Assembly (NCBI RefSeq): GCF_002443295.1
Contig: NZ_BAOS01000017.1
Span: forward strand, 62,001-126,000
Source: Candidatus Scalindua japonica
GTDB taxonomy: Bacteria > Planctomycetota > Brocadiia > Brocadiales > Scalinduaceae
DNA length: 64,000 bases
Reading direction: 5' to 3'
Shown here: positions 1 to 64,000 of the stretch, one piece after another
Layout: every line of letters begins with the position of its first letter
Position numbering within the stretch: position 1 is the first letter of the stretch
Position numbers and translations under genes: made by a program
The notes under the pieces: model-generated
The model's database searches: none
The model's input: only the letters and a program-made list of their open reading frames with translations
Told to the model about the DNA's origin: nothing

Positions 1-768
1 GGTGGTACCATTACTCATTTTGCCGCACCACCGGTTTTAATGGTTGCAGAAAAATGGCACTGGGACCTTGCCTTCATGTTTACAAATTTTGGATATAAGG
101 CCTTAATCGGAATCGCTTGTGCCAATCTACTTTATTACATAATATTCAAATCTGATCTTAAAAAGATGGGAAAATGGAAAAATGCTGAAGAATCCAATCA
201 AAAGGTGGAAATTGATTGGGACATAAGAGACGATGGTGTTCCTGTTGGAGTAACAATAGCCCATATTTTTTTTATGACTTGGACCGTCTTTTTTGCTCAC
301 TATCCGCCGCTATTTCTTGCCGGCTTCCTCTGCTACCTCGGGTTTGCCAAGGCTACTAAACATCATCAAAACCGTACTGATTTAAAACCGGCATTACTGG
401 TAGGATTTTTCCTGGCAGGGCTGGTAATTCACGGAGGATTACAGCAATGGTGGATTGCCCCTGTTCTGGGAAGTTTAAGTGAAGTCCCCCTCATGCTGGG
501 TGCAACCGTATTAACCGCCATAAATGACAATGCAGCAATTACATACTTAAGCTCGCTGGTCCCTGACTTTAATGACAGTATGAAGTATGCAGTAGTCGCC
601 GGCGCCGTTAGCGGTGGAGGATTAACTGTTATCGCCAATGCACCGAACCCGGCAGGGCAGTCTATTCTCCAGAAATTCTTTCCCGATGGCGTTTCTCCAA
701 TATGGCTTCTGGCAGGTGCTTTTGTACCAACTATAATTATGGGACTAGTCTTTATGTTGATAGGATAA
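1..768 (+). CDS. Putative Na+/H+ antiporter, 5' truncated by window edge
   Basis: The frame is open from base 1, so the N-terminus lies outside the window; the 255 codons present end with TAA. The protein is polytopic, with at least five hydrophobic stretches. It has an early GGTITHFAAPP segment, a TAINDNAAITYLSSLVPDF segment and a late AVSGGGLTVIANAPNP segment. These glycine- and asparagine-rich re-entrant-like motifs resemble the ion-transporter-superfamily 'putative Na+/H+ antiporter' family (Pfam Na_H_antiport type). The expected role is inner-membrane cation/proton exchange; substrate and direction cannot be read from sequence. An insertion sequence begins 118 bp downstream and does not interrupt the gene. 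The family call is from memory of the motif pattern; the membrane-transporter assignment is firmer than the substrate. Confidence 0.7.
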   Translation, partial: GGTITHFAAPPVLMVAEKWHWDLAFMFTNFGYKALIGIACANLLYYIIFKSDLKKMGKWKNAEESNQKVEIDWDIRDDGVPVGVTIAHIFFMTWTVFFAHYPPLFLAGFLCYLGFAKATKHHQNRTDLKPALLVGFFLAGLVIHGGLQQWWIAPVLGSLSEVPLMLGATVLTAINDNAAITYLSSLVPDFNDSMKYAVVAGAVSGGGLTVIANAPNPAGQSILQKFFPDGVSPIWLLAGAFVPTIIMGLVFMLIG

Positions 769-886
769 AAAACTCAGACCAGTAACATTTATCTGTTTCA
801 TTAGGATCAACCTTGACATTTCATATGTGACAGCATTTGAGGTGTCCCGCACATGTAACCAGTTAATTTTGTAAGTCTACACCGTT

Positions 887-911
887 GGGAGTATTCCCAT
901 TATTTTGTAAA
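887..911 (+). repeat. Left terminal inverted repeat of the insertion sequence
   Basis: It starts with GGGAGTATTCCCATT and ends TTTTGTAAA. The outermost 12 bases are themselves a small dyad (GGGA, spacer GTAT, TCCC), so each end could fold into a hairpin. The 8-bp target duplication occupies 879-886 just outside. Confidence 0.9.
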
Positions 912-926
912 ATATAAAAAAACATC

Positions 927-955
927 TTGACATCCTCTTTCTTTTCAGCGATACT
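927..955 (+). promoter_or_regulatory. Promoter of the insertion-sequence operon
   Basis: The sequence shows a -35 TTGACA at 927-932, a 17-bp spacer and a -10-like GATACT at 950-955 (4 of 6 consensus positions). Predicted initiation at about 961-963 coincides with the ATG of the methylase at 962, and no Shine-Dalgarno sequence precedes that ATG. The first gene may therefore be translated from a leaderless mRNA. Promoter calls by eye are uncertain. Confidence 0.5.
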
Positions 956-961
956 GCTTTT

Positions 962-1627
962 ATGAATTATCCAGGAGGCAAAGGAGGAGTATTCCAAAAG
1001 TTAATCAATCTTATGCCACCCCATGATGTCTACATAGAGACACATTTGGGCGGTGGCGCAGTTATGCGGAACAAACGTCCTGCCAGAAGTAATATTGGGA
1101 TAGAATTAGACCAGGATGTTGTTGAAATGTGGACGAATGTTAAACCACCAGGTTTTGAATTGGTCCATGATGACGCAATTAATTATCTGAATGATTATCC
1201 TTTCACTGGCAACGAGCTGATATATTGCGACCCACCGTACCTTCGCGAGACAAGAAGGAAGAGTGGTCGGCTCTATAAATATGAATATAGCCATAAAGAC
1301 CACACGGTACTTTTGGAATTATTGAAATCACTTCCCTGCATGGTGATGATATCCGGTTATGAGTCGCTTTTATACAGAGAGTCTTTGAAGGGATGGCATA
1401 CACATAGTTATCAGGCGGCCTGTCACCATGGTGTGGCGACAGAGTGGCTATGGATGAACTATAATATTCCGGTGGAACTACATGAATATCGTTATCTTGG
1501 CAATAACTTTCGTGAACGAGAACGGATAAAGAGAAAAACACAAAGGTGGACGGCGAGACTTCAATCAATGCCAATATTAGAGCGCCAGGCGTTACTCTCT
1601 GCGATGGATATAGTCAGGGAACAATAG
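962..1627 (+). CDS. D12-class N6-adenine DNA methyltransferase (IS passenger gene)
   Basis: The 221-residue protein begins MNYPGGKGG, the FxGGK-type SAM-binding motif I of Dam-like enzymes. IETHLGGGAV follows at about 25-34, and the catalytic DPPY tetrad is at 90-93 in the segment ELIYCDPPYLRE. This is the organisation of class D12 (alpha-group) adenine-N6 methyltransferases, which transfer a methyl group from S-adenosylmethionine to adenine. The motif at the very N-terminus supports this ATG as the true start, although it lacks a ribosome-binding site. The gene lies wholly within the inverted repeats of the insertion sequence and precedes the transposase by 23 bp, so the two are probably co-transcribed. 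The target sequence is unknown. No restriction endonuclease gene is adjacent, so it is an orphan methylase, perhaps modulating transposition or protecting against host restriction; that role is inference. Confidence 0.88.
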   Translation: MNYPGGKGGVFQKLINLMPPHDVYIETHLGGGAVMRNKRPARSNIGIELDQDVVEMWTNVKPPGFELVHDDAINYLNDYPFTGNELIYCDPPYLRETRRKSGRLYKYEYSHKDHTVLLELLKSLPCMVMISGYESLLYRESLKGWHTHSYQAACHHGVATEWLWMNYNIPVELHEYRYLGNNFRERERIKRKTQRWTARLQSMPILERQALLSAMDIVREQ

Positions 1628-1650
1628 AAATATTTTAAGAGGAGATATTT

Positions 1651-3066
1651 TTGGGTTTTGCGGCGAGAAAAGCAGAGTCATCAGAGAACTGGAGAACTTT
1701 ATTTTATGACTTTTTGGACAAGCGACTTGACAAGATTGAGCGAGAGTACCCAATGGAAGATTTAGGAGAAATCTCAAAAGCTGTTTTTCAGGAAAGATCC
1801 GAAATATTGGGTCAGATGATCCTTGGATTGATAAAGAGGAAGTTCGGTCATTTATTGAATCAGCAAAATTGTGACTGCCCCGATTGCGGCAAAAGCATGC
1901 AAAGGCACGACAAATTATCCAGGACAATCCAGACCCTTGCGGGTCAATTTGAATTGGAGAGACCTTATTTTTATTGCAGAGCGTGCAGTTTTGGAAATTA
2001 TCCATTAGATGAAGCCCTTGGGTTGTCTCGATCCTCGAAACAGTATGATATACAGGATGTTGAAGCCTGGTTGTCTAGCGAAACCGCTTATGAGACGGCC
2101 AGCGAGACCTACGAGAGGATAACTGGTGTAAAGCTAAGCGAACATCATATGCATGAGGCCACGAATACCATAGGTCAGGAAGTGGGGATTTTAGATATCT
2201 GTCCGTCTAAAGAAGAGATTCACAAAAAGATAGAAAACATCTCAAAGAATAAGTTTCGTCGTCCCATTATGATGCTCGCCCTGGATGGAGCCCACGGCCC
2301 GATGCGTCCAGAGCCCAGCCCTCACCGCCGCAAAGAGAAAAGAGGAAAAGGAGAATGGAAAGAGATTAAAGGTTTTAGGCTTTATCTCATCGATGGTACA
2401 AGCATTAATCATTTAATCAGCTGGCATCAGGTCTGCGAAGATCACGAATTAGCTCAAGATCTAGTGAAGATCAAGGAGGCAGGTCTTATCCCCGAAGCGG
2501 AGATACGCTTGGGAATCATAGGAGACGGAGCTCACTGGATTTGGAACCGTTGCAAAGAGATATTTCCCTCAGCAAAAGAAATCCTCGACTACTACCATTG
2601 CTCAGAGTATGTACATGGTGTGGGTAACGCACATTATGGAAAAGAGACAAGAGAGTCTCGCCAGTGGTGCGAGGCGACTTTGACAAGAATACATTTTGGC
2701 GACCACGAAGATGTGCTTGGCGGTCTTGGAAAGATGAAAGCGCAAACTCAAGAGGTTCAGGATAAAATTGATAAGTTTTATACCTACCTTACAAATCATT
2801 GCGAAAAGATGCATTACGATACCACCAAGCGAGGAGGGTATCACATTGGTAGCGGTGCGATTGAAAGCGCTAATAAATTCATTAGCCATACAAGGCTTAA
2901 ACGATCAGGAGCTTGGTGGTATGCCCAAAATGCTAATAACATGCTCAAGATCAGATGTGCGAAATATAACGGTACGTACGATAAAATTATCGAAAAATAC
3001 AAAAAAGACGACCAAGAAAGAATTAAAAACAAAAAATCTAGGAAAAGTCTCCGACTCGTTAAATAA
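1651..3066 (+). CDS. ISKra4-family transposase
   Basis: The 471-residue protein starts at TTG behind a good ribosome-binding site (AAGAGGAGA, about 1636-1645). The N-terminal part holds a zinc-ribbon-like set of cysteines (C76-x2-C79 and C109-x2-C112). The DDE core shows LALDGAHG with D212, GIIGDGAHWIWN with D292, and IGSGAIESANK with E405, followed by RLKRSGAWW. The GDGAxWIWN and GSGxIESAxK signatures are typical of ISKra4 transposases. The protein appears full length, without frameshifts. The stop lies 1 bp before the right inverted repeat. Position and spacing suggest an operon with the upstream methylase. ISLre2 was considered, but the C-terminal motif fits ISKra4 better. Confidence 0.9.
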   Translation: MGFAARKAESSENWRTLFYDFLDKRLDKIEREYPMEDLGEISKAVFQERSEILGQMILGLIKRKFGHLLNQQNCDCPDCGKSMQRHDKLSRTIQTLAGQFELERPYFYCRACSFGNYPLDEALGLSRSSKQYDIQDVEAWLSSETAYETASETYERITGVKLSEHHMHEATNTIGQEVGILDICPSKEEIHKKIENISKNKFRRPIMMLALDGAHGPMRPEPSPHRRKEKRGKGEWKEIKGFRLYLIDGTSINHLISWHQVCEDHELAQDLVKIKEAGLIPEAEIRLGIIGDGAHWIWNRCKEIFPSAKEILDYYHCSEYVHGVGNAHYGKETRESRQWCEATLTRIHFGDHEDVLGGLGKMKAQTQEVQDKIDKFYTYLTNHCEKMHYDTTKRGGYHIGSGAIESANKFISHTRLKRSGAWWYAQNANNMLKIRCAKYNGTYDKIIEKYKKDDQERIKNKKSRKSLRLVK

Positions 3067-3067
3067 A

Positions 3068-3092
3068 TTTACAAAAAAATGGGAATACTCCC
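3068..3092 (-). repeat. Right terminal inverted repeat of the insertion sequence
   Basis: This is the reverse complement of the left end with a single mismatch (an A in the left end is T here). The second copy of the ACACCGTT target duplication follows at 3093-3100. Confidence 0.9.
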
Positions 3093-3100
3093 ACACCGTT

Positions 3101-3721
3101 TTATCCTTCAGGGACAGACTCATTCTCTATTTCTACGTTTTTTATCATAAATATAAATTCATAGTTTTTTAAATAAGAGTCAAACTGGATAGGCAAAATA
3201 AGAAAAAAAGTAGAATCTTTAAGAACCTTCCCATCTCCCTCATATGAGTACTCCGGAAGCATACCATGATCCAAATAGTCAATTTCTTGACCTGTAACTG
3301 AAGTCCATCCATCACCAAAATCCCCTCCGGGTCCCGGCCAAATATTTATCCATATATTCCCCTCGCTTATTGATTTTGGGCCAACCCTTATTGGATTTAT
3401 ATAGCGGTTGTTGGATATATAATTCCACATCTCAAAAGAGTACCTCCATCCAAATAGAATATTGTTAGATTCTCCCGATGGGCCTATATATTCTGCCTTG
3501 TCCGCATCAAAATATATACTGTTTTCTGTCTTGTTATATATAGACACCCAGATGTGTTCGGAAGTGGGGACAAATTGGAATGAAACGTCCTTATCTTCGA
3601 ATTTGAGATCTTCTACATAAGGATCTATAAGCAAAAAACTATACTGATATGGACGGTAAGTACAACCGGCAAAAGACAATAACAAAGTTATAAAGAAAAT
3701 TTTTCTTAATATTAAAAACAC
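3101..3721 (-). CDS. Hypothetical lipoprotein
   Basis: The 206-residue protein has an N-terminal signal (FLILRKIFFITLLLSFAGC) ending in a lipobox with the acceptor cysteine at residue 20, so it is predicted to be lipid-anchored after signal peptidase II cleavage. The mature part is rich in aromatic residues and contains no motif I recognise; its alternating pattern suggests beta structure. The insertion-sequence target duplication starts immediately after its stop codon, so the gene survived the insertion but lost its original 3' flank. No clear operon partner is visible. Function unknown. Confidence 0.7.
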   Translation of the reverse strand: MFLILRKIFFITLLLSFAGCTYRPYQYSFLLIDPYVEDLKFEDKDVSFQFVPTSEHIWVSIYNKTENSIYFDADKAEYIGPSGESNNILFGWRYSFEMWNYISNNRYINPIRVGPKSISEGNIWINIWPGPGGDFGDGWTSVTGQEIDYLDHGMLPEYSYEGDGKVLKDSTFFLILPIQFDSYLKNYEFIFMIKNVEIENESVPEG

Positions 3722-4322
3722 TTATTTATTAACAGGATTTAAATGTTACCGCATTTGATAACCACTACTCTGCAATCTCTCCCGGTTTTTCACTATTCAT
3801 AAGGTATACTTCTTTCATCTTCTACTGTTTTTCAATGGCTTATATCAAACCGATACTGTGAAGCGCCCCCCCATATCGATTAATATTTGAGCCAGTGCCG
3901 GAGTTTTATTCGCAACCAGTGTGCCTCAGGAATCAGTCTGGTTCGGTGCAGACATTCAGGTTTCGCTTCCTCTCTGTACAGTTTTACTTTGTTTAAATAA
4001 AGCCTCCTCAAGACACTCTTTTGTAAAAATCCCATTTAAGACAGAGGTTCACCCAACAATTTTTAGTGCTCCCCTTAGTAGTTGGGATTTATAAAAACCT
4101 TATGCAACACCTTAAATCGAAGTAACTTACTACCGTTATTCTAAGCAAAACAACTAAAATATCAATTAAAATAATAAAAGCGACACACATTATTATATTT
4201 TCGAAAGAATAGATAAAAGGTTTAGGTAAAATTGCTTAAAATATCCTTTTTTACAACCAGAGTTTTTCTTTTTTTAGCAGACTAAGGATCTACACACTTA
4301 AAGATAAAACGGTAAATCTATG
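3722..4322. other. Intergenic region without a supported gene
   Basis: About 600 bp, low in GC near 4120-4320. The minus strand has one 51-codon open frame (3880-4035) that I do not recognise and would not call. No RNA gene, transposon end or convincing terminator was seen. Confidence 0.5.
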
Positions 4323-4351
4323 TTGACACACTCTGGTTAAATCAATAAAAT
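4323..4351 (+). promoter_or_regulatory. Sigma70-type promoter upstream of the cNMP-binding protein
   Basis: TTGACA at 4323-4328, a 17-bp spacer and TAAAAT at 4346-4351 match the consensus at 11 of 12 positions. It faces the gene starting at 4442 and would give a leader of roughly 85 nt. Confidence 0.6.
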
Positions 4352-4441
4352 AACATCACGAAAAGCTCAAATGCAAATTACTTATACAAATGAAGTATAG
4401 TGTCTCAATTTTATTTCTGTTCAGAGGTTATTCTAAATATA

Positions 4442-4864
4442 ATGGATACAAAAGGGTTGTTATATACAAGGAAGAAAATACACTTTAAAGAAGGTGATAT
4501 CATCTTTAAAGAAAATGAAGAAAATTGCAAAGAAATGTATGTCATTGATTCCGGAAGAGTAAATATAGTGAAAAAAGTCGGGGATACCGACATCACTTTA
4601 ACTACACTGGATGAAGGTGATTTCTTTGGAGAGATGTCTTTAATAACCGGAAGTAAACGAAGTGCCTCGGCAATAGCTCATACAAAGTGCAAGCTTCATA
4701 CTATGGATAAAGAAACATTTGAATCCAATCTCTCAAAAAATATAATTTTTACGAAACAAATACTTGAAACACTTGCCCATCGACTTGAAGCCACCGACAC
4801 AAATCTCAAACGCCACATCCAGAGAACTGCAAGACTATCCAAAGTATTTAATGTAACTGGATAA
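4442..4864 (+). CDS. Stand-alone cyclic nucleotide-binding domain protein
   Basis: From the ATG at 4442 the protein has 140 residues and is essentially one cNMP-binding beta-roll: KIHFKEGDIIFKENE, then CKEMYVIDSGRVNIVKK, then the phosphate-binding cassette FFGEMSLITGSKRSASA, whose arginine (SKRSA) is the usual cyclic phosphate ligand. A short helical tail follows with no winged-helix DNA-binding domain, so it is not a CRP-type transcription factor. A GTG at 4400 would add 14 residues of non-family sequence (VSQFYFCSEVILNI); neither start has a strong ribosome-binding site, and I prefer 4442 because the domain begins soon after it. It may act as a small cNMP sensor for another protein. A good promoter lies at 4323-4351. 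Confidence 0.8.
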   Translation: MDTKGLLYTRKKIHFKEGDIIFKENEENCKEMYVIDSGRVNIVKKVGDTDITLTTLDEGDFFGEMSLITGSKRSASAIAHTKCKLHTMDKETFESNLSKNIIFTKQILETLAHRLEATDTNLKRHIQRTARLSKVFNVTG

Positions 4865-5043
4865 GTATACATAAAACATCTGACTTCATTCTGACAGGGA
4901 TTGGGATAACGAGTAAATTCAAGCCTTCAACGTTTTTGCCAGGAGGAGGATGAGATACATTCCCTACTTATTGAGAACTTACTATATTCTCATTCTATTT
5001 TGTATATAATAAACTTGGAACTATCGTTAGATATTTTTCAATC

Positions 5044-6930
5044 ATGAAAGAACTACAGGATATAACCAAATGGCTTCCTACTACAAAAAAGGAAGTGGAA
5101 ATGCGTGGATGGAGCGAACTTGATGTTATCCTTATCTCCGGTGATGCGTATGTTGACCATCCGTCATTTGGACCTGCCGTAATTGGCAGGATTATTGAAA
5201 ATGAAGGATACAGAGTCGCTATTATATCTCAACCCAACTGGCAGGATGATTTGCGCGATTTCAAAAAACTTGGCAAGCCCGGATTTTTCTTTGGAGTAAC
5301 CGCAGGCTGTATGGACTCCATGGTAAACCATTATACCGCAAACAAAAGGCTTCGTTCTACAGATGCCTATACTCCCGGTGGAAAATCCGGTTTTCGTCCG
5401 GATTATGCAGTTAACACATATTCAAAGATCTTAAAATCTATTTATCCTGATGTTCCTGTTATAATTGGGGGCATAGAGGCGTCATTAAGAAGAATCACGC
5501 ACTATGACTACTGGTCGGATCAACTGATTCCTTCCATTCTCACAACAAGTGGCGCTGACCTGCTGGTATATGGAATGGGAGAAATGCCACTCAAGGAAAT
5601 CCTCAAACTTCTGTCAAAAGGGGTCCCCTTTCATCAACTGACAATGGTAAAACAAACAGCATATATAAGGGATCAAAGTAAAGGTATTCCAAAGAACAAA
5701 AACTGGAAAGATATAGTGATTAATTCACATCAAAACTGTGTTGAAGACAAGAAAGCCTTTGCCGCAAATTTTAAACAGGTAGAACAGGAATCAAATAAGG
5801 TTTTTGCAGATAGAATTATCCAGAATATTGCAAAGAGCAGCCTGATAATAAACCCTCCTTTTCAAACTATGACTGAAAAAGAGATAGACACTTTCTTTGA
5901 CTTGCCTTATACAAGACTCCCTCATCCTAAATACAAAAAACGCGGCGCTATTCCCGCCTACGAGATGATAAAATTCTCGATCAATATGCACCGAGGATGC
6001 TTTGGAGGATGCAGTTTCTGCACTATCTCTGCACATCAGGGAAAGTTCATTGCTAGTCGTTCACAAAAATCTATTTTGAATGAAGTTGATCAAGTAGTTA
6101 ATATGCCTGATTTTAAGGGATATATTTCTGACCTCGGAGGCCCATCTGCCAACATGTACAAAATGAAAGGCGCGGTGCAGGAAATATGCGACAAATGCAG
6201 CGCGCCTTCATGTATTCATCCTGTAATCTGTAGTAACCTGGACACTAGCCATTCCCAGATAATCGCAATTTATCGTAAAGTAGATGCGCATCCTAAAGTA
6301 AAGAAGGCATTTGTCGGAAGCGGAATCCGGCATGATCTACTGACAAAAAGTTATAACAAAAAAGCAGATGCGTCTATTGATGATTACCTGTTACAGCTCT
6401 TAACCCGCCATGTTTCCGGAAGGCTTAAAGTAGCCCCGGAACATACATCTGCCGATACCCTTAAAATCATGAGAAAACCACTTTTTGATCACTTTAAAGC
6501 GTTCAAAAAACAATTTGATGATATCGACAGAAAATTCGGGCTTAATCAGCAACTTGTTCCCTACTTTATATCAGGTCACCCCGGCTGCAGAGAAGAAGAC
6601 ATGGCAAACCTCGCAGTGGAAACCAGAGAACTCGGCTTCAAGTTAGAATACGTACAGGATTTTACTCCCACCCCTATGACCGTCGCTACCGTTATGTATT
6701 ATTCCGACTACCATCCTTACACTTTAAAAAAACACTACACAGCAAAATCAAAGCAGGAAAAGATCACCCAGCATCGATTCTTTTTCTGGTACAAGAAAGA
6801 AAACCAGAATTGGATAAGAAAAAGGCTCATTAATGCTAAAAGGCCGAACCTGTTAAAAAGACTCCTCGGTCCTGACAAAAAAGGATTAAACCAACAAACA
6901 AGGTCCCGCAATAAGACACTAAGACATTAA
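5044..6930 (+). CDS. ygiQ: YgiQ family radical SAM protein
   Basis: The 628-residue protein matches the UPF0313/YgiQ family. The N-terminal part carries DVILISGDAYVDHPSFG and the B12-binding-like segment VPVIIGGIEASLRRITHYDYW. The radical SAM cluster motif is at C319-x3-C323-x2-C326 (HRGCFGGCSFCTIS), and a C-terminal extension includes the characteristic VQDFTPTPMTVATVMYYS. Such enzymes bind a 4Fe-4S cluster and S-adenosylmethionine; the reaction is not established. Length is typical of the family. It is convergent with the MarR-type gene downstream (22 bp between stops). No upstream partner suggests an operon. Confidence 0.93.
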   Translation: MKELQDITKWLPTTKKEVEMRGWSELDVILISGDAYVDHPSFGPAVIGRIIENEGYRVAIISQPNWQDDLRDFKKLGKPGFFFGVTAGCMDSMVNHYTANKRLRSTDAYTPGGKSGFRPDYAVNTYSKILKSIYPDVPVIIGGIEASLRRITHYDYWSDQLIPSILTTSGADLLVYGMGEMPLKEILKLLSKGVPFHQLTMVKQTAYIRDQSKGIPKNKNWKDIVINSHQNCVEDKKAFAANFKQVEQESNKVFADRIIQNIAKSSLIINPPFQTMTEKEIDTFFDLPYTRLPHPKYKKRGAIPAYEMIKFSINMHRGCFGGCSFCTISAHQGKFIASRSQKSILNEVDQVVNMPDFKGYISDLGGPSANMYKMKGAVQEICDKCSAPSCIHPVICSNLDTSHSQIIAIYRKVDAHPKVKKAFVGSGIRHDLLTKSYNKKADASIDDYLLQLLTRHVSGRLKVAPEHTSADTLKIMRKPLFDHFKAFKKQFDDIDRKFGLNQQLVPYFISGHPGCREEDMANLAVETRELGFKLEYVQDFTPTPMTVATVMYYSDYHPYTLKKHYTAKSKQEKITQHRFFFWYKKENQNWIRKRLINAKRPNLLKRLLGPDKKGLNQQTRSRNKTLRH

Positions 6931-6952
6931 TAAATCCTAATACCATTTTATT

Positions 6953-7540
6953 TTAATCATTAAAATAATCCACTACACTCAACGTTTCGATATTCTTTTT
7001 CCCTAAATCATCCAGAATATCTTTAGGGCATTTATCGGTAAGCAGCAACAGGCACTTATTATCGCCCTTGAGCTCTCCCACACCTTGAACATTGTAATCG
7101 AGTATTTTTTCATCTGGAATTCTTGACTCCTCAAGAAAAAACCCGAGAAAATTCCAGCCCATCTTTGATATTACCATGTACGTTATCTCTGAATGCTCAC
7201 TCGCACCATAAATCGCTAAACTCACTTCTCTACCTTCAACCGCCTTTAGAATCCGGGCTTCTATGTCACTTCTGACCTCTTTATAATAGTGAATATTTCG
7301 GTCGAAGAACTTATACGCCAGATGTGTCTTCTCCCTCAATCCTTCCGGAGTGATATGATATGTAACACGCCTTGGATTTACACCTTCCTTCATGATAAAA
7401 CCCTTTTGGATCAAGCGCTTCAGGGCAAAATTCACTGATGCGACATTAAGTTCCATTTGAGAAGAAAGTTTTCTTTGCGAGACAGAAGAGTCCGCCTCTA
7501 CAGTCTTAAGTATTTGAAAATCGTTATGATCTTTTTTCAT
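6953..7540 (-). CDS. MarR-type winged-helix regulator, EPS-associated type
   Basis: The 195-residue protein has an N-terminal winged helix: FQILKTVEADSSVSQRKLSSQMELNVASVNFALKRLIQKGFI, then a wing with PRRVTYHITPEGLREK. This order resembles the EPS-associated MarR-family regulators found next to exopolysaccharide clusters. From about residue 100 there is an additional Rossmann-like region (EVSLAIYGASEHSEITYMVI) like the nucleotide-sugar/CoA-binding folds of glycan enzymes, so it may sense a metabolite. There is no polysaccharide operon immediately adjacent; the nearest glycan gene is the glycosyltransferase at 13.6 kb. The 500-bp region upstream contains the palindrome cluster at 7836-7917, which might be an operator, though 300 bp separates them. 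Confidence 0.75.
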   Translation of the reverse strand: MKKDHNDFQILKTVEADSSVSQRKLSSQMELNVASVNFALKRLIQKGFIMKEGVNPRRVTYHITPEGLREKTHLAYKFFDRNIHYYKEVRSDIEARILKAVEGREVSLAIYGASEHSEITYMVISKMGWNFLGFFLEESRIPDEKILDYNVQGVGELKGDNKCLLLLTDKCPKDILDDLGKKNIETLSVVDYFND

Positions 7541-7835
7541 CGTAACACTCCCTATATAAAAATTTTATATATTACATTAAATAGGTAATTATTTCCCACA
7601 CAAATTTATTGCATTTGTGATTATACCATTCCCTCAACAGTGCTCAAGAAAACGATTCATAATTACCAGTATGTTTATTATAGTTAGCAAAAAATGTGCC
7701 TAAAAACAGAAACGACAGACACTACACCAACTAAACGTTTATATTGTCTAATAAGTGATTATAGTAGAATTAATTATGAAAACAACAATAATTTCTCTAT
7801 TTTCTATTTATAGTAAAAAAAGAAACAGAAAAACA

Positions 7836-7917
7836 GGCACAATAGTGTGTCATTGCACACTATTGTGCCGTCACACTATTGTGCAATGACACGCTCTCAC
7901 GTAGCCACAATAGTGTG
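7836..7917. repeat. Cluster of four 12-bp near-palindromes
   Basis: The 12-mer CACAATAGTGTG occurs at 7838-7849 and 7906-7917. Its reverse complement CACACTATTGTG occurs at 7856-7867 and 7872-7883. The first pair forms a perfect 14-bp inverted repeat (GGCACAATAGTGTG at 7836-7849 and its complement at 7856-7869) around the loop TCATTG. Copies carry a flanking CATTG or CAATG, so the whole is a nest of overlapping dyads. The rest of 7541-8037 shows no gene. It could be a regulator-binding array or the remains of a short interspersed repeat; I cannot decide between them. Confidence 0.8.
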
Positions 7918-7959
7918 CAATGGCATATCAAAGTGGTCCAAAAGCATTTATCAAACAAA

Positions 7960-8022
7960 CTAAAATATAAAAAACACCAATTCATTGTTCCTGAAAACGC
8001 TCATGTCCAGAAACAATGAATT
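7960..8022 (-). terminator. Intrinsic terminator downstream of the 8038 gene
   Basis: On the minus strand a 15-bp stem (arms 8008-8022 and 7979-7993, one wobble pair) with a 14-nt loop is followed by GGTGTTTTTTATATTTT. It lies 15 bp after the stop of the 102-residue gene and probably ends the transcript that starts with the TraB-family gene. Confidence 0.75.
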
Positions 8023-8037
8023 AAGCAGGCTAAACAC

Positions 8038-8346
8038 TTACTTGTCATAGATTTCGATTGAACCTTTCTTGCCAAGAGGACCAAGATCCTCGACCAGTTC
8101 GTAGAGACCCATTCCTTCAGTACGAAGCTTACCCATTTTCACAAGTTTATCCCATACCTCTTGAGGAAAGTTAGTTGGCGGCCGAATTGCCACAATACCT
8201 GATTTTTGACCACCACTTAGAGCACCACTACCCAGTGTTGACTCGGCGTCAAGCCGCGTCAGTCTGAGGCGCTTCCTGAATGTCTTATACGCCTTTTTGA
8301 GGTACATCGGATCTATGTAATCCTCAGATGTATCATTTTTCATCAT
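8038..8346 (-). CDS. Conserved-looking hypothetical protein, 102 residues
   Basis: I do not recognise this protein. It starts MMKNDTSEDYIDP, has a basic helix-like stretch (KKAYKTFRKRLRLTRLDAES), a Gly/Ser-rich turn (LGSGALSGGQKSG) and a C-terminal half with PPTNFPQEVWDKLVKMGKL. There is no signal peptide or membrane segment, so it is probably cytoplasmic. A GGAG ribosome-binding site precedes the double ATG by about 6 nt. The TraB/GumN gene ends 28 bp upstream on the same strand and a strong terminator follows, so the two genes most likely form a transcript. Codon usage looks like that of its neighbours. Function unknown. Confidence 0.75.
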   Translation of the reverse strand: MMKNDTSEDYIDPMYLKKAYKTFRKRLRLTRLDAESTLGSGALSGGQKSGIVAIRPPTNFPQEVWDKLVKMGKLRTEGMGLYELVEDLGPLGKKGSIEIYDK

Positions 8347-8374
8347 ATTTCTCCAACAATAGTTTAATAATCAG

Positions 8375-9238
8375 TCACATTTTCTTTATCTTGTATCCTC
8401 TGGACTTTAATAACTTTATAATGCTGTTTTCACCAACCAGGTGGCCAACACCAACGATTACAAGCGTTTTCTTGCCAGAGCCTATCAAAGTTTCCAGACA
8501 AGGAATCCAGCCAATGTTTCGATCCGTTAAAAGCCTTTTATATAATTTCGGAAATTCTTTACGCATATTTTTTGATAAATATTCATCTATCCCGTCCTCA
8601 TCTCCTGCCTTCCATGATTTAATCAGGTTCTCCATTATAACCCGTACCTCCCCTACTTCCTGAATAAAACTCTCGACAATTGACTCACCAAGCTCTTCCT
8701 CAAATAATGAAACTAATTCGATATGTCTATAAACGTCTTCCAGTCCTCCCGTTTGCTTCCTGTCCTTTTTTGCTTTATTACTAAAATACACATCTAAGCC
8801 ATCTGAGGCAGAGATTCCGTTCTTTTCGAGTTCAAGGGCCAGTAAAGTCATGGTAACCATCCATGGTTTAAATTTCTGAAAAAGATCGAGAGACATGGAT
8901 CTGTCCCTGCAAAACTTATCTAAAGAGCTGTACGCCTTCTTTGATAATTTTTTCTCCAGAGTATCACTTCCGACATACATCCCTTTGCTTATCAGCAGGA
9001 GTTGATTTTCAGGATTCACAAGTGCATCAACATCAGTCTCAAAAACTACCTGTTCAACATCCATATAGGCCAACTCAAACTCCTCCGGTAACGGATAGTC
9101 AGACTTTCTTAATACATGGCAGGAACCTGCCAGATAAAAACTGCTGTTATCCATATCTAATTTCCAGACACTCGATTCAGCATATACTGTAGCAGAGAGC
9201 CATACTACCGCTATGAAAACAATTATGAGTTTTTTCAT
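8375..9238 (-). CDS. TraB/GumN family protein
   Basis: The 287-residue protein has a cleavable signal peptide (MKKLIIVFIAVVWLSATVYA), so the mature protein is expected in the periplasm. It begins with VWKLDMDNSSFYLAGSCHVL, the G-[ST]-x-H motif of the TraB/GumN (Tiki-like) family, and ends with TLVIVGVGHLVGENSIIKLLKSRGYKIKK, the second conserved GxGH motif. Related Tiki proteins are metalloproteases, and conserved His and Glu residues are compatible with that; bacterial members are poorly characterised. It is the first gene of a two-gene transcript with the small gene at 8038. The length is usual for the family. Confidence 0.85.
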   Translation of the reverse strand: MKKLIIVFIAVVWLSATVYAESSVWKLDMDNSSFYLAGSCHVLRKSDYPLPEEFELAYMDVEQVVFETDVDALVNPENQLLLISKGMYVGSDTLEKKLSKKAYSSLDKFCRDRSMSLDLFQKFKPWMVTMTLLALELEKNGISASDGLDVYFSNKAKKDRKQTGGLEDVYRHIELVSLFEEELGESIVESFIQEVGEVRVIMENLIKSWKAGDEDGIDEYLSKNMRKEFPKLYKRLLTDRNIGWIPCLETLIGSGKKTLVIVGVGHLVGENSIIKLLKSRGYKIKKM

Positions 9239-9352
9239 GTATATTTTTTATCTCCTACTCAAACTAATGCCACTCCCAGCTTCTTTGAAAACGTATAAGA
9301 CAATTCACAAACTGACTGTTTCATATGCTTTCAAATCACAATTTACAATTCC

Positions 9353-10021
9353 TTACTTCTTGATCGCCTGTATGATTTGTTCTCTAAATTTTGATGCACC
9401 ACCGTTAGCAGGATGCCTTACCATTAAAGCATCAATATCCATTTCTCTTAACTGGACCCTTGACTTCTCACCAACAGCAATGATCTTCGAAACATTTACA
9501 GATTTCAGTAATTCTAACATCGCCGGTTTGCCTTTTTCAAATTCAATTTCGGAAGGTGTTCTGTTGGACAAGATCCCTATCTCCGGTTTATAGGGATGCC
9601 ACGGGAAAGCGTTCCATATAATAAAGTCTCTCATATCAAACCCTGACGTTATTAACCGTTCCCATACAATCGTTGCGGTGGGTTCAGTAAAACCATCCTT
9701 TTTAACAGAAGGCATGCTGGTGCGTCTCGGCTCTATTCCTGAGAATACATGCCGTGGCATAATCGATTTATGCCTCATCTTTCCCAGAAGGATTCGTTCA
9801 GACATCATTGCAATCCCAGTAAAATGTCCACCCTGATACCCCAAAGCCTCCCCTACCAGAAGATACTTCGCATCCTGCCTCTCTAACAGATATTGCCTGA
9901 GCTGAGACAATCTTATAGCCGGAGAACCTGAATCAATATCATTTTCCTTGTCCTGGCAAAACCACGGATTAAATACATTATCTAATTTTACAATCTTTAA
10001 GCTTTGAAAAAATCCATCCAT
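9353..10021 (-). CDS. Uracil-DNA glycosylase superfamily protein
   Basis: From the ATG at 10021 the protein has 222 residues and starts MDGFFQSLKIVKLDNVFNPW, the usual opening of this UDG-like family. It continues YLLVGEALGYQGGHFTGIAMMSE (motif I plus the [ST]E pair), IIWNAFPWHP, and motif II VRHPANGGASKFREQI. Such proteins flip and excise damaged bases, though activity in this branch is often unproven. A longer reading frame reaches 10174, but the added 51 residues (MPVKPVLGPDPG...) look unlike the family, so I place the start at 10021. Neither start has a clear ribosome-binding site. It lies 195 bp downstream of the MYG1 gene on the same strand and could be expressed with it. Confidence 0.8.
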   Translation of the reverse strand: MDGFFQSLKIVKLDNVFNPWFCQDKENDIDSGSPAIRLSQLRQYLLERQDAKYLLVGEALGYQGGHFTGIAMMSERILLGKMRHKSIMPRHVFSGIEPRRTSMPSVKKDGFTEPTATIVWERLITSGFDMRDFIIWNAFPWHPYKPEIGILSNRTPSEIEFEKGKPAMLELLKSVNVSKIIAVGEKSRVQLREMDIDALMVRHPANGGASKFREQIIQAIKK

Positions 10022-10216
10022 GTTTGACAACAATCTTTCAAAAAAAAAGTTAACCCTCCTCTGGCATTCCCGCAGTCTATTGAGCGAAAATATCGAGTTT
10101 CCATGCCAGAAAATCCGGATTCTCCTTCCCGGATCTGGGCCAAGGACAGGTTTCACAGGCATGACATATGTCAATATTGAATTTACAATGTATAAATATA
10201 AATACAGGAAAAGAAA

Positions 10217-11053
10217 TCACACAATTGCAGCCTTTAAAAGACGAATAATTGCCGGTTTCTCAATCCTTCTGGTCTTTGCAACGAAACCATTTGCATGTAC
10301 GAAGAGTACGTCATTCGCGCCTTTAATACGCCTGAAGTCAACCCGGGGGTGATCACCAATCCTACTTAGCGACCACCCTCTTTCCCGCATATTAGCAACC
10401 ACCAGAACAGCCACATTTTTACCTCTCTCCTTTAAATATGCGGCAACGCTCAACTTTGGATCAGGCACATCTTCCATGAAAAATAGTACGTTCAGACCGT
10501 TAATTTCAGTAAATTCCGCTTTTTCTCGAATGAGCCCCAGACGCTCTTTCTTGTTTTTGATGTCTGTAACTATGTACGTACCAACTGCACAGAGAAGCTT
10601 AATGAGTTCACTATCTGATTCGAGCTTCTTTACCTGCTCGAAACTGGCTAAGACAAATTCGTTTATCGGCCCCCTCACCAAACCTTTAAGCAAAGTGGCG
10701 CTACAGTTAAGCTCTTCAGCAGTTTTTATAGGCCCCATTGTATCATCAAGCACAAGCACTCGAAACCAGACCATTTCTTCCAAATCACTCTTGAGGTCAA
10801 AATATTCAGCAATAAGGCTTAATGTACATTTTCTTGTACCTGCCGCAAATTGATGATGGTCAAAATTCCTTTTTTCAGGATCATAAACATACCCCTGGTC
10901 CAACACCCAGACTGCAGGATCTGCAATCTCTTCAGGTTTTACCGGCCGACGCTCTACACATTTAACATCCTTGTCCATTGCCAGTACAATGCAGACAGAG
11001 ATCAAATCGTCCATATGAGGGCCGCCGCCATGAGTTACTATTTTTGAAAACAA
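10217..11053 (-). CDS. MYG1-family metal-dependent hydrolase
   Basis: About 278 residues. It opens with KIVTHGGGPHMDDLISVCIV, the metal-binding THxGxxHxDD motif of MYG1/UPF0160 proteins, and continues with RNFDHHQFA, the DHH-superfamily motif. Family members are Mn-dependent phosphoesterases/3'-5' RNA exonucleases in eukaryotes; bacterial roles are less clear. The likely start is TTG at 11053, because an AAAGGAG ribosome-binding site (around 11062-11068) lies 8 nt upstream. An in-frame GTG at 11062 overlaps that site and is less likely. The protein is shorter than eukaryotic MYG1 (about 340-380 residues), mainly in the middle. The next gene downstream is the UDG-like protein. Confidence 0.8.
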   Translation of the reverse strand: MFSKIVTHGGGPHMDDLISVCIVLAMDKDVKCVERRPVKPEEIADPAVWVLDQGYVYDPEKRNFDHHQFAAGTRKCTLSLIAEYFDLKSDLEEMVWFRVLVLDDTMGPIKTAEELNCSATLLKGLVRGPINEFVLASFEQVKKLESDSELIKLLCAVGTYIVTDIKNKKERLGLIREKAEFTEINGLNVLFFMEDVPDPKLSVAAYLKERGKNVAVLVVANMRERGWSLSRIGDHPRVDFRRIKGANDVLFVHANGFVAKTRRIEKPAIIRLLKAAIV

Positions 11054-11193
11054 AATACACACTCCTTTTATTATAACATCAAAAAACTGGGCCTGGTTTC
11101 CCTATCAACAGATTGCCTGCCCTAATAGACACCAGATGATGAGAAGGCCTGGGTAAGTCAGGCTATTTGTTTTAATCTTAGAAACAACTTAAC

Positions 11194-12960
11194 CTATCTC
11201 CAGTAGCTGTCCCAACTTCTATCGACTTTATTAATTATTTCATCTGTCATTACCAGTGGCGCCGGATAGCCCTTTTTCCATGTAGCATCTATTCCCATCC
11301 TACCCTTGAACAAGGGACTTATACCTACCAGTTTTTGCTCGGTAAACATTATATCACGCTCTGCGTCAAATCTTGTGAATATACCCCAGATAGTTTGTTC
11401 CTGATTATCAATATCTACATCTGGGCTTACAGCCGCGATTATCTTTGGCCCGGCAAGTTCTTTGGATTTTATTAATTTGCTGACAACGGCTCTTCCACTG
11501 TCCTTAACCGTGACCACTAACAGCGTCTCACCCAGGAGTTCAAAATCTAATACTCGATTATCTATTCTCTTTGCCAACTGTCCTATTTCCGCTTTTGTTG
11601 GAATCTTCTTTTTATCTTTGGCCCCTGATTTCGTTGCGTCCATTATCATCTTACTTCCCTGGTTCATCTTGTAACTGGTGAAATCAAGGGTGTCCAACGG
11701 AACTTTGGGAATGACGATAAAATCGTATGTGGGATTAAAATTTTCACGGATTGCCTTCAGGACGGCATTGAAGTCGCGGGGATTAACATCTTCTGAAACC
11801 GTTACAACACACTTTGTTAACGAGAGTTGTCCTTCACCCATAATGGAAATGGCGGTCTTCATCGCCTCTTTCTGATAACGTTCTTCCACTGAAACGACCA
11901 GCAGGTTATGGAACCCTGCTTCATAATAAGCCCAGAGATCACGGATTTCCGGATGGATCAGACGAATAAGAGGGCCAAGTACCTGTTGTGTCGCGTTCCC
12001 CAGATACTTGTCTTCCATAGGAGGACGGCCTACTACTGTCGCAGGATAAATAGCATTTTTTCTATGTGTGACTTTGCTTATGTGAAAGACTGGAAATTTT
12101 GAAGCATGAGAATAGTGCCCAAAGTGATCACCAAACGGACCTTCCATGCGCAACTCTGTAGGATGGACTGTACCTTCAAGAATAAACTCAGCATCAGCAG
12201 GCACCTTGATTGGCACACTCCTGCCTTTCACCATCCTTGTTCTTCTGCCGCGAAGAAATCCGCTGAACATGACTTCGTCGATTCCTTCCGGTAACGCGGC
12301 GACTGTGGCCAGCAGCAAAGCGGGATCGGTACCCAATGCCACTGCGATCTTGAATTCCCTGCCCATTTTTTTTGACTGATAAAAATGGAACCCACCGCCT
12401 TTCTGTATCTGCCAGTGCATTCCTGTCGTCTGACCGTCGAAGACCTGCATACGATACATTCCCAGGTTTCTTTTCCCGTCATGCGGGTCGTAAGTAAAAA
12501 CCTGAGGTAGGGTGATAAAGGGCCCACCGTCATCCGGCCAGCTGGTTATAACCGGGAGTTCATCCAGATTCGCTTGACAGACTACTTCCTGAGATGTGGG
12601 CCTGAATGTCATCCTGGGGATGGCGCTGATAATTCGTCTGGTTGTTCCGGGGTGTTTAAAAAACACCTTTGGATTTGGCGGCAGAGCATCTTCCATAAAC
12701 GCAATTAGCTCCTCACCTAGCCTGTCCGGGTGTTTGCCCAGCGCCAGTTCAATACGTTTGTCACTGGCAAGAACGTTCATAGCCAGTGGAAACCTAGCTC
12801 CTTTTACATTCTCAAAAAGCAAGGCCGGCATTCCCTGCTGTAAAGCTCTGACGGATATTTCAGTAACTTCCAATCTTGCATCCACTTCGGTTTTGATACG
12901 AACAAGTTCGCCGTTTGCGTCAAGATATTTGATGAAATCCTGTAGTGAATATATTTTCAT
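11194..12960 (-). CDS. ubiD: UbiD family decarboxylase
   Basis: The 588-residue protein is a full-length UbiD-type, prenylated-FMN-dependent (de)carboxylase. It has LFENVKGARFPLAMNVLAS near the N-terminus, LPVITSWPDDGGPFITLP at about 135-152, RNLGMYRMQVFDGQTTGMHW at about 164-183, and the signature EGPFGDHFGHYS at about 273-284 that supplies catalytic acidic residues. In quinone synthesis UbiD acts on 4-hydroxy-3-polyprenylbenzoate; related enzymes act in the futalosine menaquinone pathway or on aromatic acids. No ubiX (flavin prenyltransferase) or quinone gene is nearby, so the substrate is undetermined. The gene stands alone, 131 bp after the MYG1 gene on the same strand. Confidence 0.92.
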   Translation of the reverse strand: MKIYSLQDFIKYLDANGELVRIKTEVDARLEVTEISVRALQQGMPALLFENVKGARFPLAMNVLASDKRIELALGKHPDRLGEELIAFMEDALPPNPKVFFKHPGTTRRIISAIPRMTFRPTSQEVVCQANLDELPVITSWPDDGGPFITLPQVFTYDPHDGKRNLGMYRMQVFDGQTTGMHWQIQKGGGFHFYQSKKMGREFKIAVALGTDPALLLATVAALPEGIDEVMFSGFLRGRRTRMVKGRSVPIKVPADAEFILEGTVHPTELRMEGPFGDHFGHYSHASKFPVFHISKVTHRKNAIYPATVVGRPPMEDKYLGNATQQVLGPLIRLIHPEIRDLWAYYEAGFHNLLVVSVEERYQKEAMKTAISIMGEGQLSLTKCVVTVSEDVNPRDFNAVLKAIRENFNPTYDFIVIPKVPLDTLDFTSYKMNQGSKMIMDATKSGAKDKKKIPTKAEIGQLAKRIDNRVLDFELLGETLLVVTVKDSGRAVVSKLIKSKELAGPKIIAAVSPDVDIDNQEQTIWGIFTRFDAERDIMFTEQKLVGISPLFKGRMGIDATWKKGYPAPLVMTDEIINKVDRSWDSYWR

Positions 12961-13465
12961 TGATATTAATTCTTTTAAGTTAAGTTCATTTTACATTTCA
13001 TAGTAGCCACCTGCCCAGGTGGACGTTTCTGCCCGGCAGACGGATATATGCAAACCAGACCATAATGAGTTGGAAAGGTAACAATACTCAAGACAGTATA
13101 CTATAAAATCAGACAAAATAAAACCACTGTAAAAACAGAGTTGATTTATTTAATGGGTTTTTTTGTTTGGCAAAAGCGTTAAAAAATCTACAAGGTATTT
13201 AAATAACTGGTAGCTTTAAATAACGGGTAGCTTAATAATGTATTATGTGATATATAAATATAATAATTCTGAATATAAAATTAACAATCTGGAACAAGCC
13301 ATATTCCAGTAGCGCAAAAAAGAGAAAACTAATGTTCAGAGATATAATAACTTTATAATTTAATGTTTGCTTTTTTTCAATCCAGGGTGGAGTTTTGCAC
13401 CGCTAAGCGTAGCTTTGCTGACCACGAACTGGTGTATTTAACCCCTTTGGGGTTCTTTAGAATAG
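12961..13465. other. Intergenic region with two adjacent GC-rich hairpins
   Basis: No gene is seen. Two short dyads sit together: CCACCTG-CC-CAGGTGG at 13007-13022 and TCTGCCCGGCAGA at about 13028-13040, resembling a REP-like double hairpin. AACCCC-TTT-GGGGTT at 13440-13454 followed by CTTT is a weak terminator-like fold. The rest is AT-rich. Confidence 0.5.
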
Positions 13466-13663
13466 TATTCCGGCAATAAATACATGAGCCTGGAACTGTT
13501 TGATAAAGAAGGTATTGAGGTTATCTTTCAGGATTTCAAACATCCGGTATATAATCAACTATTTGCGACTTTTGAACTTTACCTGTCAACCCTTGACCTG
13601 TTGTTCAACTGTGGCGAAAATGGCCTTGAAATAGTAAGGGGTAATTATGGGAAAAAAACATAG
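13466..13663 (+). pseudogene. C-terminal remnant of a WbqC-like gene
   Basis: The frame reads YSGNKYMSLELFDKEGIEVI, then FQDFKHPVYNQ, then STLDLLFNCGENGLEI. This matches the C-terminal end of WbqC-like proteins, which occur in O-antigen and surface-glycan loci. An in-frame stop (TAG at 13463) removes everything upstream, so at least two thirds of the gene is missing. An ATG at 13484 could still give a 59-residue product. The last 17 bp overlap the start of the glycosyltransferase, suggesting that the two genes once formed a glycan operon. Recognition is from residue pattern only. Confidence 0.65.
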
Positions 13664-14873
13664 TAATAAATATGACGTTGTTGTAGGCATACCTTCATAT
13701 AATGAATCTGATACTATTCCTTATGTAACCAAAACCGTAGGAGAAGGTATTGAGGAGTATTTTCCTGAAAAAAAATGCATAATAGTTAATGTAGATAATA
13801 ATAGTCCGGATAATACTGAAGACGCTTTTCTTGGTACAAAAACCCGTATAGAGAAGAAATACATCAGTACAGCTCATGGTATTCGAGGTAAAGGTAATAA
13901 TGTATTAAATTTATTTAATTTTTCGAAACAGGCTGGTGCAGAAGTGACTATTCTTGTAGACGCTGACCTTAAATCAATAACAAAAGATTGGATTGAATAT
14001 CTTGGAAGGCCTATTGCTGATGGATATGACTATGTAATACCCCTATATTCAAGGCACCAGTTTGACGGAACTATTACAAACCACATATGTTATCCTGCCA
14101 TGTTTGGTATGCTCTCCATGGATATTCGACAGCCGATAGGCGGAGAGTTCGCATTCTCTCCAAGGTTCATAAAGTATCTGCTGAAGCAACCATGGGAAGA
14201 AAGTACTAAACAGTATGGAATAGACATTTTTATGTCACTGAATGCTGCCATTGGAGGTTTTAAAATTTGCCAGAGTGGACTTGGAACAAAGATTCATAAG
14301 GCAAGTGCTCCTAAATTGGGTATCATGTTTGAACAGGTAATCGAAACCTTACTGACGATACTTGTACAGAACAGAAACGTCTGGATGACCAGAAATAATG
14401 GTGATATCTTCGTACCGGATACCTTTGGTTTAAAGGAATTGGCAGAGCCACAAGAGTTGCATATTGATATTCTTGATCTTAAAGAAAAAAGTCAGGCGGA
14501 ATACAGCAAATATCAGACTGACATCAAAGAGCTCCTGGAACCATACGCGTTCTCAAGAGTACATGAGATGTTTAAAGTGGAGGTTTTTGACCTGACTATA
14601 CTGCTATGGACTCAGATTTTTTATAGCCTCGTATACCGATATGATATTTCAAAGAGTAATGAAGATAGAAAAAAGATAATTAACAGTCTGAAATCTCTCT
14701 ATTTTGCACGAAGCATCAGCTTTAACTACCATACATGGAAGTACAATGTTAAATACTCAGAACTCGAAATCAGAAGATCAGCATTAGGATTCGCATCACA
14801 AAAGTATTACTTATGGGGATTGTATAGTAATGGAAGTAAGCTGAAACCGGAAAAATCAAAAAATGTCAAATAA
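13647..14873 (+). CDS. GT-A fold glycosyltransferase
   Basis: The 408-residue protein begins YDVVVGIPSYNESDTIPYV, the nucleotide-binding start of family 2-like glycosyltransferases. CIIVNVDNNSPDNTEDAF follows, then the metal-binding DxD motif VDADLKS at residues 105-107 and PIGGEFAFSPRF. The C-terminal half is largely helical and unlike the family 2 core, resembling the mannosylglycerate/glucosylglycerate synthase-like group. No membrane segments are evident, so it is probably cytoplasmic or peripheral. The donor and acceptor cannot be inferred. Its start overlaps the WbqC remnant, and the ribosome-binding site AGTAAGGGGTAATT is plausible. No other sugar gene is adjacent now. Confidence 0.8.
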   Translation: MGKKHSNKYDVVVGIPSYNESDTIPYVTKTVGEGIEEYFPEKKCIIVNVDNNSPDNTEDAFLGTKTRIEKKYISTAHGIRGKGNNVLNLFNFSKQAGAEVTILVDADLKSITKDWIEYLGRPIADGYDYVIPLYSRHQFDGTITNHICYPAMFGMLSMDIRQPIGGEFAFSPRFIKYLLKQPWEESTKQYGIDIFMSLNAAIGGFKICQSGLGTKIHKASAPKLGIMFEQVIETLLTILVQNRNVWMTRNNGDIFVPDTFGLKELAEPQELHIDILDLKEKSQAEYSKYQTDIKELLEPYAFSRVHEMFKVEVFDLTILLWTQIFYSLVYRYDISKSNEDRKKIINSLKSLYFARSISFNYHTWKYNVKYSELEIRRSALGFASQKYYLWGLYSNGSKLKPEKSKNVK

Positions 14874-15214
14874 ACAGATATTCTCAACTGAAATTGATCT
14901 GACAACGTGAAAGTAAAAAATATACTTGACTTTTTTTTAAATATTAGTACCATATGCGGTAATAGTCTATTAATTAACTACAACATATAGTAGTTTAGTA
15001 AAGGCTTTTATCATAAAATGTGCGGGGCTCTTTCTCACAAATAAAACATACTCATAATAGAGTAACATGGAGATAATCCCCGCCATGTATTTCTTCAATG
15101 TGATTCGATATAAACAATCAGGAACTGATTCACTTCAGTCTTCCTGTGCCAATTCCAATGTTTTGCATCCCTCTTTGTCAACACATTTGCTTATTCAATC
15201 GCTATGACTGAATC
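14874..15214. other. Intergenic region, nothing recognised
   Basis: About 340 bp between the convergent glycosyltransferase and antiporter genes. A TTGACT at 14926-14931 faces rightward without a gene behind it. No clear terminator, repeat or RNA gene was seen. Confidence 0.5.
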
Positions 15215-17875
15215 TCATGATTTACTGCTATTATTATCCAGACCGGCAGCACGTTCCTGTCCGGTTTTGTAAACAGCAGCATAAATACTCGGATTTGTGG
15301 CAATAATTATCTCGAAATCCTTCCTGGTAAGTTCATAAAGTGCGCATGGTGTAACGGCACGGCACGTTGCTGTTCTGGTACAGCGTTCCAGAAGTGCGAT
15401 CTCACCAAAGAAATCACCTGCCATCATAGTACCCATGTCCCTCTCCTCGTCCCCATCCTCAAAGGACGTCCGGACTACGCCCCTCACTATAAAATACATG
15501 GAATCGCCTGTATCTCCCTGGCGTATTATAGCATTGCCGGCTGGAACGGTACATGAACGCAGACGCTCAGCAATTTTTGCAAAACCCTCCTTATTCACAT
15601 TCTGAAAGAATTGGACCTTATTTAGCAGTTCGTATGGACTTACTTCCAACTTACCAGTTACTCTCCCCCTTAACTGGTGGATTTCTTCCGCAAGTCTTTT
15701 AAGGATAGACTTGGCGACACTATGTGAAAGAGTTCCATTCCGCTCATGTTCCTCAATTGCTTCACGTTCAGCATGGATTAACATACGTTCCGAGAGCCGC
15801 TGTTGCATGGAACTGACAAATTCCGGAAACTGCTCTGCAATAGCATCAATCCTCTCCCTTGCAGATTCATTCCAACGATAGTAAGTTTTACATACTTCCT
15901 CTATTACCTCAGCACGGCCAGGAGTGTGCTTTATTATTTTATTCAGGCTAATAAGCACACGTATACTGGCCTGATATCGCCCCCATACCAGTTCATATTC
16001 CATGGCAGTCCGGGTGGCATGAAGCCTTTCAGAGAGGAACCTCAGGGGCAGTACACTTGTTAATAAACCATTCAAGAACCTTTCTCTTCGTTTTTCTCTC
16101 ATAAAATGGAGTGACACCTCAGGTAGAGTGCCCTGATACCTTAAGACATCTATTTGAATATCAATAGAGTATGTAAGATTGCGGTAGGCACTCTCAGTCA
16201 AGTGTTCTTTGCTGAACATCTCGTAGTAAATTGTCTTTTCTTCCGCAAAACTTCGGAAGAAAATCAGCTGAACCTCTCTCTCTTTATCCAGTTTTTCCAG
16301 CCTGAGACCTTCCAGTTCCGATTGGATATCATCCATACCGGATTTACACTTGGTAAATAAACTATCAGCAATGCTGGAGGAAAAGAGTCCTCCGATCCGT
16401 AGCTCAGGAATACGAGCCAGGGCGTGTTTCTTTGCCGAGAAGACACTTTCCAGTTGGGCCAGTCGGTCTGCAAGCGAAGGCTTATCCAACCCCAACATTG
16501 TCACAAGTTTCTTTATGCTGAGGCCCTGTACAAGGAGAGTGAAAAGTACCACGCCAGTTATTACCGCTACAAATGTCTCAGTATATTTGAACGCCCCAAG
16601 ACTCAGAAGCATGGCAATTGCTATGCCCCCACGCATACTGCCCCAGTACATGACAGTCTGATAGCGCAAATCTATTTTGAAGGTATTAGGAAGACGACAA
16701 ACAATTGGTATCAGACCGTAAACTATAACACCTCTGGCCAGTAGCATAGCAGGTATCACCCATACCAGAACAGGCAGAGATTTCACCAGTGAGGGAAGGT
16801 TTATCTGTAAACCAAGCAACAGAAAAATAAAAGCGTTGGCAAGATAGGCCAGGTACTCCCATACCTCTTCAAGCAGCTTGCGTACGGAAGGTGATATCTT
16901 GGAACGACCCCACCCTCCCATGATTATCCCTGCAGATGCTGTTGCCAGAACCCCACTGACATGAAAATAATGTTCTAAAATAAAGAATGACATATAAGCA
17001 AGTACTATTATAAGGGAAAGTTCTATCAGTGGATTGTCATCCACTTTACTCAATATAAACCCGGTAACCAGCGCAACCAACACTCCTACTGAAATTCCAC
17101 CGGCAGAGACGATAAAGAACTTAACTACTCCGGACAAAACAGATCCTGATGTAATATGCCCCGCAAAAGCCATCCCAAACAGGATATGAGCAGCGACGAT
17201 AAGAGTAACTTCACTAAACAGGCTCTCCCCCTCCATAAGGATCATCAATCTCTTTGGCGCACCTACCTGCTTCAGGAGAGCACCAACCGCAACATGATCA
17301 ATAATACTGAGGATTGCTCCTAGAAGCATGGCTGCGGGAAGTTCAATATGTGTTAATGTGGATATGAGCAAACCGATAATGGCAGTGGATAACAGCAATC
17401 CCGGAATAGCCAGTGTAGTAATCGGAAATATGTTATCACGCAGTTCACGTGTATCCATATTAAAGGCTGTTTCAAAGATAAGAGTAGGGAGGAAAACGTA
17501 TAAAAATACTTCAGGTGTAAATTTGTAACCCACAAATGACTGCAGTATATCTGGACCGTAGGGAGCTAGCTGGGCTACGGCAAATCCGGCGAAAACCAGT
17601 GCGACTGCAAATGGCACTTTAATTCGTTTTGCTGCGGCCAGGACACCAGCAGCCAGTATCATCAGGACAAGCACTGCACTGACCATAACTACAACCAGAC
17701 TGGAACCTGAAGGAGATTGGTCACTTAAACTGCTATGGTCACCACCCCATACAGTGCCGCTATAACCGGCAAATAGCAATATAAAGGTAATAATTACAAG
17801 GAAATTCAATCTCCGATACCAGCTTGAGAACAGATCAGAGGCACCGGTAATAGTATTTTTCATCTTGATAGACAT
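15215..17875 (-). CDS. Cation/proton antiporter (CPA1 type) with C-terminal cNMP-binding domain
   Basis: 886 residues. Residues about 55-460 form a polytopic CPA-type exchanger of roughly 12-13 membrane segments. FLPTLIFETAFNMD at about 128-141 is typical. The ion-binding region reads LSIIDHVAVGALLKQVG (D193) and EGESLFSE (E217 to E222), where CPA1 proteins normally have TDPVAV and ESLxND; the Asn-Asp pair is replaced by Ser-Glu. Residues about 470-740 are a long soluble helical region. A cNMP-binding domain follows, with FFGEIALLERCTRTATC at 822-838. This resembles the architecture of sperm-type NHE (exchanger plus cNMP domain) but lacks a voltage-sensor-like four-helix unit. Exchange activity regulated by a cyclic nucleotide is inference. 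A 27-bp palindrome lies 66 bp upstream. Confidence 0.85.
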   Translation of the reverse strand: MSIKMKNTITGASDLFSSWYRRLNFLVIITFILLFAGYSGTVWGGDHSSLSDQSPSGSSLVVVMVSAVLVLMILAAGVLAAAKRIKVPFAVALVFAGFAVAQLAPYGPDILQSFVGYKFTPEVFLYVFLPTLIFETAFNMDTRELRDNIFPITTLAIPGLLLSTAIIGLLISTLTHIELPAAMLLGAILSIIDHVAVGALLKQVGAPKRLMILMEGESLFSEVTLIVAAHILFGMAFAGHITSGSVLSGVVKFFIVSAGGISVGVLVALVTGFILSKVDDNPLIELSLIIVLAYMSFFILEHYFHVSGVLATASAGIIMGGWGRSKISPSVRKLLEEVWEYLAYLANAFIFLLLGLQINLPSLVKSLPVLVWVIPAMLLARGVIVYGLIPIVCRLPNTFKIDLRYQTVMYWGSMRGGIAIAMLLSLGAFKYTETFVAVITGVVLFTLLVQGLSIKKLVTMLGLDKPSLADRLAQLESVFSAKKHALARIPELRIGGLFSSSIADSLFTKCKSGMDDIQSELEGLRLEKLDKEREVQLIFFRSFAEEKTIYYEMFSKEHLTESAYRNLTYSIDIQIDVLRYQGTLPEVSLHFMREKRRERFLNGLLTSVLPLRFLSERLHATRTAMEYELVWGRYQASIRVLISLNKIIKHTPGRAEVIEEVCKTYYRWNESARERIDAIAEQFPEFVSSMQQRLSERMLIHAEREAIEEHERNGTLSHSVAKSILKRLAEEIHQLRGRVTGKLEVSPYELLNKVQFFQNVNKEGFAKIAERLRSCTVPAGNAIIRQGDTGDSMYFIVRGVVRTSFEDGDEERDMGTMMAGDFFGEIALLERCTRTATCRAVTPCALYELTRKDFEIIIATNPSIYAAVYKTGQERAAGLDNNSSKS

Positions 17876-17941
17876 CGTTTTGTTGATCTTTCAGACAGGA
17901 CAGTTAAATCATCAGGTAACAATAACATGCCTCCGGTAATA

Positions 17942-17968
17942 GCTTAAATTGCTTTAAGCAATTTAAGC
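17942..17968. repeat. 27-bp perfect palindrome upstream of the antiporter
   Basis: Two 13-bp arms (GCTTAAATTGCTT and its complement) flank a single central T. It is AT-rich and not followed by a T-run, so it looks more like an operator or recombination/replication-type dyad than a terminator. The antiporter starts at 17875 on the opposite side, 66 bp away. Confidence 0.8.
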
Positions 17969-18212
17969 TTATAACTACCGCCCGGTTCAAGGTATTATAA
18001 ATGAGAGGGGGTGTTTTGCAATATAAAAGACTATTAACCGGGAAGAACACAATGCAGGATATTGTGAATTAAGAACAATAATAGGCTTATTACAGGTAAT
18101 AAATAACCAGAAACAACTAACACACTATCAAAACCACAGGTTAAACATTTGGTAAAAAAGTGGAAGACAAAGCAGGAATGCCAGATAAAAACTTAATCAT
18201 TCTGAAAGGCGT

Positions 18213-18323
18213 ATGTTAGACATAATTGGTGAAAAACCGGAAATGAATATAACTGAATTTGCTATCAGGGCAGGCGTAACCAAGAGGATGATTTCACAGG
18301 ACAAATCAAAGCTTGAAAAATAA
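18213..18323 (+). pseudogene. Fragment of a MarR-like winged-helix protein
   Basis: A 36-codon open frame reads MLDIIGEKPEMNITEFAIRA, then GVTKRMISQDKSKLEK. This looks like the recognition-helix portion of a MarR-type repressor, cut off before the wing. There is no C-terminal part. The surrounding 17876-18387 otherwise contains only the palindrome at 17942 and a small dyad at 18361-18379 (GTCTTTTG-CAA-CAAAAGAC). Confidence 0.45.
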
Positions 18324-18387
18324 ATGAAAACAGCTTGGCCTGGCTTTTTCAGGCAGTTCAGTCTTTTGCAACAAAAGACAAAGCTTA

Positions 18388-19245
18388 TTATATTTTGCCT
18401 ACTTCAGATTCGGAAATCCAGCCTGTTTTGAACTCAACCTCTTTCTTGCCTTCATCATCATGGACATCTTCAACGTCTACAAAGACAAAGACTTTGTACC
18501 ACTTATCTCTCTTCTCTTCTATCCTTACCTCAGCGCCTTCATGCACCTTAAACCGGGGTTCATACTCTTCGCCCGGACCGTATCTTATCTTGCTCTCATC
18601 CGCAATCACCACTCCCATCTCAACGGAGTTTTGATATGCCTTTATGCCCAGAGATATGACCAGCACAAGAAAACAGGAAGCGAAGATAAGGATAATTTTT
18701 CTGATCCATTGTAACCGTAGAAAGATGATAGAGAGTATGGATGCAATAAGTGCCAGATAGATATAAATTGTTATGAATGTAATCTCACTCAGATTCAGGT
18801 AGAAATACCAGAAGAACGAAACTTTAAGGATCTCCGGCGCCTCTCCAATTGTCTCTCTATCTACAAAATCACGTTTTAACAGGCTTATGTTTGCCTTTAT
18901 GTCAGCATCTCTTGGAAGCAGTTCCTCTGCCCTGCGGTAATATATGATCGCCTTCCCCGGCATACCAAGCCGGTAATAGGCGTTTCCCAGGTTGTAGTAT
19001 AACTGTCCGTTTACAAACCCGGATTCCAGCAGTTGTTCATAAAGAGTGACAGCTCGTTCAAATGCCCCGGCAGCATCTTCTTTTTTCTTTTCAGCCATCG
19101 CCTTCTGCCCGGACCCGTATTCCTTATTTGCTTTGAAAAAAGTATCGGAGGCGTTATCACGAGCAAAAGCATCAGCTAAGCAACTACCCACAAAGATAAA
19201 TACAAAACTGAAAAGAAAAATGATCGGTATGTTTTTTGGTCTCAT
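18388..19245 (-). CDS. batE: BatE-like TPR and SH3-domain protein
   Basis: 285 residues. An N-terminal hydrophobic signal (IPIIFLFSFVFIFVGSCLADA) is followed by TPR units from about residue 30 to 115 (NGQLYYNLGNAYYRLGMPGK, then IIYYRRAEELLPRDADIK). Two membrane segments follow at about 140-200, and a bacterial SH3 domain closes the protein (VVIADESKIRYGPGEEYEPR). TPR plus SH3 at the end of a vWA operon is the BatE arrangement. The Bat system was linked to aerotolerance in Bacteroides and to cell-envelope stress elsewhere. Its start overlaps the batD stop by 4 bp, so the two are translationally coupled. It is the last gene of the operon. Confidence 0.82.
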   Translation of the reverse strand: MRPKNIPIIFLFSFVFIFVGSCLADAFARDNASDTFFKANKEYGSGQKAMAEKKKEDAAGAFERAVTLYEQLLESGFVNGQLYYNLGNAYYRLGMPGKAIIYYRRAEELLPRDADIKANISLLKRDFVDRETIGEAPEILKVSFFWYFYLNLSEITFITIYIYLALIASILSIIFLRLQWIRKIILIFASCFLVLVISLGIKAYQNSVEMGVVIADESKIRYGPGEEYEPRFKVHEGAEVRIEEKRDKWYKVFVFVDVEDVHDDEGKKEVEFKTGWISESEVGKI

Positions 19246-21080
19246 AATTGTTTTTCCAATTGCACTATAACTTTTTCCGCAGTTTCGAGCGTAGATTCCA
19301 TCTGCTCCCTGGACAACTGGCCGGAAGAGAATCTGCCGTAATCGCAGGACTCAAGACACTGCCTGAGTCCTTTTATTACTTCATTCGATACACCACGTTT
19401 CTCCAGTATATCATAAATATTATCTGACGTAACAGATGCCGAAGTTACATTTAATTTGTCCGCTATATGTTTGAGGATAGTCCCGGCCAGTGTAGCGTAA
19501 AACTCGGGTGGATTATCAAGCTGTAAAAGTCCACGCGCATTTGAAAGGTGCTTCTGTGCATGAGCCATAGCGTGTTTCTTCCTTGCATAGCCTACATCAT
19601 TACTCAGCAACGCTCTCTGTCTCTGCACATAAACACATGCTACCACAATAAGAATTGGTATTAAAAAAATAATGGACAGCAAGACTGGTCTCTTATATAT
19701 AGCAACACCTTGATTCTTAAATGAGTATAAATCAGTCATCAGGGGCAGTATATCTTTGGTCAATATTTTAACCTTTCCCTTCGCTAACCCGGCACTCTCA
19801 AGTGACAAGCGAATGGGGGTTTCAATATCCGAATGTTCAATCTCAATAGGGACCGGCTCATGGGTTAGTGTTTTATATGTCTCAATATCCGGATCAAAGT
19901 AACTGAATGATATCCCGGGTATAAAGTCAACATCTTCACTTTGCGGTTCAATTACCTTATGAAAAAGTTTCTCCCCCCTTATACCGTCTCCTCTGTCCGT
20001 TATTGTCACCTTGGTTTCGTAATCATAATCTTTAAAGTTATTCATACCATCAGGTGCAAGTAACGGCTCACCTATTGTCTGAATATTTCCCTCTCCTCGA
20101 ATATTTATCGATAATGTTATCGGATCGCCAATTTTTACTTTTGCAGGTTTCGCCAGAACGTCCATTGTATACTTTCCAACCGCACCGGCAAAATCTTCAG
20201 GTTTATCAACTTCCGGAAGCTGTTTTATTAACAGTTTGACTGGTTCCGTGCTCCTTTCAACAGGATATCTCCGTCCACCTCCGCCCATAAATTCTTCAAA
20301 CATGGAACCTCTATTTCTTTGTTGCCTGATAATTATATTGCATTTAAATTTTGCTGGAGGTATCTCTATTTTGCCGGAAACCAGAGGGAAAAGTGCGGTT
20401 CGAAGTTCTATTACATTATACAGTATTCCATCACGCACTTCCTCATAGCGCCTCTCGTCTCCAAGCTTTTCAGCGAGGAAGCTCTTGGTTGAGGCAGCGA
20501 CATAATCAAGATCATCTATAGGTAATCCTTTCTGGAAGTATAGTTTAAAGGATTGTATAATTTCTTCATAAATATAGGCTTCTGCTTTATCCGTCACAAG
20601 CTCAACAAACACCATCTTATTTATATCTACCCGTTTTCCGCTTCTATCGGTTCCTTCGTCTATAGTGCTTTCAAAAGGTGTTCTTTCTACAACCTCAATA
20701 TTGATCGAGTTTGATGTGTATCTCTTTCCCTTATACTTTAAAGTTACCGGGCCTATCTCAAATTTGCCATTTTCTGATGGACTGAATCCATACATAAATC
20801 CGCGAAAAACTTTTACAACATTGTTTATTATCGTTGTTTGTGTCGACACACTCGGCCCATACATCAGAGAAAAACTTTCAGGTACGGATAGTTCCGGAAT
20901 ATCCGTATCAAAAGCACCCTCTACACCGACAGTAAGACGTATATGGTTGCCTATTTCAACCCTGTTCTTGTCCACGCTTATTACGACATTTATTTCCTTA
21001 TTAACTTTCTTTGCATAAGCAGTAGAAATTATACTAAGCATGAACACAAAAATTATTATTGAAAAAACTTTTCTCATCAT
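19242..21080 (-). CDS. batD: BatD-like protein (oxygen tolerance domain)
   Basis: 612 residues. A signal peptide (MRKVFSIIIFVFMLSIISTAYA) is followed by a long beta-rich region of Ig-like modules. Examples are NVVISVDKNRVEIGNHIRLT and GFMYGFSPSENGKFEIGPVT, and the set continues with YTMDVLAKPAKVKIGDPITL. A membrane segment follows at about 465-485 (PVLLSIIFLIPILIVVACVYV) and then a helical cytoplasmic domain. This is the BatD architecture: a large periplasmic part anchored near the C-terminus. It lies 3 bp after batC and overlaps batE by 4 bp. BatD probably scaffolds the vWA proteins BatA and BatB, by analogy. Confidence 0.85.
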   Translation of the reverse strand: MMRKVFSIIIFVFMLSIISTAYAKKVNKEINVVISVDKNRVEIGNHIRLTVGVEGAFDTDIPELSVPESFSLMYGPSVSTQTTIINNVVKVFRGFMYGFSPSENGKFEIGPVTLKYKGKRYTSNSINIEVVERTPFESTIDEGTDRSGKRVDINKMVFVELVTDKAEAYIYEEIIQSFKLYFQKGLPIDDLDYVAASTKSFLAEKLGDERRYEEVRDGILYNVIELRTALFPLVSGKIEIPPAKFKCNIIIRQQRNRGSMFEEFMGGGGRRYPVERSTEPVKLLIKQLPEVDKPEDFAGAVGKYTMDVLAKPAKVKIGDPITLSINIRGEGNIQTIGEPLLAPDGMNNFKDYDYETKVTITDRGDGIRGEKLFHKVIEPQSEDVDFIPGISFSYFDPDIETYKTLTHEPVPIEIEHSDIETPIRLSLESAGLAKGKVKILTKDILPLMTDLYSFKNQGVAIYKRPVLLSIIFLIPILIVVACVYVQRQRALLSNDVGYARKKHAMAHAQKHLSNARGLLQLDNPPEFYATLAGTILKHIADKLNVTSASVTSDNIYDILEKRGVSNEVIKGLRQCLESCDYGRFSSGQLSREQMESTLETAEKVIVQLEKQL

Positions 21081-21083
21081 ATT

Positions 21084-21953
21084 TTACCAGTTTTTCTCTG
21101 TTTCATATTGTGAAGACTCTGTCTCTTTTTCCTTCATTTCCCGTGCGGATTCCTCAGCCTGCCTCAGAGCTTCAAGAATTCTTTCCGCCTCTTCCTTCGT
21201 CATCTCTTTTTTCTCTTGAGACTGAGGTTGAGGTTGGGATTGAGGCTCTTTTTTTTCTTCTTCCGGTGGTTGCTCTTTTTGTTGTCCACTCTGATTTTCT
21301 TTATTCTCCTTTTCCTCGTCCTGTTTCTGCTTTTGTTGGTCCTTCTTCTGCTCCTGATCTTCAGGATCTTTCTCCTCGGGAGGCTGATCACCCTGTTTCT
21401 GCTCTTCCTGATTATCTTCTTCTTCCTGCTCCTGTTTTTCCTGCTCTTCCTGTTCCTGTCTCTCCTGTTGCTCCTGCTTCATCTCTTCTATTTTTTTCTG
21501 CACAAATTCATAATTATATTTAGAATCTTCACGAATCTCTTTTATCTCCACGTCCTGCTTGTCAGCTTTATTCTCAGTTAACTCAATTGCCTTTTTATAA
21601 AAGTCCAGGGACTCGTTAAGCTTACCCTGCTTAAAGAGAGTGTTACCCATATTATAATTGGCTTTTGCCTTTAAGATTTTATTGTTTGAACGTAAAGCGT
21701 TTTTATAGGCTTTTTCTGCTTCAGGAAGTTTGCCTTCCTGATAATGTGTATTTGCAATATTAAACTCCAGTGAACCCGACTTCGGACGATGTAACTGTGC
21801 ATCGGCAAACTTGCTTATCGCCTCGTCATACGCCTTATCATTATAGAGCCGTATCCCCTCTTCGTTTTTATCTGAAGCGGGGTCTATCCAACCTACAAGC
21901 ATTGTAAAAGACAACAATGCTATAAAAATCTGTTTTATACTTGAATTATTCAT
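21084..21953 (-). CDS. batC: BatC-like TPR protein with low-complexity tail
   Basis: 289 residues. A hydrophobic N-terminus (IKQIFIALLSFTMLVGWIDP) is followed by about three TPR motifs at residues 30-125 (GSLEFNIANTHYQEGKLPEA, ILKAKANYNMGNTLFKQGKL). A Glu/Gln/Lys-rich tail of about 110 residues follows. The composition of this tail produces long spurious frames on the opposite strand. TPR plus a charged tail between BatB and BatD is the usual BatC form. It starts 94 bp after batB and is followed after 3 bp by batD. Confidence 0.82.
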   Translation of the reverse strand: MNNSSIKQIFIALLSFTMLVGWIDPASDKNEEGIRLYNDKAYDEAISKFADAQLHRPKSGSLEFNIANTHYQEGKLPEAEKAYKNALRSNNKILKAKANYNMGNTLFKQGKLNESLDFYKKAIELTENKADKQDVEIKEIREDSKYNYEFVQKKIEEMKQEQQERQEQEEQEKQEQEEEDNQEEQKQGDQPPEEKDPEDQEQKKDQQKQKQDEEKENKENQSGQQKEQPPEEEKKEPQSQPQPQSQEKKEMTKEEAERILEALRQAEESAREMKEKETESSQYETEKNW

Positions 21954-22047
21954 ATATTCTATAATCTATTTCTACCGAACGTATCTTAAAGATATCAGGA
22001 AAGATACCATCTCAATCGTAAATCTAAAATTCCAGATCGTAATTCTC

Positions 22048-23076
22048 TTAACCCCCTCTATCAAGTGAAGTTTTACGCGCCCTGGTCCGTTCTCCGATCA
22101 ATGATTCTAATGTAATAAGGATGAGAGCTATTAACAGTGGAATTTGGAATCGATTCTCATATAACTTTACCTTTCTCCCACCTAACTGTTTCTCCTCCAT
22201 ATTGGCAATTATATTTGTGTAAATATTTGCCAGGCCCCATTGTGTTCCGTATGCGGGCGTATACGCGCCTCCTGTTTCAAGGGCTATCTTATTCAAAAGC
22301 ACTTCGTCGAGATGTGTTTTGACAACCTGCCCTTCTCTGTCTTTCAGTAATGTCTTATTACCTTTACCATCTTTCAGCTTAATATACGCACCCTCTTTTT
22401 TACCAACTCCAACCGTGTAAATAATTATACCCTGTTCCTTCGCCTCTTTTGCCATTTCCATAGCATTTCCCTGATGGTCTTCTCCGTCGGTAATAAGTAC
22501 GATTGCTTTGTGCTTTTTCAACTTACTGCTGAACGCTGACATACTCTTTTTTATCGCCTCACCGAATGATGTACCGCCAACGGGAATCAGGTTGGTATTA
22601 AGATCATCGAGAAAGAGATTGAACGCACCGTAATCAAGAGTTAACGGACACTGAAGAAACGCAGTCCCTGCAAACGCGACTAAACCAATCCTGTCACCGT
22701 CAACTATATTTATCAGGTCGTTGATCTCTCTCTTGGCCGCCTGCAATCTATTTGGCTTTATGTCATCTGCCAGCATACTGCGGGATGTATCTACGGCAAC
22801 TACAATATCAATCCCCCTTCTCTCCACATCTTCCCAATGGTATCCCCATTTTGGCTGCACCAGAGAAAATATAATGAAGAGTAACGCCATAACAACTAAG
22901 ACCGCCTTTATCTTCTGCTTTCTTCTGCTTACAGACTCTACAATGCGATCCATCAATTCTGCCTTGACAAATTTCTTTATTGCGTTCTGCCTGTTTTTGT
23001 AAAATATAAAATAAGCAAACGCCATAATAAAGACAATCGGTAGCAGGTAAAGATAATTAATATTTTCGTATTTCAT
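22048..23076 (-). CDS. batB: BatB-like von Willebrand factor A membrane protein
   Basis: 342 residues. N-terminal membrane segments (LYLLPIVFIMAFAYFIFY and VLVVMALLFIIFSLV) precede a vWA domain at about 88-285. Its MIDAS metal site is DTSRS at 96-100, and the second acidic motif is VLITDGEDHQGN. A C-terminal membrane helix (FQIPLLIALILITLESLIG) closes the protein. Two anchors with a vWA domain between them is the BatA/BatB plan. It starts 6 bp after the batA stop and is clearly co-transcribed. The pairing with BatA suggests that the two act together as metal-dependent adhesion or assembly modules. Confidence 0.88.
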   Translation of the reverse strand: MKYENINYLYLLPIVFIMAFAYFIFYKNRQNAIKKFVKAELMDRIVESVSRRKQKIKAVLVVMALLFIIFSLVQPKWGYHWEDVERRGIDIVVAVDTSRSMLADDIKPNRLQAAKREINDLINIVDGDRIGLVAFAGTAFLQCPLTLDYGAFNLFLDDLNTNLIPVGGTSFGEAIKKSMSAFSSKLKKHKAIVLITDGEDHQGNAMEMAKEAKEQGIIIYTVGVGKKEGAYIKLKDGKGNKTLLKDREGQVVKTHLDEVLLNKIALETGGAYTPAYGTQWGLANIYTNIIANMEEKQLGGRKVKLYENRFQIPLLIALILITLESLIGERTRARKTSLDRGG

Positions 23077-23082
23077 AGGTTA

Positions 23083-24084
23083 TCAGGGTATCCTCCTGAA
23101 TTTTGTATTTGCGAGCACTACCTCAAAGAGAAATATCCCTAATGCCGGAATGAGCAAATACATAAAGAGTTCGCTAAACTCAGTGTATTTAGCCTCCTCC
23201 ATTTTAGTCTTCTCCAGGTTGTCAATCTGTTTATAAACTTCTTTCAGAGAAGCAGTATCCGTTGCCCTGAAGTACTTTCCACCGGTAATCTTTGCTATTT
23301 CCGTTAAACCCTCATCATCAATATCAATCTGTATGGACCTGTACGTCTTCAATCCAAAAAGGTTTTTGGAAGGATAAGGTGCAAGCCCTTTTGTACCAGC
23401 CCCGACCGTGTATATCTTCATACCAAATGTTTTTGCCAATTCTGCAGCAGTTAACGGATCGATCCCACCGGCATTGTTACGTCCGTCAGTCAGAAGAATC
23501 ACCACTTTACTTTTTGCTTTGGAAGATTTAAGCCTGCTTACACAAACACCTATGGCAGAACCAATAGCGGTGCCATCCTCAACCATTCCAATCTCTACTT
23601 TTTCAAGAAACTGTAGCAGTACGTCATAATCAAGTGTTAGCGGACATTGTGTATAGGACGCTCCGCCAAAAACCACCATTCCTATTCGATCATTTTCACG
23701 CCATTCTATAAAGTCTTTTACCACCTCTTTAGCAACATAAAGACGGTTTCTTCTTTTATTATCTAAATTAAAATCTTCCGCCAGCATACTGCCTGAAACA
23801 TCTAGCGCCAGAATTATGTCGATACCCTCTGTAGTAACCTTTGAATGTGCTTTTCCTGATTGCGGTCTTGCAAGGGCGACCACCAGCAAAATAATTATCA
23901 AGACCCTCAATCCGATCAGAATATGTCTATATTTTATGGAACGTCCCTGTTCTATCCTGTGAAAAGAGTTGAGAGATGGAAACCTCAGATTCCCATTATC
24001 TTTTCTGAAAATATAATTAGCAAGTATAAGCGGAACAAGAATAATGATTAAACATAGAATTAATGGATCTTTTAATATCAGCAT
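23083..24084 (-). CDS. batA: BatA-like von Willebrand factor A membrane protein
   Basis: 333 residues. A first membrane segment (PLILCLIIILVPLILANYIF) and a second (ILIGLRVLIIILLVVALARP) precede the vWA domain. The MIDAS is intact (DVSGSM at 95-100), followed by NDRIGMVVFGGASYTQCPLT and VVILLTDGRNNAGG. A C-terminal helix (LFMYLLIPALGIFLFEVVLA) anchors the end. It lies 92 bp after the BatD-like gene and 6 bp before batB. The family usually works with a MoxR ATPase, which is not encoded in this window. Confidence 0.9.
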   Translation of the reverse strand: MLILKDPLILCLIIILVPLILANYIFRKDNGNLRFPSLNSFHRIEQGRSIKYRHILIGLRVLIIILLVVALARPQSGKAHSKVTTEGIDIILALDVSGSMLAEDFNLDNKRRNRLYVAKEVVKDFIEWRENDRIGMVVFGGASYTQCPLTLDYDVLLQFLEKVEIGMVEDGTAIGSAIGVCVSRLKSSKAKSKVVILLTDGRNNAGGIDPLTAAELAKTFGMKIYTVGAGTKGLAPYPSKNLFGLKTYRSIQIDIDDEGLTEIAKITGGKYFRATDTASLKEVYKQIDNLEKTKMEEAKYTEFSELFMYLLIPALGIFLFEVVLANTKFRRIP

Positions 24085-24176
24085 TTTATATTATTATTAC
24101 GTAGGGTTCGTTTCCCAGACGAACCATCCTTTTTATAAGGGCTATTCAGGGAGTACCCCTACATTCATTTTATTAA

Positions 24177-25196
24177 TTAATCGCGTTTTGCAACAAAAAT
24201 CTGATTAACATTTGCCTGCACAACAGACTCTTCCTGTACAATCTCTCTGGTTTCATCAACCAGTTTTTTTGCAGAGTTAAATGAATTTTCTATTTCCCGG
24301 CTGTCGGGGCCATACGCGGCAAACTTGACCATATCGCAGTGCTCCAGAAAATTTCCAACGAGTTCTTTGTGCTCTCCTGATAACTTCCCGGTCACCGTCA
24401 TCTCTAACAAAAACTCTTCTGTTGTCCTTTCAGGGGCCATCAGTTTAAATCTGTTCTCAATATAATACCTGACTATATTTGACAGTCGATAATAATACTC
24501 CTTTATCTGGCCCTTCGATATCAAATCCATCGCCCTTAAACTCTCAAGGTCATTATAGGCGATCTGATGGGAGGAAAGAGGCTCCGGTATAGATTCAACC
24601 TCCCGGTGTTTTCTGTGATATATATAATGCGCAATAACTGCTGCCAGTACCAAGACTCCAAAAATTATTCCAATAATTACATATAACTTGTAATAATTTT
24701 TGTGTAGTGCTACTGGAGGTTTAATATCCCTGACATCACTGGCGTCCGCATCCAGAATGGTCACAACCTCAACAAAAATTTCAGTTGTTTTCACCATCTT
24801 TACTTCAGACTTAAGCTTCTCTTTGTATTCAATTTCAAAAGAGGGGATTATATAAGAACTTGCTTTGTATGTTTCCAGAATATACTTGTATTCCCTTGTA
24901 GTTCTTCCTTCCTCTTCCTCAATATCCTCAGTAGTAAACTCCTTTACTGTAAGCCCTCCAATTTTATCTTTTGTCTCGGGGGGAAAAACTTCTACATCTT
25001 CAGGAAAATCTATCGTTATCTTATAATTTATTTTATCTCCAATAGTGACCCTTGCCATATCAACATTAGCATTTACGTTAATAAGTTGTTTAGAACTCTC
25101 TTCTGTTAATACTCCTTGTGCCTGGCACGTATCTTCTGCATACGTGAATAGCATTGCTATGAAAATAATTATTTTGTATCTAATGATATTTTTCAT
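24177..25196 (-). CDS. BatD-like/DUF4381-type membrane protein
   Basis: From the ATG at 25196 the protein has 339 residues with a signal peptide (IIRYKIIIFIAMLFTYAEDT). A beta-rich periplasmic domain of about 150 residues (VNANVDMARVTIGDKINYKI) follows, then a membrane helix (LYVIIGIIFGVLVLAAVIAHY) and a helical cytoplasmic part (YYYRLSNIVRYYIENRFKL). This resembles the small BatD-like/DUF4381 proteins that sit between the DUF58 and BatA genes in many bacteria. A longer reading frame up to 25355 would add MVAALQKRDL..., but that extension runs into a MITE-like repeat (25341-25431), so I reject it. It is the first surviving gene of the contiguous bat block. Confidence 0.75.
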   Translation of the reverse strand: MKNIIRYKIIIFIAMLFTYAEDTCQAQGVLTEESSKQLINVNANVDMARVTIGDKINYKITIDFPEDVEVFPPETKDKIGGLTVKEFTTEDIEEEEGRTTREYKYILETYKASSYIIPSFEIEYKEKLKSEVKMVKTTEIFVEVVTILDADASDVRDIKPPVALHKNYYKLYVIIGIIFGVLVLAAVIAHYIYHRKHREVESIPEPLSSHQIAYNDLESLRAMDLISKGQIKEYYYRLSNIVRYYIENRFKLMAPERTTEEFLLEMTVTGKLSGEHKELVGNFLEHCDMVKFAAYGPDSREIENSFNSAKKLVDETREIVQEESVVQANVNQIFVAKRD

Positions 25197-25340
25197 ACTA
25201 ACTTTAATCGGTTTAAGAATTTCGAACGGGAGCACTTCTAATTTATTGTAGATAATAAAGACGGTATTCCTGCCTATCGTCAGTAATGTCATTGAATTAA
25301 GAGATCCGTTTTTAACAAGTAAAAACAAATCTCTTTTTTG

Positions 25341-25431
25341 AAGTGCAGCGACCATATCGCTACTTTAAAGTGTGCTTCATCACAGATACTGCACACCTCA
25401 TTTATTGACTTTCGGCATTTTACGTGCACTT
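25341..25431. repeat. MITE-like repeat, copy 1
   Basis: The element is bounded by the 7-bp inverted repeats AAGTGCA (25341-25347) and TGCACTT (25425-25431). It shares the pattern AGTGCAGYGACC...CTACTTTAA...TCATCAC with a second element at 51899-51973. The insertion artificially extends the reading frame of the next gene. The element encodes nothing. Confidence 0.6.
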
Positions 25432-25543
25432 AAGGCACTTCAAGCTTATTTGCGGCGATGCCGCACTATCCATTAAACCCAAAAAGTAAATTTAATGTTC
25501 CCAAAAGAATCTATAACACAACGAGTTAATTCATCTGCTATGT

Positions 25544-25734
25544 CTATTTCATAGGGTTTATCCCAAGGTCTTTGCATATTTTTCTAACCAGATTATCTTT
25601 AATTTCAGTATGCCTGGGAACAGCTGATCGTTTATTCATCTCAGAATTAATCCACCATGAATGCTTCCCACCTTCTCTAACAAAATTTACAACTATTTTG
25701 CCTTTAGATATTTTATTAATGCATTATGCTTCAT
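25544..25734 (-). pseudogene. hicA: hicA-like toxin gene, frameshifted
   Basis: The start ATG overlaps the hicB stop (ATGA). It reads MKHNALIKYLKA and then hits stops, but shifting frame restores NFVREGGKHSWWINSE, NKRSAVPRHTEIKDN and VRKICKDLGI, the mRNA-interferase HicA pattern with its catalytic histidine (GGKH). The total length (191 bp) is not a multiple of three, in line with one frameshift near 25690-25697. The toxin is probably inactive. It lies in the debris between the DUF58 gene and the rest of the bat locus. Confidence 0.7.
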
Positions 25735-25943
25735 AATGCAATTTGTTCTTCATAGTAGCCAGTGCCTGCTGACGTAATTGCGTCTTGTCGATTAAATTTT
25801 ACAGCCTCCTCCAAAGTAACTTTTAAAGTTTCCATTAATTCTTCTCGTGATTTTTTCTGGCAATTAACTCCCGATATCTCTTCAATCCATCCAATCCAAC
25901 AATCATCTTCTTGTTTAATTACTGCTGTATATGAATTATTCAT
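25731..25943 (-). CDS. hicB: HicB-family antitoxin
   Basis: The 70-residue protein reads SYTAVIKQEDDCWIGWIEEI, then SGVNCQKKSREELMETLKVT, the partial RNase H-like fold of HicB antitoxins, without an added DNA-binding domain. In hicBA-order loci the antitoxin is translated first and the toxin overlaps it by 4 bp, exactly as seen here. Because the toxin frame is broken, the antitoxin is probably a leftover. It sits in a stretch of degraded genes and may have arrived by transfer. Confidence 0.75.
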   Translation of the reverse strand: MNNSYTAVIKQEDDCWIGWIEEISGVNCQKKSREELMETLKVTLEEAVKFNRQDAITSAGTGYYEEQIAL

Positions 25944-26056
25944 ATTTATTAATTACCTCAAATTAATTTTATAAATTTCATACAACACAGAAATAAAACC
26001 TGTTGCATGACTTTTATGTACCGCCCAGCCAAAATTAGCGAACAACATGAATCGAA

Positions 26057-26388
26057 CTAATCTTTAACTCCAAATCCGTCGAGTGCTTCTCTCTTCAATG
26101 GCAGAATACCAGTCCTATGAAGTCCCATTTCTTCTTCACAATTCGCGATATGGATAAATTTGCGCCGTTCCAAATGACGATGCCCTAAAGTAATCATAAT
26201 TCGGGCTAATGAGGCAATAATAAGTAAAGTTGCGCCACTATTGTTGTAAGTGGAATACCGAATCTAGCGTCTACCATTACAAGTCCAGCGGCGAGCACTG
26301 CTTCCATCTGCAACACTTTCCAGGTTTGGTCTCTTGCATGATGATGATCTTTCCAAGCAGCTTGCCTTGAAGCAATTCAAGCATCACT
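26057..26388 (-). pseudogene. Degraded membrane-protein gene
   Basis: Two reading frames together make one protein-like stretch. The first reads QAAWKDHHHARDQTWKVLQ, then MEAVLAAGLVMVDARFGIPL. After a frame change it continues ASLARIMITLGHRHLERRKF, then IHIANCEEEMGLHR. Two hydrophobic segments separated by charged loops resemble small conserved octameric or regulatory membrane proteins, but I cannot name the family with confidence. Stops and a frameshift show it is dead. The remainder of 25944-26520 has no other gene. Confidence 0.4.
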
Positions 26389-26520
26389 TTCTAGTTTATG
26401 CCCATTTGGTTTTCCTGACAAATCAAATCCTCTCTGTTATATAAGTGAATAACGTTAACAAGAAATTGATAAGCGTTTATTAGTCAAAAACATAGACAAG
26501 CAAGTTTATCCATACAACCG

Positions 26521-27402
26521 TTAGTACTGCAGCCTCTTTTCCCTCGTCCTGAAGAATCTCATAATCGGTTCTACATATGAACTGTCAGTCCTCACGTCAA
26601 CCAGGTCGACACCCATACCTCTAAATAATTTTGCCCTCTCCTCCATGTTTTTGGTATTAAATCTGTTAAACCTTTCCATCATCTTTCTGTCTGATGTATC
26701 TATAAGCGTTATCTCACCGGTCTCGGCGTCCTCCAACTCAACAAAACCAACATTTGGTATCTCCAGTTCCCTGGGATCTGTTATGGAAACCGCCACCATA
26801 TCGTGCCGCTTGTTTGCAATACGTAAAACACGTTCAAATCCTTCGGTTATAAAGTCCGAAAGCAGGAAGCAGACTGTCTTACGCCTGGTAACCTTAAGGA
26901 GATATTCAAGGGCTATTGATATATCCGTACCCTTATTTTCCGGTTTGAAATAAAGCACCTCTCTGATCACACGAAGAACATGTGTCTTTCCCTTCTTTGG
27001 AGGAACAAATTTTTCAATCTTATCGGTAAAAAGAATAAGGCCGACCTTGTCATTATTCCTTACTGCAGAGAAGGCAAGCACAGCACAAATCTCAGTAGCA
27101 ATCTCATTTTTCAACTGTGTCATACTCCCAAACTCTCCTGAAAAGCTGAGATCAACCAGAAACATAATGGTCAATTCCCTCTCTTCCGTATACCTCTTTA
27201 TGTATGGATGGCCCAGGCGCGCCGTAACATTCCAGTCAATTGTACGGATGTCATCTCCCGCCTGATATTCCCTTACCTCGTCAAACTCCATACCACGGCC
27301 TTTGAAGACGCTAACATACTCACCGGCCAATACATCATTTACAAGACGGCTTGAGCGAATCTGTATCTGTTTTACCTTTTTTAGTATTTCCTTTGGGATC
27401 AT
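26521..27402 (-). CDS. DUF58 domain protein (vWA-like, Bat/MoxR-associated)
   Basis: The 293-residue cytoplasmic protein opens ILKKVKQIQIRSSRLVNDVL, then GEYVSVFKGRGMEFDEVREY and GDDIRTIDWNVTARLGHPYI, the DUF58 signature. A vWA-like half follows with IMFLVDLSFSGEFG, where the metal-site spacing DxSxS is retained. DUF58 proteins normally lie directly after a MoxR AAA+ ATPase gene and before the bat genes. Here upstream sequence is the divergent hdr promoter and no moxR is present. The next bat gene is about 1.3 kb away, separated by hicAB, a membrane-protein relic and a MITE. The function is likely in envelope protein assembly. Confidence 0.88.
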   Translation of the reverse strand: MIPKEILKKVKQIQIRSSRLVNDVLAGEYVSVFKGRGMEFDEVREYQAGDDIRTIDWNVTARLGHPYIKRYTEERELTIMFLVDLSFSGEFGSMTQLKNEIATEICAVLAFSAVRNNDKVGLILFTDKIEKFVPPKKGKTHVLRVIREVLYFKPENKGTDISIALEYLLKVTRRKTVCFLLSDFITEGFERVLRIANKRHDMVAVSITDPRELEIPNVGFVELEDAETGEITLIDTSDRKMMERFNRFNTKNMEERAKLFRGMGVDLVDVRTDSSYVEPIMRFFRTREKRLQY

Positions 27403-27617
27403 GATGAAAATAATAAGGATTCAGGGCCATATAAAATTGGATTACCACCTGCAGGAAAGCAGGAGAAGAAAAATGCCCTCTGTAAATTTACAATATTTAT
27501 ACTATAATAGAAAAAAACAAAATTTCAAGTTAATGTATTTTAAGTGGTTTATACCATTCTCCAGTTTAAGAATACCCTCTCTTTGTCCTCATAATTTATC
27601 AAAAAATATTAAATTTT

Positions 27618-27647
27618 TTGACATTCATTTGTCCTTTATAGTATAAT
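27618..27647 (+). promoter_or_regulatory. Consensus promoter of the hdr operon
   Basis: TTGACA at 27618-27623 and TATAAT at 27642-27647 are both perfect, separated by 18 bp. Predicted initiation is near 27654, giving a leader of about 74 nt to hdrC. The divergent DUF58 gene starts at 27402. Confidence 0.75.
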
Positions 27648-27675
27648 CATGCTTTCTAAATTTTCAGAAGCGATT

Positions 27676-27705
27676 AAGATCCTGAATAAAAAGGGATCTT
27701 TTTTT
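27676..27705 (+). terminator. Terminator-like hairpin in the hdr leader
   Basis: A 7-bp stem (AAGATCC at 27676-27682, GGATCTT at 27694-27700) with an 11-nt loop runs into seven consecutive T (27699-27705). It lies after the predicted start of transcription and 22 bp before hdrC. It could attenuate the operon or end a short RNA of about 50 nt. Confidence 0.6.
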
Positions 27706-27727
27706 ACATAAATTGTTTTAACTATAA

Positions 27728-28294
27728 ATGAAGATTAAAATTACAACAAAAGAGTTAACATCTGATTTCGCAAAGGAAGTAAAAGAGAGAAGTGGAATAG
27801 ATGTTAAAAAATGTTATCAATGTGGTAAGTGTACAGCAGGGTGTCCTGTAGCGTATGAGATGGACTACATGCCAAACCAGATAATAAGGTTAGTGCAGAT
27901 CGGAGCAAGGAAGGAAGCTCTAAGTTCCAGAACAATCTGGCTATGTGCTTCCTGTATTACGTGTAGCACAAGGTGTCCTAAAGAGGTAAAGATCGCAGAA
28001 TTAATGGACGTTTTAAGGGAAATGGCGCTTGAAGAAGGTGTGGCAAACCCGATGGAAAAGGATATTACCACTTTTCACGAGGCATTTCTTAACTCAGTCA
28101 AGAAACACGGTCGAATCTCTGAGTGCGGTATGATAATGGAGTACAAAAGAAAGAGGCCTAAGGCCGCTTTAAAGTCTGCTTTACAAGATCTGTCTGATGG
28201 TTCGCAATTGATGCTCAAAGGAAAATTATCACTGGCACCACACAATATTAAAGGCAAGGACAGTATTAAACGAATTTTCGAAAAACTTCAATAA
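27728..28294 (+). CDS. hdrC: Heterodisulfide reductase subunit C-like protein
   Basis: The 188-residue protein carries two CxxCxxCxxxC motifs for 4Fe-4S clusters: C29/C32/C35/C39 (CYQCGKCTAGCP) and C73/C76/C79/C83 (CASCITCSTRCP). That is the HdrC arrangement, passing electrons between the HdrA flavin and HdrB. The C-terminal part (KRPKAALKSALQDL) is lysine-rich. It is the first gene of a co-directional cluster hdrC-hdrB-hdrA-flxD-flxC-flxB-flxA-mobB, behind a perfect promoter. No clear ribosome-binding site precedes the ATG. It is soluble, with no membrane helices, so the complex is expected to be cytoplasmic. Confidence 0.92.
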   Translation: MKIKITTKELTSDFAKEVKERSGIDVKKCYQCGKCTAGCPVAYEMDYMPNQIIRLVQIGARKEALSSRTIWLCASCITCSTRCPKEVKIAELMDVLREMALEEGVANPMEKDITTFHEAFLNSVKKHGRISECGMIMEYKRKRPKAALKSALQDLSDGSQLMLKGKLSLAPHNIKGKDSIKRIFEKLQ

Positions 28295-28314
28295 ATTTTA
28301 AATAAATAATAATA

Positions 28315-29216
28315 GTGACAGAAGAAACAAAAAAACAAAAATAGGTTATTATCCGGGCTGCGCAATCACAAAGTGCTCTACGTCTGAAGAGTACGGTACC
28401 TCCGTTTTGGGTGTTTCCGAAGTTATAGGCCCTGAACTGGAAGAGATCAACGACTGGAACTGCTGTGGAGCCTCTTCAGGCCACGCGACAAATCATAAAC
28501 TGTCTACCGCCCTGTCAGTGAGAAATATCAGTCTGGCAGATAAGGACGGTTATGATGAAGTCCTCGCACCGTGTCCTATGTGCTCTCAAAGATTGATTAT
28601 TTCCCAGAACGACGTACAGGAAGATAAAAAGCTGAGAGAGGAAGTAGAAGATGCTATAGAAATGCCAATCAGTAACAATGTCAAGGTTTCAAACTACCTT
28701 GAAATTGTAAAAAACTATAGCATGGATGAGATTGCGGAGAAACAGAAGAAGAAACCGGAAGGTTTGAAGGTAGCCAGTTATTACGGATGTCTTCTGGTGC
28801 GACCACCTAAAGTACTTAAATTTGACGATCCTGAAAACCCCAAGACTATGGACGAGATTGTAACAGCAATAGGTGCTGAAGCTGTAGATTGGGAATTTAA
28901 AACAAGCTGCTGTGGTGGTGGTTTTACGCTCAGCCGGACGGATGTAGTTGTTAAATTAACTAATGATATTCTGGAAGGCGCTGTTGAAGCAGGTGCCAAT
29001 GCCATAGCCGTAGCCTGCCCTATGTGCCATGCAAATCTGGACATGAAGCAGAGTAACATAGAGAAAGAGTATGGCCGCAGATTCAATATCCCTATCGTGT
29101 ATATCTCAGAGCTTATTGGTCTTGCACTTGGACTGAAGCCAAAAGACCTCGGAATGGATAAACACTTTATAGATACTGGTTCTGTCATTAATGCATTTTC
29201 AAATATAGAAAAATAA
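28315..29216 (+). CDS. hdrB: Heterodisulfide reductase subunit B-like protein, start region irregular
   Basis: Two CCG (cysteine-rich) domains are visible: YYPGCAITKC...DWNCCGASSGH...CPMC and SYYGCLLVRP...KTSCCGGGF...CPMCHANLD. They bind the catalytic 4Fe-4S clusters of HdrB. The family N-terminus IGYYPGCAITKCSTSEEYG is encoded from 28341, yet that frame has no ATG, GTG or TTG between a stop at 28299 and TTG at 28407. Starting at 28407 would lose conserved cysteines. A GTG at 28315 leads into the right frame only if one base is added in the A-rich tract at 28329-28341. An assembly error, slippage or a non-standard start are possible. Coordinates given include that GTG. The domains themselves are intact. 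Confidence 0.8.
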
Positions 29217-29297
29217 ATCTCCTGATCCCCTCTTTTTTTTATTGAAAAGAGATTACAAGAGGAGTTTTTATAAAGAGTTAATAAAAGGAGTATGTAA

Positions 29298-31346
29298 GTG
29301 AGTAAAAAGATCGGTGTTTTTGTCTGTCATTGTGGTACGAATATCTCTGCCACTGTTGACGTTGAAAAAGTTGCCGAAGAGGCTAAAAAGAACAACCCGG
29401 GCGTTTCATACACAACTACCTACAAATATATGTGTTCAGACCCCGGCCAGAAACTCTTGAGGGACAAAATCAAGGAAGAGGGTCTGGACGGCGTTGTTGT
29501 GGCTGCCTGTTCTCCAAAAATGCATGAACATACATTCCGTAATGCTTCCAAAAAAGCAGGTATGAACCCATACCATGTAGAAATCTCAAATCTCAGGGAA
29601 CAGTGTTCGTGGGTCCATCCGGATAAACCCACAGGAACAGAAAAATCTGTCGATCTCGTAAGGATGATGACCGAAAAGACCAGAAAAGATAAATCCCTGA
29701 ATCCCATTAAAGTGCCGGTAACAAGACGTGCTCTCGTCATTGGTGGAGGTATTGCCGGAATACAGGCAGCTTTGGATATTGCTGATGCAGGACATGAAGT
29801 TATTATGGTTGAGCGAGAGGCCTCGATAGGCGGCCACATGGCCCAACTATCTGAAACTTTCCCCACCCTCGACTGTTCACAATGTATTATGACACCGAAG
29901 ATGGTGGAGCTTGCACAGCATGAAAATATTACGCTATACACTTGGTCTGAAATAGAAGCGGTTGATGGCTATATTGGCAACTTCGATGTCAAAATACGAA
30001 AAAAAGCCAGGTCAGTTGATCTTGACCTGTGTACCGGATGCAGCTCATGCTGGCAAGTGTGCCCCAGTAAAAAGATAAAAAGTGAATTTGACATGGGACT
30101 TGGAAACAGAACAGCTATCTATATTCCGTTTCCACAGGCGATCCCCAGTAAACCTGTAATCGACAGGGAACACTGCTTACTGTATAAAGATGCACGCAAA
30201 AAAGATATTCCGCCAAATGATTCAAAAGTTTGTAGAAAGTGTTTAGACATTTGTCCTATAGCACCTGTCAAGGCTATCGACTACTCTCAGGTAGATGAAT
30301 TTGTTTCTGAGAAAGTAGGAGCCATTATTGTTGCAACAGGTTATAAAGAGCTTGATGACACAAGTATGTATGGTGAATATGGCGGTGGTAAATATAAAGA
30401 TGTAATATCCGGCCTACAATTTGAACGTCTTGCAAGCGCTTCGGGCCCAACCGAAGGTGAAATACAGAGACCCTCTGACGGAAAGGTGCCGGAGATAATC
30501 GTATTTATCCAATGTGTGGGATCCAGAGACCCTGCAAAGGGATGTTCATATTGTTCCAAGACCTGTTGTATGTATACGGCCAAGCATACCATGTTGTATA
30601 AACACAAAGTGCATCATGGACATGCATACGTCTTCTATATTGATATCAGATGCCCCGGAAAAGACTATGAAGAGTTTTCACTAAGGGCAATAGAAGAAGA
30701 AGGCGCAACCTATCTCAGAGGACGTGTATCGAGGATTTATAAAAAAGGCGACAAACTTGTTGTACTTGGAGCGGATACTTTAACCGGTTCAGTGGTAGAG
30801 ATTGAGGCTGATATGGTTGTACTCGCGTCCGCAATGAAAGCACAGGATGATGCAGAAAAATTTGCGCAAAAGCTGAGCATTCAATATAACAAAGATAAAT
30901 TTTTCTCAGAGATACACCCAAAGCTGAAACCGGTAGAGAGTAGCAGTGCCGGCATATTCCTGGCAGGAACATGTCAGGGGCCAAAAGACATACCGGAGAC
31001 AGTCGCACAGGCGGGTGCTGCGGCAAGTAAGGCACTTGCGCTGCTATCGTCCGAAGAGCTGGAACGTGAACCGGTTGTTGCTAAAGTAGACAGACTCCCT
31101 GCACCAATATTTTCAACCTGTATTGGATGTTTCTATTGTCAAAGGGTATGTCCATATGGCGCGATTGAGGAAGAAGATATCAAGGCCAGAGACGGTAGTA
31201 CAATAAAGACCGTTGCAAAGGTAAATGTAGGACTTTGCCAGGGATGCGGTTTGTGCGCGGCAACATGCAGATCCAAGAGCGTTGAGTTGGCTGGTTTTAA
31301 CGACGAACAAGTCTTCGCGGAGATTAATTCTGTTGAATTTAATTAA
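29298..31346 (+). CDS. hdrA: Heterodisulfide reductase subunit A-like flavoprotein
   Basis: The 682-residue protein starts at GTG with a good ribosome-binding site (AAAAGGAG). Residues 1-135 form the N-terminal domain (FVCHCGTNISATVDVEKVAE). The FAD Rossmann motif is VIGGGIAGIQAALDIADAGH at about 147-166. Cysteines at CSQC, CTGCSSCWQVCP and a further group (CRKCLDICP) mark inserted Fe-S sites, and two C-terminal 4Fe-4S motifs are present (CIGCFYCQRVCP and CQGCGLCAATC). HdrA is the flavin-based electron-bifurcating subunit. It sits between hdrB and mvhD, the order expected for an Hdr complex fed by an Mvh/Flx module. Family length matches. Confidence 0.95.
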   Translation: MSKKIGVFVCHCGTNISATVDVEKVAEEAKKNNPGVSYTTTYKYMCSDPGQKLLRDKIKEEGLDGVVVAACSPKMHEHTFRNASKKAGMNPYHVEISNLREQCSWVHPDKPTGTEKSVDLVRMMTEKTRKDKSLNPIKVPVTRRALVIGGGIAGIQAALDIADAGHEVIMVEREASIGGHMAQLSETFPTLDCSQCIMTPKMVELAQHENITLYTWSEIEAVDGYIGNFDVKIRKKARSVDLDLCTGCSSCWQVCPSKKIKSEFDMGLGNRTAIYIPFPQAIPSKPVIDREHCLLYKDARKKDIPPNDSKVCRKCLDICPIAPVKAIDYSQVDEFVSEKVGAIIVATGYKELDDTSMYGEYGGGKYKDVISGLQFERLASASGPTEGEIQRPSDGKVPEIIVFIQCVGSRDPAKGCSYCSKTCCMYTAKHTMLYKHKVHHGHAYVFYIDIRCPGKDYEEFSLRAIEEEGATYLRGRVSRIYKKGDKLVVLGADTLTGSVVEIEADMVVLASAMKAQDDAEKFAQKLSIQYNKDKFFSEIHPKLKPVESSSAGIFLAGTCQGPKDIPETVAQAGAAASKALALLSSEELEREPVVAKVDRLPAPIFSTCIGCFYCQRVCPYGAIEEEDIKARDGSTIKTVAKVNVGLCQGCGLCAATCRSKSVELAGFNDEQVFAEINSVEFN

Positions 31347-31363
31347 GAGTATTAATAAATACA

Positions 31364-31849
31364 ATGTCAGAAACTAAATTTGAACCGAAAATAATTGCCT
31401 TTCTCTGTAACTGGTGTACCTACGCCGGGGCTGACCTTGCGGGTACAGGAAGAAAAGAGTACCAGGCGAATGTACGCATCATTAAACTCCCATGCACTGG
31501 AGGAATAGACCCACTGTTTTTAATAAAGGCATTTGAGCGGGGAGCAGACGGTATCCTGGTTTCAGGATGTCATCCCGGAGATTGCCACTACAATTCCGGT
31601 AATTACCACGCCAGACGTAGATGGAATGTTTTCAGACCGCTGCTTGAATTCTGTGGTATCAATCCGGATCGGATCCAATTCTCATGGATATCCGCAGCAG
31701 AAGGTGGAAAATGGGTTGAGACAATAAACGGAATTGTTGATGCAGTAAGAGAACTTGGACCGTTTGAATCGTATCAGAAGCTTAATACAATCGGCCCTGA
31801 GGTTTCCGTTTCCGGTGGAGCAACTGCTGCATCAAGTGAAACTGGCTGA
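31364..31849 (+). CDS. mvhD: MvhD/FlxD-type hydrogenase iron-sulfur subunit
   Basis: The 161-residue protein reads IIAFLCNWCTYAGADLAGTG, then RIIKLPCTGGIDPLFLIKAF and GILVSGCHPGDCHYNSGNYH, all hallmarks of the MvhD/FrhD 2Fe-2S protein family (PF02662). It links an electron-input module to HdrA. Because flxC-flxB-flxA rather than hydrogenase genes follow, it should be the FlxD-like version that receives electrons from the NAD(P)H-oxidising module. The gene begins 17 bp after hdrA. No NiFe hydrogenase subunits were found in the window. Confidence 0.93.
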   Translation: MSETKFEPKIIAFLCNWCTYAGADLAGTGRKEYQANVRIIKLPCTGGIDPLFLIKAFERGADGILVSGCHPGDCHYNSGNYHARRRWNVFRPLLEFCGINPDRIQFSWISAAEGGKWVETINGIVDAVRELGPFESYQKLNTIGPEVSVSGGATAASSETG

Positions 31850-31913
31850 TTTAATTAGTAAGACATGGCAGGTTTACGTACCTGCATTTATATATGATAT
31901 GGAGATGAGGTAA

Positions 31914-32759
31914 ATGATTGAGGAGCTGAGAAAAAAAGCCGAGGAACTCCTGAAGAACGACACGGTAAAAGTTGTTTTTGGATATGGTGAAGGAAGCGTA
32001 CCGGAAAGGACAAGGCCGGTATTTATTACTAAACCCGAAGACGTAAACAAATTAACGTGGAATAAGTATTGTGTCTATAACCTCACCACCTACCTCAAGA
32101 GACAGGAAACCAGAAAACTTGGAAAACCGGCATTGATACTTAAGGGATGTGATGCAAGGACAATTATCGTCCTCTTAAAAGAGTGCCAGATAAAACGTGA
32201 AGACGTATATATCATTGGTGTCACATGTGATGGTGTAGGAGACCCTCTTGCAGAAAAATGCAAGGCATGCGATGTCCATACTCCACTGATCTACGATGAT
32301 CTGGTTGGTGAGAAGAGAGAAAACAAGGAAGTCCCGTTTGAAGAGAGATACGCTGAGTTGGACGAATATGAAAAGTTGGGTGAAAAGGAAAAATGGGAAT
32401 TCTGGCAAAAACAGTTTGAAAAATGTATCAAGTGTTACGCATGCAGCAATATTTGCCCACTCTGTTTCTGTGATCGATGCATTGTTGAGAAGAACCAACC
32501 TCAGTGGATAGACCCAAGCGCGCATGCGCGCGGTAATCTCTCATGGAACGTTACAAGAGCATATCATTTGGCCGGTAGATGTATTAATTGTGAGGAGTGC
32601 CAGAGAGTGTGTCCGGTAGACATCCCTCTTAACCTTCTTAATAAGAAGCTCGCCAAGGAGGCGGAGAGGAGTTTCAACTACAGACCGGGTTATAATATTG
32701 ATGATGAACTTGCAATGTCTACCTACAAAGAAGACGACGAGCAGGAATTTTTCAAATAA
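31914..32759 (+). CDS. FlxC-like 4Fe-4S dicluster protein
   Basis: The 281-residue protein has an N-terminal domain with ALILKGCDARTIIVLLKECQ, like that of F420-dependent hydrogenase/dehydrogenase beta subunits. Two cluster motifs follow: C171/C174/C177/C181 (CIKCYACSNICP), with extra cysteines in LCFCDRC, and C223/C226/C229/C233 (CINCEECQRVCP). The ribosome-binding site GGAGATGAGG fits the ATG. In Flx-Hdr complexes FlxC carries electrons between the flavin subunit and FlxD. The assignment to FlxC rather than another dicluster protein rests on position and similarity of motifs, so the name is tentative. Confidence 0.78.
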   Translation: MIEELRKKAEELLKNDTVKVVFGYGEGSVPERTRPVFITKPEDVNKLTWNKYCVYNLTTYLKRQETRKLGKPALILKGCDARTIIVLLKECQIKREDVYIIGVTCDGVGDPLAEKCKACDVHTPLIYDDLVGEKRENKEVPFEERYAELDEYEKLGEKEKWEFWQKQFEKCIKCYACSNICPLCFCDRCIVEKNQPQWIDPSAHARGNLSWNVTRAYHLAGRCINCEECQRVCPVDIPLNLLNKKLAKEAERSFNYRPGYNIDDELAMSTYKEDDEQEFFK

Positions 32760-32803
32760 AACAATTATCATAAAATTTTAATCGTATATTTTCAATATAG
32801 ATC

Positions 32804-33817
32804 GTGGAAAAACTCTTAAATAAAAATAAATTTGATTCTTTAATAACAGGGTTAAAAAAACAAGGCTACAAGGCTATTGCTCCTAAAAAAGATAACAAGC
32901 TTGTTACATTGGGCGAGATTCAGGATGCAAATGAAATCTCACTTGACCATGTTATTACCAACAATTCTATAAAAGAATATTTCCTTCCAAAGACGGAAAA
33001 AATTCTATCTTATACAATAGATAAAAATAAAGTTGAAATGAAAGAACCTGAAGGCTTCGCTGTTAAATCAGTCATCTTTGGGTCAAGACCCTGTGACGCA
33101 TTCAGCCTGCCAGTTATGGATAAGGTCTTTAACTGGGATTGTGTTGACAAGTTCTGGGTAGAAAGAAGAGAAGCCATAACGATAGTAACTATTTCGTGTG
33201 ATAAGTGCGATAGCTACTGCTTCTGTACATCTGTAGGGCTGGCTCCGGACGCAAAACAGGGAAGTGATGTACTGCTTACCAAAATCTCTAACGATGAATA
33301 TCTGGTTGAGACCGTAACCGAAAAGGGCGAAAACCTTGTAAAGGAGTTAGGATCTGTTTTTTCAGACCCGCCGTCAGAAACCCCTGATCGACAGGTTGCA
33401 ACAGTCGAAAAGAAATTTGACTTAGGTAAAATCAAGCCGTGGCTTGATGATAATTTTGAACACGATGTTTGGGACGATTTTTCAAATAAATGTATTGGCT
33501 GTGGAGCATGTACATTTGTTTGTCCCACATGTCACTGCTTCGATATTGTCGATGAATGTACGATGACCAAAGGAGACAGGGTCAAAAACTGGGATGGATG
33601 CCAGTTCTCAATGTTTACCATGCATACATCAGGACACAATCCAAGATCGACACAAGGCATGCGATGGAGACAGAGGATTATGCATAAATTTAAATATTAT
33701 GTAGAAAAATTTGACAGCACCCTCTGTGTTGGATGCGGAAGATGTTCGAGGGTTTGCCCTGCTGATATGAATATTTCTGAAATGCTTGAAATAATTGAAA
33801 CCGAAGCCGGGAAATAA
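32804..33817 (+). CDS. FlxB/AsrA-like 4Fe-4S dicluster protein
   Basis: The 337-residue protein starts at GTG. An N-terminal domain contains VIFGSRPCDAFSLPVMDKVF and TISCDKCDSYCFCTSVG, then two 4Fe-4S motifs CIGCGACTFVCP (extended by TCHCFD) and CVGCGRCSRVCPAD. This is the architecture of AsrA (anaerobic sulfite reductase subunit A) and of FlxB, which pair with an AsrB/FlxA-type flavoprotein; such a gene follows after 9 bp. Absence of a sulfite reductase catalytic subunit (AsrC) and presence of hdrABC favour the Flx interpretation. Confidence 0.82.
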   Translation: MEKLLNKNKFDSLITGLKKQGYKAIAPKKDNKLVTLGEIQDANEISLDHVITNNSIKEYFLPKTEKILSYTIDKNKVEMKEPEGFAVKSVIFGSRPCDAFSLPVMDKVFNWDCVDKFWVERREAITIVTISCDKCDSYCFCTSVGLAPDAKQGSDVLLTKISNDEYLVETVTEKGENLVKELGSVFSDPPSETPDRQVATVEKKFDLGKIKPWLDDNFEHDVWDDFSNKCIGCGACTFVCPTCHCFDIVDECTMTKGDRVKNWDGCQFSMFTMHTSGHNPRSTQGMRWRQRIMHKFKYYVEKFDSTLCVGCGRCSRVCPADMNISEMLEIIETEAGK

Positions 33818-33826
33818 GGAATAAAG

Positions 33827-34660
33827 ATGGACAATATATACAGACCATATCTTATGACTATCAGTGATATGACAGATGAGGCGCCTGGTGTGAGGACGTT
33901 CAAGCTCAACTTCTCAAACGAAGACGAAGGCAGGAATTTCAAATTCCAGACCGGGCAATTCGGGCTTTATTCAGTTTTTGGTGCTGGTGAAAGTACTTTC
34001 TGTATTGCTTCATCACCCACAAGAGAAGACTATATTGAGTGCACATTCAGAGAAGCAGGAAGGGTCACCAAGGCGTTAAGAGAGCTGAACATTGGTGACA
34101 CTTTAGGATTCAGAGGGCCATACGGAAATGTGTTTCCCATAGATAAATGGGAAGGTAAAAACCTTGTGTTTATTGCAGGTGGTATCGCGTTACCTCCATT
34201 AAGATCAGTTATCTGGAATTGCCTGGATCTTCGTGATAAATATAAAGATGTCACAATAATCTATGGCGCAAAAACAACTGAAGACCTCGTATACAAACAC
34301 GAGCTTAAGGAGTGGGACGCGAGAGATGATGTCAATCTGGTAACTACAGTTGATCCCGGTGGAGAAACACCTGAATGGAACGGCAAGGTTGGCTTTGTTC
34401 CAACAGTTGTGGAAGAAGCGGCTCCGGAGAGTAAAGACACAATTGCGATCGTATGTGGTCCTCCCATTATGATTAAGTTTACGTTACCTGCTCTGGAGAA
34501 ACTCGGTTTCAAACAGGATAAAGTTTATACCACTCTGGAGAATAGAATGAAATGCGGGCTTGGTAAATGCGGCAGATGTAATATTGGCTGCACTTATGTA
34601 TGTAAAGAAGGACCGGTATTTACCGCTGAAGAAGTAAGCAAAATGCCAGATGAATTCTAA
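33827..34660 (+). CDS. FlxA-like FAD/NAD(P)-binding oxidoreductase
   Basis: The 277-residue protein has a ferredoxin-NADP reductase-type layout. The FAD domain includes FKFQTGQFGLYSVFGAGEST and FCIASSPTRE. The NAD(P) domain includes LVFIAGGIALPPLRSVIWNC and TIAIVCGPPIM. A C-terminal 2Fe-2S cysteine set follows, MKCGLGKCGRCNIG...YVCKEGP. This matches the AsrB/FlxA/HydG group and would take electrons from NADH or NADPH into the Hdr complex. It is the last redox gene; mobB overlaps its end by 11 bp, implying translational coupling. Cofactor preference cannot be read here. Confidence 0.88.
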   Translation: MDNIYRPYLMTISDMTDEAPGVRTFKLNFSNEDEGRNFKFQTGQFGLYSVFGAGESTFCIASSPTREDYIECTFREAGRVTKALRELNIGDTLGFRGPYGNVFPIDKWEGKNLVFIAGGIALPPLRSVIWNCLDLRDKYKDVTIIYGAKTTEDLVYKHELKEWDARDDVNLVTTVDPGGETPEWNGKVGFVPTVVEEAAPESKDTIAIVCGPPIMIKFTLPALEKLGFKQDKVYTTLENRMKCGLGKCGRCNIGCTYVCKEGPVFTAEEVSKMPDEF

Positions 34661-35126
34661 AGACGTAACTATCATAACCATCGTAGGAAAACAGAATGCC
34701 GGCAAGACAACACTACTCGGCGATCTCATTCCAAAACTGAAAGAGCATGGATATACGGTAGGTACTCTCAAATACAATATCAGAAAGTTTGACATTGATC
34801 ATGATGGCAAAGACACATACAAGTATTATCACTCAGGCGCAGATTCTGTCGCCCTATCATCACAAAATAAAGTTGCCGTCATCAAAAAGACAGCACGTCC
34901 ACTTACACTACATGAAATAATAGACACTCACCTTAATGATGTAAGCATTGTTTTAGTAGAAGGATATAGAGAAGGTGATTATCCCCGGATCAGAATAACA
35001 GATTCACTGGAAGTTGAATCAGATAATGAACTATTGCTTATAAAGGAAAACCCGGAAACCGGGCGCTTTTCCGAAAAGGACATAAACAGAGCTCTGGACT
35101 TTATAAAAAATATTTTAAAAAAATAA
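34650..35126 (+). CDS. mobB: Molybdopterin-guanine dinucleotide biosynthesis protein MobB
   Basis: The 158-residue GTPase-like protein begins VTIITIVGKQNAGKTTLLGD, with a Walker A motif at about 13-20, followed by YTVGTLKYNI, DTYKYYHSGADSVALSS and IVLVEGYREGDYPRIRI, typical of MobB. MobB assists MobA in attaching GMP to molybdopterin. Its ATG lies 11 bp before the flxA stop, so it belongs to the hdr-flx transcript. None of the Hdr/Flx subunits uses molybdenum, so the pairing is curious; a molybdoenzyme elsewhere may be the beneficiary. Confidence 0.88.
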   Translation: MNSKDVTIITIVGKQNAGKTTLLGDLIPKLKEHGYTVGTLKYNIRKFDIDHDGKDTYKYYHSGADSVALSSQNKVAVIKKTARPLTLHEIIDTHLNDVSIVLVEGYREGDYPRIRITDSLEVESDNELLLIKENPETGRFSEKDINRALDFIKNILKK

Positions 35127-35144
35127 ATTTAATAAAAAAAATAC

Positions 35145-35173
35145 TTGAAAATCACCTGAAAATACTATATATA
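35145..35173 (+). promoter_or_regulatory. Possible promoter for the Lys/Thr-rich protein
   Basis: TTGAAA (35145-35150), 17 bp, then TATATA (35168-35173), about 95 bp upstream of the ATG at 35269. The region is AT-rich, so chance is possible. Confidence 0.4.
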
Positions 35174-35268
35174 GACAATAATATTATTATCGTATCAGAT
35201 ATAGCACTTGGTGATATTATGTAAAATTCTGGTTTACAAATTTCTTTTTATGAAAGCGAGGTGGTAAA

Positions 35269-35595
35269 ATGAGTGCAGTTTTAGAAACATACTTTCAACA
35301 TGTTGTGGTAGATAAGCTTAATAAAACGCTTTCTAAACAGTTTGAGGAGATGAAAGATGCTCTTCAAATACTGAAAAAACTTCAATCTGATTATACTTTC
35401 CTTCGTATTGAAATAGAGAGCCTGAAAAAGCGTGTTTCAGACTCCAGCAATGAAATAAAAGAGATGTTGTCAAAAGATGAAACAAAAGCTACGGCAACAA
35501 AGAAACCGACACCTGCAAAAATAACAACTAAAAAACCAACTACACAAAAACTTACAGTTAAGAAAAAAGCGACATCAAAGAAAACCGCGAAATAA
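35269..35595 (+). CDS. Hypothetical protein with coiled coil and Lys/Thr-rich tail
   Basis: 108 residues with a good ribosome-binding site (GCGAGGTGG, 6 nt before the ATG). Residues 1-75 look helical and coiled-coil forming (FEEMKDALQILKKLQSDYTF, then LRIEIESLKKRVSDSSNEIK). Residues about 76-108 are a basic tail of Lys, Thr, Pro and Ala like histone H1 or AlgP-type tails. Such tails usually contact nucleic acid or other polyanions. I do not recognise the family. The gene stands alone after the hdr-flx-mobB operon and probably has its own promoter. Confidence 0.75.
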   Translation: MSAVLETYFQHVVVDKLNKTLSKQFEEMKDALQILKKLQSDYTFLRIEIESLKKRVSDSSNEIKEMLSKDETKATATKKPTPAKITTKKPTTQKLTVKKKATSKKTAK

Positions 35596-36198
35596 TAAGT
35601 TTTCTCAATAATCCTTGTTAACAAGACCACAAAAAACAATATTCTTTGTTCAGGATTAAATCCAGCCTTTTTAATCATATTAATCAGATTACTGATCATT
35701 TCGCCCAGCATGGCCAAACCATAAAGTAAGAACGTTCAGGATTAAGTATAATACCGGTTGATATTAATTACCGCTTTCTCTGGTACTATCCCTGTTCGTC
35801 CAACAGTTGGGCACCCTGTAGTCTGACATATCTCAACCCCTCAGATTTGAACAGTGCCCATTTGGGAAACGGGTACTGCCGTTTTAGCCAAAAAAACAAA
35901 AAAAAGGATATCTCCTCTCTTTTGAGAGGTCTGTCGCCAAGCCAGAAATTAAATCAAGCCAACAACATGATTAAAATAAACGGATTCCAATATACCCAAA
36001 CACATTCACTATTTCATGTGGGCCTGCTACTACCAATGTGGTTCCTGACGGAAGGACTGCACGTGTGAGTTTTGGAATGGTAACCTTCGATGATTCCCAG
36101 ATTAAAATGATGATCAACAAATCCTGGAGCAACCTAAGTACCTTTAAGATTACGTCGCTTTTTCGCTTTATACCTGGGACCTGCCCCATACAACCAAA
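35596..36198. other. Intergenic region of about 600 bp, no supported gene
   Basis: A stem of 8 bp (CAGTGCCC at about 35850-35857 with GGGTACTG, one wobble) around ATTTGGGAAAC is the only notable fold. Short frames on both strands near 35970-36300 look like chance or relics. I see no tRNA or recognised riboswitch. Confidence 0.45.
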
Positions 36199-37134
36199 TT
36201 ATACCGTATTGTTTAAAACTGAAGCTTCTTCGTTTTTAATGTTATTATCTAAATATTTGTCGCGTATGAAGCGGTTTTCTTTTTCATCAGATTTTTTTTT
36301 GTAAAAGTCATTTTCAATCATCTTTGAGATTTCCATAACAGGTACCTTGTTGAAATTTCCTGCAGAAAAACTTTTCAGGAATTTCGAGAATGAATTCTGA
36401 ACAGACTTTACAAGTTTGTCAGGTTTTACATCTGAGTTTTTCAAGACTTCAACCATTTTATCTGAAACGGTGTTGACTCCCCCTTTGATGTCAGGGCTAT
36501 TATCTTCCGTATCTTCTACTTCATGTCCAAAATGTTCATTTTTCGGGATTATGTTATCTTGATTTACAAAAGTTGGTGAATCATGCGTTGCGGTCACATG
36601 AGTATCCTGTTCAATTATGCCAGAGGTGGGATACGCAGTTCTAGTAATAGAGTGCTGTTCATATGAAACGCTGCTTACTTGCTGCATAGCGGCATCAAGG
36701 TCTGCAATGGTATCCAGATTCCCTATTTTTGATACATTTTTCAGTACCTTTTTAATATCCCCGGATTGATAACCACTTAAAACATTACTTACAAGCTTTA
36801 AAGACTTTTTAATATCTTTAATTTCCTGGCTGCTCAGATCACCTTCTACTGAGAGTGTAAGCATTTTTTCTGCGCTAATCTCTAATTGTCTGTTTTCCTG
36901 AAGTGAGATATTACCATTCCCTGAAGTTATGTCCTGGTACGAATAATATCCAGTATGAAATTCCTCTAATGAAGAGATTGTAACAACATCACCTTCACTT
37001 GTATTAATAGTGAAATTTTTGCTCTTTTGAAGATCAACTTTAAGAGCCTCTGTCTTTGAGCTACTACTGCTCTTTTCATTTGTATCAGACAATATAGGAA
37101 TGCTATTATTATTCGTAACCACAGCACTAATCAT
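36199..37134 (-). CDS. Hypothetical protein, Ser/Asn-rich
   Basis: 311 residues with no signal peptide or membrane helix. The ribosome-binding site AAGGGAGG precedes the ATG. Residues 40-60 read NFTINTSEGDVVTISSLEEF, followed at about 90-130 by KMLTLSVEGDLSSQEIKDIK and then KSLKLVSNVLSGYQSGDIKK. I recall this pair, a 'TSEGD...T(I/L)S' strand motif and an 'SVEGDL...E' helix motif, from uncharacterised proteins of several aquatic bacteria, but I attach no function. The C-terminal half is charged and low in complexity. It lies alone between intergenic stretches. Confidence 0.75.
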   Translation of the reverse strand: MISAVVTNNNSIPILSDTNEKSSSSSKTEALKVDLQKSKNFTINTSEGDVVTISSLEEFHTGYYSYQDITSGNGNISLQENRQLEISAEKMLTLSVEGDLSSQEIKDIKKSLKLVSNVLSGYQSGDIKKVLKNVSKIGNLDTIADLDAAMQQVSSVSYEQHSITRTAYPTSGIIEQDTHVTATHDSPTFVNQDNIIPKNEHFGHEVEDTEDNSPDIKGGVNTVSDKMVEVLKNSDVKPDKLVKSVQNSFSKFLKSFSAGNFNKVPVMEISKMIENDFYKKKSDEKENRFIRDKYLDNNIKNEEASVLNNTV

Positions 37135-37287
37135 GGCTTTCCTCCCTTATAAGTTTTTGAAACATATGCCTGAATAAACAACTAAACACACATGATGGAT
37201 TCAGCGGAACCATCGTAGAATAATCATGAAACTTCCCGCAGTCATATTATCGGCAATTCTAACTTCTACTTTAACCTGCAAAAAAAA

Positions 37288-37428
37288 TTATTTACTACAA
37301 TACTGATAGTTTATGTTTAAGCAAGTCGCCTCCTCCACTCCTTCTCTACCCAACCGGTCCTTGCGCATACTTCGACACATTACATGATATACTGCTTCGT
37401 CATATTCAATCCGTGGCTTCCTTGGAAT
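37288..37428 (-). pseudogene. Remnant of a REP-associated tyrosine (Y1) transposase
   Basis: The frame reads IPRKPRIEYDEAVYHVMCR, the characteristic N-terminus of RAYT/IS200-like Y1 transposases, and then about 29 residues that look unrelated before a stop. The catalytic HUH and tyrosine regions are missing. It is one of two mobile or accessory relics in the 37.1-38.2 kb gap. Confidence 0.6.
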
Positions 37429-37489
37429 AAATAAACATATAGCAATATCAAGAGACACTGACAATACTTATTTGAGAAACCTGGCCCTT

Positions 37490-37807
37490 TTAGGTGGCGG
37501 ATAAAATAGCGTCAAGATTATAGAGTTTGACGCTTCTTTTGACCTTCCGTCCACATTCATTTTGAACTATTGGGAAATTCCCAACAGTTGAATCCACCTC
37601 TAATTCTTCTGTTTGATAAAAATTTTTGAGATGCTCATTGATGGTAGAAATATCTACCCCCAAAGAGTTCGGTCATTCGTTTTTTGTAAGCCAGACGGTT
37701 TCATTATAGAAAACTATCTCAACTTTCACATCACCATTTGGAGCAGTGTAGAGCAATAATTCCGTTAATTCGTCTTGTATGGTCAGCTTATTCTCTTTTT
37801 TTTTCAT
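37490..37807 (-). pseudogene. Remnant of a RhuM-family gene
   Basis: The frame starts MKKKENKLTIQDELTELLLY and continues NGDVKVEIVFYNETVWLT, the RhuM N-terminus. It then hits TGA, but after the stop resumes in the same frame GVDISTINEHLKNFYQTEEL. Reading MTELFG between them in another frame shows a lost A (in a run near 37678) compensated by an extra G (near 37662). The remaining two thirds of RhuM are absent. RhuM is a virulence-associated/accessory protein of unknown mechanism, common on islands. The flanking 37135-37287 and 37808-38091 hold nothing recognisable. Confidence 0.7.
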
Positions 37808-38091
37808 ATTTAGACACTAATTTCACAAATTTACACTAATTTATATTTTACCTTAATGACCCAAATTCCCTAAAAGCTTCAAGGGGGTGACATACCTATC
37901 TTTTTAAGTTTCAATTTCAATAGAGGCGATAAACAATTCCATTGCACATCAGAATTACACAAAGGGCGGCCGTATTAATGTTGTTGAAATGGAAGTTCAA
38001 TTGATATTTACCAACCTCTGCAACTGGTTAATACCTGGAAAGACTACACAAAAAGAGAATAATCGATCGCTATCCCTATTTAACATAACTA

Positions 38092-38120
38092 TTGACATAA
38101 CAATTTCATTCATATATAGT
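38092..38120 (+). promoter_or_regulatory. Promoter of the 1372-residue membrane protein
   Basis: TTGACA at 38092-38097, a 17-bp spacer and TATAGT at 38115-38120 (11 of 12 consensus positions). Transcription would start about 115 bp before the GTG at 38242. Confidence 0.65.
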
Positions 38121-38241
38121 TACAACAATTAACTCTCAAATAGCGATGAAATAACACAGTATACAGGTTGTGTTGAGTAAAACAATTCGGGGGTTTTTCA
38201 GGCAGTAAAACATCAGCGTAAAGTAAAACTGGAGAAAAGTT

Positions 38242-41200
38242 GTGAAAACAAACAATAGTGTTTTTAATATGATATTTAGTTTTTTACTATTCCTGTTTGT
38301 CTTAACAACTGCTATCCAACCGTCTTTTGCAAAAAAGACCCCGGATATTCCTGGCCCACTGAAACCGTGGGTTGACTGGGTACTGCATAATCAAGAAGAA
38401 CAACTCCAATGTATTCCATATTATAACGACCCCGAAGCGTTTCTGTGCAGCTGGCCTACAGAACTCAAAATTAATCTCAGCAATAATGGCGGCGAATTCA
38501 GACAATCCTGGCACATTCAACTGGAAAGCTGGATTTCGCTGCCAGGAAATAACCAACAGTGGCCAAAAGACGTTAAGGTTGATGAAGGTCCCACTGTTGT
38601 CATTAACAGAGATAACTTGCCGGAGATTAAACTGCCACCTGGGGAACATACTGTAACCGGAAGTTTTACGTGGCATCAGCTTCCTGAATATTTACAAATT
38701 CCATATGAATCCGCTCTGATCTCCTTAACCGTTAACAACAATGAGATTGACTTCCCGAATATCGATGAATCAGGTCGATTATGGTTAAAGACGGTACAAA
38801 AGAAAGAGAAGGTAGAAGACCGAGTTAAGATAGAAATTTTCAGGCTTATTGATGACAAAATTCCTCCACAGATTGTAGTCTATGGAACTCTTGATGTTGC
38901 CGGTTCTGCAAGGGAGATTACTCTTGGGCCAATATACTCTCCGAAAAATACAATTCCTGTATCGTTACAAAGTCCACTTCCCGCCAAACTGGAACAAGAT
39001 GCCAGAATGCGTCTACAAGCCCGGCCCGGTCGTAACCATTTTACGTTAACACTAAGACATTCAGGTCCGCTGCAAACACTCTCTTTTGACCATCCGAATG
39101 ACGGATTCTGGCCACAACAGGAAATATGGTCATTTCAAGCCCGTTCCAACTTGAGAATTGTAGACCTTGCTGGAGCTCCGCTAATCGACCCCCTGCAAAC
39201 TTCCATGCCGCACCATTGGCATAAATATCCAGCTTACCGATTGCTTCCAGGTGAAATTTTGCAACTTAAGGAAATCAAGCGTGGTGACCCTAAGCCGGCG
39301 CCAGACCAGCTGACGATGGACCGTAATCTGTGGTTAAGGTTCGATGGCAAAGGATATACGATCCAGGACACTATTAGAGGGGAAAAAAATACGAATTGGC
39401 GATTAGAAATGGACTCGTCAATCAAGCTGGGAAGGGTTGCTGTTGATGGCACTGAGCGTTTCATTACTAAACGTGAGGGTTCAGGGAAGGCGGGTGTTGA
39501 ACTACGGAAAGGCATTCTAAATCTTACTGCAGACAGCAGCTATCAGGAAAATATTTCAAGGCTTCCCGCTACAGGTTGGGACCACGATTTTTATCAGGCA
39601 CAAGGACGTTTACATCTTCCACCTGGATGGAAACTTATAACTGCTGGTGGAATTGACAATATTCCACAAACCTGGCTTAAGCGCTGGACACTCCTCGACT
39701 TTTTTATTGTTCTTATTTTCACTCTTGCTGCGGCAAAACTTTTTTCAAAGCGTGTGGCCGGTATCGCTTTTATTACTCTTGTCTTAATTTATCATGAACC
39801 GAATGCTCCGCGATATGTCTGGTTAGCTCTTTTGATTGGTTTTGCCTTACTCAAATACTTGCCACAGGGAAAATTCATGCAGGCTGTTAAAATCTATCAG
39901 ATTATAATTCTCCTGATACTTATTGTTATTGCTATTCCTTACTCTATTCAGGCGCTGAGGATTGGTATTTACCCACAACTGGCAAAGCCCTGGACTTCAA
40001 TGGCCACATTTTCGCAAAAGCAACAAAGGTCCTCCATTCCTCGTACTATGGATGCAGACGGACTAGCCCTCATGGAACAAGAGGCCACACAACAAGCCAC
40101 CAGACTTCCGGGGAGTACATCACAAGAAGCTGTTACTTCACTGAAAACAGAGATGTCAAGGACCCGGCCACCATATTATAAAAGTCAGGTTATGCAGTAT
40201 GATCCTAAAACTAATACTCAAACAGGACCGGGCCTTCCAAAATGGCAGCCTTTTGAGACGATAAATTTCAGTTGGTCAGGCCCGGTGACTCGTGATCAAA
40301 CAATTTCATTTACATTAATCGGTCCTGTAGCAAACCTTACTCTCTCGTTCTTGCGTGTGTTTCTGATCATTCTTCTGGCACTTGGCATGTTTGGAATAAT
40401 GTACAGACGTAAGCAGGGTTTCCATGTGCAGAATTTTAAACTTTTTTTAATTATTCCTTTCTTTGTTATTTCTCTTTTCAGTGCAGGCATAGGTAAGGCA
40501 GATGAAATTCCATCCCGCGAAATACTTGACGAATTACAGAATCGGTTGCTTGAAAAAGATGATTGCTTCCCTGTCTGTGCTGATATTTCAGATATCAATA
40601 TAACGATTAGTCCTGAAAATCTTATTATCCTTGCCAATGTTAACACTCAAGTTGATGCGGCAATTCCATTGCCTGGACATGTTAAACATTGGCTGCCTCA
40701 GCAGGTTAAAGTAGATGGCAGAGATGTTAGAGGACTCTTTCGGTTGAATGATACTTTATGGGCACTGGTACCATCAGGTATACATACAATAGAACTTAAC
40801 GGTAAAATCAGAAAACAAAACATCCTGCAACTGCCGTTTCCACTGAAACCTCATAGAGTGGTTATTAAAACAAATGGTTGGGATGTTAAAGGTGTTTACC
40901 CGGATGGCAATGTTGATTCACAATTACAATTCAAACGGATTGTAAATCAGGAAGAGAAACAGACGGAGATTCTTGAAACGGGTGTTCTCCCGTCATTTGC
41001 TCTGGTTGAGCGAAATATTCTTTTGGGGCTGGTGTGGAAAGTTGAAACTACAATCCGTCGAATAAGTCCTGCCGGCTCAGCGATGGTATTGAACGTTCCT
41101 CTCCTGTCAGGAGAATCGGTAACGACTGAAGGAGTTCACGTCGAAGATGGTTTAGTCCAGGTTAACATGAATGCCGGACAATCATATTTAAAATGGGAAT

Positions 41201-42360
41201 CTTTTTTAGAACCTTCTGATTCAATTTTACTTAAACATGCAAAAACAGATGACTGGACCGAAATATGGAAGGTAGATGTCAGTCCGATTTTTCATATGTA
41301 CAGCGATGGTATTCCCGTAATTCTACATAAAACAGGAAATCGGTGGTATCCAACCTGGCATCCGTGGCCGGGAGAAGAGGTTACGTTAAAAATATTACGC
41401 CCCTCCGGAATTGATGGACAGACAATTACCATAGAAAAAAGTCATCTTGAATTGCGGCCAGGGCAACGAACTACAAATTCAAAATTAAGCCTTACAATAA
41501 AAAGTGGTCAAGGCGGACAACATACCATTACATTGCCGCTTAAGGCCAAACTGCAGGAAGTAAAAATAGGAGGAAAGATTCAACCAATCCGACAGGAAGG
41601 GATGAATGTACTTCTACCTATCACACCAGGCAAGCAGAATATTGAACTTAGATGGAACGAACAGGAAGGGATTAAGAGTCGGTATAAGACTCCTGTGATC
41701 AATATTGGCAATTACAGTGTTAATGCGAGCATTGACGTATATTTTCCGTACAACCGATGGGTGTTATTTCTCGGTGGTGAACAATTGGTTGGTCCTGCGA
41801 TTCTCTTCTGGCCGGTCCTCATTGTAATTGTACTTGCAGCTTTTGGCCTGTCAAAAACCGGCCTGACTCCTCTCAGATTTCATCATTGGTTTTTACTCGG
41901 AATAGGTATGTCAATGAGTAATCTGCCTGCCTGTCTTATTATAGTCGGCTGGTTAATGGCTCTTGATTTCAGAAAAAAGTTTACGAATCTCAGCAAAAGA
42001 GCATTTAATTCTATGCAAATTGGAATTGGAGTATTGACCTTCTTTGCCATGGTAGCGCTTGTATTTGCAATTTCTAAAGGGCTACTTGGCCACCCGGACA
42101 TGAACATCGTGGGAAACGGATCGAGCAGTGGACTATTAAGATGGTATCAAGACGTAAGCAACAATACGTTACCTCAAGCATGGATATTTTCAATTCCAAT
42201 GCTTGCCTACAGGATCATAATGCTTGCTTGGGCGTTGTGGATTTCATTTAGCCTCATCGCGGTCTTAAAATGGGGCTGGAAGCAATTTACACAACCAACT
42301 ATCTGGCTCAGCTCACCTGCAAAACCCAAACATAAGCCAGACAAAAAAGAGAAAAGATGA
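38242..42360 (+). CDS. Large membrane protein of unknown function with internal duplication
   Basis: 1372 residues, GTG start with GGAG 8 nt upstream. A signal peptide (FSFLLFLFVLTTAIQPSFA) leads to a beta-rich exported part of about 450 residues. A group of four hydrophobic segments follows at about 483-570, two more at about 699-752, a second beta-rich part at about 775-1170, and four C-terminal membrane segments at about 1182-1345. The two soluble parts are alike. The first has cysteine at 57, then ISLPGNNQQWPKDVKVDEG and LPPGEHTVTGSFTWHQLPEY. The second has cysteine at 775, then IPLPGHVKHWLPQQVKVDG and VPSGIHTIELNGKI. I do not recognise a named family. It has its own promoter and no operon partner. 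A cell-envelope role is likely only from topology. Confidence 0.8.
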   Translation: MKTNNSVFNMIFSFLLFLFVLTTAIQPSFAKKTPDIPGPLKPWVDWVLHNQEEQLQCIPYYNDPEAFLCSWPTELKINLSNNGGEFRQSWHIQLESWISLPGNNQQWPKDVKVDEGPTVVINRDNLPEIKLPPGEHTVTGSFTWHQLPEYLQIPYESALISLTVNNNEIDFPNIDESGRLWLKTVQKKEKVEDRVKIEIFRLIDDKIPPQIVVYGTLDVAGSAREITLGPIYSPKNTIPVSLQSPLPAKLEQDARMRLQARPGRNHFTLTLRHSGPLQTLSFDHPNDGFWPQQEIWSFQARSNLRIVDLAGAPLIDPLQTSMPHHWHKYPAYRLLPGEILQLKEIKRGDPKPAPDQLTMDRNLWLRFDGKGYTIQDTIRGEKNTNWRLEMDSSIKLGRVAVDGTERFITKREGSGKAGVELRKGILNLTADSSYQENISRLPATGWDHDFYQAQGRLHLPPGWKLITAGGIDNIPQTWLKRWTLLDFFIVLIFTLAAAKLFSKRVAGIAFITLVLIYHEPNAPRYVWLALLIGFALLKYLPQGKFMQAVKIYQIIILLILIVIAIPYSIQALRIGIYPQLAKPWTSMATFSQKQQRSSIPRTMDADGLALMEQEATQQATRLPGSTSQEAVTSLKTEMSRTRPPYYKSQVMQYDPKTNTQTGPGLPKWQPFETINFSWSGPVTRDQTISFTLIGPVANLTLSFLRVFLIILLALGMFGIMYRRKQGFHVQNFKLFLIIPFFVISLFSAGIGKADEIPSREILDELQNRLLEKDDCFPVCADISDINITISPENLIILANVNTQVDAAIPLPGHVKHWLPQQVKVDGRDVRGLFRLNDTLWALVPSGIHTIELNGKIRKQNILQLPFPLKPHRVVIKTNGWDVKGVYPDGNVDSQLQFKRIVNQEEKQTEILETGVLPSFALVERNILLGLVWKVETTIRRISPAGSAMVLNVPLLSGESVTTEGVHVEDGLVQVNMNAGQSYLKWESFLEPSDSILLKHAKTDDWTEIWKVDVSPIFHMYSDGIPVILHKTGNRWYPTWHPWPGEEVTLKILRPSGIDGQTITIEKSHLELRPGQRTTNSKLSLTIKSGQGGQHTITLPLKAKLQEVKIGGKIQPIRQEGMNVLLPITPGKQNIELRWNEQEGIKSRYKTPVINIGNYSVNASIDVYFPYNRWVLFLGGEQLVGPAILFWPVLIVIVLAAFGLSKTGLTPLRFHHWFLLGIGMSMSNLPACLIIVGWLMALDFRKKFTNLSKRAFNSMQIGIGVLTFFAMVALVFAISKGLLGHPDMNIVGNGSSSGLLRWYQDVSNNTLPQAWIFSIPMLAYRIIMLAWALWISFSLIAVLKWGWKQFTQPTIWLSSPAKPKHKPDKKEKR

Positions 42361-42368
42361 GCAAATAC

Positions 42369-43337
42369 TTATACCTGCAGCCTTGGCTTGCCAACAGTCT
42401 TAAGCCACAGGTGCTTGATAGTGCTCTTCACTACCCGAATGAAATTAAAACCAATCGGTGTTAGCTCAGGAAGGATAAAGTCATGTACTTTAACAGAAGG
42501 CAGACTTTCACCTGCAATTTCTATCTTTGACAGGTCCTGCTCACCTATTCCCAGCCTTTTTGCTGCCCTGAGGATGGGGACGTTTTCCGGGTTATTAACA
42601 GAAAGTACTTCTGCAACCACTCTATCTACCGCGATGACGTCTATTCCTCCGACAAGTAAAGAGACGTCTCTGGGGATGCCTCCGGTAGGGCCTTTCTCTT
42701 CCATAGCCATTACACCATCAACAATAGTAAATACCGGTTTCACCAATTGGTAATTTGCTATTAACATATCTGTATACCACTCCAGATTATTCTTTGACTG
42801 CAGGTGTCTCCATATCTTCTGCTTTCCGCTGACGCATCCATACAGGTTTTTTACCCCTGCGGTAAAGAGGACCTGAACATGGACCTTAAGTTTGGGCAGA
42901 TTGATTATGGCATCAACATCAAGCGCCTTTCCTGAGACGGTCAGGGAAAAGTCCCGCCCACCACAGTTAATAGATACTTTTCTGGGCTTATCCAATTCGA
43001 TAATTTCAATGCCATGTTTTTCCGCAAATTTATCCAGTCCAATGCGGCTTGCAATTTTTGTTACGGCGCCAAAGGCGGGGCTGTCTCCTATGATAGGGGT
43101 CGCCCCAGCTTCTAGGACCATTTCCGCTACTGTCTCTATAACTACAGGATGAGTAATAATACATTTTCTCGGACTGCTCTCCTTTAAGAAGTTTGGTTTC
43201 AGCAACACCTTCTGTCCCTTTTTTACAACATTATTAATCCCGCCAAAAAAAGAGAATGTTTTATCTACCGCCTTGCGAATATCCTCTTTAGAGTAGTTTG
43301 TACATTTTACCAGTGAAACTTTATTCAGATTTGTCAT
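42369..43337 (-). CDS. DUF362 domain protein
   Basis: The 322-residue protein opens NKVSLVKCTNYSKEDIRKAV and continues GQKVLLKPNFLKESSPRKCI, then ITHPVVIETVAEMVLEAGAT and IGDSPAFGA, the DUF362 pattern. AIINLPKLKVHVQVLFTAGV and KNLYGCVSGKQK follow. Some DUF362 proteins carry a C-terminal ferredoxin; this one does not. Family members are found in anaerobes, and function is unknown. It is convergent with the large membrane protein (8 bp between stops) and follows the gene at 43361 by 23 bp on the same strand, so those two may be co-transcribed. Confidence 0.85.
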   Translation of the reverse strand: MTNLNKVSLVKCTNYSKEDIRKAVDKTFSFFGGINNVVKKGQKVLLKPNFLKESSPRKCIITHPVVIETVAEMVLEAGATPIIGDSPAFGAVTKIASRIGLDKFAEKHGIEIIELDKPRKVSINCGGRDFSLTVSGKALDVDAIINLPKLKVHVQVLFTAGVKNLYGCVSGKQKIWRHLQSKNNLEWYTDMLIANYQLVKPVFTIVDGVMAMEEKGPTGGIPRDVSLLVGGIDVIAVDRVVAEVLSVNNPENVPILRAAKRLGIGEQDLSKIEIAGESLPSVKVHDFILPELTPIGFNFIRVVKSTIKHLWLKTVGKPRLQV

Positions 43338-43360
43338 ATTGTTGTCCTTTATTTATATGA

Positions 43361-43990
43361 TCACATTCCCATAGGAGTAGTGAAGTTAAAGTTACCATCA
43401 CCTATCTTCATAGATAGCTTTCTTATAATATGTTCTGCGTTATCATTCGGACCGGCTATGTAGAATGGCTTGCCGTCCTTCCCAAATTCCAAATGGGCAG
43501 AACTATGCTTTTCAGACCGTTCTTCCAAAATACATCTTGAAAGTTTAAAATCTTTTTGCGGTTCGAAGCCCAATTTTCCAGCAAAGTCAATCGCCCCATA
43601 GATTATCTGGTGGGCTAAATCAATGTTGCATTCTATATACGATGTCTGACTATATATTTTTTCTTTAAAAGAGTTTTCATACTCATCCAATGTTATATTC
43701 GCGTTACAAAATGTATTCTTCAATCCAAGACAAAATATGTCCACCATAAAAGTGCCAAATACCAACTTGCCGTCTGTCTGTCTACGGGAGATTACTATGG
43801 TTGCCAAACCTTCCTCCTTCCACTGTGGGTATATCAGGCACTCATGAACAGGCAACACTCTTGCATTTTTGATAATGCTTTTACTGGACCTGATATCATC
43901 AAGCATTTCAGATTTTCGGCTTTTTCTGTTTTTGTCCTTCCTCTTCTTTTTTAGTAATGCTTTTTGTCTTCTTTTCTCATTCTGTGACAT
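43361..43990 (-). CDS. Conserved hypothetical protein
   Basis: 209 residues. The first 35 residues are extremely basic (EKRRQKALLKKKRKDKNRKS). The main part reads ARVLPVHECLIYPQWKEEGL, then ATIVISRRQTDGKLVFGTFM and VDIFCLGLKNTFCNANI, a pattern I have seen in uncharacterised bacterial proteins often associated with SEC-C-type zinc motifs, though no such motif is present here. There is no signal peptide. It is probably cytoplasmic and nucleic-acid binding through its basic start. It lies upstream of the DUF362 gene on the same strand. Confidence 0.7.
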   Translation of the reverse strand: MSQNEKRRQKALLKKKRKDKNRKSRKSEMLDDIRSSKSIIKNARVLPVHECLIYPQWKEEGLATIVISRRQTDGKLVFGTFMVDIFCLGLKNTFCNANITLDEYENSFKEKIYSQTSYIECNIDLAHQIIYGAIDFAGKLGFEPQKDFKLSRCILEERSEKHSSAHLEFGKDGKPFYIAGPNDNAEHIIRKLSMKIGDGNFNFTTPMGM

Positions 43991-44271
43991 TATTTATCCT
44001 CTTTCCAACTTTCCTACCTTTTACATTTCCACCAAGATTAAAACAGGTTTTCTTTTCCTTTTTATTAGCTGACTATTATCTTTCATTTATAACAGCCTCA
44101 TATGATCACGTTTGAGAATTTATTATTGAATTATAGTCTATGCCTGTCGTAATATAGTGTCAAGTATGTTTTGGCCACAAAACTCACAAAATATCACGAA
44201 AGGATTTATTTTGTTTTGTACCGCAACTTTAGTTCACTTTAATCTTTAGGCACTTTTAGCTTCGTTATAAT

Positions 44272-45606
44272 ATGAAAACATGTAGCTTTATCACTCTTGG
44301 ATGTAAGGTAAACCAATACGAAACACAGGCTTTAAGGGAGGCTATTATTTCAAGTGGGTATGAAGAGGCCTCCTTGAATACTCCTGTCGATCTGTGTGTT
44401 ATAAACACGTGTACGGTCACATCCACGAGCGATGATAAGTCTCGTCAGCAGATCAGGAAAGTTATCAGAAACAACCCGGACGCTACCGTTATCGTTACAG
44501 GCTGTTATGCTGAATCAGATGCAGAGGCAATTAAGAAGATAGATGGAGTTGGTTATGTCTTTGAAAAGGGCCGAGAGAGCAAAATAATTGATTTTGTAAA
44601 AAACGGTTCTATTTCAAACAGTGACTCCGGAACGGTTCCCAGTAAGATAAGAGATTCTAAAACAAAAAAACTTCGTCGTAATTTATCTGCCTTTAACTTG
44701 AAGGTCAGTAAGTTTGATGGTCACACAAGGGCGTTTCTCAAGATTGAAGACGGATGTGATATTTTCTGCTCCTACTGTATCATTCCTTATGTCAGAGGCA
44801 AAGTCATTAGCAAGAAGATAGATGATATTCTGTTTGAAGCGGAACAACTGGTAAGGAACGGTTATAAGGAGATTGTACTTACCGGTATTCATCTGGGCGC
44901 GTATGGCAAGGAAACAGGATATCAACGTAACATTACCGATGTATTAGAACAACTGCAGTCTCTGCAAGGATTAAAGCGGATTAGAATAAGTTCGATAGAG
45001 GTGAATGAGGTTACAGACGGCTTAATTGAACTGATTGCAGCTTCAAATAAGGTATGTCCTCACTTTCATCTGCCGCTGCAGAGCGGAGATGATTATATTC
45101 TGAAGAGAATGAACAGGAAATATAATACTGCTCAGTTCATCAAAACTTTGGAAAAAATTAGAGAGAAGATAAAGCTGCCATCAATATCGACAGATGTACT
45201 GGTTGGATTTCCCGGGGAAGAGAGAAAACATTTTGAGAATACTCTGGGGCTTTGTGAAAAGGCCGGATTCAGCAGAACACACATCTTTCCTTATAGCCCG
45301 CGCAAAGACACTCCTGCTGCTAAAATGCCGGACCATTGCAGACCTTCTGATATTAAAACGCGTAAGAAAGAACTTGAATCCCTTACAGCAGGAACTTCCC
45401 TGAGTTACAAATACTCATTTACCGGCAAGAACATAAGTATTCTTGTAGAAAATACAAGAGACAAGAAGACAGGAAAATTATGCGGTTATTCAGACAGGTA
45501 TATAAAGGTCTTATTTGACGGTTCTGACAATTTAATAAACGAAATTGTAGACATTCAAGTTGAAAAAGTTCTGCCTCAATATGTTATGGGCACATATCGT
45601 AAGTAA
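44272..45606 (+). CDS. mtaB: tRNA methylthiotransferase MtaB
   Basis: The 444-residue radical SAM methylthiotransferase starts KTCSFITLGCKVNQYETQAL, the MtaB-type N-terminal domain with its three cluster cysteines (C11 in LGCKVN, then CVINTC and VTGCY). The radical SAM motif is C162-x3-C166-x2-C169 (CDIFCSYC). It ends in a TRAM-like domain. MtaB converts t6A37 of tRNAs to ms2t6A37. The conserved TLGCKVN supports the ATG at 44272. The PLD-family gene follows after 20 bp and may share its transcript. Confidence 0.93.
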   Translation: MKTCSFITLGCKVNQYETQALREAIISSGYEEASLNTPVDLCVINTCTVTSTSDDKSRQQIRKVIRNNPDATVIVTGCYAESDAEAIKKIDGVGYVFEKGRESKIIDFVKNGSISNSDSGTVPSKIRDSKTKKLRRNLSAFNLKVSKFDGHTRAFLKIEDGCDIFCSYCIIPYVRGKVISKKIDDILFEAEQLVRNGYKEIVLTGIHLGAYGKETGYQRNITDVLEQLQSLQGLKRIRISSIEVNEVTDGLIELIAASNKVCPHFHLPLQSGDDYILKRMNRKYNTAQFIKTLEKIREKIKLPSISTDVLVGFPGEERKHFENTLGLCEKAGFSRTHIFPYSPRKDTPAAKMPDHCRPSDIKTRKKELESLTAGTSLSYKYSFTGKNISILVENTRDKKTGKLCGYSDRYIKVLFDGSDNLINEIVDIQVEKVLPQYVMGTYRK

Positions 45607-45626
45607 CAACTATAAGGAAGCCAGGA

Positions 45627-46223
45627 ATGCAGGAATACAACAAAATAATGACCATTTTAATATGTACTATCTTTTTGAGTGTTTCAGTTTTGTTGTCTGA
45701 AACAAAAACTGCCTATTCTCTGCCTGCCGATGACGTAATTCCTCTTATTGACGAAGATTATTATCCGGCAGTCCACAAGGCATTTTCCAATGCGAAAAAA
45801 TCCATACTATGTGTTATGTATATGGCTAAACTAGACCGGAGGCATAAGGATGGAGATGAATATCAACTGGTTCTTGATCTTATAAACGCACATAAAAGGG
45901 GAGTAGAGGTCCTGGTTATTTTTGACCAGAATGTCAAATTCTGGGAAAAAGGCAAAAAAAGAGACAGAATAGAAAGAAGGAGTGAATATGCGTATGATCT
46001 ACTGTTGCGTGCCGGTGTGCCTGTTTTTTATGACAACAAAAACAGGGTAACCCACAGTAAAGTGATGGTTATTGATACATATATAACGATTGTTGGGAGC
46101 ACTAACTGGACTTATGGCGCATTGAGGAAAAACCATGAAGCATCGGTAATGATAACATCCCGGGACGTTGCGCTTGTATTCGAGCGAAAATTGAAGCATA
46201 TAGAGAAAAACATAGCTAAGTAG
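45627..46223 (+). CDS. Phospholipase D-like protein, single HKD motif, exported
   Basis: 198 residues. A signal peptide (IMTILICTIFLSVSVLLSET) is followed by VIPLIDEDYYPAVHKAFSNA, KKSILCVMYMAKLDRRHKDG and GVEVLVIFDQNVKFW. The HKD motif is HSKVMVID (H143, K145, D150), with GSTNWTYGA at 157-165. A single HKD in a small exported protein matches the Nuc-type endonuclease/PLDc_2 group, which works as a dimer. Substrate could be DNA or phospholipid. The spacing to mtaB (20 bp) suggests an operon, with no obvious functional link. Confidence 0.88.
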   Translation: MQEYNKIMTILICTIFLSVSVLLSETKTAYSLPADDVIPLIDEDYYPAVHKAFSNAKKSILCVMYMAKLDRRHKDGDEYQLVLDLINAHKRGVEVLVIFDQNVKFWEKGKKRDRIERRSEYAYDLLLRAGVPVFYDNKNRVTHSKVMVIDTYITIVGSTNWTYGALRKNHEASVMITSRDVALVFERKLKHIEKNIAK

Positions 46224-46255
46224 TGTAATAATAATGGTATATATATAAAAATATC

Positions 46256-46284
46256 TTGCATTAATAATCATGCTTTGTTATAAA
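46256..46284 (+). promoter_or_regulatory. Possible promoter for cmk
   Basis: TTGCAT at 46256-46261, 17 bp, then TATAAA at 46279-46284. It lies about 50 bp upstream of the cmk start. The -35 is weak. Confidence 0.4.
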
Positions 46285-46336
46285 AGAAAGTTTCGATTCT
46301 TCAAACGGCTTATTATTATAATATTGGAGGTACCTG

Positions 46337-47005
46337 TTGATCATAGCGATCGATGGGCCGGCTGGGTCCGGAAAAAGTACTGCGGCAAAAGGATTGGCTG
46401 AGCGTCTTGGCTTTACGTATCTGGATAGCGGTGCGATGTATAGGGCCTTTACGTGGAAAGCATGCAGTTCCGGCGCTGATTTCAGCGATAAAGATGGGCT
46501 CAGTAAGCTGTTGGCAGATACCAGTATCAGAATAGAATGTTCGGCTGATGGAACAAAAGTATTTGTGGATGATGCCGATGTCACAAAAGAGATAAGGCAT
46601 CCGTCTATAACAGAAAATATACACCACATATCCAGCCTGGATTTTGTCCGCAGGAAGATGGTTGATCTTCAAAGGGATTTTGCAAAAGACAAAGATATTA
46701 TTGCAGAAGGCAGAGATATGTGTTCGGTTGTTTTTCCGAATGCGGATAAAAAAGTTTATATGGATGCTGATATTCAGGAAAGGGCAAAAAGGCGGCATTC
46801 TGAGCTCCGGGCTTTCAATAATGATGGTAGCATAGATAATGTTACAGAAGACATTGTCCGGAGAGACCAAAGGGACTCGACAAGGCAGTTTGCACCTTTA
46901 AAAAGAGAACCTGATGCCCTTTATCTTGATACAACAAATCTGGATGCCAAAGATGTTGTTGATATTTTGATAAAAGAGATTGAAAAAGAGCAGCAAAAAG
47001 ATTAA
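46337..47005 (+). CDS. cmk: Cytidylate kinase
   Basis: The 222-residue protein begins IIAIDGPAGSGKSTAAKGLA (Walker A), followed by YLDSGAMYRAFTWKA and later IIAEGRDMCSVVFPNADKKV, then YMDADIQERAKRRHSEL, all typical of CMP kinase. It phosphorylates CMP/dCMP with ATP. The start is TTG, positioned by a strong GGAGG ribosome-binding site at about 46325. The order cmk-rpsA is common in bacteria and is seen here. The length is usual. Confidence 0.95.
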   Translation: MIIAIDGPAGSGKSTAAKGLAERLGFTYLDSGAMYRAFTWKACSSGADFSDKDGLSKLLADTSIRIECSADGTKVFVDDADVTKEIRHPSITENIHHISSLDFVRRKMVDLQRDFAKDKDIIAEGRDMCSVVFPNADKKVYMDADIQERAKRRHSELRAFNNDGSIDNVTEDIVRRDQRDSTRQFAPLKREPDALYLDTTNLDAKDVVDILIKEIEKEQQKD

Positions 47006-47081
47006 TCCCGTAACATTTATTTTACATTTAAAACTTTATTTAGCAGTTTTATTAACTTTATTTTTCGGAGATTTTTTTTAA

Positions 47082-48836
47082 ATGGTTAACAAACTTGTAT
47101 TAGAACAATACGATATCAAGCAAGACGAAATAGAGAAGGAACTTGAAGAGATAATAGGGAGTGACAGCCTTGAAAAAATTGAGGCAGCATTTGATACCTC
47201 AATCAAGAATTTCGATTTAGGAACAATTTTGAGTGGTCGGATTTTAGGTGTCATTGGTAATAACGTAATATTAGACACCGGATATAAATCTGAGGGAATC
47301 GTACCGCTATCGGAATTTGACAGTCCTGAAGAAGTTGAAGTCGGGACAGATATAGAGGTGATGCTTGAGTCGTTTGAAGACGATACAGGTTTAATACAGA
47401 TCTCAAAGCGGAAAGCCGACCGTATACGTGGTTGGGAAAAAATAGTTAATAAATACCAGGAAGGTGATGTCGTTAAGGGTAAAGTCGTGCGAAAGATAAA
47501 AGGTGGGCTGCTGGTTGATGTAGGTATCCCAATCTTTCTGCCCGCATCGCAAATCGATATCAAACCTCCCGGTGAGATTGCTGAGTATATTGGAAGTGAA
47601 GTAACGTGTAAAATTTTAAAGATCGATGAAATCCAGCAGAACATCATCGTTTCAAGAAGGAAGTTGATAGAGGAAGAGCGAAACAAACAGAAGCGCGAAT
47701 TCCTGGATAGCGTTGAGATAGGTCAGGTCGTAAAAGGCGAAGTTAAAAATATTGCTGATTTTGGTGCGTTTATTGATCTTGGCGGCATAGACGGTTTGTT
47801 ACACATAACAGATATGAGCTGGGGCAGGATCAGTCATCCTTCTGAAATGCTGGCAATTGGAGATGAGATTGATGTTAAGATACTTGATATTGATGCTGTA
47901 AAGGATAAGGTCTCTCTTGGATTAAAACAGAAGACAGAGAATCCGTGGACAAAAGTAGAAGAAAGATATCCAATTGGATCAAAGATAAAAGGCCAGGTGG
48001 TGAATATTATGTCATATGGTGCTTTTATCAAGCTGGAAACTGGTATCGAAGGCCTGGTGCATATATCTGAAATGTCCTGGACGAGGCGTATAAATCACCC
48101 TTCAGATGTAGTCGCAATCGGAGATTCTGTTGAGGCAGTAGTATTAAATATAAATAAAGATAAGGAAGAAATATCTCTGAGTATTAAACAAGTCGAGCAA
48201 AATCCATGGACAAATATAGAAGAAAAATATCCTCCTGGAGTTACGATAAAAGGAAAAGTCAGGAATTTGACTAATTATGGCGCATTTATAGAGATTGATG
48301 AAGGTATAGATGGACTCCTTCATATTTCAGATATGTCATGGTCAAAGAAGGTCGCACATCCTTCAGAAATAATTAAGAAGGGTGAAATGATAGAGGTTAA
48401 AATATTATCAGTTGATAAGGACAAAAAGAGGGTGTCCCTGGGGATCAAACAACTTTCCGATGATCCATGGAAAAAAGAGATACCGGAGAAATACCATGTT
48501 GGTGACATCGTAAAAGGCAAGGTTACCAAAATGACTGATTTTGGAGCATTTATTGACCTCAGTAACGGCTTGGAAGGATTATTGCATATTTCAGAAGTCT
48601 CTAAAGAAAAGATTAAAAAACTTGAAAACGTTATCTCTATCGGGCAGGAGTTGGATGTAAAGATTGTAAAGATAGAACCGGAAGCAAGGAAGATAGGCCT
48701 GAGCCTGAGAGGCATAGAGAATACTCCAGAGCAGGCACCTGAAAGCGGACAACAAGAAGAGAAAACTGATGTGAACGTTACAGAAAATGTTGCTGAAGAA
48801 AAAGCTGACGATGTAAAAGATGAAGATAACACATAG
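47082..48836 (+). CDS. rpsA: 30S ribosomal protein S1
   Basis: The 584-residue protein contains six S1 (OB-fold) domains at roughly 48-115, 131-199, 217-286, 302-372, 389-459 and 475-545. Each of the last four has the typical FGAFI or YGAFI turn and GLLHIS/GLVHIS segment. A Glu-rich acidic tail ends the protein. It promotes mRNA binding to the 30S subunit and translation initiation. Length and domain number match the classic six-domain type. It lies 76 bp after cmk and 59 bp before apt. Confidence 0.97.
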   Translation: MVNKLVLEQYDIKQDEIEKELEEIIGSDSLEKIEAAFDTSIKNFDLGTILSGRILGVIGNNVILDTGYKSEGIVPLSEFDSPEEVEVGTDIEVMLESFEDDTGLIQISKRKADRIRGWEKIVNKYQEGDVVKGKVVRKIKGGLLVDVGIPIFLPASQIDIKPPGEIAEYIGSEVTCKILKIDEIQQNIIVSRRKLIEEERNKQKREFLDSVEIGQVVKGEVKNIADFGAFIDLGGIDGLLHITDMSWGRISHPSEMLAIGDEIDVKILDIDAVKDKVSLGLKQKTENPWTKVEERYPIGSKIKGQVVNIMSYGAFIKLETGIEGLVHISEMSWTRRINHPSDVVAIGDSVEAVVLNINKDKEEISLSIKQVEQNPWTNIEEKYPPGVTIKGKVRNLTNYGAFIEIDEGIDGLLHISDMSWSKKVAHPSEIIKKGEMIEVKILSVDKDKKRVSLGIKQLSDDPWKKEIPEKYHVGDIVKGKVTKMTDFGAFIDLSNGLEGLLHISEVSKEKIKKLENVISIGQELDVKIVKIEPEARKIGLSLRGIENTPEQAPESGQQEEKTDVNVTENVAEEKADDVKDEDNT

Positions 48837-48895
48837 AAGCGTTGAAAAACTGTTCTACGGAAACGGAATAGAATTACAATGAAAGGAAGAATAAT

Positions 48896-49405
48896 TTGCT
48901 TAAAGACCTAGTACGTGATATTCCTGATTTTCCCAAAGAGGGAATTGTGTTTAAGGATATAACTCCGTTATTACAAAATCCTTCGAGTTTGAAGGAAATT
49001 GTTGATAAATTCACTGAGCGCTATGCAAATCAAAAAGTCGATGTAATCGTCGGCGCGGAAGCGAGGGGATTCCTTTTTGGACCTGCAGTTGCAGTAAACT
49101 TAAACGCGGGTTTTGTACCAGTCAGAAAACCTGGGAAACTTCCCTATGAAACAGCAAGCATGACATACGAACTGGAATATGGCACTGATACACTTGAAAT
49201 ACACAAAGATGCCATAAAAGCCGGTGATAATGTTTTGATGCTGGACGATCTTTTAGCAACCGGTGGGACCATGGCTGCGAGTTGTAAATTGGTAGAATCA
49301 CTCGGCGGTAATATTACGGGATGCGCTTTTTTAATCGAACTGAACTTCCTGAATGGAAAAGACAAGTTAAGCAAATATGATATCTTTTCTCTCATTCAAT
49401 ACTGA
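48896..49405 (+). CDS. apt: Adenine phosphoribosyltransferase
   Basis: The 169-residue protein reads LVRDIPDFPKEGIVFKDITP, then VIVGAEARGFLFGPAVA and the PRPP-binding motif NVLMLDDLLATGGTMAA at about 112-128, diagnostic for APRT. It salvages adenine to AMP. The start is TTG; AAGGAAG lies about 8 nt upstream. A strong terminator follows at 49433-49465. Confidence 0.96.
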   Translation: MLKDLVRDIPDFPKEGIVFKDITPLLQNPSSLKEIVDKFTERYANQKVDVIVGAEARGFLFGPAVAVNLNAGFVPVRKPGKLPYETASMTYELEYGTDTLEIHKDAIKAGDNVLMLDDLLATGGTMAASCKLVESLGGNITGCAFLIELNFLNGKDKLSKYDIFSLIQY

Positions 49406-49432
49406 AGCTGTGATTTAGAATATTCAATATTG

Positions 49433-49465
49433 AGGCCGGCATGATGTTGATTGCCGGCCTTTTTC
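49433..49465 (+). terminator. Intrinsic terminator after apt
   Basis: A 9-bp GC-rich stem (AGGCCGGCA at 49433-49441, TGCCGGCCT at 49452-49460) with a 10-nt loop is followed by TTTTC. Confidence 0.85.
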
Positions 49466-49486
49466 AATTTGATAAATAGTTGAAAA

Positions 49487-49560
49487 GCGCCCGTAGCTCA
49501 GATGGATAGAGCAACGGTTTCCTAAATCGTAGGTCAGAGGTTCGAATCCTCTCGGGCGTA
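49487..49560 (+). tRNA. tRNA-Arg (anticodon CCT)
   Basis: A 74-nt cloverleaf. The acceptor stem is GCGCCCG with CGGGCGT (one G-U at the end), the D arm GCTC...GAGC, the anticodon stem ACGGT/ATCGT around the loop TTCCTAA with CCT, and the T arm AGAGG-TTCGAAT-CCTCT. CCA is not encoded. It reads AGG codons. Confidence 0.93.
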
Positions 49561-49664
49561 TTTTTTATATTTCCTGACAATATAATTTATTTTTTAAACA
49601 TTTTCGTGAATGTTATGGTTTAATACTTGACACAAGTTTACGACATATAATAAACTAAAATCTT

Positions 49665-50315
49665 ATGGAAAATGCAAAAGAGAGACTTAATAATTTTTTA
49701 AAGTTTTTTAATGATAATAAGTTATGGATAGCCATTGGCTTTGCCGTAGCAGTTGCGGCAGGAGTACCGTCATATTTGTACCAGCAGAAAGGCGCTGATG
49801 ATTTTAATGAAGTCTGGAGTCGGATTTACCGAATGAACTATGAAGTTGCAACTGCACAGCAGGGAGGAAACGAGAAAGAGGCGTTAGAAGGTGCTATAAG
49901 TGAATATTCATTTCTAAAGGACAACTTGTCAACAACCGGCGCAACTCCCTGGCTACTGTCAGAACTGGGAAATGCACAGTATAAAGCAAAAAAATACGAT
50001 GACGCGATTCTTACGTACAGGGAATTCATTAACCGTTTTGGCAACCATCCATTAGCTCCTGTCATAAGACAATCTTTAGGGTACGTTCTGGAAGAAAAAG
50101 AGCAGTTTAATGAGGCCGTAGAGCAATTTGAGAAAATTGCGAAAGATCCTGAAGCTACATATCTTAAGGCACAAGTAAGGTTGGACACCGGAAGGTGTTA
50201 TGAAAAACTTGGACAATTAAATTCAGCTGTGGCTGCATACAAAGAGATAATTAACACTTTTCCTGAAAGCAGCTCGGCAAAAATGGCTGAGTATCGGTTG
50301 GAAGACCTTGAATAA
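49665..50315 (+). CDS. TPR protein with N-terminal membrane anchor (YfgM-like)
   Basis: 216 residues. A short cytoplasmic start is followed by one membrane helix (LWIAIGFAVAVAAGVPSYLY) at about 20-40. TPR-like units then run over about 85-216 (TPWLLSELGNAQYKAKKYDD, LAPVIRQSLGYVLEEKEQFN, YLKAQVRLDTGRCYEKLGQL). The layout of a single N-terminal anchor and periplasmic TPRs is that of YfgM (SecYEG ancillary) or YbgF/BamD-like proteins; which one is not decidable. It lies 5 bp upstream of the rluD-type gene. Confidence 0.8.
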   Translation: MENAKERLNNFLKFFNDNKLWIAIGFAVAVAAGVPSYLYQQKGADDFNEVWSRIYRMNYEVATAQQGGNEKEALEGAISEYSFLKDNLSTTGATPWLLSELGNAQYKAKKYDDAILTYREFINRFGNHPLAPVIRQSLGYVLEEKEQFNEAVEQFEKIAKDPEATYLKAQVRLDTGRCYEKLGQLNSAVAAYKEIINTFPESSSAKMAEYRLEDLE

Positions 50316-50320
50316 ATATT

Positions 50321-51376
50321 ATGAATTTAAATAGAATGGCGGTAGTTGGCGAGGATGAGTCTGGCCAAATTAAGTTAGTAGTTAAGAAAAAATACTCTTC
50401 CAGAAGAATTGACAAATATCTTGTTTCACGTCTACAGGATTTTTCACGTAGTAATATTCAGAGATTGATAAAGGAAGAAGCGGTCAAGGTAAATAGCGTT
50501 TCTGTCAAGAACAGCTATGAAATAAAACAGAATGATATTATTTCTATAGATTTACCGACTGAGAACAGTGACCACATTACCCCGGAAGATATTCCACTTG
50601 ATATTATTTTCGAAGACGAATATTTAATGGTATTGAATAAATCCACGGATACAGTAGTGCATCCTTCGCGTGGTCATTCAAGTGGCACATTGGTAAATGC
50701 TCTGGCTTTTCACTGTAACAATCTCTCTTCGTTTAATGGCCCTTTGAGGCCGGGCATAGTGCATCGTCTGGACAGAGACACAAGTGGCGCAATTTTAGTA
50801 GTGAAAGACGAAAAAGTACACAAGCATCTCGCATTACAATTTGAAAACAGGGAGGTAAAGAAAGAATATCTTGCAGTTGTTAAGGGTGAAACCGAGCTTG
50901 ATTCTGACAGGATTGATTTGCCAATTGGAAAGGACAAGAGGGACAGGAAGAAAATGGCAATTCGCCATGATAACGGTAAAAACGCAGTTACTATTTTTGA
51001 AGCACGGGAACGTTATCCGGGTTTTACGTTGGTTAAGGTTTTTCTGGAAACCGGAAGAACCCACCAAATCAGAGTCCACATGAAAACTATTGGCCATCCT
51101 GTTGTTGCTGATGCGGAATACGGCAATAGCGAAGCATGTTATTTTGAAGATTTAATGAAACCGTTTTTAAACAAAGATGTACATAATCTTGCAAAGAATA
51201 CGGAATTGTGTAATAATGTTACTGAACCGATTATTATGAGACAGGCGTTACACGCTTATAAAATCGGGTTTATTCATCCGGTTACTAATGAAGCTCTGGA
51301 GTTTACGGCAGATATACCGGAAGATATGCGTAACTTAATTACAACTCTCAGGAAAATTAAGACGCTTTTGAACTAG
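50321..51376 (+). CDS. rluD: RluA/RluD family 23S rRNA pseudouridine synthase
   Basis: 351 residues. The N-terminal S4 RNA-binding domain is at about 25-80 (RRIDKYLVSRLQDFSRSNIQ). The catalytic domain contains PGIVHRLDRDTSGAILVVKD with catalytic Asp151, and LETGRTHQIRVHMKTIGHPV. It isomerises uridine to pseudouridine in rRNA. The S4 domain and length favour RluD over RluA, but the exact target is inferred. It starts 5 bp after the TPR gene and ends at a T-rich hairpin. Confidence 0.88.
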   Translation: MNLNRMAVVGEDESGQIKLVVKKKYSSRRIDKYLVSRLQDFSRSNIQRLIKEEAVKVNSVSVKNSYEIKQNDIISIDLPTENSDHITPEDIPLDIIFEDEYLMVLNKSTDTVVHPSRGHSSGTLVNALAFHCNNLSSFNGPLRPGIVHRLDRDTSGAILVVKDEKVHKHLALQFENREVKKEYLAVVKGETELDSDRIDLPIGKDKRDRKKMAIRHDNGKNAVTIFEARERYPGFTLVKVFLETGRTHQIRVHMKTIGHPVVADAEYGNSEACYFEDLMKPFLNKDVHNLAKNTELCNNVTEPIIMRQALHAYKIGFIHPVTNEALEFTADIPEDMRNLITTLRKIKTLLN

Positions 51377-51422
51377 CTTGTTTGGATTTGAGTAAAATAA
51401 AACAAACAAGTTGATTTTTTTT
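51377..51422 (+). terminator. Probable terminator after the pseudouridine synthase
   Basis: CTTGTTTG (51377-51384) pairs with CAAACAAG (51403-51410), then TTGA and a run of eight T. The stem is only 8 bp and AT-rich, and the loop is long (18 nt). Confidence 0.5.
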
Positions 51423-51500
51423 GTCATTCACGCGAAACCGGGAATCTATGGGTATCATAATAATGGTAATTAGATACCTCTCTTCATGGGAATGACAAAA
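51419..51500. repeat. 82-bp MITE-like element
   Basis: Perfect 11-bp terminal inverted repeats, TTTTGTCATTC (51419-51429) and GAATGACAAAA (51490-51500), enclose CGCGAAACCGGGAATC-type sequence. It resembles the widespread 'GTCATTC...GAATGAC' short repeats. It lies between the rluD-type gene and tatA. Confidence 0.65.
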
Positions 51501-51525
51501 CTTTTATACAACGGAGGGCAGAAAA

Positions 51526-51780
51526 ATGTTTGGTATGCCGGGCGGTATTGAATGGATAATAATACTTATTGTGGCTCTACTTATCTTTGGTAAGAGACTA
51601 CCTGAGGTAATGAAGTCTATGGGAAGAGGTATTGTTGAATTTAAAAAAGGTGTGAAAGGTGTGGAAGATGATGTTGAAGACGCGGTTGAGAAAAACCCGG
51701 ATAAGCTGGCAGCATCGAATAACAGCAACGAAAAGGTAGAAACAGACAACAAAGAACATTCTAAAGAGATGAAAGGATAA
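51526..51780 (+). CDS. tatA: Sec-independent translocase subunit TatA
   Basis: 84 residues. The N-terminal helix GIEWIIILIVALLIFGKRLP, the FGKRLPEV hinge and the amphipathic helix GRGIVEFKKGVKG are typical of TatA, followed by an acidic tail. TatA multimerises to form the translocation pore for folded proteins. The ribosome-binding site GGAGGGC precedes the ATG by 6 nt. No tatC or tatB is adjacent. Confidence 0.95.
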   Translation: MFGMPGGIEWIIILIVALLIFGKRLPEVMKSMGRGIVEFKKGVKGVEDDVEDAVEKNPDKLAASNNSNEKVETDNKEHSKEMKG

Positions 51781-51787
51781 AAAGCTC

Positions 51788-51886
51788 ATGGCACAAAGTA
51801 ATAAAAGAGGAAAACTCAAGTGGCGTAGTAAGAAAGCGAACCATGGTAGAAAACCAAATAAGGGGAAACAGCGAGGAAAAGTATAA
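51788..51886 (+). CDS. Small, highly basic protein of 32 residues
   Basis: ATG at 51788 to TAA at 51886. The product is MAQSNKRGKLKWRSKKANHG plus 12 more residues, with about 15 Lys/Arg of 32. It begins 7 bp after tatA, so it can be translated from the same mRNA. It contains no hydrophobic part. It resembles small basic proteins sometimes annotated in planctomycetes and could bind RNA or ribosomes; I cannot name a family. Confidence 0.55.
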   Translation: MAQSNKRGKLKWRSKKANHGRKPNKGKQRGKV

Positions 51887-51898
51887 ACATTTTGTTTT

Positions 51899-51973
51899 GG
51901 AGTGCAGTGACCGTGCCACTACTTTAATGCGCATCATCACGCCCAACTACCGCAGACGGGGATAATGCACTCC
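51899..51973. repeat. MITE-like repeat, copy 2
   Basis: It is bounded by GGAGTGCA (51899-51906) and TGCACTCC (51966-51973), an 8-bp perfect inverted repeat. The left part (AGTGCAGTGACC...CTACTTTAA...CATCATCAC) matches the element at 25341-25431 over about 40 bases with a few differences. Confidence 0.6.
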
Positions 51974-52029
51974 ATATTTTCCCCTTAATTCCATGATCTT
52001 GTCTATGGTAGGCCGGGAAGAGTCTTTTT

Positions 52030-52578
52030 TTACGTGACTTCCCTTAACGCTTCTTCATAAACTCGCAAATCCTTCTCGCTAAAAAGTACAAATCGAACTT
52101 CTACAAAGTGGTATTCCTCAATAAATTCTTTTACTGTTGTAAGCGCTATCCTTGCAGCTTTTTCTATTGGAAATCGGTACACACCTGTACTGATAGATGG
52201 AAATGAGATGGACTTGATTCCATTTTTCTTTGCCAGATTCAAGCTGTTGTAATAAGCGTTACGAAGAAGTTGACTTTCGTTACGGCTCTTATGGCTCCCT
52301 CCGGACCAGACCGGGCCAACAGTATGTATAACATATTCTGCCGCCATATTCCCACCAGTGGTAATTACCGCTTCTCCTGTAGGACAACCTCCCTGTTTCG
52401 CACGGATTTCCTTACACTCTTCAAGTATTTTCGGCCCACCCGCACGGTGAATAGCGCCATCTACACCACCGCCTCCAAGCAGGCTTGTATTTGCCGCGTT
52501 AACTATAGCCTCCGTTTCCTGTAATGTTATATCACCCTGTATAAAACTGAGCTTTGTTTTACCAATTACTTTTTCCAT
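52030..52578 (-). CDS. Macro domain protein (ADP-ribose/O-acetyl-ADP-ribose hydrolase type)
   Basis: The 182-residue protein is a single macro domain. KLSFIQGDITLQETEAIVNA and ANTSLLGGGGVDGAIHRAGG come first, then CPTGEAVITTGGNMAAEYVI and the phosphate-binding ISFPSISTGVYRFPIEKAA. These are the conserved segments of the YmdB/MacroD class that removes ADP-ribose from O-acetyl-ADP-ribose or proteins. It stands alone. Confidence 0.93.
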   Translation of the reverse strand: MEKVIGKTKLSFIQGDITLQETEAIVNAANTSLLGGGGVDGAIHRAGGPKILEECKEIRAKQGGCPTGEAVITTGGNMAAEYVIHTVGPVWSGGSHKSRNESQLLRNAYYNSLNLAKKNGIKSISFPSISTGVYRFPIEKAARIALTTVKEFIEEYHFVEVRFVLFSEKDLRVYEEALREVT

Positions 52579-52736
52579 TTTTATAAAACCTCTCTTCCTT
52601 CATTTACACGAGGGCAAACTCCTTTCGTACATCTTTCGTACATCTTTCTATTAATCATTTTAACTCTTCCTTCCCAAATCTACAATCCTCAATTATTCAA
52701 CACAGTGGAGCAAAGAACACAAAGAGAAAACAAAGG

Positions 52737-53764
52737 CTTTCAACCCCTGATATTCAATTCCGTTTAACACAAGATGGCATTGATTTGTCAGTAAGTACAG
52801 TGGAGCGTATTTTAAAACAAACTGGCTTTGGTAAGTTAAAGCGTAGAACAAATAAGGAGCTTGGAAAGACTCGTAATGGAAAGATCATAGCGGAACGCAC
52901 GCAAGAGTTAAATTTTAGCGAGCTTGAGAAATTCCATGTTGACTGCCCCAGTGTAGGGGTATTCTTTTTTATACCCTATATTTTAGAATCCGGCATACTG
53001 GATTTAATAAAAGAGTGTAAACTGCCAGAATCAAGCGATATTGGAGCAACTCAAGCCTGTTTATCAATGTTACTTCTCAAATTAATAGGCGGCAAACGAC
53101 TCAGACATATTGGCTTTTATGATAAAGAACCGGGATTAGGGGTTTTTGCCGGATTAAACATCCTCCCGAAACCTACGTATATGTGTACCTACTCTTGTCG
53201 CTGTTCTGAACAACAGTTAATGGACTTACAACAAAAAGTAGTATCGCTTTTTCAAAAAAAGTATCCTGCCTTTTATGGAAACGGGTTCATTAATCTCGAT
53301 TTTCACTCAATCCCACATCATGGAGATGAATCAGAAATAGAAAAGGTCTGGTGCGGAGCGAAAGGCAAAACGATGGAAGGGGCTAATACAATTTTTGCTT
53401 CTGATGGTATTAGCAATGCCATTGTGTATACGAGGGCAGATGTATTACGCAGGGAAGAGGCCAATGAGATTAATAAATTTGTAGAGTACTGGAAAAGCAT
53501 AAAAGAGAATGTTGCGGAAACACTGGTTTTCGATTGTAAATTTACAACATATAGGATACTCGATGATCTGACACAGAGGAAGGTGAAGTTTGTAACTCTG
53601 CGGAAACATTATGCCAGATTGATAAAAGAAACCAGGGATTTGCCGAAAGAAGTTTGGAAAAAGATTTACGTGCCTATTCCAAAGCGAAAATATAAAAGAG
53701 TATCAGTTTATGAGAGCCAGGTCAGGTTAAAGGATTGCAAAAGCTCATTTCGTCAAATAATAGC
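52737..53764 (+). pseudogene. DDE transposase truncated at both ends
   Basis: The frame opens before any start codon with LSTPDIQFRLTQDGIDLSVS, a helix-turn-helix, then VERILKQTGFGKLKRRTNKE. A DDE core follows with GFINLDFHSIPHHGDE, TLVFDCKFTTYRILDDL and VKFVTLRKH. It reaches FRQIIAV and is then replaced by repeat sequence starting near 53765, so both the N-terminus and the C-terminal part with the last acidic residue are missing. A TTG at 52785 gives the longest ORF (to 53855), but its last 30 codons are repeat DNA. It resembles IS4/IS1634-type transposases, family uncertain. Confidence 0.7.
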
Positions 53765-53783
53765 TGTAGGGTGGGCACTGCGC

Positions 53784-53936
53784 ACCAAAAACATTCTACA
53801 TCCGGAAACAAAAATCGTAGGGTGCGTTTTACGCACCAGAAACATGCCAGCATAATCAAGTATTTGCTTAATAGATAACACCATTGCCGTATCCAACGTT
53901 GTTAGCGGTGCATGGAATGCACCCTACTTGTCTGCT
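53784..53936. repeat. 153-bp direct repeat, copy 1 (contains a MITE)
   Basis: Identical to 53941-54093 except for about one base. Inside, 53817-53927 has the 9-bp terminal inverted repeats GTAGGGTGC and GCACCCTAC, with sub-hairpins GGTGCG-TTTTA-CGCACC and GGTGCAT-GGA-ATGCACC. A related half-element GTAGGGTGGGCACTGCGCACC lies just before it at about 53766-53786. Confidence 0.85.
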
Positions 53937-53940
53937 GCCA

Positions 53941-54093
53941 ACCAAAAACATTCTACATCCGGAAACAAAAATCGTAGGGTGCGTTTTACGCACCAGAAAC
54001 ATGCCAGCATAATCAAGTATTTGCATAATAGATAACACCATTGCCGTATCCAACGTTGTTAGCGGTGCATGGAATGCACCCTACTTGTCTGCT
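53941..54093. repeat. 153-bp direct repeat, copy 2
   Basis: Offset 157 bp from copy 1, separated by the 4 bases GCCA. Near identity points to a recent tandem duplication, or alternatively to an assembly artefact. Confidence 0.85.
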
Positions 54094-54109
54094 TGATTAG
54101 GGGAATATT

Positions 54110-54265
54110 GTGATTATTTCAGAGCCTGTGAAAATCGGTGTTAATGCTGAGAGATATGATGATGCGCGAAATCTTTGTAATCGTATCCTGAGTTTATCAG
54201 GATCAGAAAGTAACGCGTACAGCAAATATGCTGAAGAGATTCTGGCGCGCTTATCAAAAAAGTAA
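54110..54265 (+). pseudogene. C-terminal fragment of an unknown gene
   Basis: An open frame of 51 codons from GTG reads VKIGVNAERYDDARNLCNRI, then LSGSESNAYSKYAEEILARL, a TPR-like helical pair. It begins right after the repeats and is preceded by a stop, so it is probably the end of a gene cut by the repeat insertion. It ends 1 bp before the convergent TauE stop. The family is unknown. Confidence 0.35.
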
Positions 54266-54266
54266 G

Positions 54267-55073
54267 TTACGGAATGAAGCCAGAAAGTTTTATTACCATC
54301 GCTATTACACAGACGGTAAGTACCAATCGTATCCAACGTTCACCCTTATCAACAGCCCAATGGCTCCCGATCCAACCCCCAAGTCCCATCCCGGCAGCCA
54401 GACATAATCCAATTGACCAGCAGACCTTACCGTTGAAGGCAAACACTATTAATGCAAAGATCGTATAGGTACCGGCAATAAATGCCTTGTGGCTGTTTGT
54501 CACCACAAGATTGAATCCTGTAATCGTGGTTAGCGCCGCAATAATTATGAAACCAACACCTATCTGGATGAATCCACCATAGATCCCAATAAAAAAGAGC
54601 ACAATCATTGTCGCTATTAGTTGATTGCGTCCAAAACGAACCGGATCGTTTCCGCGTAACTGCCGATTTGTATTCCATCTTTTTGCAGGATCCAACAAAA
54701 TAAGCCCGAGAACCAGTAGCATAACAATGGCAAGTACTCTTTTAAACAAGATGTCGGAAAGGTCAACCGCAATCTGAGCACCAATGATGGCGCCTAAGAT
54801 TGCAGGAATTACAAATAAAAGGCTTAGTTTAAAATGAGAAATACCCTTCTTCTTAAATCCCGCAACCGCAGACATACACTGAACCACAATTGCAATACGG
54901 TTCGTGCCATTTGCTATCGCTGTTGGTAAACCGAGAAAAATGAGTATCGGAAGGGTAAGCAGCGAACCTCCACCCGCAAGGGTGTTGATGAATCCAGCCA
55001 GTATACCAATAGTGAAAACAACAGGGATATGCCAAATTTCCATTTTAAAGTCTGGTATCTGTAGGGCAGGCAT
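54267..55073 (-). CDS. TauE/SafE family sulfite/anion exporter
   Basis: The 268-residue polytopic protein has about eight membrane segments. The first reads IPVVFTIGILAGFINTLAGG, with GSLLTLPILIFLG next, and the repeat half contains FFIGIYGGFIQIGVGFIIIA. The duplicated GGxxxxxGxGGG-like motifs are the TauE/SafE hallmark. Such proteins export sulfite, sulfoacetate or organosulfonates. A later ATG at 55043 (MEIWHIPVVF) would remove 10 residues and fits the domain start better, but neither start has a properly spaced ribosome-binding site. It follows pmbA on the same strand by about 105 bp. Confidence 0.88.
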   Translation of the reverse strand: MPALQIPDFKMEIWHIPVVFTIGILAGFINTLAGGGSLLTLPILIFLGLPTAIANGTNRIAIVVQCMSAVAGFKKKGISHFKLSLLFVIPAILGAIIGAQIAVDLSDILFKRVLAIVMLLVLGLILLDPAKRWNTNRQLRGNDPVRFGRNQLIATMIVLFFIGIYGGFIQIGVGFIIIAALTTITGFNLVVTNSHKAFIAGTYTIFALIVFAFNGKVCWSIGLCLAAGMGLGGWIGSHWAVDKGERWIRLVLTVCVIAMVIKLSGFIP

Positions 55074-55178
55074 CTCCCAGCAAAAAAATTCTGCAATTGG
55101 AAAAGGAATGGTATAAGATGCCCACCATAAGTGAATAAAAAAATAGTATTTCCACGGTTGTCAGGTTTCATACTCGGG

Positions 55179-56495
55179 TCAGCCCATATTTCCAGCAACA
55201 TTTACAGACCTGAAATAAAAGGGTGGTGCTTTCAGTGATCCATGCCAATCGGATGTATCACCAATAGCTATTATGTTATTAAATACATCAAAGACATTTC
55301 CGGCAATCATACAATCTTTCACCCTTCCAACGATTTCTCCGTTTTCTACAAAATATCCTAAATCTATGTTTACAGAAAACTCTCCGGCAAGGACGTTACT
55401 TTGACCTCCTCCAAGGACCTGGTCAACCAGTATTCCAGTCTTCATATCTTTGATCATATCATCAAATTTCATTTCTCCTGGCTCTATAATAACATTAGAG
55501 TTTCCCGGGGAAGGTTGAGATGCAAAACTTCTTGTTCCATTTCCAGTAGACTTTGTATTCATAATACCGGCAGTTTGTAAGTCAAATATATAATTTTTAA
55601 GTACACCTGATTCAAAAAGCGGGGTCCGCTGTGAAGAGACTCCTTCATCATCACAAACATAGCTACCATCAGCAAAGTCAATAGTTGGATCGTCATAAAT
55701 GCTGATCCTTTCATCTATAATTTTCTGGCCCAGTTTGCCAGTCAACGGGGAGACGCCTTTCTGCACCATTTTTCCATTACAACCGGTTTCAAATGTTGAT
55801 AATAAAGTCCCGATAGCCTTGGAAGTAAAGACAACCGGATAACTGGCAGTAGATACGTCAACTTCCTTCTCTGCCAGCCTTAGATCATGAAGCATTTTTG
55901 TTGTATGTTTTTCAAGACAGTCAACTACTTTAGCGGAACTCTCACCTTCTCCAGTCCATAATAATCCGTTATCTTTAACAAGTAAGATATCCATGCTTGA
56001 ACCAAAAGAGGTTGATTGTGTGCTTACGTCTAAGCCGCTTGAGTTAATTAAGCGGCTTAGACCAACACCTTTTCCAATGCTGACCCCACATTCATAATTT
56101 GAATTTACTGATAAGGCTTTCTCAATCGCATCTTTACCAATTTGTATGCCTTTTTCTATAGGGTAGTTCACAACGCCTTCATCAAACAACTTAATGTCAT
56201 TCAATTGGCTTTTTTGCTGAAATACAAATTTTGCTTCCTGTCCAAACTCAGCACTTTCAACCGCATTTGCAACAAGTTGTTCCGGCTTCCTGAAATCAGT
56301 GGTACTTGAAAATCCGATTTTTCCGTTTTTGATAATACGTAAACCGATGCCTCGGATCGATTTGGTATAAACTGATTTTAATTTATTATTTTCAAAACTG
56401 ATAGATCTGGATTCTCCCTCTTCATAAATCACCTCAGCTGAGTCGGAATTTTTTAAGGCCAGTTCAAGTGTCTTTTCTTCTATGTTATTATTCAT
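55179..56495 (-). CDS. pmbA: TldD/PmbA family metalloprotease-like protein
   Basis: From the ATG at 56495 the protein has 438 residues. It contains FENNKLKSVYTKSIRGIGLR, YPVVFTSKAIGTLLSTFETG and DDEGVSSQRTPLFESGVLKN, then NSNVIIEPGE and VLGGGQSNVLAGEFSVNIDL, matching PmbA (TldE). TldD and TldE together form a protease that processes modified peptides such as microcin B17; TldE itself lacks the metal-binding HExxxH motif, as here. The start at 56495 lies 5 bp after the pilU stop; a longer frame to 56564 overlaps pilU and is unlikely. No tldD is present in the window. Confidence 0.9.
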   Translation of the reverse strand: MNNNIEEKTLELALKNSDSAEVIYEEGESRSISFENNKLKSVYTKSIRGIGLRIIKNGKIGFSSTTDFRKPEQLVANAVESAEFGQEAKFVFQQKSQLNDIKLFDEGVVNYPIEKGIQIGKDAIEKALSVNSNYECGVSIGKGVGLSRLINSSGLDVSTQSTSFGSSMDILLVKDNGLLWTGEGESSAKVVDCLEKHTTKMLHDLRLAEKEVDVSTASYPVVFTSKAIGTLLSTFETGCNGKMVQKGVSPLTGKLGQKIIDERISIYDDPTIDFADGSYVCDDEGVSSQRTPLFESGVLKNYIFDLQTAGIMNTKSTGNGTRSFASQPSPGNSNVIIEPGEMKFDDMIKDMKTGILVDQVLGGGQSNVLAGEFSVNIDLGYFVENGEIVGRVKDCMIAGNVFDVFNNIIAIGDTSDWHGSLKAPPFYFRSVNVAGNMG

Positions 56496-56499
56496 TTTT

Positions 56500-57612
56500 T
56501 TATTGTTCTCTGATTTTAAAAATAGGTTTATTTTTTCCCTCTTCCTCATGACCGGGAGTATCAAATTTAATTCTTAAACGTAAGTCATTTGCACTGTCCG
56601 CGTATGCTATTGCGGTCTTATAATCAATCTTTCCCTGCACATAGAAGTTATAGATGGCCTGGTCAAATGTCTGCATGCCTTCCTGCTCGCCTTGTTTCAT
56701 GGCTTCTTTAAGCAGACCAATCTCTTTTTTCAGGATCAGGTCCTTAATCCTGGGCGTATCCATAAGGACCTCCAGTGCGGCTACCCTCTTCTCTTCAACT
56801 GCGGGTATAAGTCTCTGGGAAATAATACTTCTGAGATTAAGCGAAAGAAGCAGATATATCTGCTCATGTCTTTCAGCAGGGAAAAAGTTTATTATACGTT
56901 CTATGGACTGATTGGCATTGTTTGCATGAAGAGTGGCAAGGCAGAGATGGCCGGTTTCAGCAAAGGTTATGGCGGCCTCCATTGTTTCTGTGTCACGTAT
57001 CTCGCCTATGAGGATGACATCAGGGGCCTGCCTCAATGTATTTTTTAAAGCTTCCGAAAATGAATTTGTATCAATCCCCACTTCCCGATGGGTAACAATG
57101 GACTGTTTATGCTGATGCACAAATTCTATAGGATCTTCTACTGTTATAATGTGTCCTGATGAACTACTGTTTCTATGGTCAATCATTGCTGACAGAGTGG
57201 TGGACTTACCGGACCCTGTCGCCCCGACTACTATAACCAACCCTCTTTTTGTCATTGAAATATCTTCTAAGACTGAAGGAAGTCCCAGGTCACTAAAAGA
57301 CTGAATTGGGGTTTTTATCTGACGAACAACAAGCCCGATATTATTCATCTGATAAAATATATTCACTCTAAAACGACCTTCTGAAGACGGAGCCAAAGCA
57401 AGGTTCATCTCCTTGTTTTCAAGAAAGGTCGCTTTCTGCTTTTCACTCATTATTGAAAAAGCAATCCTCTCTGTGTCTTCCGGTGTCAATGGTTCTCCCA
57501 AATCAGATTCAGTCTGGCCCTCCACCCTGAAGGCAGGCGCAATTCCCGCCGTTATATAAATATCGGAGGCTCCCTTTTCTACCATTAATTTTAAAAGATC
57601 TTCTATATTCAT
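56500..57612 (-). CDS. pilU: Type IV pilus retraction ATPase, PilU type
   Basis: The 370-residue hexameric ATPase has GASDIYITAGIAPAFRVEGQ, Walker A VVGATGSGKSTTLSAMIDHR, the Asp box HIITVEDPIEF, and LRQAPDVILIGEIRDTETME, then ETGHLCLATLHANNANQSIE. The C-terminal MKQGEQEGMQTFDQAIYNFY differs from PilT and matches PilU, an accessory retraction motor acting with PilT. It starts 8 bp after pilT and ends 5 bp before pmbA. The protein is complete. Confidence 0.92.
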   Translation of the reverse strand: MNIEDLLKLMVEKGASDIYITAGIAPAFRVEGQTESDLGEPLTPEDTERIAFSIMSEKQKATFLENKEMNLALAPSSEGRFRVNIFYQMNNIGLVVRQIKTPIQSFSDLGLPSVLEDISMTKRGLVIVVGATGSGKSTTLSAMIDHRNSSSSGHIITVEDPIEFVHQHKQSIVTHREVGIDTNSFSEALKNTLRQAPDVILIGEIRDTETMEAAITFAETGHLCLATLHANNANQSIERIINFFPAERHEQIYLLLSLNLRSIISQRLIPAVEEKRVAALEVLMDTPRIKDLILKKEIGLLKEAMKQGEQEGMQTFDQAIYNFYVQGKIDYKTAIAYADSANDLRLRIKFDTPGHEEEGKNKPIFKIREQ

Positions 57613-57620
57613 AAGAACAC

Positions 57621-58673
57621 CTACATACCGTATGAAGAGAGGGCGGATGGATTGGTTAGATAAGGGGTTACGGTCTCCAGTGAAACCACACCCTGTTTAT
57701 AAAGTTTCGCGAGTGTTGCATCCATTGTCTGCATTCCAAACTGTTTTCCTGTCTGCATCATTCCGGGTATCTGGGCTATTTTACCTTCTCGTATGAGATT
57801 TCTTACAGCGGGTGTTCCTGTTAATATCTCTAAAGCCGCAATCCTGCCTTTACCCTCCTTCTTTTTCAGTAGATTCTGGGTGACAACTGCCAGGATGGAT
57901 TCAGAGAACATAGATCTTATCTGGTTCTGTTGTTCCGGAGGGAAAACATCTATTACTCTGTCTACCGTTTTAGCCGCACTGGAGGTGTGCAATGTACCAA
58001 AGACCAGATGGCCTGTTTCAGCAGCAGTCATCGCTAAGGAAATTGTTTCCAAGTCCCTCATTTCACCAACCAGAATAACATCAGGGTCTTCTCTTAAAGC
58101 AGAACGGAGTGCTTTGGCAAAACTATGCGTATTGAGACCAAGCTCTCTCTGGTTTATGAGGCTAAGCTCAGATTCATAAACAAACTCTATGGGGTCTTCA
58201 ATAGTTAAGATGTGTGCCTTTTCATTTCGGTTTATAAAATCCATCATAGCTGCCAGTGTTGTTGATTTACCGGACCCTGTGGGGCCTGTTACCAGAACAA
58301 GGCCCTTGGTTTTTTTTGTCAGATCAGCAAGTACATCGGGTAGCCCTAATTCTTTCAGCGTCATGACCTTTGTTGGAATAGTCCTGAAAACTATCGCTTC
58401 GCCTCTGGACTGATAAAACGCATTTATTCTGTAACGGGCAATTCCCTTGATGTCCAAAGCAAAGTCTATCTCTTTTTCTCCCTCGAAAACCTTACGCTGC
58501 TGGTCATTGAGAATATCATAGAGCATTGAATGGACTTCATCTTGGGGCAGGGAAGGCATATCTACCTTCTGGATATCACCATCAATCCTGACCATCGGCG
58601 GTTCTCCAGAGCTTATGTGCAGGTCAGAAGCGCCCTGTTCTTTTGCAAAAGTAAGAATTTCACTAATATCCAT
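57621..58673 (-). CDS. pilT: Type IV pilus retraction ATPase PilT
   Basis: The 350-residue protein shows GASDLHISSGEPPMVRIDGD, Walker A VTGPTGSGKSTTLAAMMDFI, HILTIEDPIEFVYESELSLI and LREDPDVILVGEMRDLETIS, and AETGHLVFGTLHTSSAAKTV. The C-terminus is SALSSYGM. It retracts the pilus by depolymerisation. It precedes pilU by 8 bp and follows the gspE/pilB gene after a 204-bp gap containing AT-rich sequence without a gene. Confidence 0.95.
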   Translation of the reverse strand: MDISEILTFAKEQGASDLHISSGEPPMVRIDGDIQKVDMPSLPQDEVHSMLYDILNDQQRKVFEGEKEIDFALDIKGIARYRINAFYQSRGEAIVFRTIPTKVMTLKELGLPDVLADLTKKTKGLVLVTGPTGSGKSTTLAAMMDFINRNEKAHILTIEDPIEFVYESELSLINQRELGLNTHSFAKALRSALREDPDVILVGEMRDLETISLAMTAAETGHLVFGTLHTSSAAKTVDRVIDVFPPEQQNQIRSMFSESILAVVTQNLLKKKEGKGRIAALEILTGTPAVRNLIREGKIAQIPGMMQTGKQFGMQTMDATLAKLYKQGVVSLETVTPYLTNPSALSSYGM

Positions 58674-58877
58674 AATTTGTCTTATTTAACAGTGGAGTCT
58701 CAAGAATGTTAATTCAATAAAATTTCCTGTTATTTCCGAATTTCACTGTGATTATACTTCATATAAGTGTTTATTATATAAAAGTTTGTATTATTACACC
58801 ATAAAATATTCTTTATTTATAAAATTATTATTAATCAGGTTCAAAATTTTCAGAAAACTCCGATTCATGATCTTTAT

Positions 58878-60617
58878 CTATACGGAAGATGCAACGGTAA
58901 AAACTTCCTCCAGAGACGTTAAACCATTTTCTACTTTATCTATTCCATCATCTACAAGGCTTTTAAAACCCTGAGTTTCCCTGGCTGACTTTGCAATAAC
59001 GTGTGGAGTCTCCTGCCTTATGATTAAATCTCTTATCTGATTATCTACCGCGAGGGTCTCGTACAGGCCAAGTCTACCCTTGTATCCTGATTTCCTGCAA
59101 CGTTCACAGCCTTTCCCTTTTGAAAAAGTAATGTCAGTTTTGTCATGTAGCCTTGCACCTGTCAATAGCTTTTCATCAGGTACATAAGTTTCTGTACAAT
59201 ATTTACAATTTGCTCTAACTAATCTCTGTGCCACAATACCTATTACAGAAGATGCAATAAGAAACGGTTCAACGCCCATATCTATTAAACGACTGATAGC
59301 ACCGGGAGCATCGTTGGTATGAAGCGTACTGAATACCAGATGACCGGTCATTGCAGCTTGAATGGCTATCTCCGCTGTCTCTCTGTCTCTCATCTCTCCA
59401 ATCATTATTACGTCCGGGTCCTGACGAAGTATACTCCTCATTGCGTATGCAAACGTAACACCCGCCTTGGTGTTAATCTGAGTCTGACGGATAAGATTTA
59501 AATGATACTCTACCGGGTCCTCCACCGTAATTATGTTTTTTTCAGGAGAGTTGATTCTATTCAGGGATGCGTACAGTGTCGTTGTTTTACCGCTACCTGT
59601 AGGTCCGGTAATAAGGACAATGCCGTTTGGCCTGTCAATAAATGATTGATATCTCTCAAGAGACTCTGTTGTAAAACCCAGCTGCTCCAGCCTCATAGAG
59701 GCGGTCCTTTTATCAAGTATACGCATAACTACACACTCTCCAAAAACAGTCGGCATTGTAGAAACACGAAAGTCAAATTCTCGCCCGGATATTTTCACTT
59801 TGAACCGGCCATCCTGCGGTAGCCTGCTCTCGGCAATATTCATTCCTGCAATAACCTTTATTCTGGATACCAGGGTATTACGAAGTTTTTTCGGTAGAGT
59901 GGAGGCATGATATAAAATCCCATCTAATCTATACCTGATAAGCATTGAGTCCTCTTCATGTTGAATATGAATATCACTTACTCCTTCTCTGATGGCTCGA
60001 TGAAGGATTGTGTTAAGTAGTTTTACTATAGGAGATCTTTCCAGCGCCTCCTCCGATACTGTTTCAAGGTCTACCTCCTTGATTTTCTCCACTTCAACAT
60101 CTTCATCAAAGCCCTCAAATTCATTCTGAACAATATCATCTACGACATCTGTCAGATCTTCTACAGTGCTTCCATAATACTTGTCCAGAGACTGGAGTAT
60201 CTGACTCTCAGATGAAACAGTGACTCCGATGTCGCAGTCCAGAATGTCCCGAATTTCATCAATTCCATATAGATTCCTGGGATCAGAAATAGCGATTGTC
60301 AGGTTATTAGTTATCTTAAAGAGCGGCAGAAACTTATATTTACGAGCCAACCTCTCTGAGACCACCTTTAATATGTTTGTATCAATATCGTAATTATCGA
60401 GGTCCACATACGGGACGTCGTAATAGTTACCCAACGCATTAGCGATAGACTCTCTCGTTGCAAGGCCCGTAGTGAGAGCTGCCTGCTCAAAAGGAACCTC
60501 GGACTTTTTTTGCTCATCAAGGCATTTTTTCAGATCCTCTTCTGTTATCACACCTTCGCTTACCAGTATATCTGCCAGTTTCACTCTTGATTCCTTTTTG
60601 GCTTCATTCTGGATCAT
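58878..60617 (-). CDS. pilB: PilB/GspE family pilus assembly ATPase
   Basis: The 579-residue protein starts with an N-terminal MshEN-type domain (LVSEGVITEEDLKKCLDEQK, then NALGNYYDVPYVDLDNYDID). The core follows: ERSPIVKLLNTILHRAIREG, then SDIHIQHEED, Walker A ITGPTGSGKTTTLYASLNRI and LRQDPDVIMIGEMRDRETAE. A zinc-binding set follows, CKYC...CERC, as in extension ATPases. This architecture belongs to PilB/MshE/GspE. Next to an MshL-like secretin and PilT/PilU, a type IV pilus extension motor is the better interpretation. Its start is 6 bp after the TPR gene. Confidence 0.92.
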   Translation of the reverse strand: MIQNEAKKESRVKLADILVSEGVITEEDLKKCLDEQKKSEVPFEQAALTTGLATRESIANALGNYYDVPYVDLDNYDIDTNILKVVSERLARKYKFLPLFKITNNLTIAISDPRNLYGIDEIRDILDCDIGVTVSSESQILQSLDKYYGSTVEDLTDVVDDIVQNEFEGFDEDVEVEKIKEVDLETVSEEALERSPIVKLLNTILHRAIREGVSDIHIQHEEDSMLIRYRLDGILYHASTLPKKLRNTLVSRIKVIAGMNIAESRLPQDGRFKVKISGREFDFRVSTMPTVFGECVVMRILDKRTASMRLEQLGFTTESLERYQSFIDRPNGIVLITGPTGSGKTTTLYASLNRINSPEKNIITVEDPVEYHLNLIRQTQINTKAGVTFAYAMRSILRQDPDVIMIGEMRDRETAEIAIQAAMTGHLVFSTLHTNDAPGAISRLIDMGVEPFLIASSVIGIVAQRLVRANCKYCTETYVPDEKLLTGARLHDKTDITFSKGKGCERCRKSGYKGRLGLYETLAVDNQIRDLIIRQETPHVIAKSARETQGFKSLVDDGIDKVENGLTSLEEVFTVASSV

Positions 60618-60623
60618 TATGTT

Positions 60624-61481
60624 TTATCCTTTTAGTGTATCTCCACCAGACTTTTGCAGATCTTTAATATGCTCTTTTACTATTCCTCTTAATTCAGAAT
60701 AATTATTTGTCGAATTTTTAAGGAAAAGAGTATAGCGCCATATAGCCATCTCCACATGCCCCATCTCCTCATAAAGAATTGCCAGGTTATAATGAGCTTC
60801 TGGAAGGAAAGAGTCCTCCGCCACTACATCTTCCAACACTTCAATAGCTTTTTTTGTTAAGCCCTGAGTCTTGTAGACAAGCCCCATGTTTATCAGGCTT
60901 TTCAGATTATTAGGATTGAGTTCAAGCGCCTTCCGGTACTCCTCTGCAGCCTCCCTATAGTTACCTCTGAGATAATATATTACTCCGAGGTTATTACGCG
61001 CCTCCTCCATTCCGGGATTTAATGATACTACAAACTGATAATGTTCCATCGCTTTATCCAGCTCATTCTGTTCTCGATAAATAACACCCAGGTTGTTATG
61101 TGCCTCGGCATTGTTTGAGTCCAGCTTCAGCACTGTTTCGTATTCATTAACAGCCCTTAACATATCACCCTGTTTCTGGTAATAAACCCCGAGATTAAAA
61201 TGATAAACTGCCTTATCGACGGATTGATCTTCTGGTGAAGATGCAACATGTGGTATTCCGGTATTACCAGGCCTTCCTGAATTAGTTACTTTACTATTTA
61301 CGGTCCTTTTCAACTCTACATTCTCCGGGGCGGCATAAACCCTGCTGATATTACAGCCAAAGTATAAAATTACCGCAATAACCACAATAAAGTTTACATA
61401 ACAGGTAAACTGTTTTATGTACGACTCTCGTATATAACGCATTAATCCCTTTCTGTAATAACTATTAATGTTATGTTGCAT
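60624..61481 (-). CDS. TPR protein of the pilus operon (PilF/MshN-like)
   Basis: 285 residues with one N-terminal membrane segment (FIVVIAVILYFGCNISRVYA) at about 31-50. Five to six TPR units follow at about 85-275 (HFNLGVYYQKQGDMLRAVNE, AHNNLGVIYREQNELDKAME, ARNNLGVIYYLRGNYREAAE, LINMGLVYKTQGLTKKAIEV). The ribosome-binding site AGGAGG lies 6 nt before the ATG at 61481. TPR proteins in MSHA or type IV pilus operons assist secretin assembly, so a pilotin-like role is likely. It sits between the secretin and the ATPase genes. Confidence 0.85.
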   Translation of the reverse strand: MQHNINSYYRKGLMRYIRESYIKQFTCYVNFIVVIAVILYFGCNISRVYAAPENVELKRTVNSKVTNSGRPGNTGIPHVASSPEDQSVDKAVYHFNLGVYYQKQGDMLRAVNEYETVLKLDSNNAEAHNNLGVIYREQNELDKAMEHYQFVVSLNPGMEEARNNLGVIYYLRGNYREAAEEYRKALELNPNNLKSLINMGLVYKTQGLTKKAIEVLEDVVAEDSFLPEAHYNLAILYEEMGHVEMAIWRYTLFLKNSTNNYSELRGIVKEHIKDLQKSGGDTLKG

Positions 61482-61509
61482 AATATCCTCCTGTTAATTT
61501 AAATTCCAA

Positions 61510-63036
61510 TTACCTGGAAAATGGTTTCTTCACCATCGAATATTTTGACCTGATAGAACCAAAATCCTTTGCTCTGGGGCCAACAATAGTAGGTGTAATA
61601 AGTATCACCAGCTCTGTTTTAATATTTGATCTTGTTTCTCTTCGAAAGGCTTTTCCGGCAACCGGAATATCACCGAGAACAGGAGTTTTAGACTGGTTCT
61701 CCTTTACATCATTCTTCATCAAACCTGCTATCAGGATTGTCTCTCCATTTTTAATGGTAACTACCGTCTCCGTCTCTCTCGTGTCAATAGCGGGCCTTGC
61801 GGCTGTTCCGGAAGTCCGGAGGGCAATAAATGAGGACACGCTTGGGTGTACTTCCATTGTAATCATTCCATTCGAATCCACGTGTGGCGTAACATCAAGA
61901 TATACTCCGAAGTTAAACGGCTTTGCCATTGTAGTGGTAATGACGCCGCCCGCTCCTCCTGCACTCTGCTGGGTCTCAAAATATACATCCTGAGTAACGC
62001 TGCTCAGGATGGCCTTCTGTCCATTCAAAATAGAAACCTCAGGGGCTGAAAGGACGGTGATATCTCCCTGTGATTTCAGCGCCGTTAAGAGATAATTAAA
62101 GTCACCATCACTCTTCCCTATCTGAAACAGCTCCGCCACGTCACCCGGTCTTGACTCGCCGGTCGGGGTTGTTGTCTGGCCTAACCGTGGGGCAAAACTC
62201 TGTACAATGTTCAAAGGGTTGGTTTTACCCGAAAACGGCCCTATAGATTGAAGCGTCGCCGCCCAGTTAATTCCAAATTCATTACCCGCTTTAAGGGTAA
62301 CTTCCAGCAACTTTGCCCTGATATGTATCTGTGTCTTAACTGATGACTTGAAAATGTTTATGTATTCCTCTATCTCATTCATATTTGGCCGATAGTCAGT
62401 AACTCTTATGTAACCCACTCTCTTGTTTATTAACAATTTTCCCGTATCACTACTCATAAGTGACCTGATCCCTGATTCAAGTTCTCCCCATACATCTACA
62501 GATTCTTCAGTCTCAATATAGCCATAACTTGCACTATCATTTTCCTCTCCTCCGGCCCCTGTGACAGCCAGGACCGAGCTTTTGGATTTCCTGGTAGAAG
62601 TGCTGTAAATAAATTCAAAGGTACGTGTTAACATTCTTGGCTGTGAAACCCTGAGAATATTGTCTTCAATAGTGTACTCAAGCCCTAATGGTCTCAGCAA
62701 GATTTCAAGGGTCTTGTCAAGCGGCAGATTCTTGAATGATGCAGTTATTTTGCCAGAGGCATCAGGGTCTACAATAACATTATATTCCGGTAACTCTTCG
62801 GACAACACATAGAGAACGTCCTTTAGTGCCATATCCTTAACCGATAAGCTAAACAGCTTCTCTCTCTCTTTTACCTCTTCCAGCATTTGAGTTACAGGCA
62901 GTTCATCCAGAGTAGAAAGGTTGCCTCTTTTTTCAGGGACTAACTGACTGACCGGCATTTTTTTCAGCTCTTCTTTAGTGGTAGCACATCCGGCAATAAT
63001 GGATACAATAATCATTGCTAAAATAATATTTTTCAT
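61510..63036 (-). CDS. mshL: Secretin, MshL/PilQ/GspD type
   Basis: 508 residues. A lipoprotein signal (ILAMIIVSIIAGC) gives a lipidated Cys17. An STN/secretin N-domain follows at about 60-135 (DVLYVLSEELPEYNVIVDPD, then LDKTLEILLRPLGLEYTIED). An N1-like module precedes the C-terminal secretin domain, which has ALKSQGDITVLSAPEVSILN, VTIKNGETILIAGLMKNDVK and ELVILITPTIVGP. It forms the outer-membrane gate for the pilus. The size and N-domain layout are closest to MshL of MSHA pili; gspD is the main alternative. It is followed after 28 bp by the TPR gene, and the ATPase follows that. Confidence 0.9.
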   Translation of the reverse strand: MKNIILAMIIVSIIAGCATTKEELKKMPVSQLVPEKRGNLSTLDELPVTQMLEEVKEREKLFSLSVKDMALKDVLYVLSEELPEYNVIVDPDASGKITASFKNLPLDKTLEILLRPLGLEYTIEDNILRVSQPRMLTRTFEFIYSTSTRKSKSSVLAVTGAGGEENDSASYGYIETEESVDVWGELESGIRSLMSSDTGKLLINKRVGYIRVTDYRPNMNEIEEYINIFKSSVKTQIHIRAKLLEVTLKAGNEFGINWAATLQSIGPFSGKTNPLNIVQSFAPRLGQTTTPTGESRPGDVAELFQIGKSDGDFNYLLTALKSQGDITVLSAPEVSILNGQKAILSSVTQDVYFETQQSAGGAGGVITTTMAKPFNFGVYLDVTPHVDSNGMITMEVHPSVSSFIALRTSGTAARPAIDTRETETVVTIKNGETILIAGLMKNDVKENQSKTPVLGDIPVAGKAFRRETRSNIKTELVILITPTIVGPRAKDFGSIRSKYSMVKKPFSR

Positions 63037-63735
63037 TTCTCCTCCTTATGCATGCGTTTAATTGAATGGCTGAGATAGAACTCTCCGGTAATACAACCTG
63101 TATGTTGCCCTGCTCTCCCGTCTAAAGTAATGACTACTGTCTTATCCATCATCTATAAAATACGCGGGTTTGTTCCGCAAAAAAACTTCACTAAAAATTT
63201 TTTAAAAATTAACCATTACATTTCAAGTTTTGTTTTGTATAAAAATTAACCATTACATTTCAAGTTTTGTTTTGTCTTGTTGAAGAATTAATCACTAAAA
63301 CGTAAGCATTGCTTTGTTGCGCAAATGCATTGCCAAAATATTTGTCAAACTCAAAGTTTTTATAAGATGCTTAGATAACAGCATATGCGAGCTAAAGCAT
63401 TTTACTGTTTATACATTTTTATTTGTTTTAACATGTGTCACTCTGGTGCATCCTGAGTTATTTTGAATCTTAGCAGTACAGGGAGGACTGGTGGGTTGGA
63501 ACCTCCAGCTCAATAGTTTCTCATGTTGGTACAAACGACTACCGGAATCCGGCATGGAAAACGTGTGAGAGAGACGAATGCTACAGGCTGGATATAGATG
63601 TCTTACAGAAGGTCAGTGTGAGTAAGCTCAATGTAGAAAGAATGGTACATAGGAAAGCAAAAAGGAAGGACAGGTTTATTTCCTTTCAACTCTACCTCTA
63701 TAGGGTCCGGGAAAGCTTACGGGCTTTTTTTATTT
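63037..63735. other. Intergenic region with a short tandem repeat and an unidentified open frame
   Basis: About 700 bp. The 35-bp unit at 63204-63238 is repeated perfectly at 63241-63275. An open stretch of 94 codons without a start codon occupies 63474-63758 on the plus strand (ends in ISTPLSSI), unrecognised. No RNA gene was identified. This separates the secretin from the PilP/MshK-like gene although both are on the minus strand. Confidence 0.55.
63204..63275. repeat. Tandem 35-bp repeat (period 37)
   Basis: Two perfect copies of a unit beginning AAAAATTAACCATTACATTT and ending GTTTTGTTTTGT, at 63204-63238 and 63241-63275. It lies about 170 bp upstream of the secretin start. Confidence 0.85.
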
Positions 63736-63999
63736 CTACCCCTTTGTCCTCGATATAATCCGCTTAGTAACCTTAAACCTGGCCTTCTGTTCCTGCATAA
63801 GAAGGGTCCTTTTCAACCCATTCTTCCCGGACAAAACTACTCGATCCCTGTTTATTTCGGTCACCTGTTCCTCTCCCACCCAACTGCCTGTTTCTACCCA
63901 TACATGGTTAATATTGGCAATGGATTTCCCATTGCTCCGGAAAATACCTTTTACCCTGCTGGCAACCATTCCCTCTTCCCATTTTCCTGACTCTGAGTA
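63736..63999 (-). CDS. MshK/PilP-like protein, 5' truncated by window edge
   Basis: The frame is open to the window edge, so the N-terminus lies beyond it; an internal ATG at 63969 is not the start because the upstream codons continue the domain (SGKWEEG). The 88 codons present read MVASRVKGIFRSNGKSIANI, then NHVWVETGSWVGEEQVTEIN and RDRVVLSGKNGLKRTLLM. This beta-strand pattern with G-D/W-x-V is typical of MshK/PilP or GspB/GspC-type inner-membrane partners of secretins. It suggests the pilus operon continues upstream outside this window. Confidence 0.6.
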   Translation of the reverse strand, partial: YSESGKWEEGMVASRVKGIFRSNGKSIANINHVWVETGSWVGEEQVTEINRDRVVLSGKNGLKRTLLMQEQKARFKVTKRIISRTKG

Positions 64000-64000
64000 A

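Follow-up and report, generated by a model that had tools for sequence, protein, structure and literature searches.

An ISKra4-family insertion sequence of Candidatus Scalindua japonica with its own adenine methylase and a candidate self-limiting promoter

In this study we describe an intact ISKra4-family insertion sequence of 2,206 bp, located at 887-3092 in a 64,000-nucleotide stretch of Candidatus Scalindua japonica DNA (the window), which contains only a methylase gene and a transposase gene, on the same strand and 23 bp apart. The methylase belongs to a clade found in front of several unrelated transposase types and is preceded by a promoter that is conserved among its homologs. In the model that we put forward, at slightly under an even chance, the methylase restrains its own operon and thereby limits the production of both methylase and transposase.

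Results

Architecture of the element

The element is bounded by terminal inverted repeats (TIRs) of 25 bp, 96% identical with one mismatch, and flanked by a perfect 8-bp target site duplication (TSD), ACACCGTT. Its terminal 15-mer occurs at two sites in the whole window, both of them element ends, where 0.16 would be expected by chance. The TIRs, the TSD and two intact frames 23 bp apart had been pointed out in the original prediction, and all are confirmed. The features are as follows.

879-886, direct repeat: left copy of the TSD, ACACCGTT
887-911, forward strand: left TIR, GGGAGTATTCCCATTATTTTGTAAA, also a weak inward-facing hairpin with a T-run
927-955, forward strand: promoter TTGACA-N17-GATACT, its -10 element ending 6 nt before the ATG, with no Shine-Dalgarno sequence
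962-1627, forward strand: solitary D12-class N6-adenine DNA methyltransferase, 221 aa, DPPY at residues 90-93
986-995, forward strand: pseudo-end GGAGTATTCC within the methylase gene, apparent left end of the C28 copy
1638-1653, forward strand: GAGGAG, resembling a ribosome-binding site, and the transposase's TTG start codon, which lies 23 bp past the methylase stop
1651-3066, forward strand: ISKra4-family transposase (NF033572), 471 aa, TTG start
3068-3092, reverse strand: right TIR, also an inward-facing terminator-like hairpin
3093-3100, direct repeat: right copy of the TSD

The transposase scores 251.8 bits against NF033572 (ISKra4, cut-off 205) over model positions 15-421 of 422. Members of the ISKra4 family have TIRs starting with GGG and TSDs of about 8-9 bp; here the ends likewise start with GGG, and the TSDs measure 8, 8 and 9 bp, with 9 bp also in a relative. 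As a departure from the family as it is known, the window element has an upstream methylase with its own promoter, in an operon with the transposase. Both ends, read inward, form a weak hairpin followed by a T-run, and these hairpins may block transcription coming from outside. No RNA families were found within the element.

The methylase and its family

The methylase is assigned to the D12 class by its score against PF02086 (31.8 bits, cut-off 22) and by its DPPY motif, which is invariant in 23 homologs. Against TIGR00571 (Dam) it reaches 41.1 bits, the cut-off being 114.85, and it is not classed as a Dam (GATC) enzyme. The predicted structure (mean pLDDT 88) shows a Rossmann methylase fold, and the closest fold to this model is E. 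coli Dam, with a TM score of about 0.6; the protein is thus Dam-like by predicted fold. It is a short form, with only a brief stretch between motif I and DPPY (residue 90), where Dam has a longer region.

Its nearest relatives outside transposons are the Upf31.0-type solitary methylases of IncP-1 conjugative plasmids, which share its length and motifs at 52-53% identity. With 97% coverage at 53% identity and no restriction gene in the element, the protein falls within this solitary type. Plasmid homologs were found in 176 plasmid records, 130 of them typed as conjugative; solitary methylases of temperate phages are also among the nearest relatives. The protein matches PADLOC models for orphan and for type II methylases.

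The dN/dS ratio is 0.23 between the window methylase and that of the relative L085, and 0.13 between two IS66-borne methylases (C25 and L087); the remaining pairs give 0.06-0.18, but with dS near saturation. The gene is under purifying selection and has stayed functional across elements, and the window copy would encode a working adenine methylase. The L085 gene (2116-2778) is a mosaic: about nt 121-240 match the IS66-borne type at 87-97% identity and the remainder is mostly nearer to the ISKra4-borne type, a pattern that suggests recombination between elements.

Copies in the host genome

The genome from which the window comes (4.81 Mb, 47 contigs) was searched for further copies. Counting that of the window, four nearly identical copies lie at separate sites; three retain the complete methylase region and the fourth is shortened. 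The C27 copy is 100% identical to the window copy over 2,206 bp, but its TSD is ATGCCGGT. The C34 copy (C34:108393-110598, L003) is 99.6% identical and has a 9-bp TSD, CTTGTAGCT. Relative to the window copy it has eight substitutions plus a single deletion, which without exception fall in the left end or the methylase. The transposase shows no difference and is intact, and the methylase reading frame is shifted. Gene conversion is a doubtful origin for these differences, as the variant bases match no single homolog consistently.

The first base of the shortened C28 copy (C28:165332-167438; L004, L012) corresponds to position 100 of the element, which falls within the methylase gene. At its left end, GGAGTATTCC is similar to the true end, GGGAGTATTCCC; a direct repeat of its own, GATAAACAT(G), flanks the copy. 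The promoter and the methylase start are lost and the transposase is intact, so that this copy looks like a promoterless derivative produced by transposition from an internal pseudo-end.

Since copies in one genome carry different TSDs, the element, methylase included, has evidently moved as a unit, and the identical copies at different sites imply that movement was recent. The insertion sequence may well be active, or have been so until recently. These copies bear out the proposal that element and methylase move together, as do relatives from other genera that are full-length and share the ends of the element.

Relatives of the element in other genomes

Other anammox genomes contain elements with these ends and this gene order whose DNA is 77-81% identical, the full-length ones at 77-80%; several of these relatives are decayed. 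One of them, in another family of the order, can be followed from TIR to TIR at 77% DNA identity, methylase included, and has a 9-bp TSD, CTTTCGTAC. Across 62 genomes of the order, all close transposase relatives for which the preceding region is available have the methylase there. The next transposases, in 392 genomes of the phylum, are distant ISKra4-like proteins (mostly 25-35% identical) which, unlike that of the window element, have no methylase nearby; the one match that does belongs to a remnant of this very element. A search for same-ended elements lacking the methylase, proposed with the original prediction, has been carried out, and none was found among close transposase relatives in these collections of 62 and 392 genomes. 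By this comparison the methylase-transposase arrangement is shown to be old and conserved.

One methylase clade before several transposase types

The IS-borne methylases form one clade (support 99/95), whose genes immediately precede transposases of at least four types: ISKra4, IS66, IS1634-like and PF13808-type. The two genes share a strand in every type, the methylase being the 5' one. In the host genome itself, methylases 72% identical to that of the window precede an IS66-type transposase, and an IS66 element elsewhere (L091) has the order tnpA, tnpB, methylase, tnpC inside the repeat GTGTCCTTCCGG. The methylase is next to an IS1634/DUF4277-type transposase in L088 and to a PF13808-type transposase in L090, from a Nitrospirae bin; bin labels in this set, such as Altiarchaeota, may include binning errors. 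No convincing inverted repeats were found for the L088 and L090 elements, whose contigs end too early. A second PF13808-type pair occurs in Scalindua rubra (G016, L035), and in both L090 and L035 the methylase stop overlaps the transposase start (ATGA).

At least 22 contig ends of the S. rubra assembly stop in one methylase-bearing left end (e.g. L104, L035). The left ends and the PF13808-type transposase sit on different contigs, and we infer that they belong together. This repeat probably fragments the assembly, and an IS21-type istA/istB element splits one of its copies.

These associations suggest that mobile elements have acquired this methylase together with its promoter again and again, as a working part. 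In the host genome, contig C13 holds one decayed IS66 remnant with no methylase adjacent. Separately, a direct duplication of about 4.67 kb at C1:40500-49000 (L014) includes a truncated IS66-type element and methylase, and could be real or an assembly effect.

The promoter and a candidate operator

The sequence directly 5' of the methylase ATG is predicted to be a promoter of the sigma70 type, TTGACA-N17-GATACT. The usual start distance from the -10 element falls on the A of the AUG, and the mRNA is therefore predicted to be leaderless. A promoter matching at least 9 of 12 positions in exactly this register (17-nt spacer, 6 nt to the ATG) precedes 10 of 12 IS-borne homologs; it is expected in 0.23% of shuffles and was seen at 2 of the 2,219 ATGs of the window. 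Off-register cases are the S. rubra copies, with 8 nt to the ATG, and L111, with 7 nt.

Plasmid, chromosomal and viral homologs are preceded by similar promoters. That of the Upf31.0-type methylases, TTGACA-N17-GATGCT, has a clear palindrome; it differs in lying 35 nt from the start codon, with a Shine-Dalgarno-like sequence, and in serving an operon with no transposase. Viral homologs (L127, L130, L140, L146, L147), one of them only 31% identical, have a TTGACA-N17-GATGCT-like promoter, often followed by GCAG, and an operator-like promoter may mark the whole methylase family. In Pseudomonas, a homolog with a perfectly palindromic promoter (L096, 4001-4675) adjoins an AAA ATPase and a TOPRIM-like gene (1628-3816) that look like a defence pair.

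Among 21 homologs, plasmid and viral ones included, C5 of the spacer is invariant and the -10 element starts with G rather than T in 20. In the middle of the spacer, 4.48 of 7 palindromic positions pair, versus 1.4-2.1 at other centres (permuted-halves test, P = 0.012, on promoters that are related and not independent samples). The palindrome is clear in the promoters of L096, L123 and L086. Among the IS-borne promoters alone the excess pairing at the main centre is not significant (P = 0.28), and the window's own promoter has almost none (p = 0.99). An operator palindrome in the window copy was accordingly dropped, and the claim is limited to the family. For the family, the pattern points to a shared operator and the palindrome in the spacer hints at autoregulation. 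The simplest candidate to act on this operator would be the methylase itself, because no other gene is shared by all the contexts. As similar promoters also stand before plasmid and viral homologs that have no transposase, autoregulation, if it exists, is older than the link with insertion sequences and need not concern transposition.

Discussion

The model that leads our analysis, self-limiting control of methylase and transposase, would work as follows. Since the mRNA from the element's own promoter would be leaderless, transcripts from outside, which would also meet the end hairpins, would give little methylase, so that output would depend on that promoter. On entry into a cell free of the methylase this promoter would fire, giving a short burst of both proteins. 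As the methylase builds up, it would bind or methylate the partly palindromic spacer and -10 region, and the operon promoter would shut down. Gene and promoter would together make up a small switch that limits itself, and this would account for its recruitment on several occasions. The frameshifted methylase beside an intact transposase in C34, the loss of the methylase start in C28 and the near-absent palindrome in the window's promoter all speak against this model. A broader proposal is that the methylase gene and its leaderless, self-repressed promoter are a portable control module, captured from plasmid- or phage-type methylases by unrelated DDE transposase families (ISKra4, IS66, IS1634-like and PF13808-type), through which an insertion sequence senses a resident copy and limits its own transposition; this we consider rather unlikely.

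The main rival, to which we give about three chances in ten and which takes up the original prediction's idea of protection from restriction, is that the methylase is an anti-restriction passenger: it would modify the DNA of the donor cell, plasmids and phages included, so that outgoing copies survive restriction, with transposition left unregulated. The kinship with solitary methylases of conjugative plasmids and temperate phages and the matches to the PADLOC models agree with this, and purifying selection is explained equally well. However, it leaves unexplained the fixed place before the transposase in all types, down to the stop/start overlap, and the gain would be shared by the whole replicon rather than by the insertion sequence. 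That the methylase was simply trapped between the ends and has no role for the element is improbable. Such a passenger could decay as in C34 and C28, where the transposase stays intact, and be missing beside the C13 remnant, but its presence in every readable close relative across genera, the purifying selection and the company of several transposase families appear to contradict this reading already.

In IS10, IS50 and IS903, host Dam acts on GATC in the end or the promoter. As in those elements, adenine methylation is proposed here to limit transposition; there the methylase is the host's, whereas the window element brings its own. The original prediction drew on this case, suggesting that the methylase may control the timing of transposition as Dam does for IS10. 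In such a scheme it would mark ends or promoter, and the hemimethylated DNA behind the replication fork would be the active form. The distant similarity to the Dam fold and the adenines in the promoter hexamers and ends are in keeping with this idea. Nevertheless, neither the ends nor the promoter contain GATC, the first one being at 1796, the protein is far below the Dam cut-off, and no site was recognised as common to the ends of different elements. Classical Dam/GATC control was therefore judged unlikely and the timing claim does not hold in that form; replication timing in general has perhaps one chance in seven. Control through the operon's own promoter is better supported.

In the literature searched, no ISKra4 or IS66 element is described as bearing a methylase; the parts of PMC9296519 and PMC2770080 in which both words occur describe no such methylase-bearing element. 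The element has the outline of a passenger-gene insertion sequence and departs from it in that one promoter-gene unit is shared by several unrelated transposase families, in an operon with the transposase. ISfinder uses the term tIS for insertion sequences with a non-transposase passenger gene between their ends. Insertion sequences, the simplest mobile elements, are normally limited to a transposase. The repeated occurrence of this methylase and promoter before transposases of unrelated types suggests that DNA methylation encoded by the element itself is a general answer to a problem faced by such elements, be it self-restraint or survival in new hosts. These two possibilities make opposite and simple predictions, so that self-regulation of small elements without host Dam becomes directly testable.
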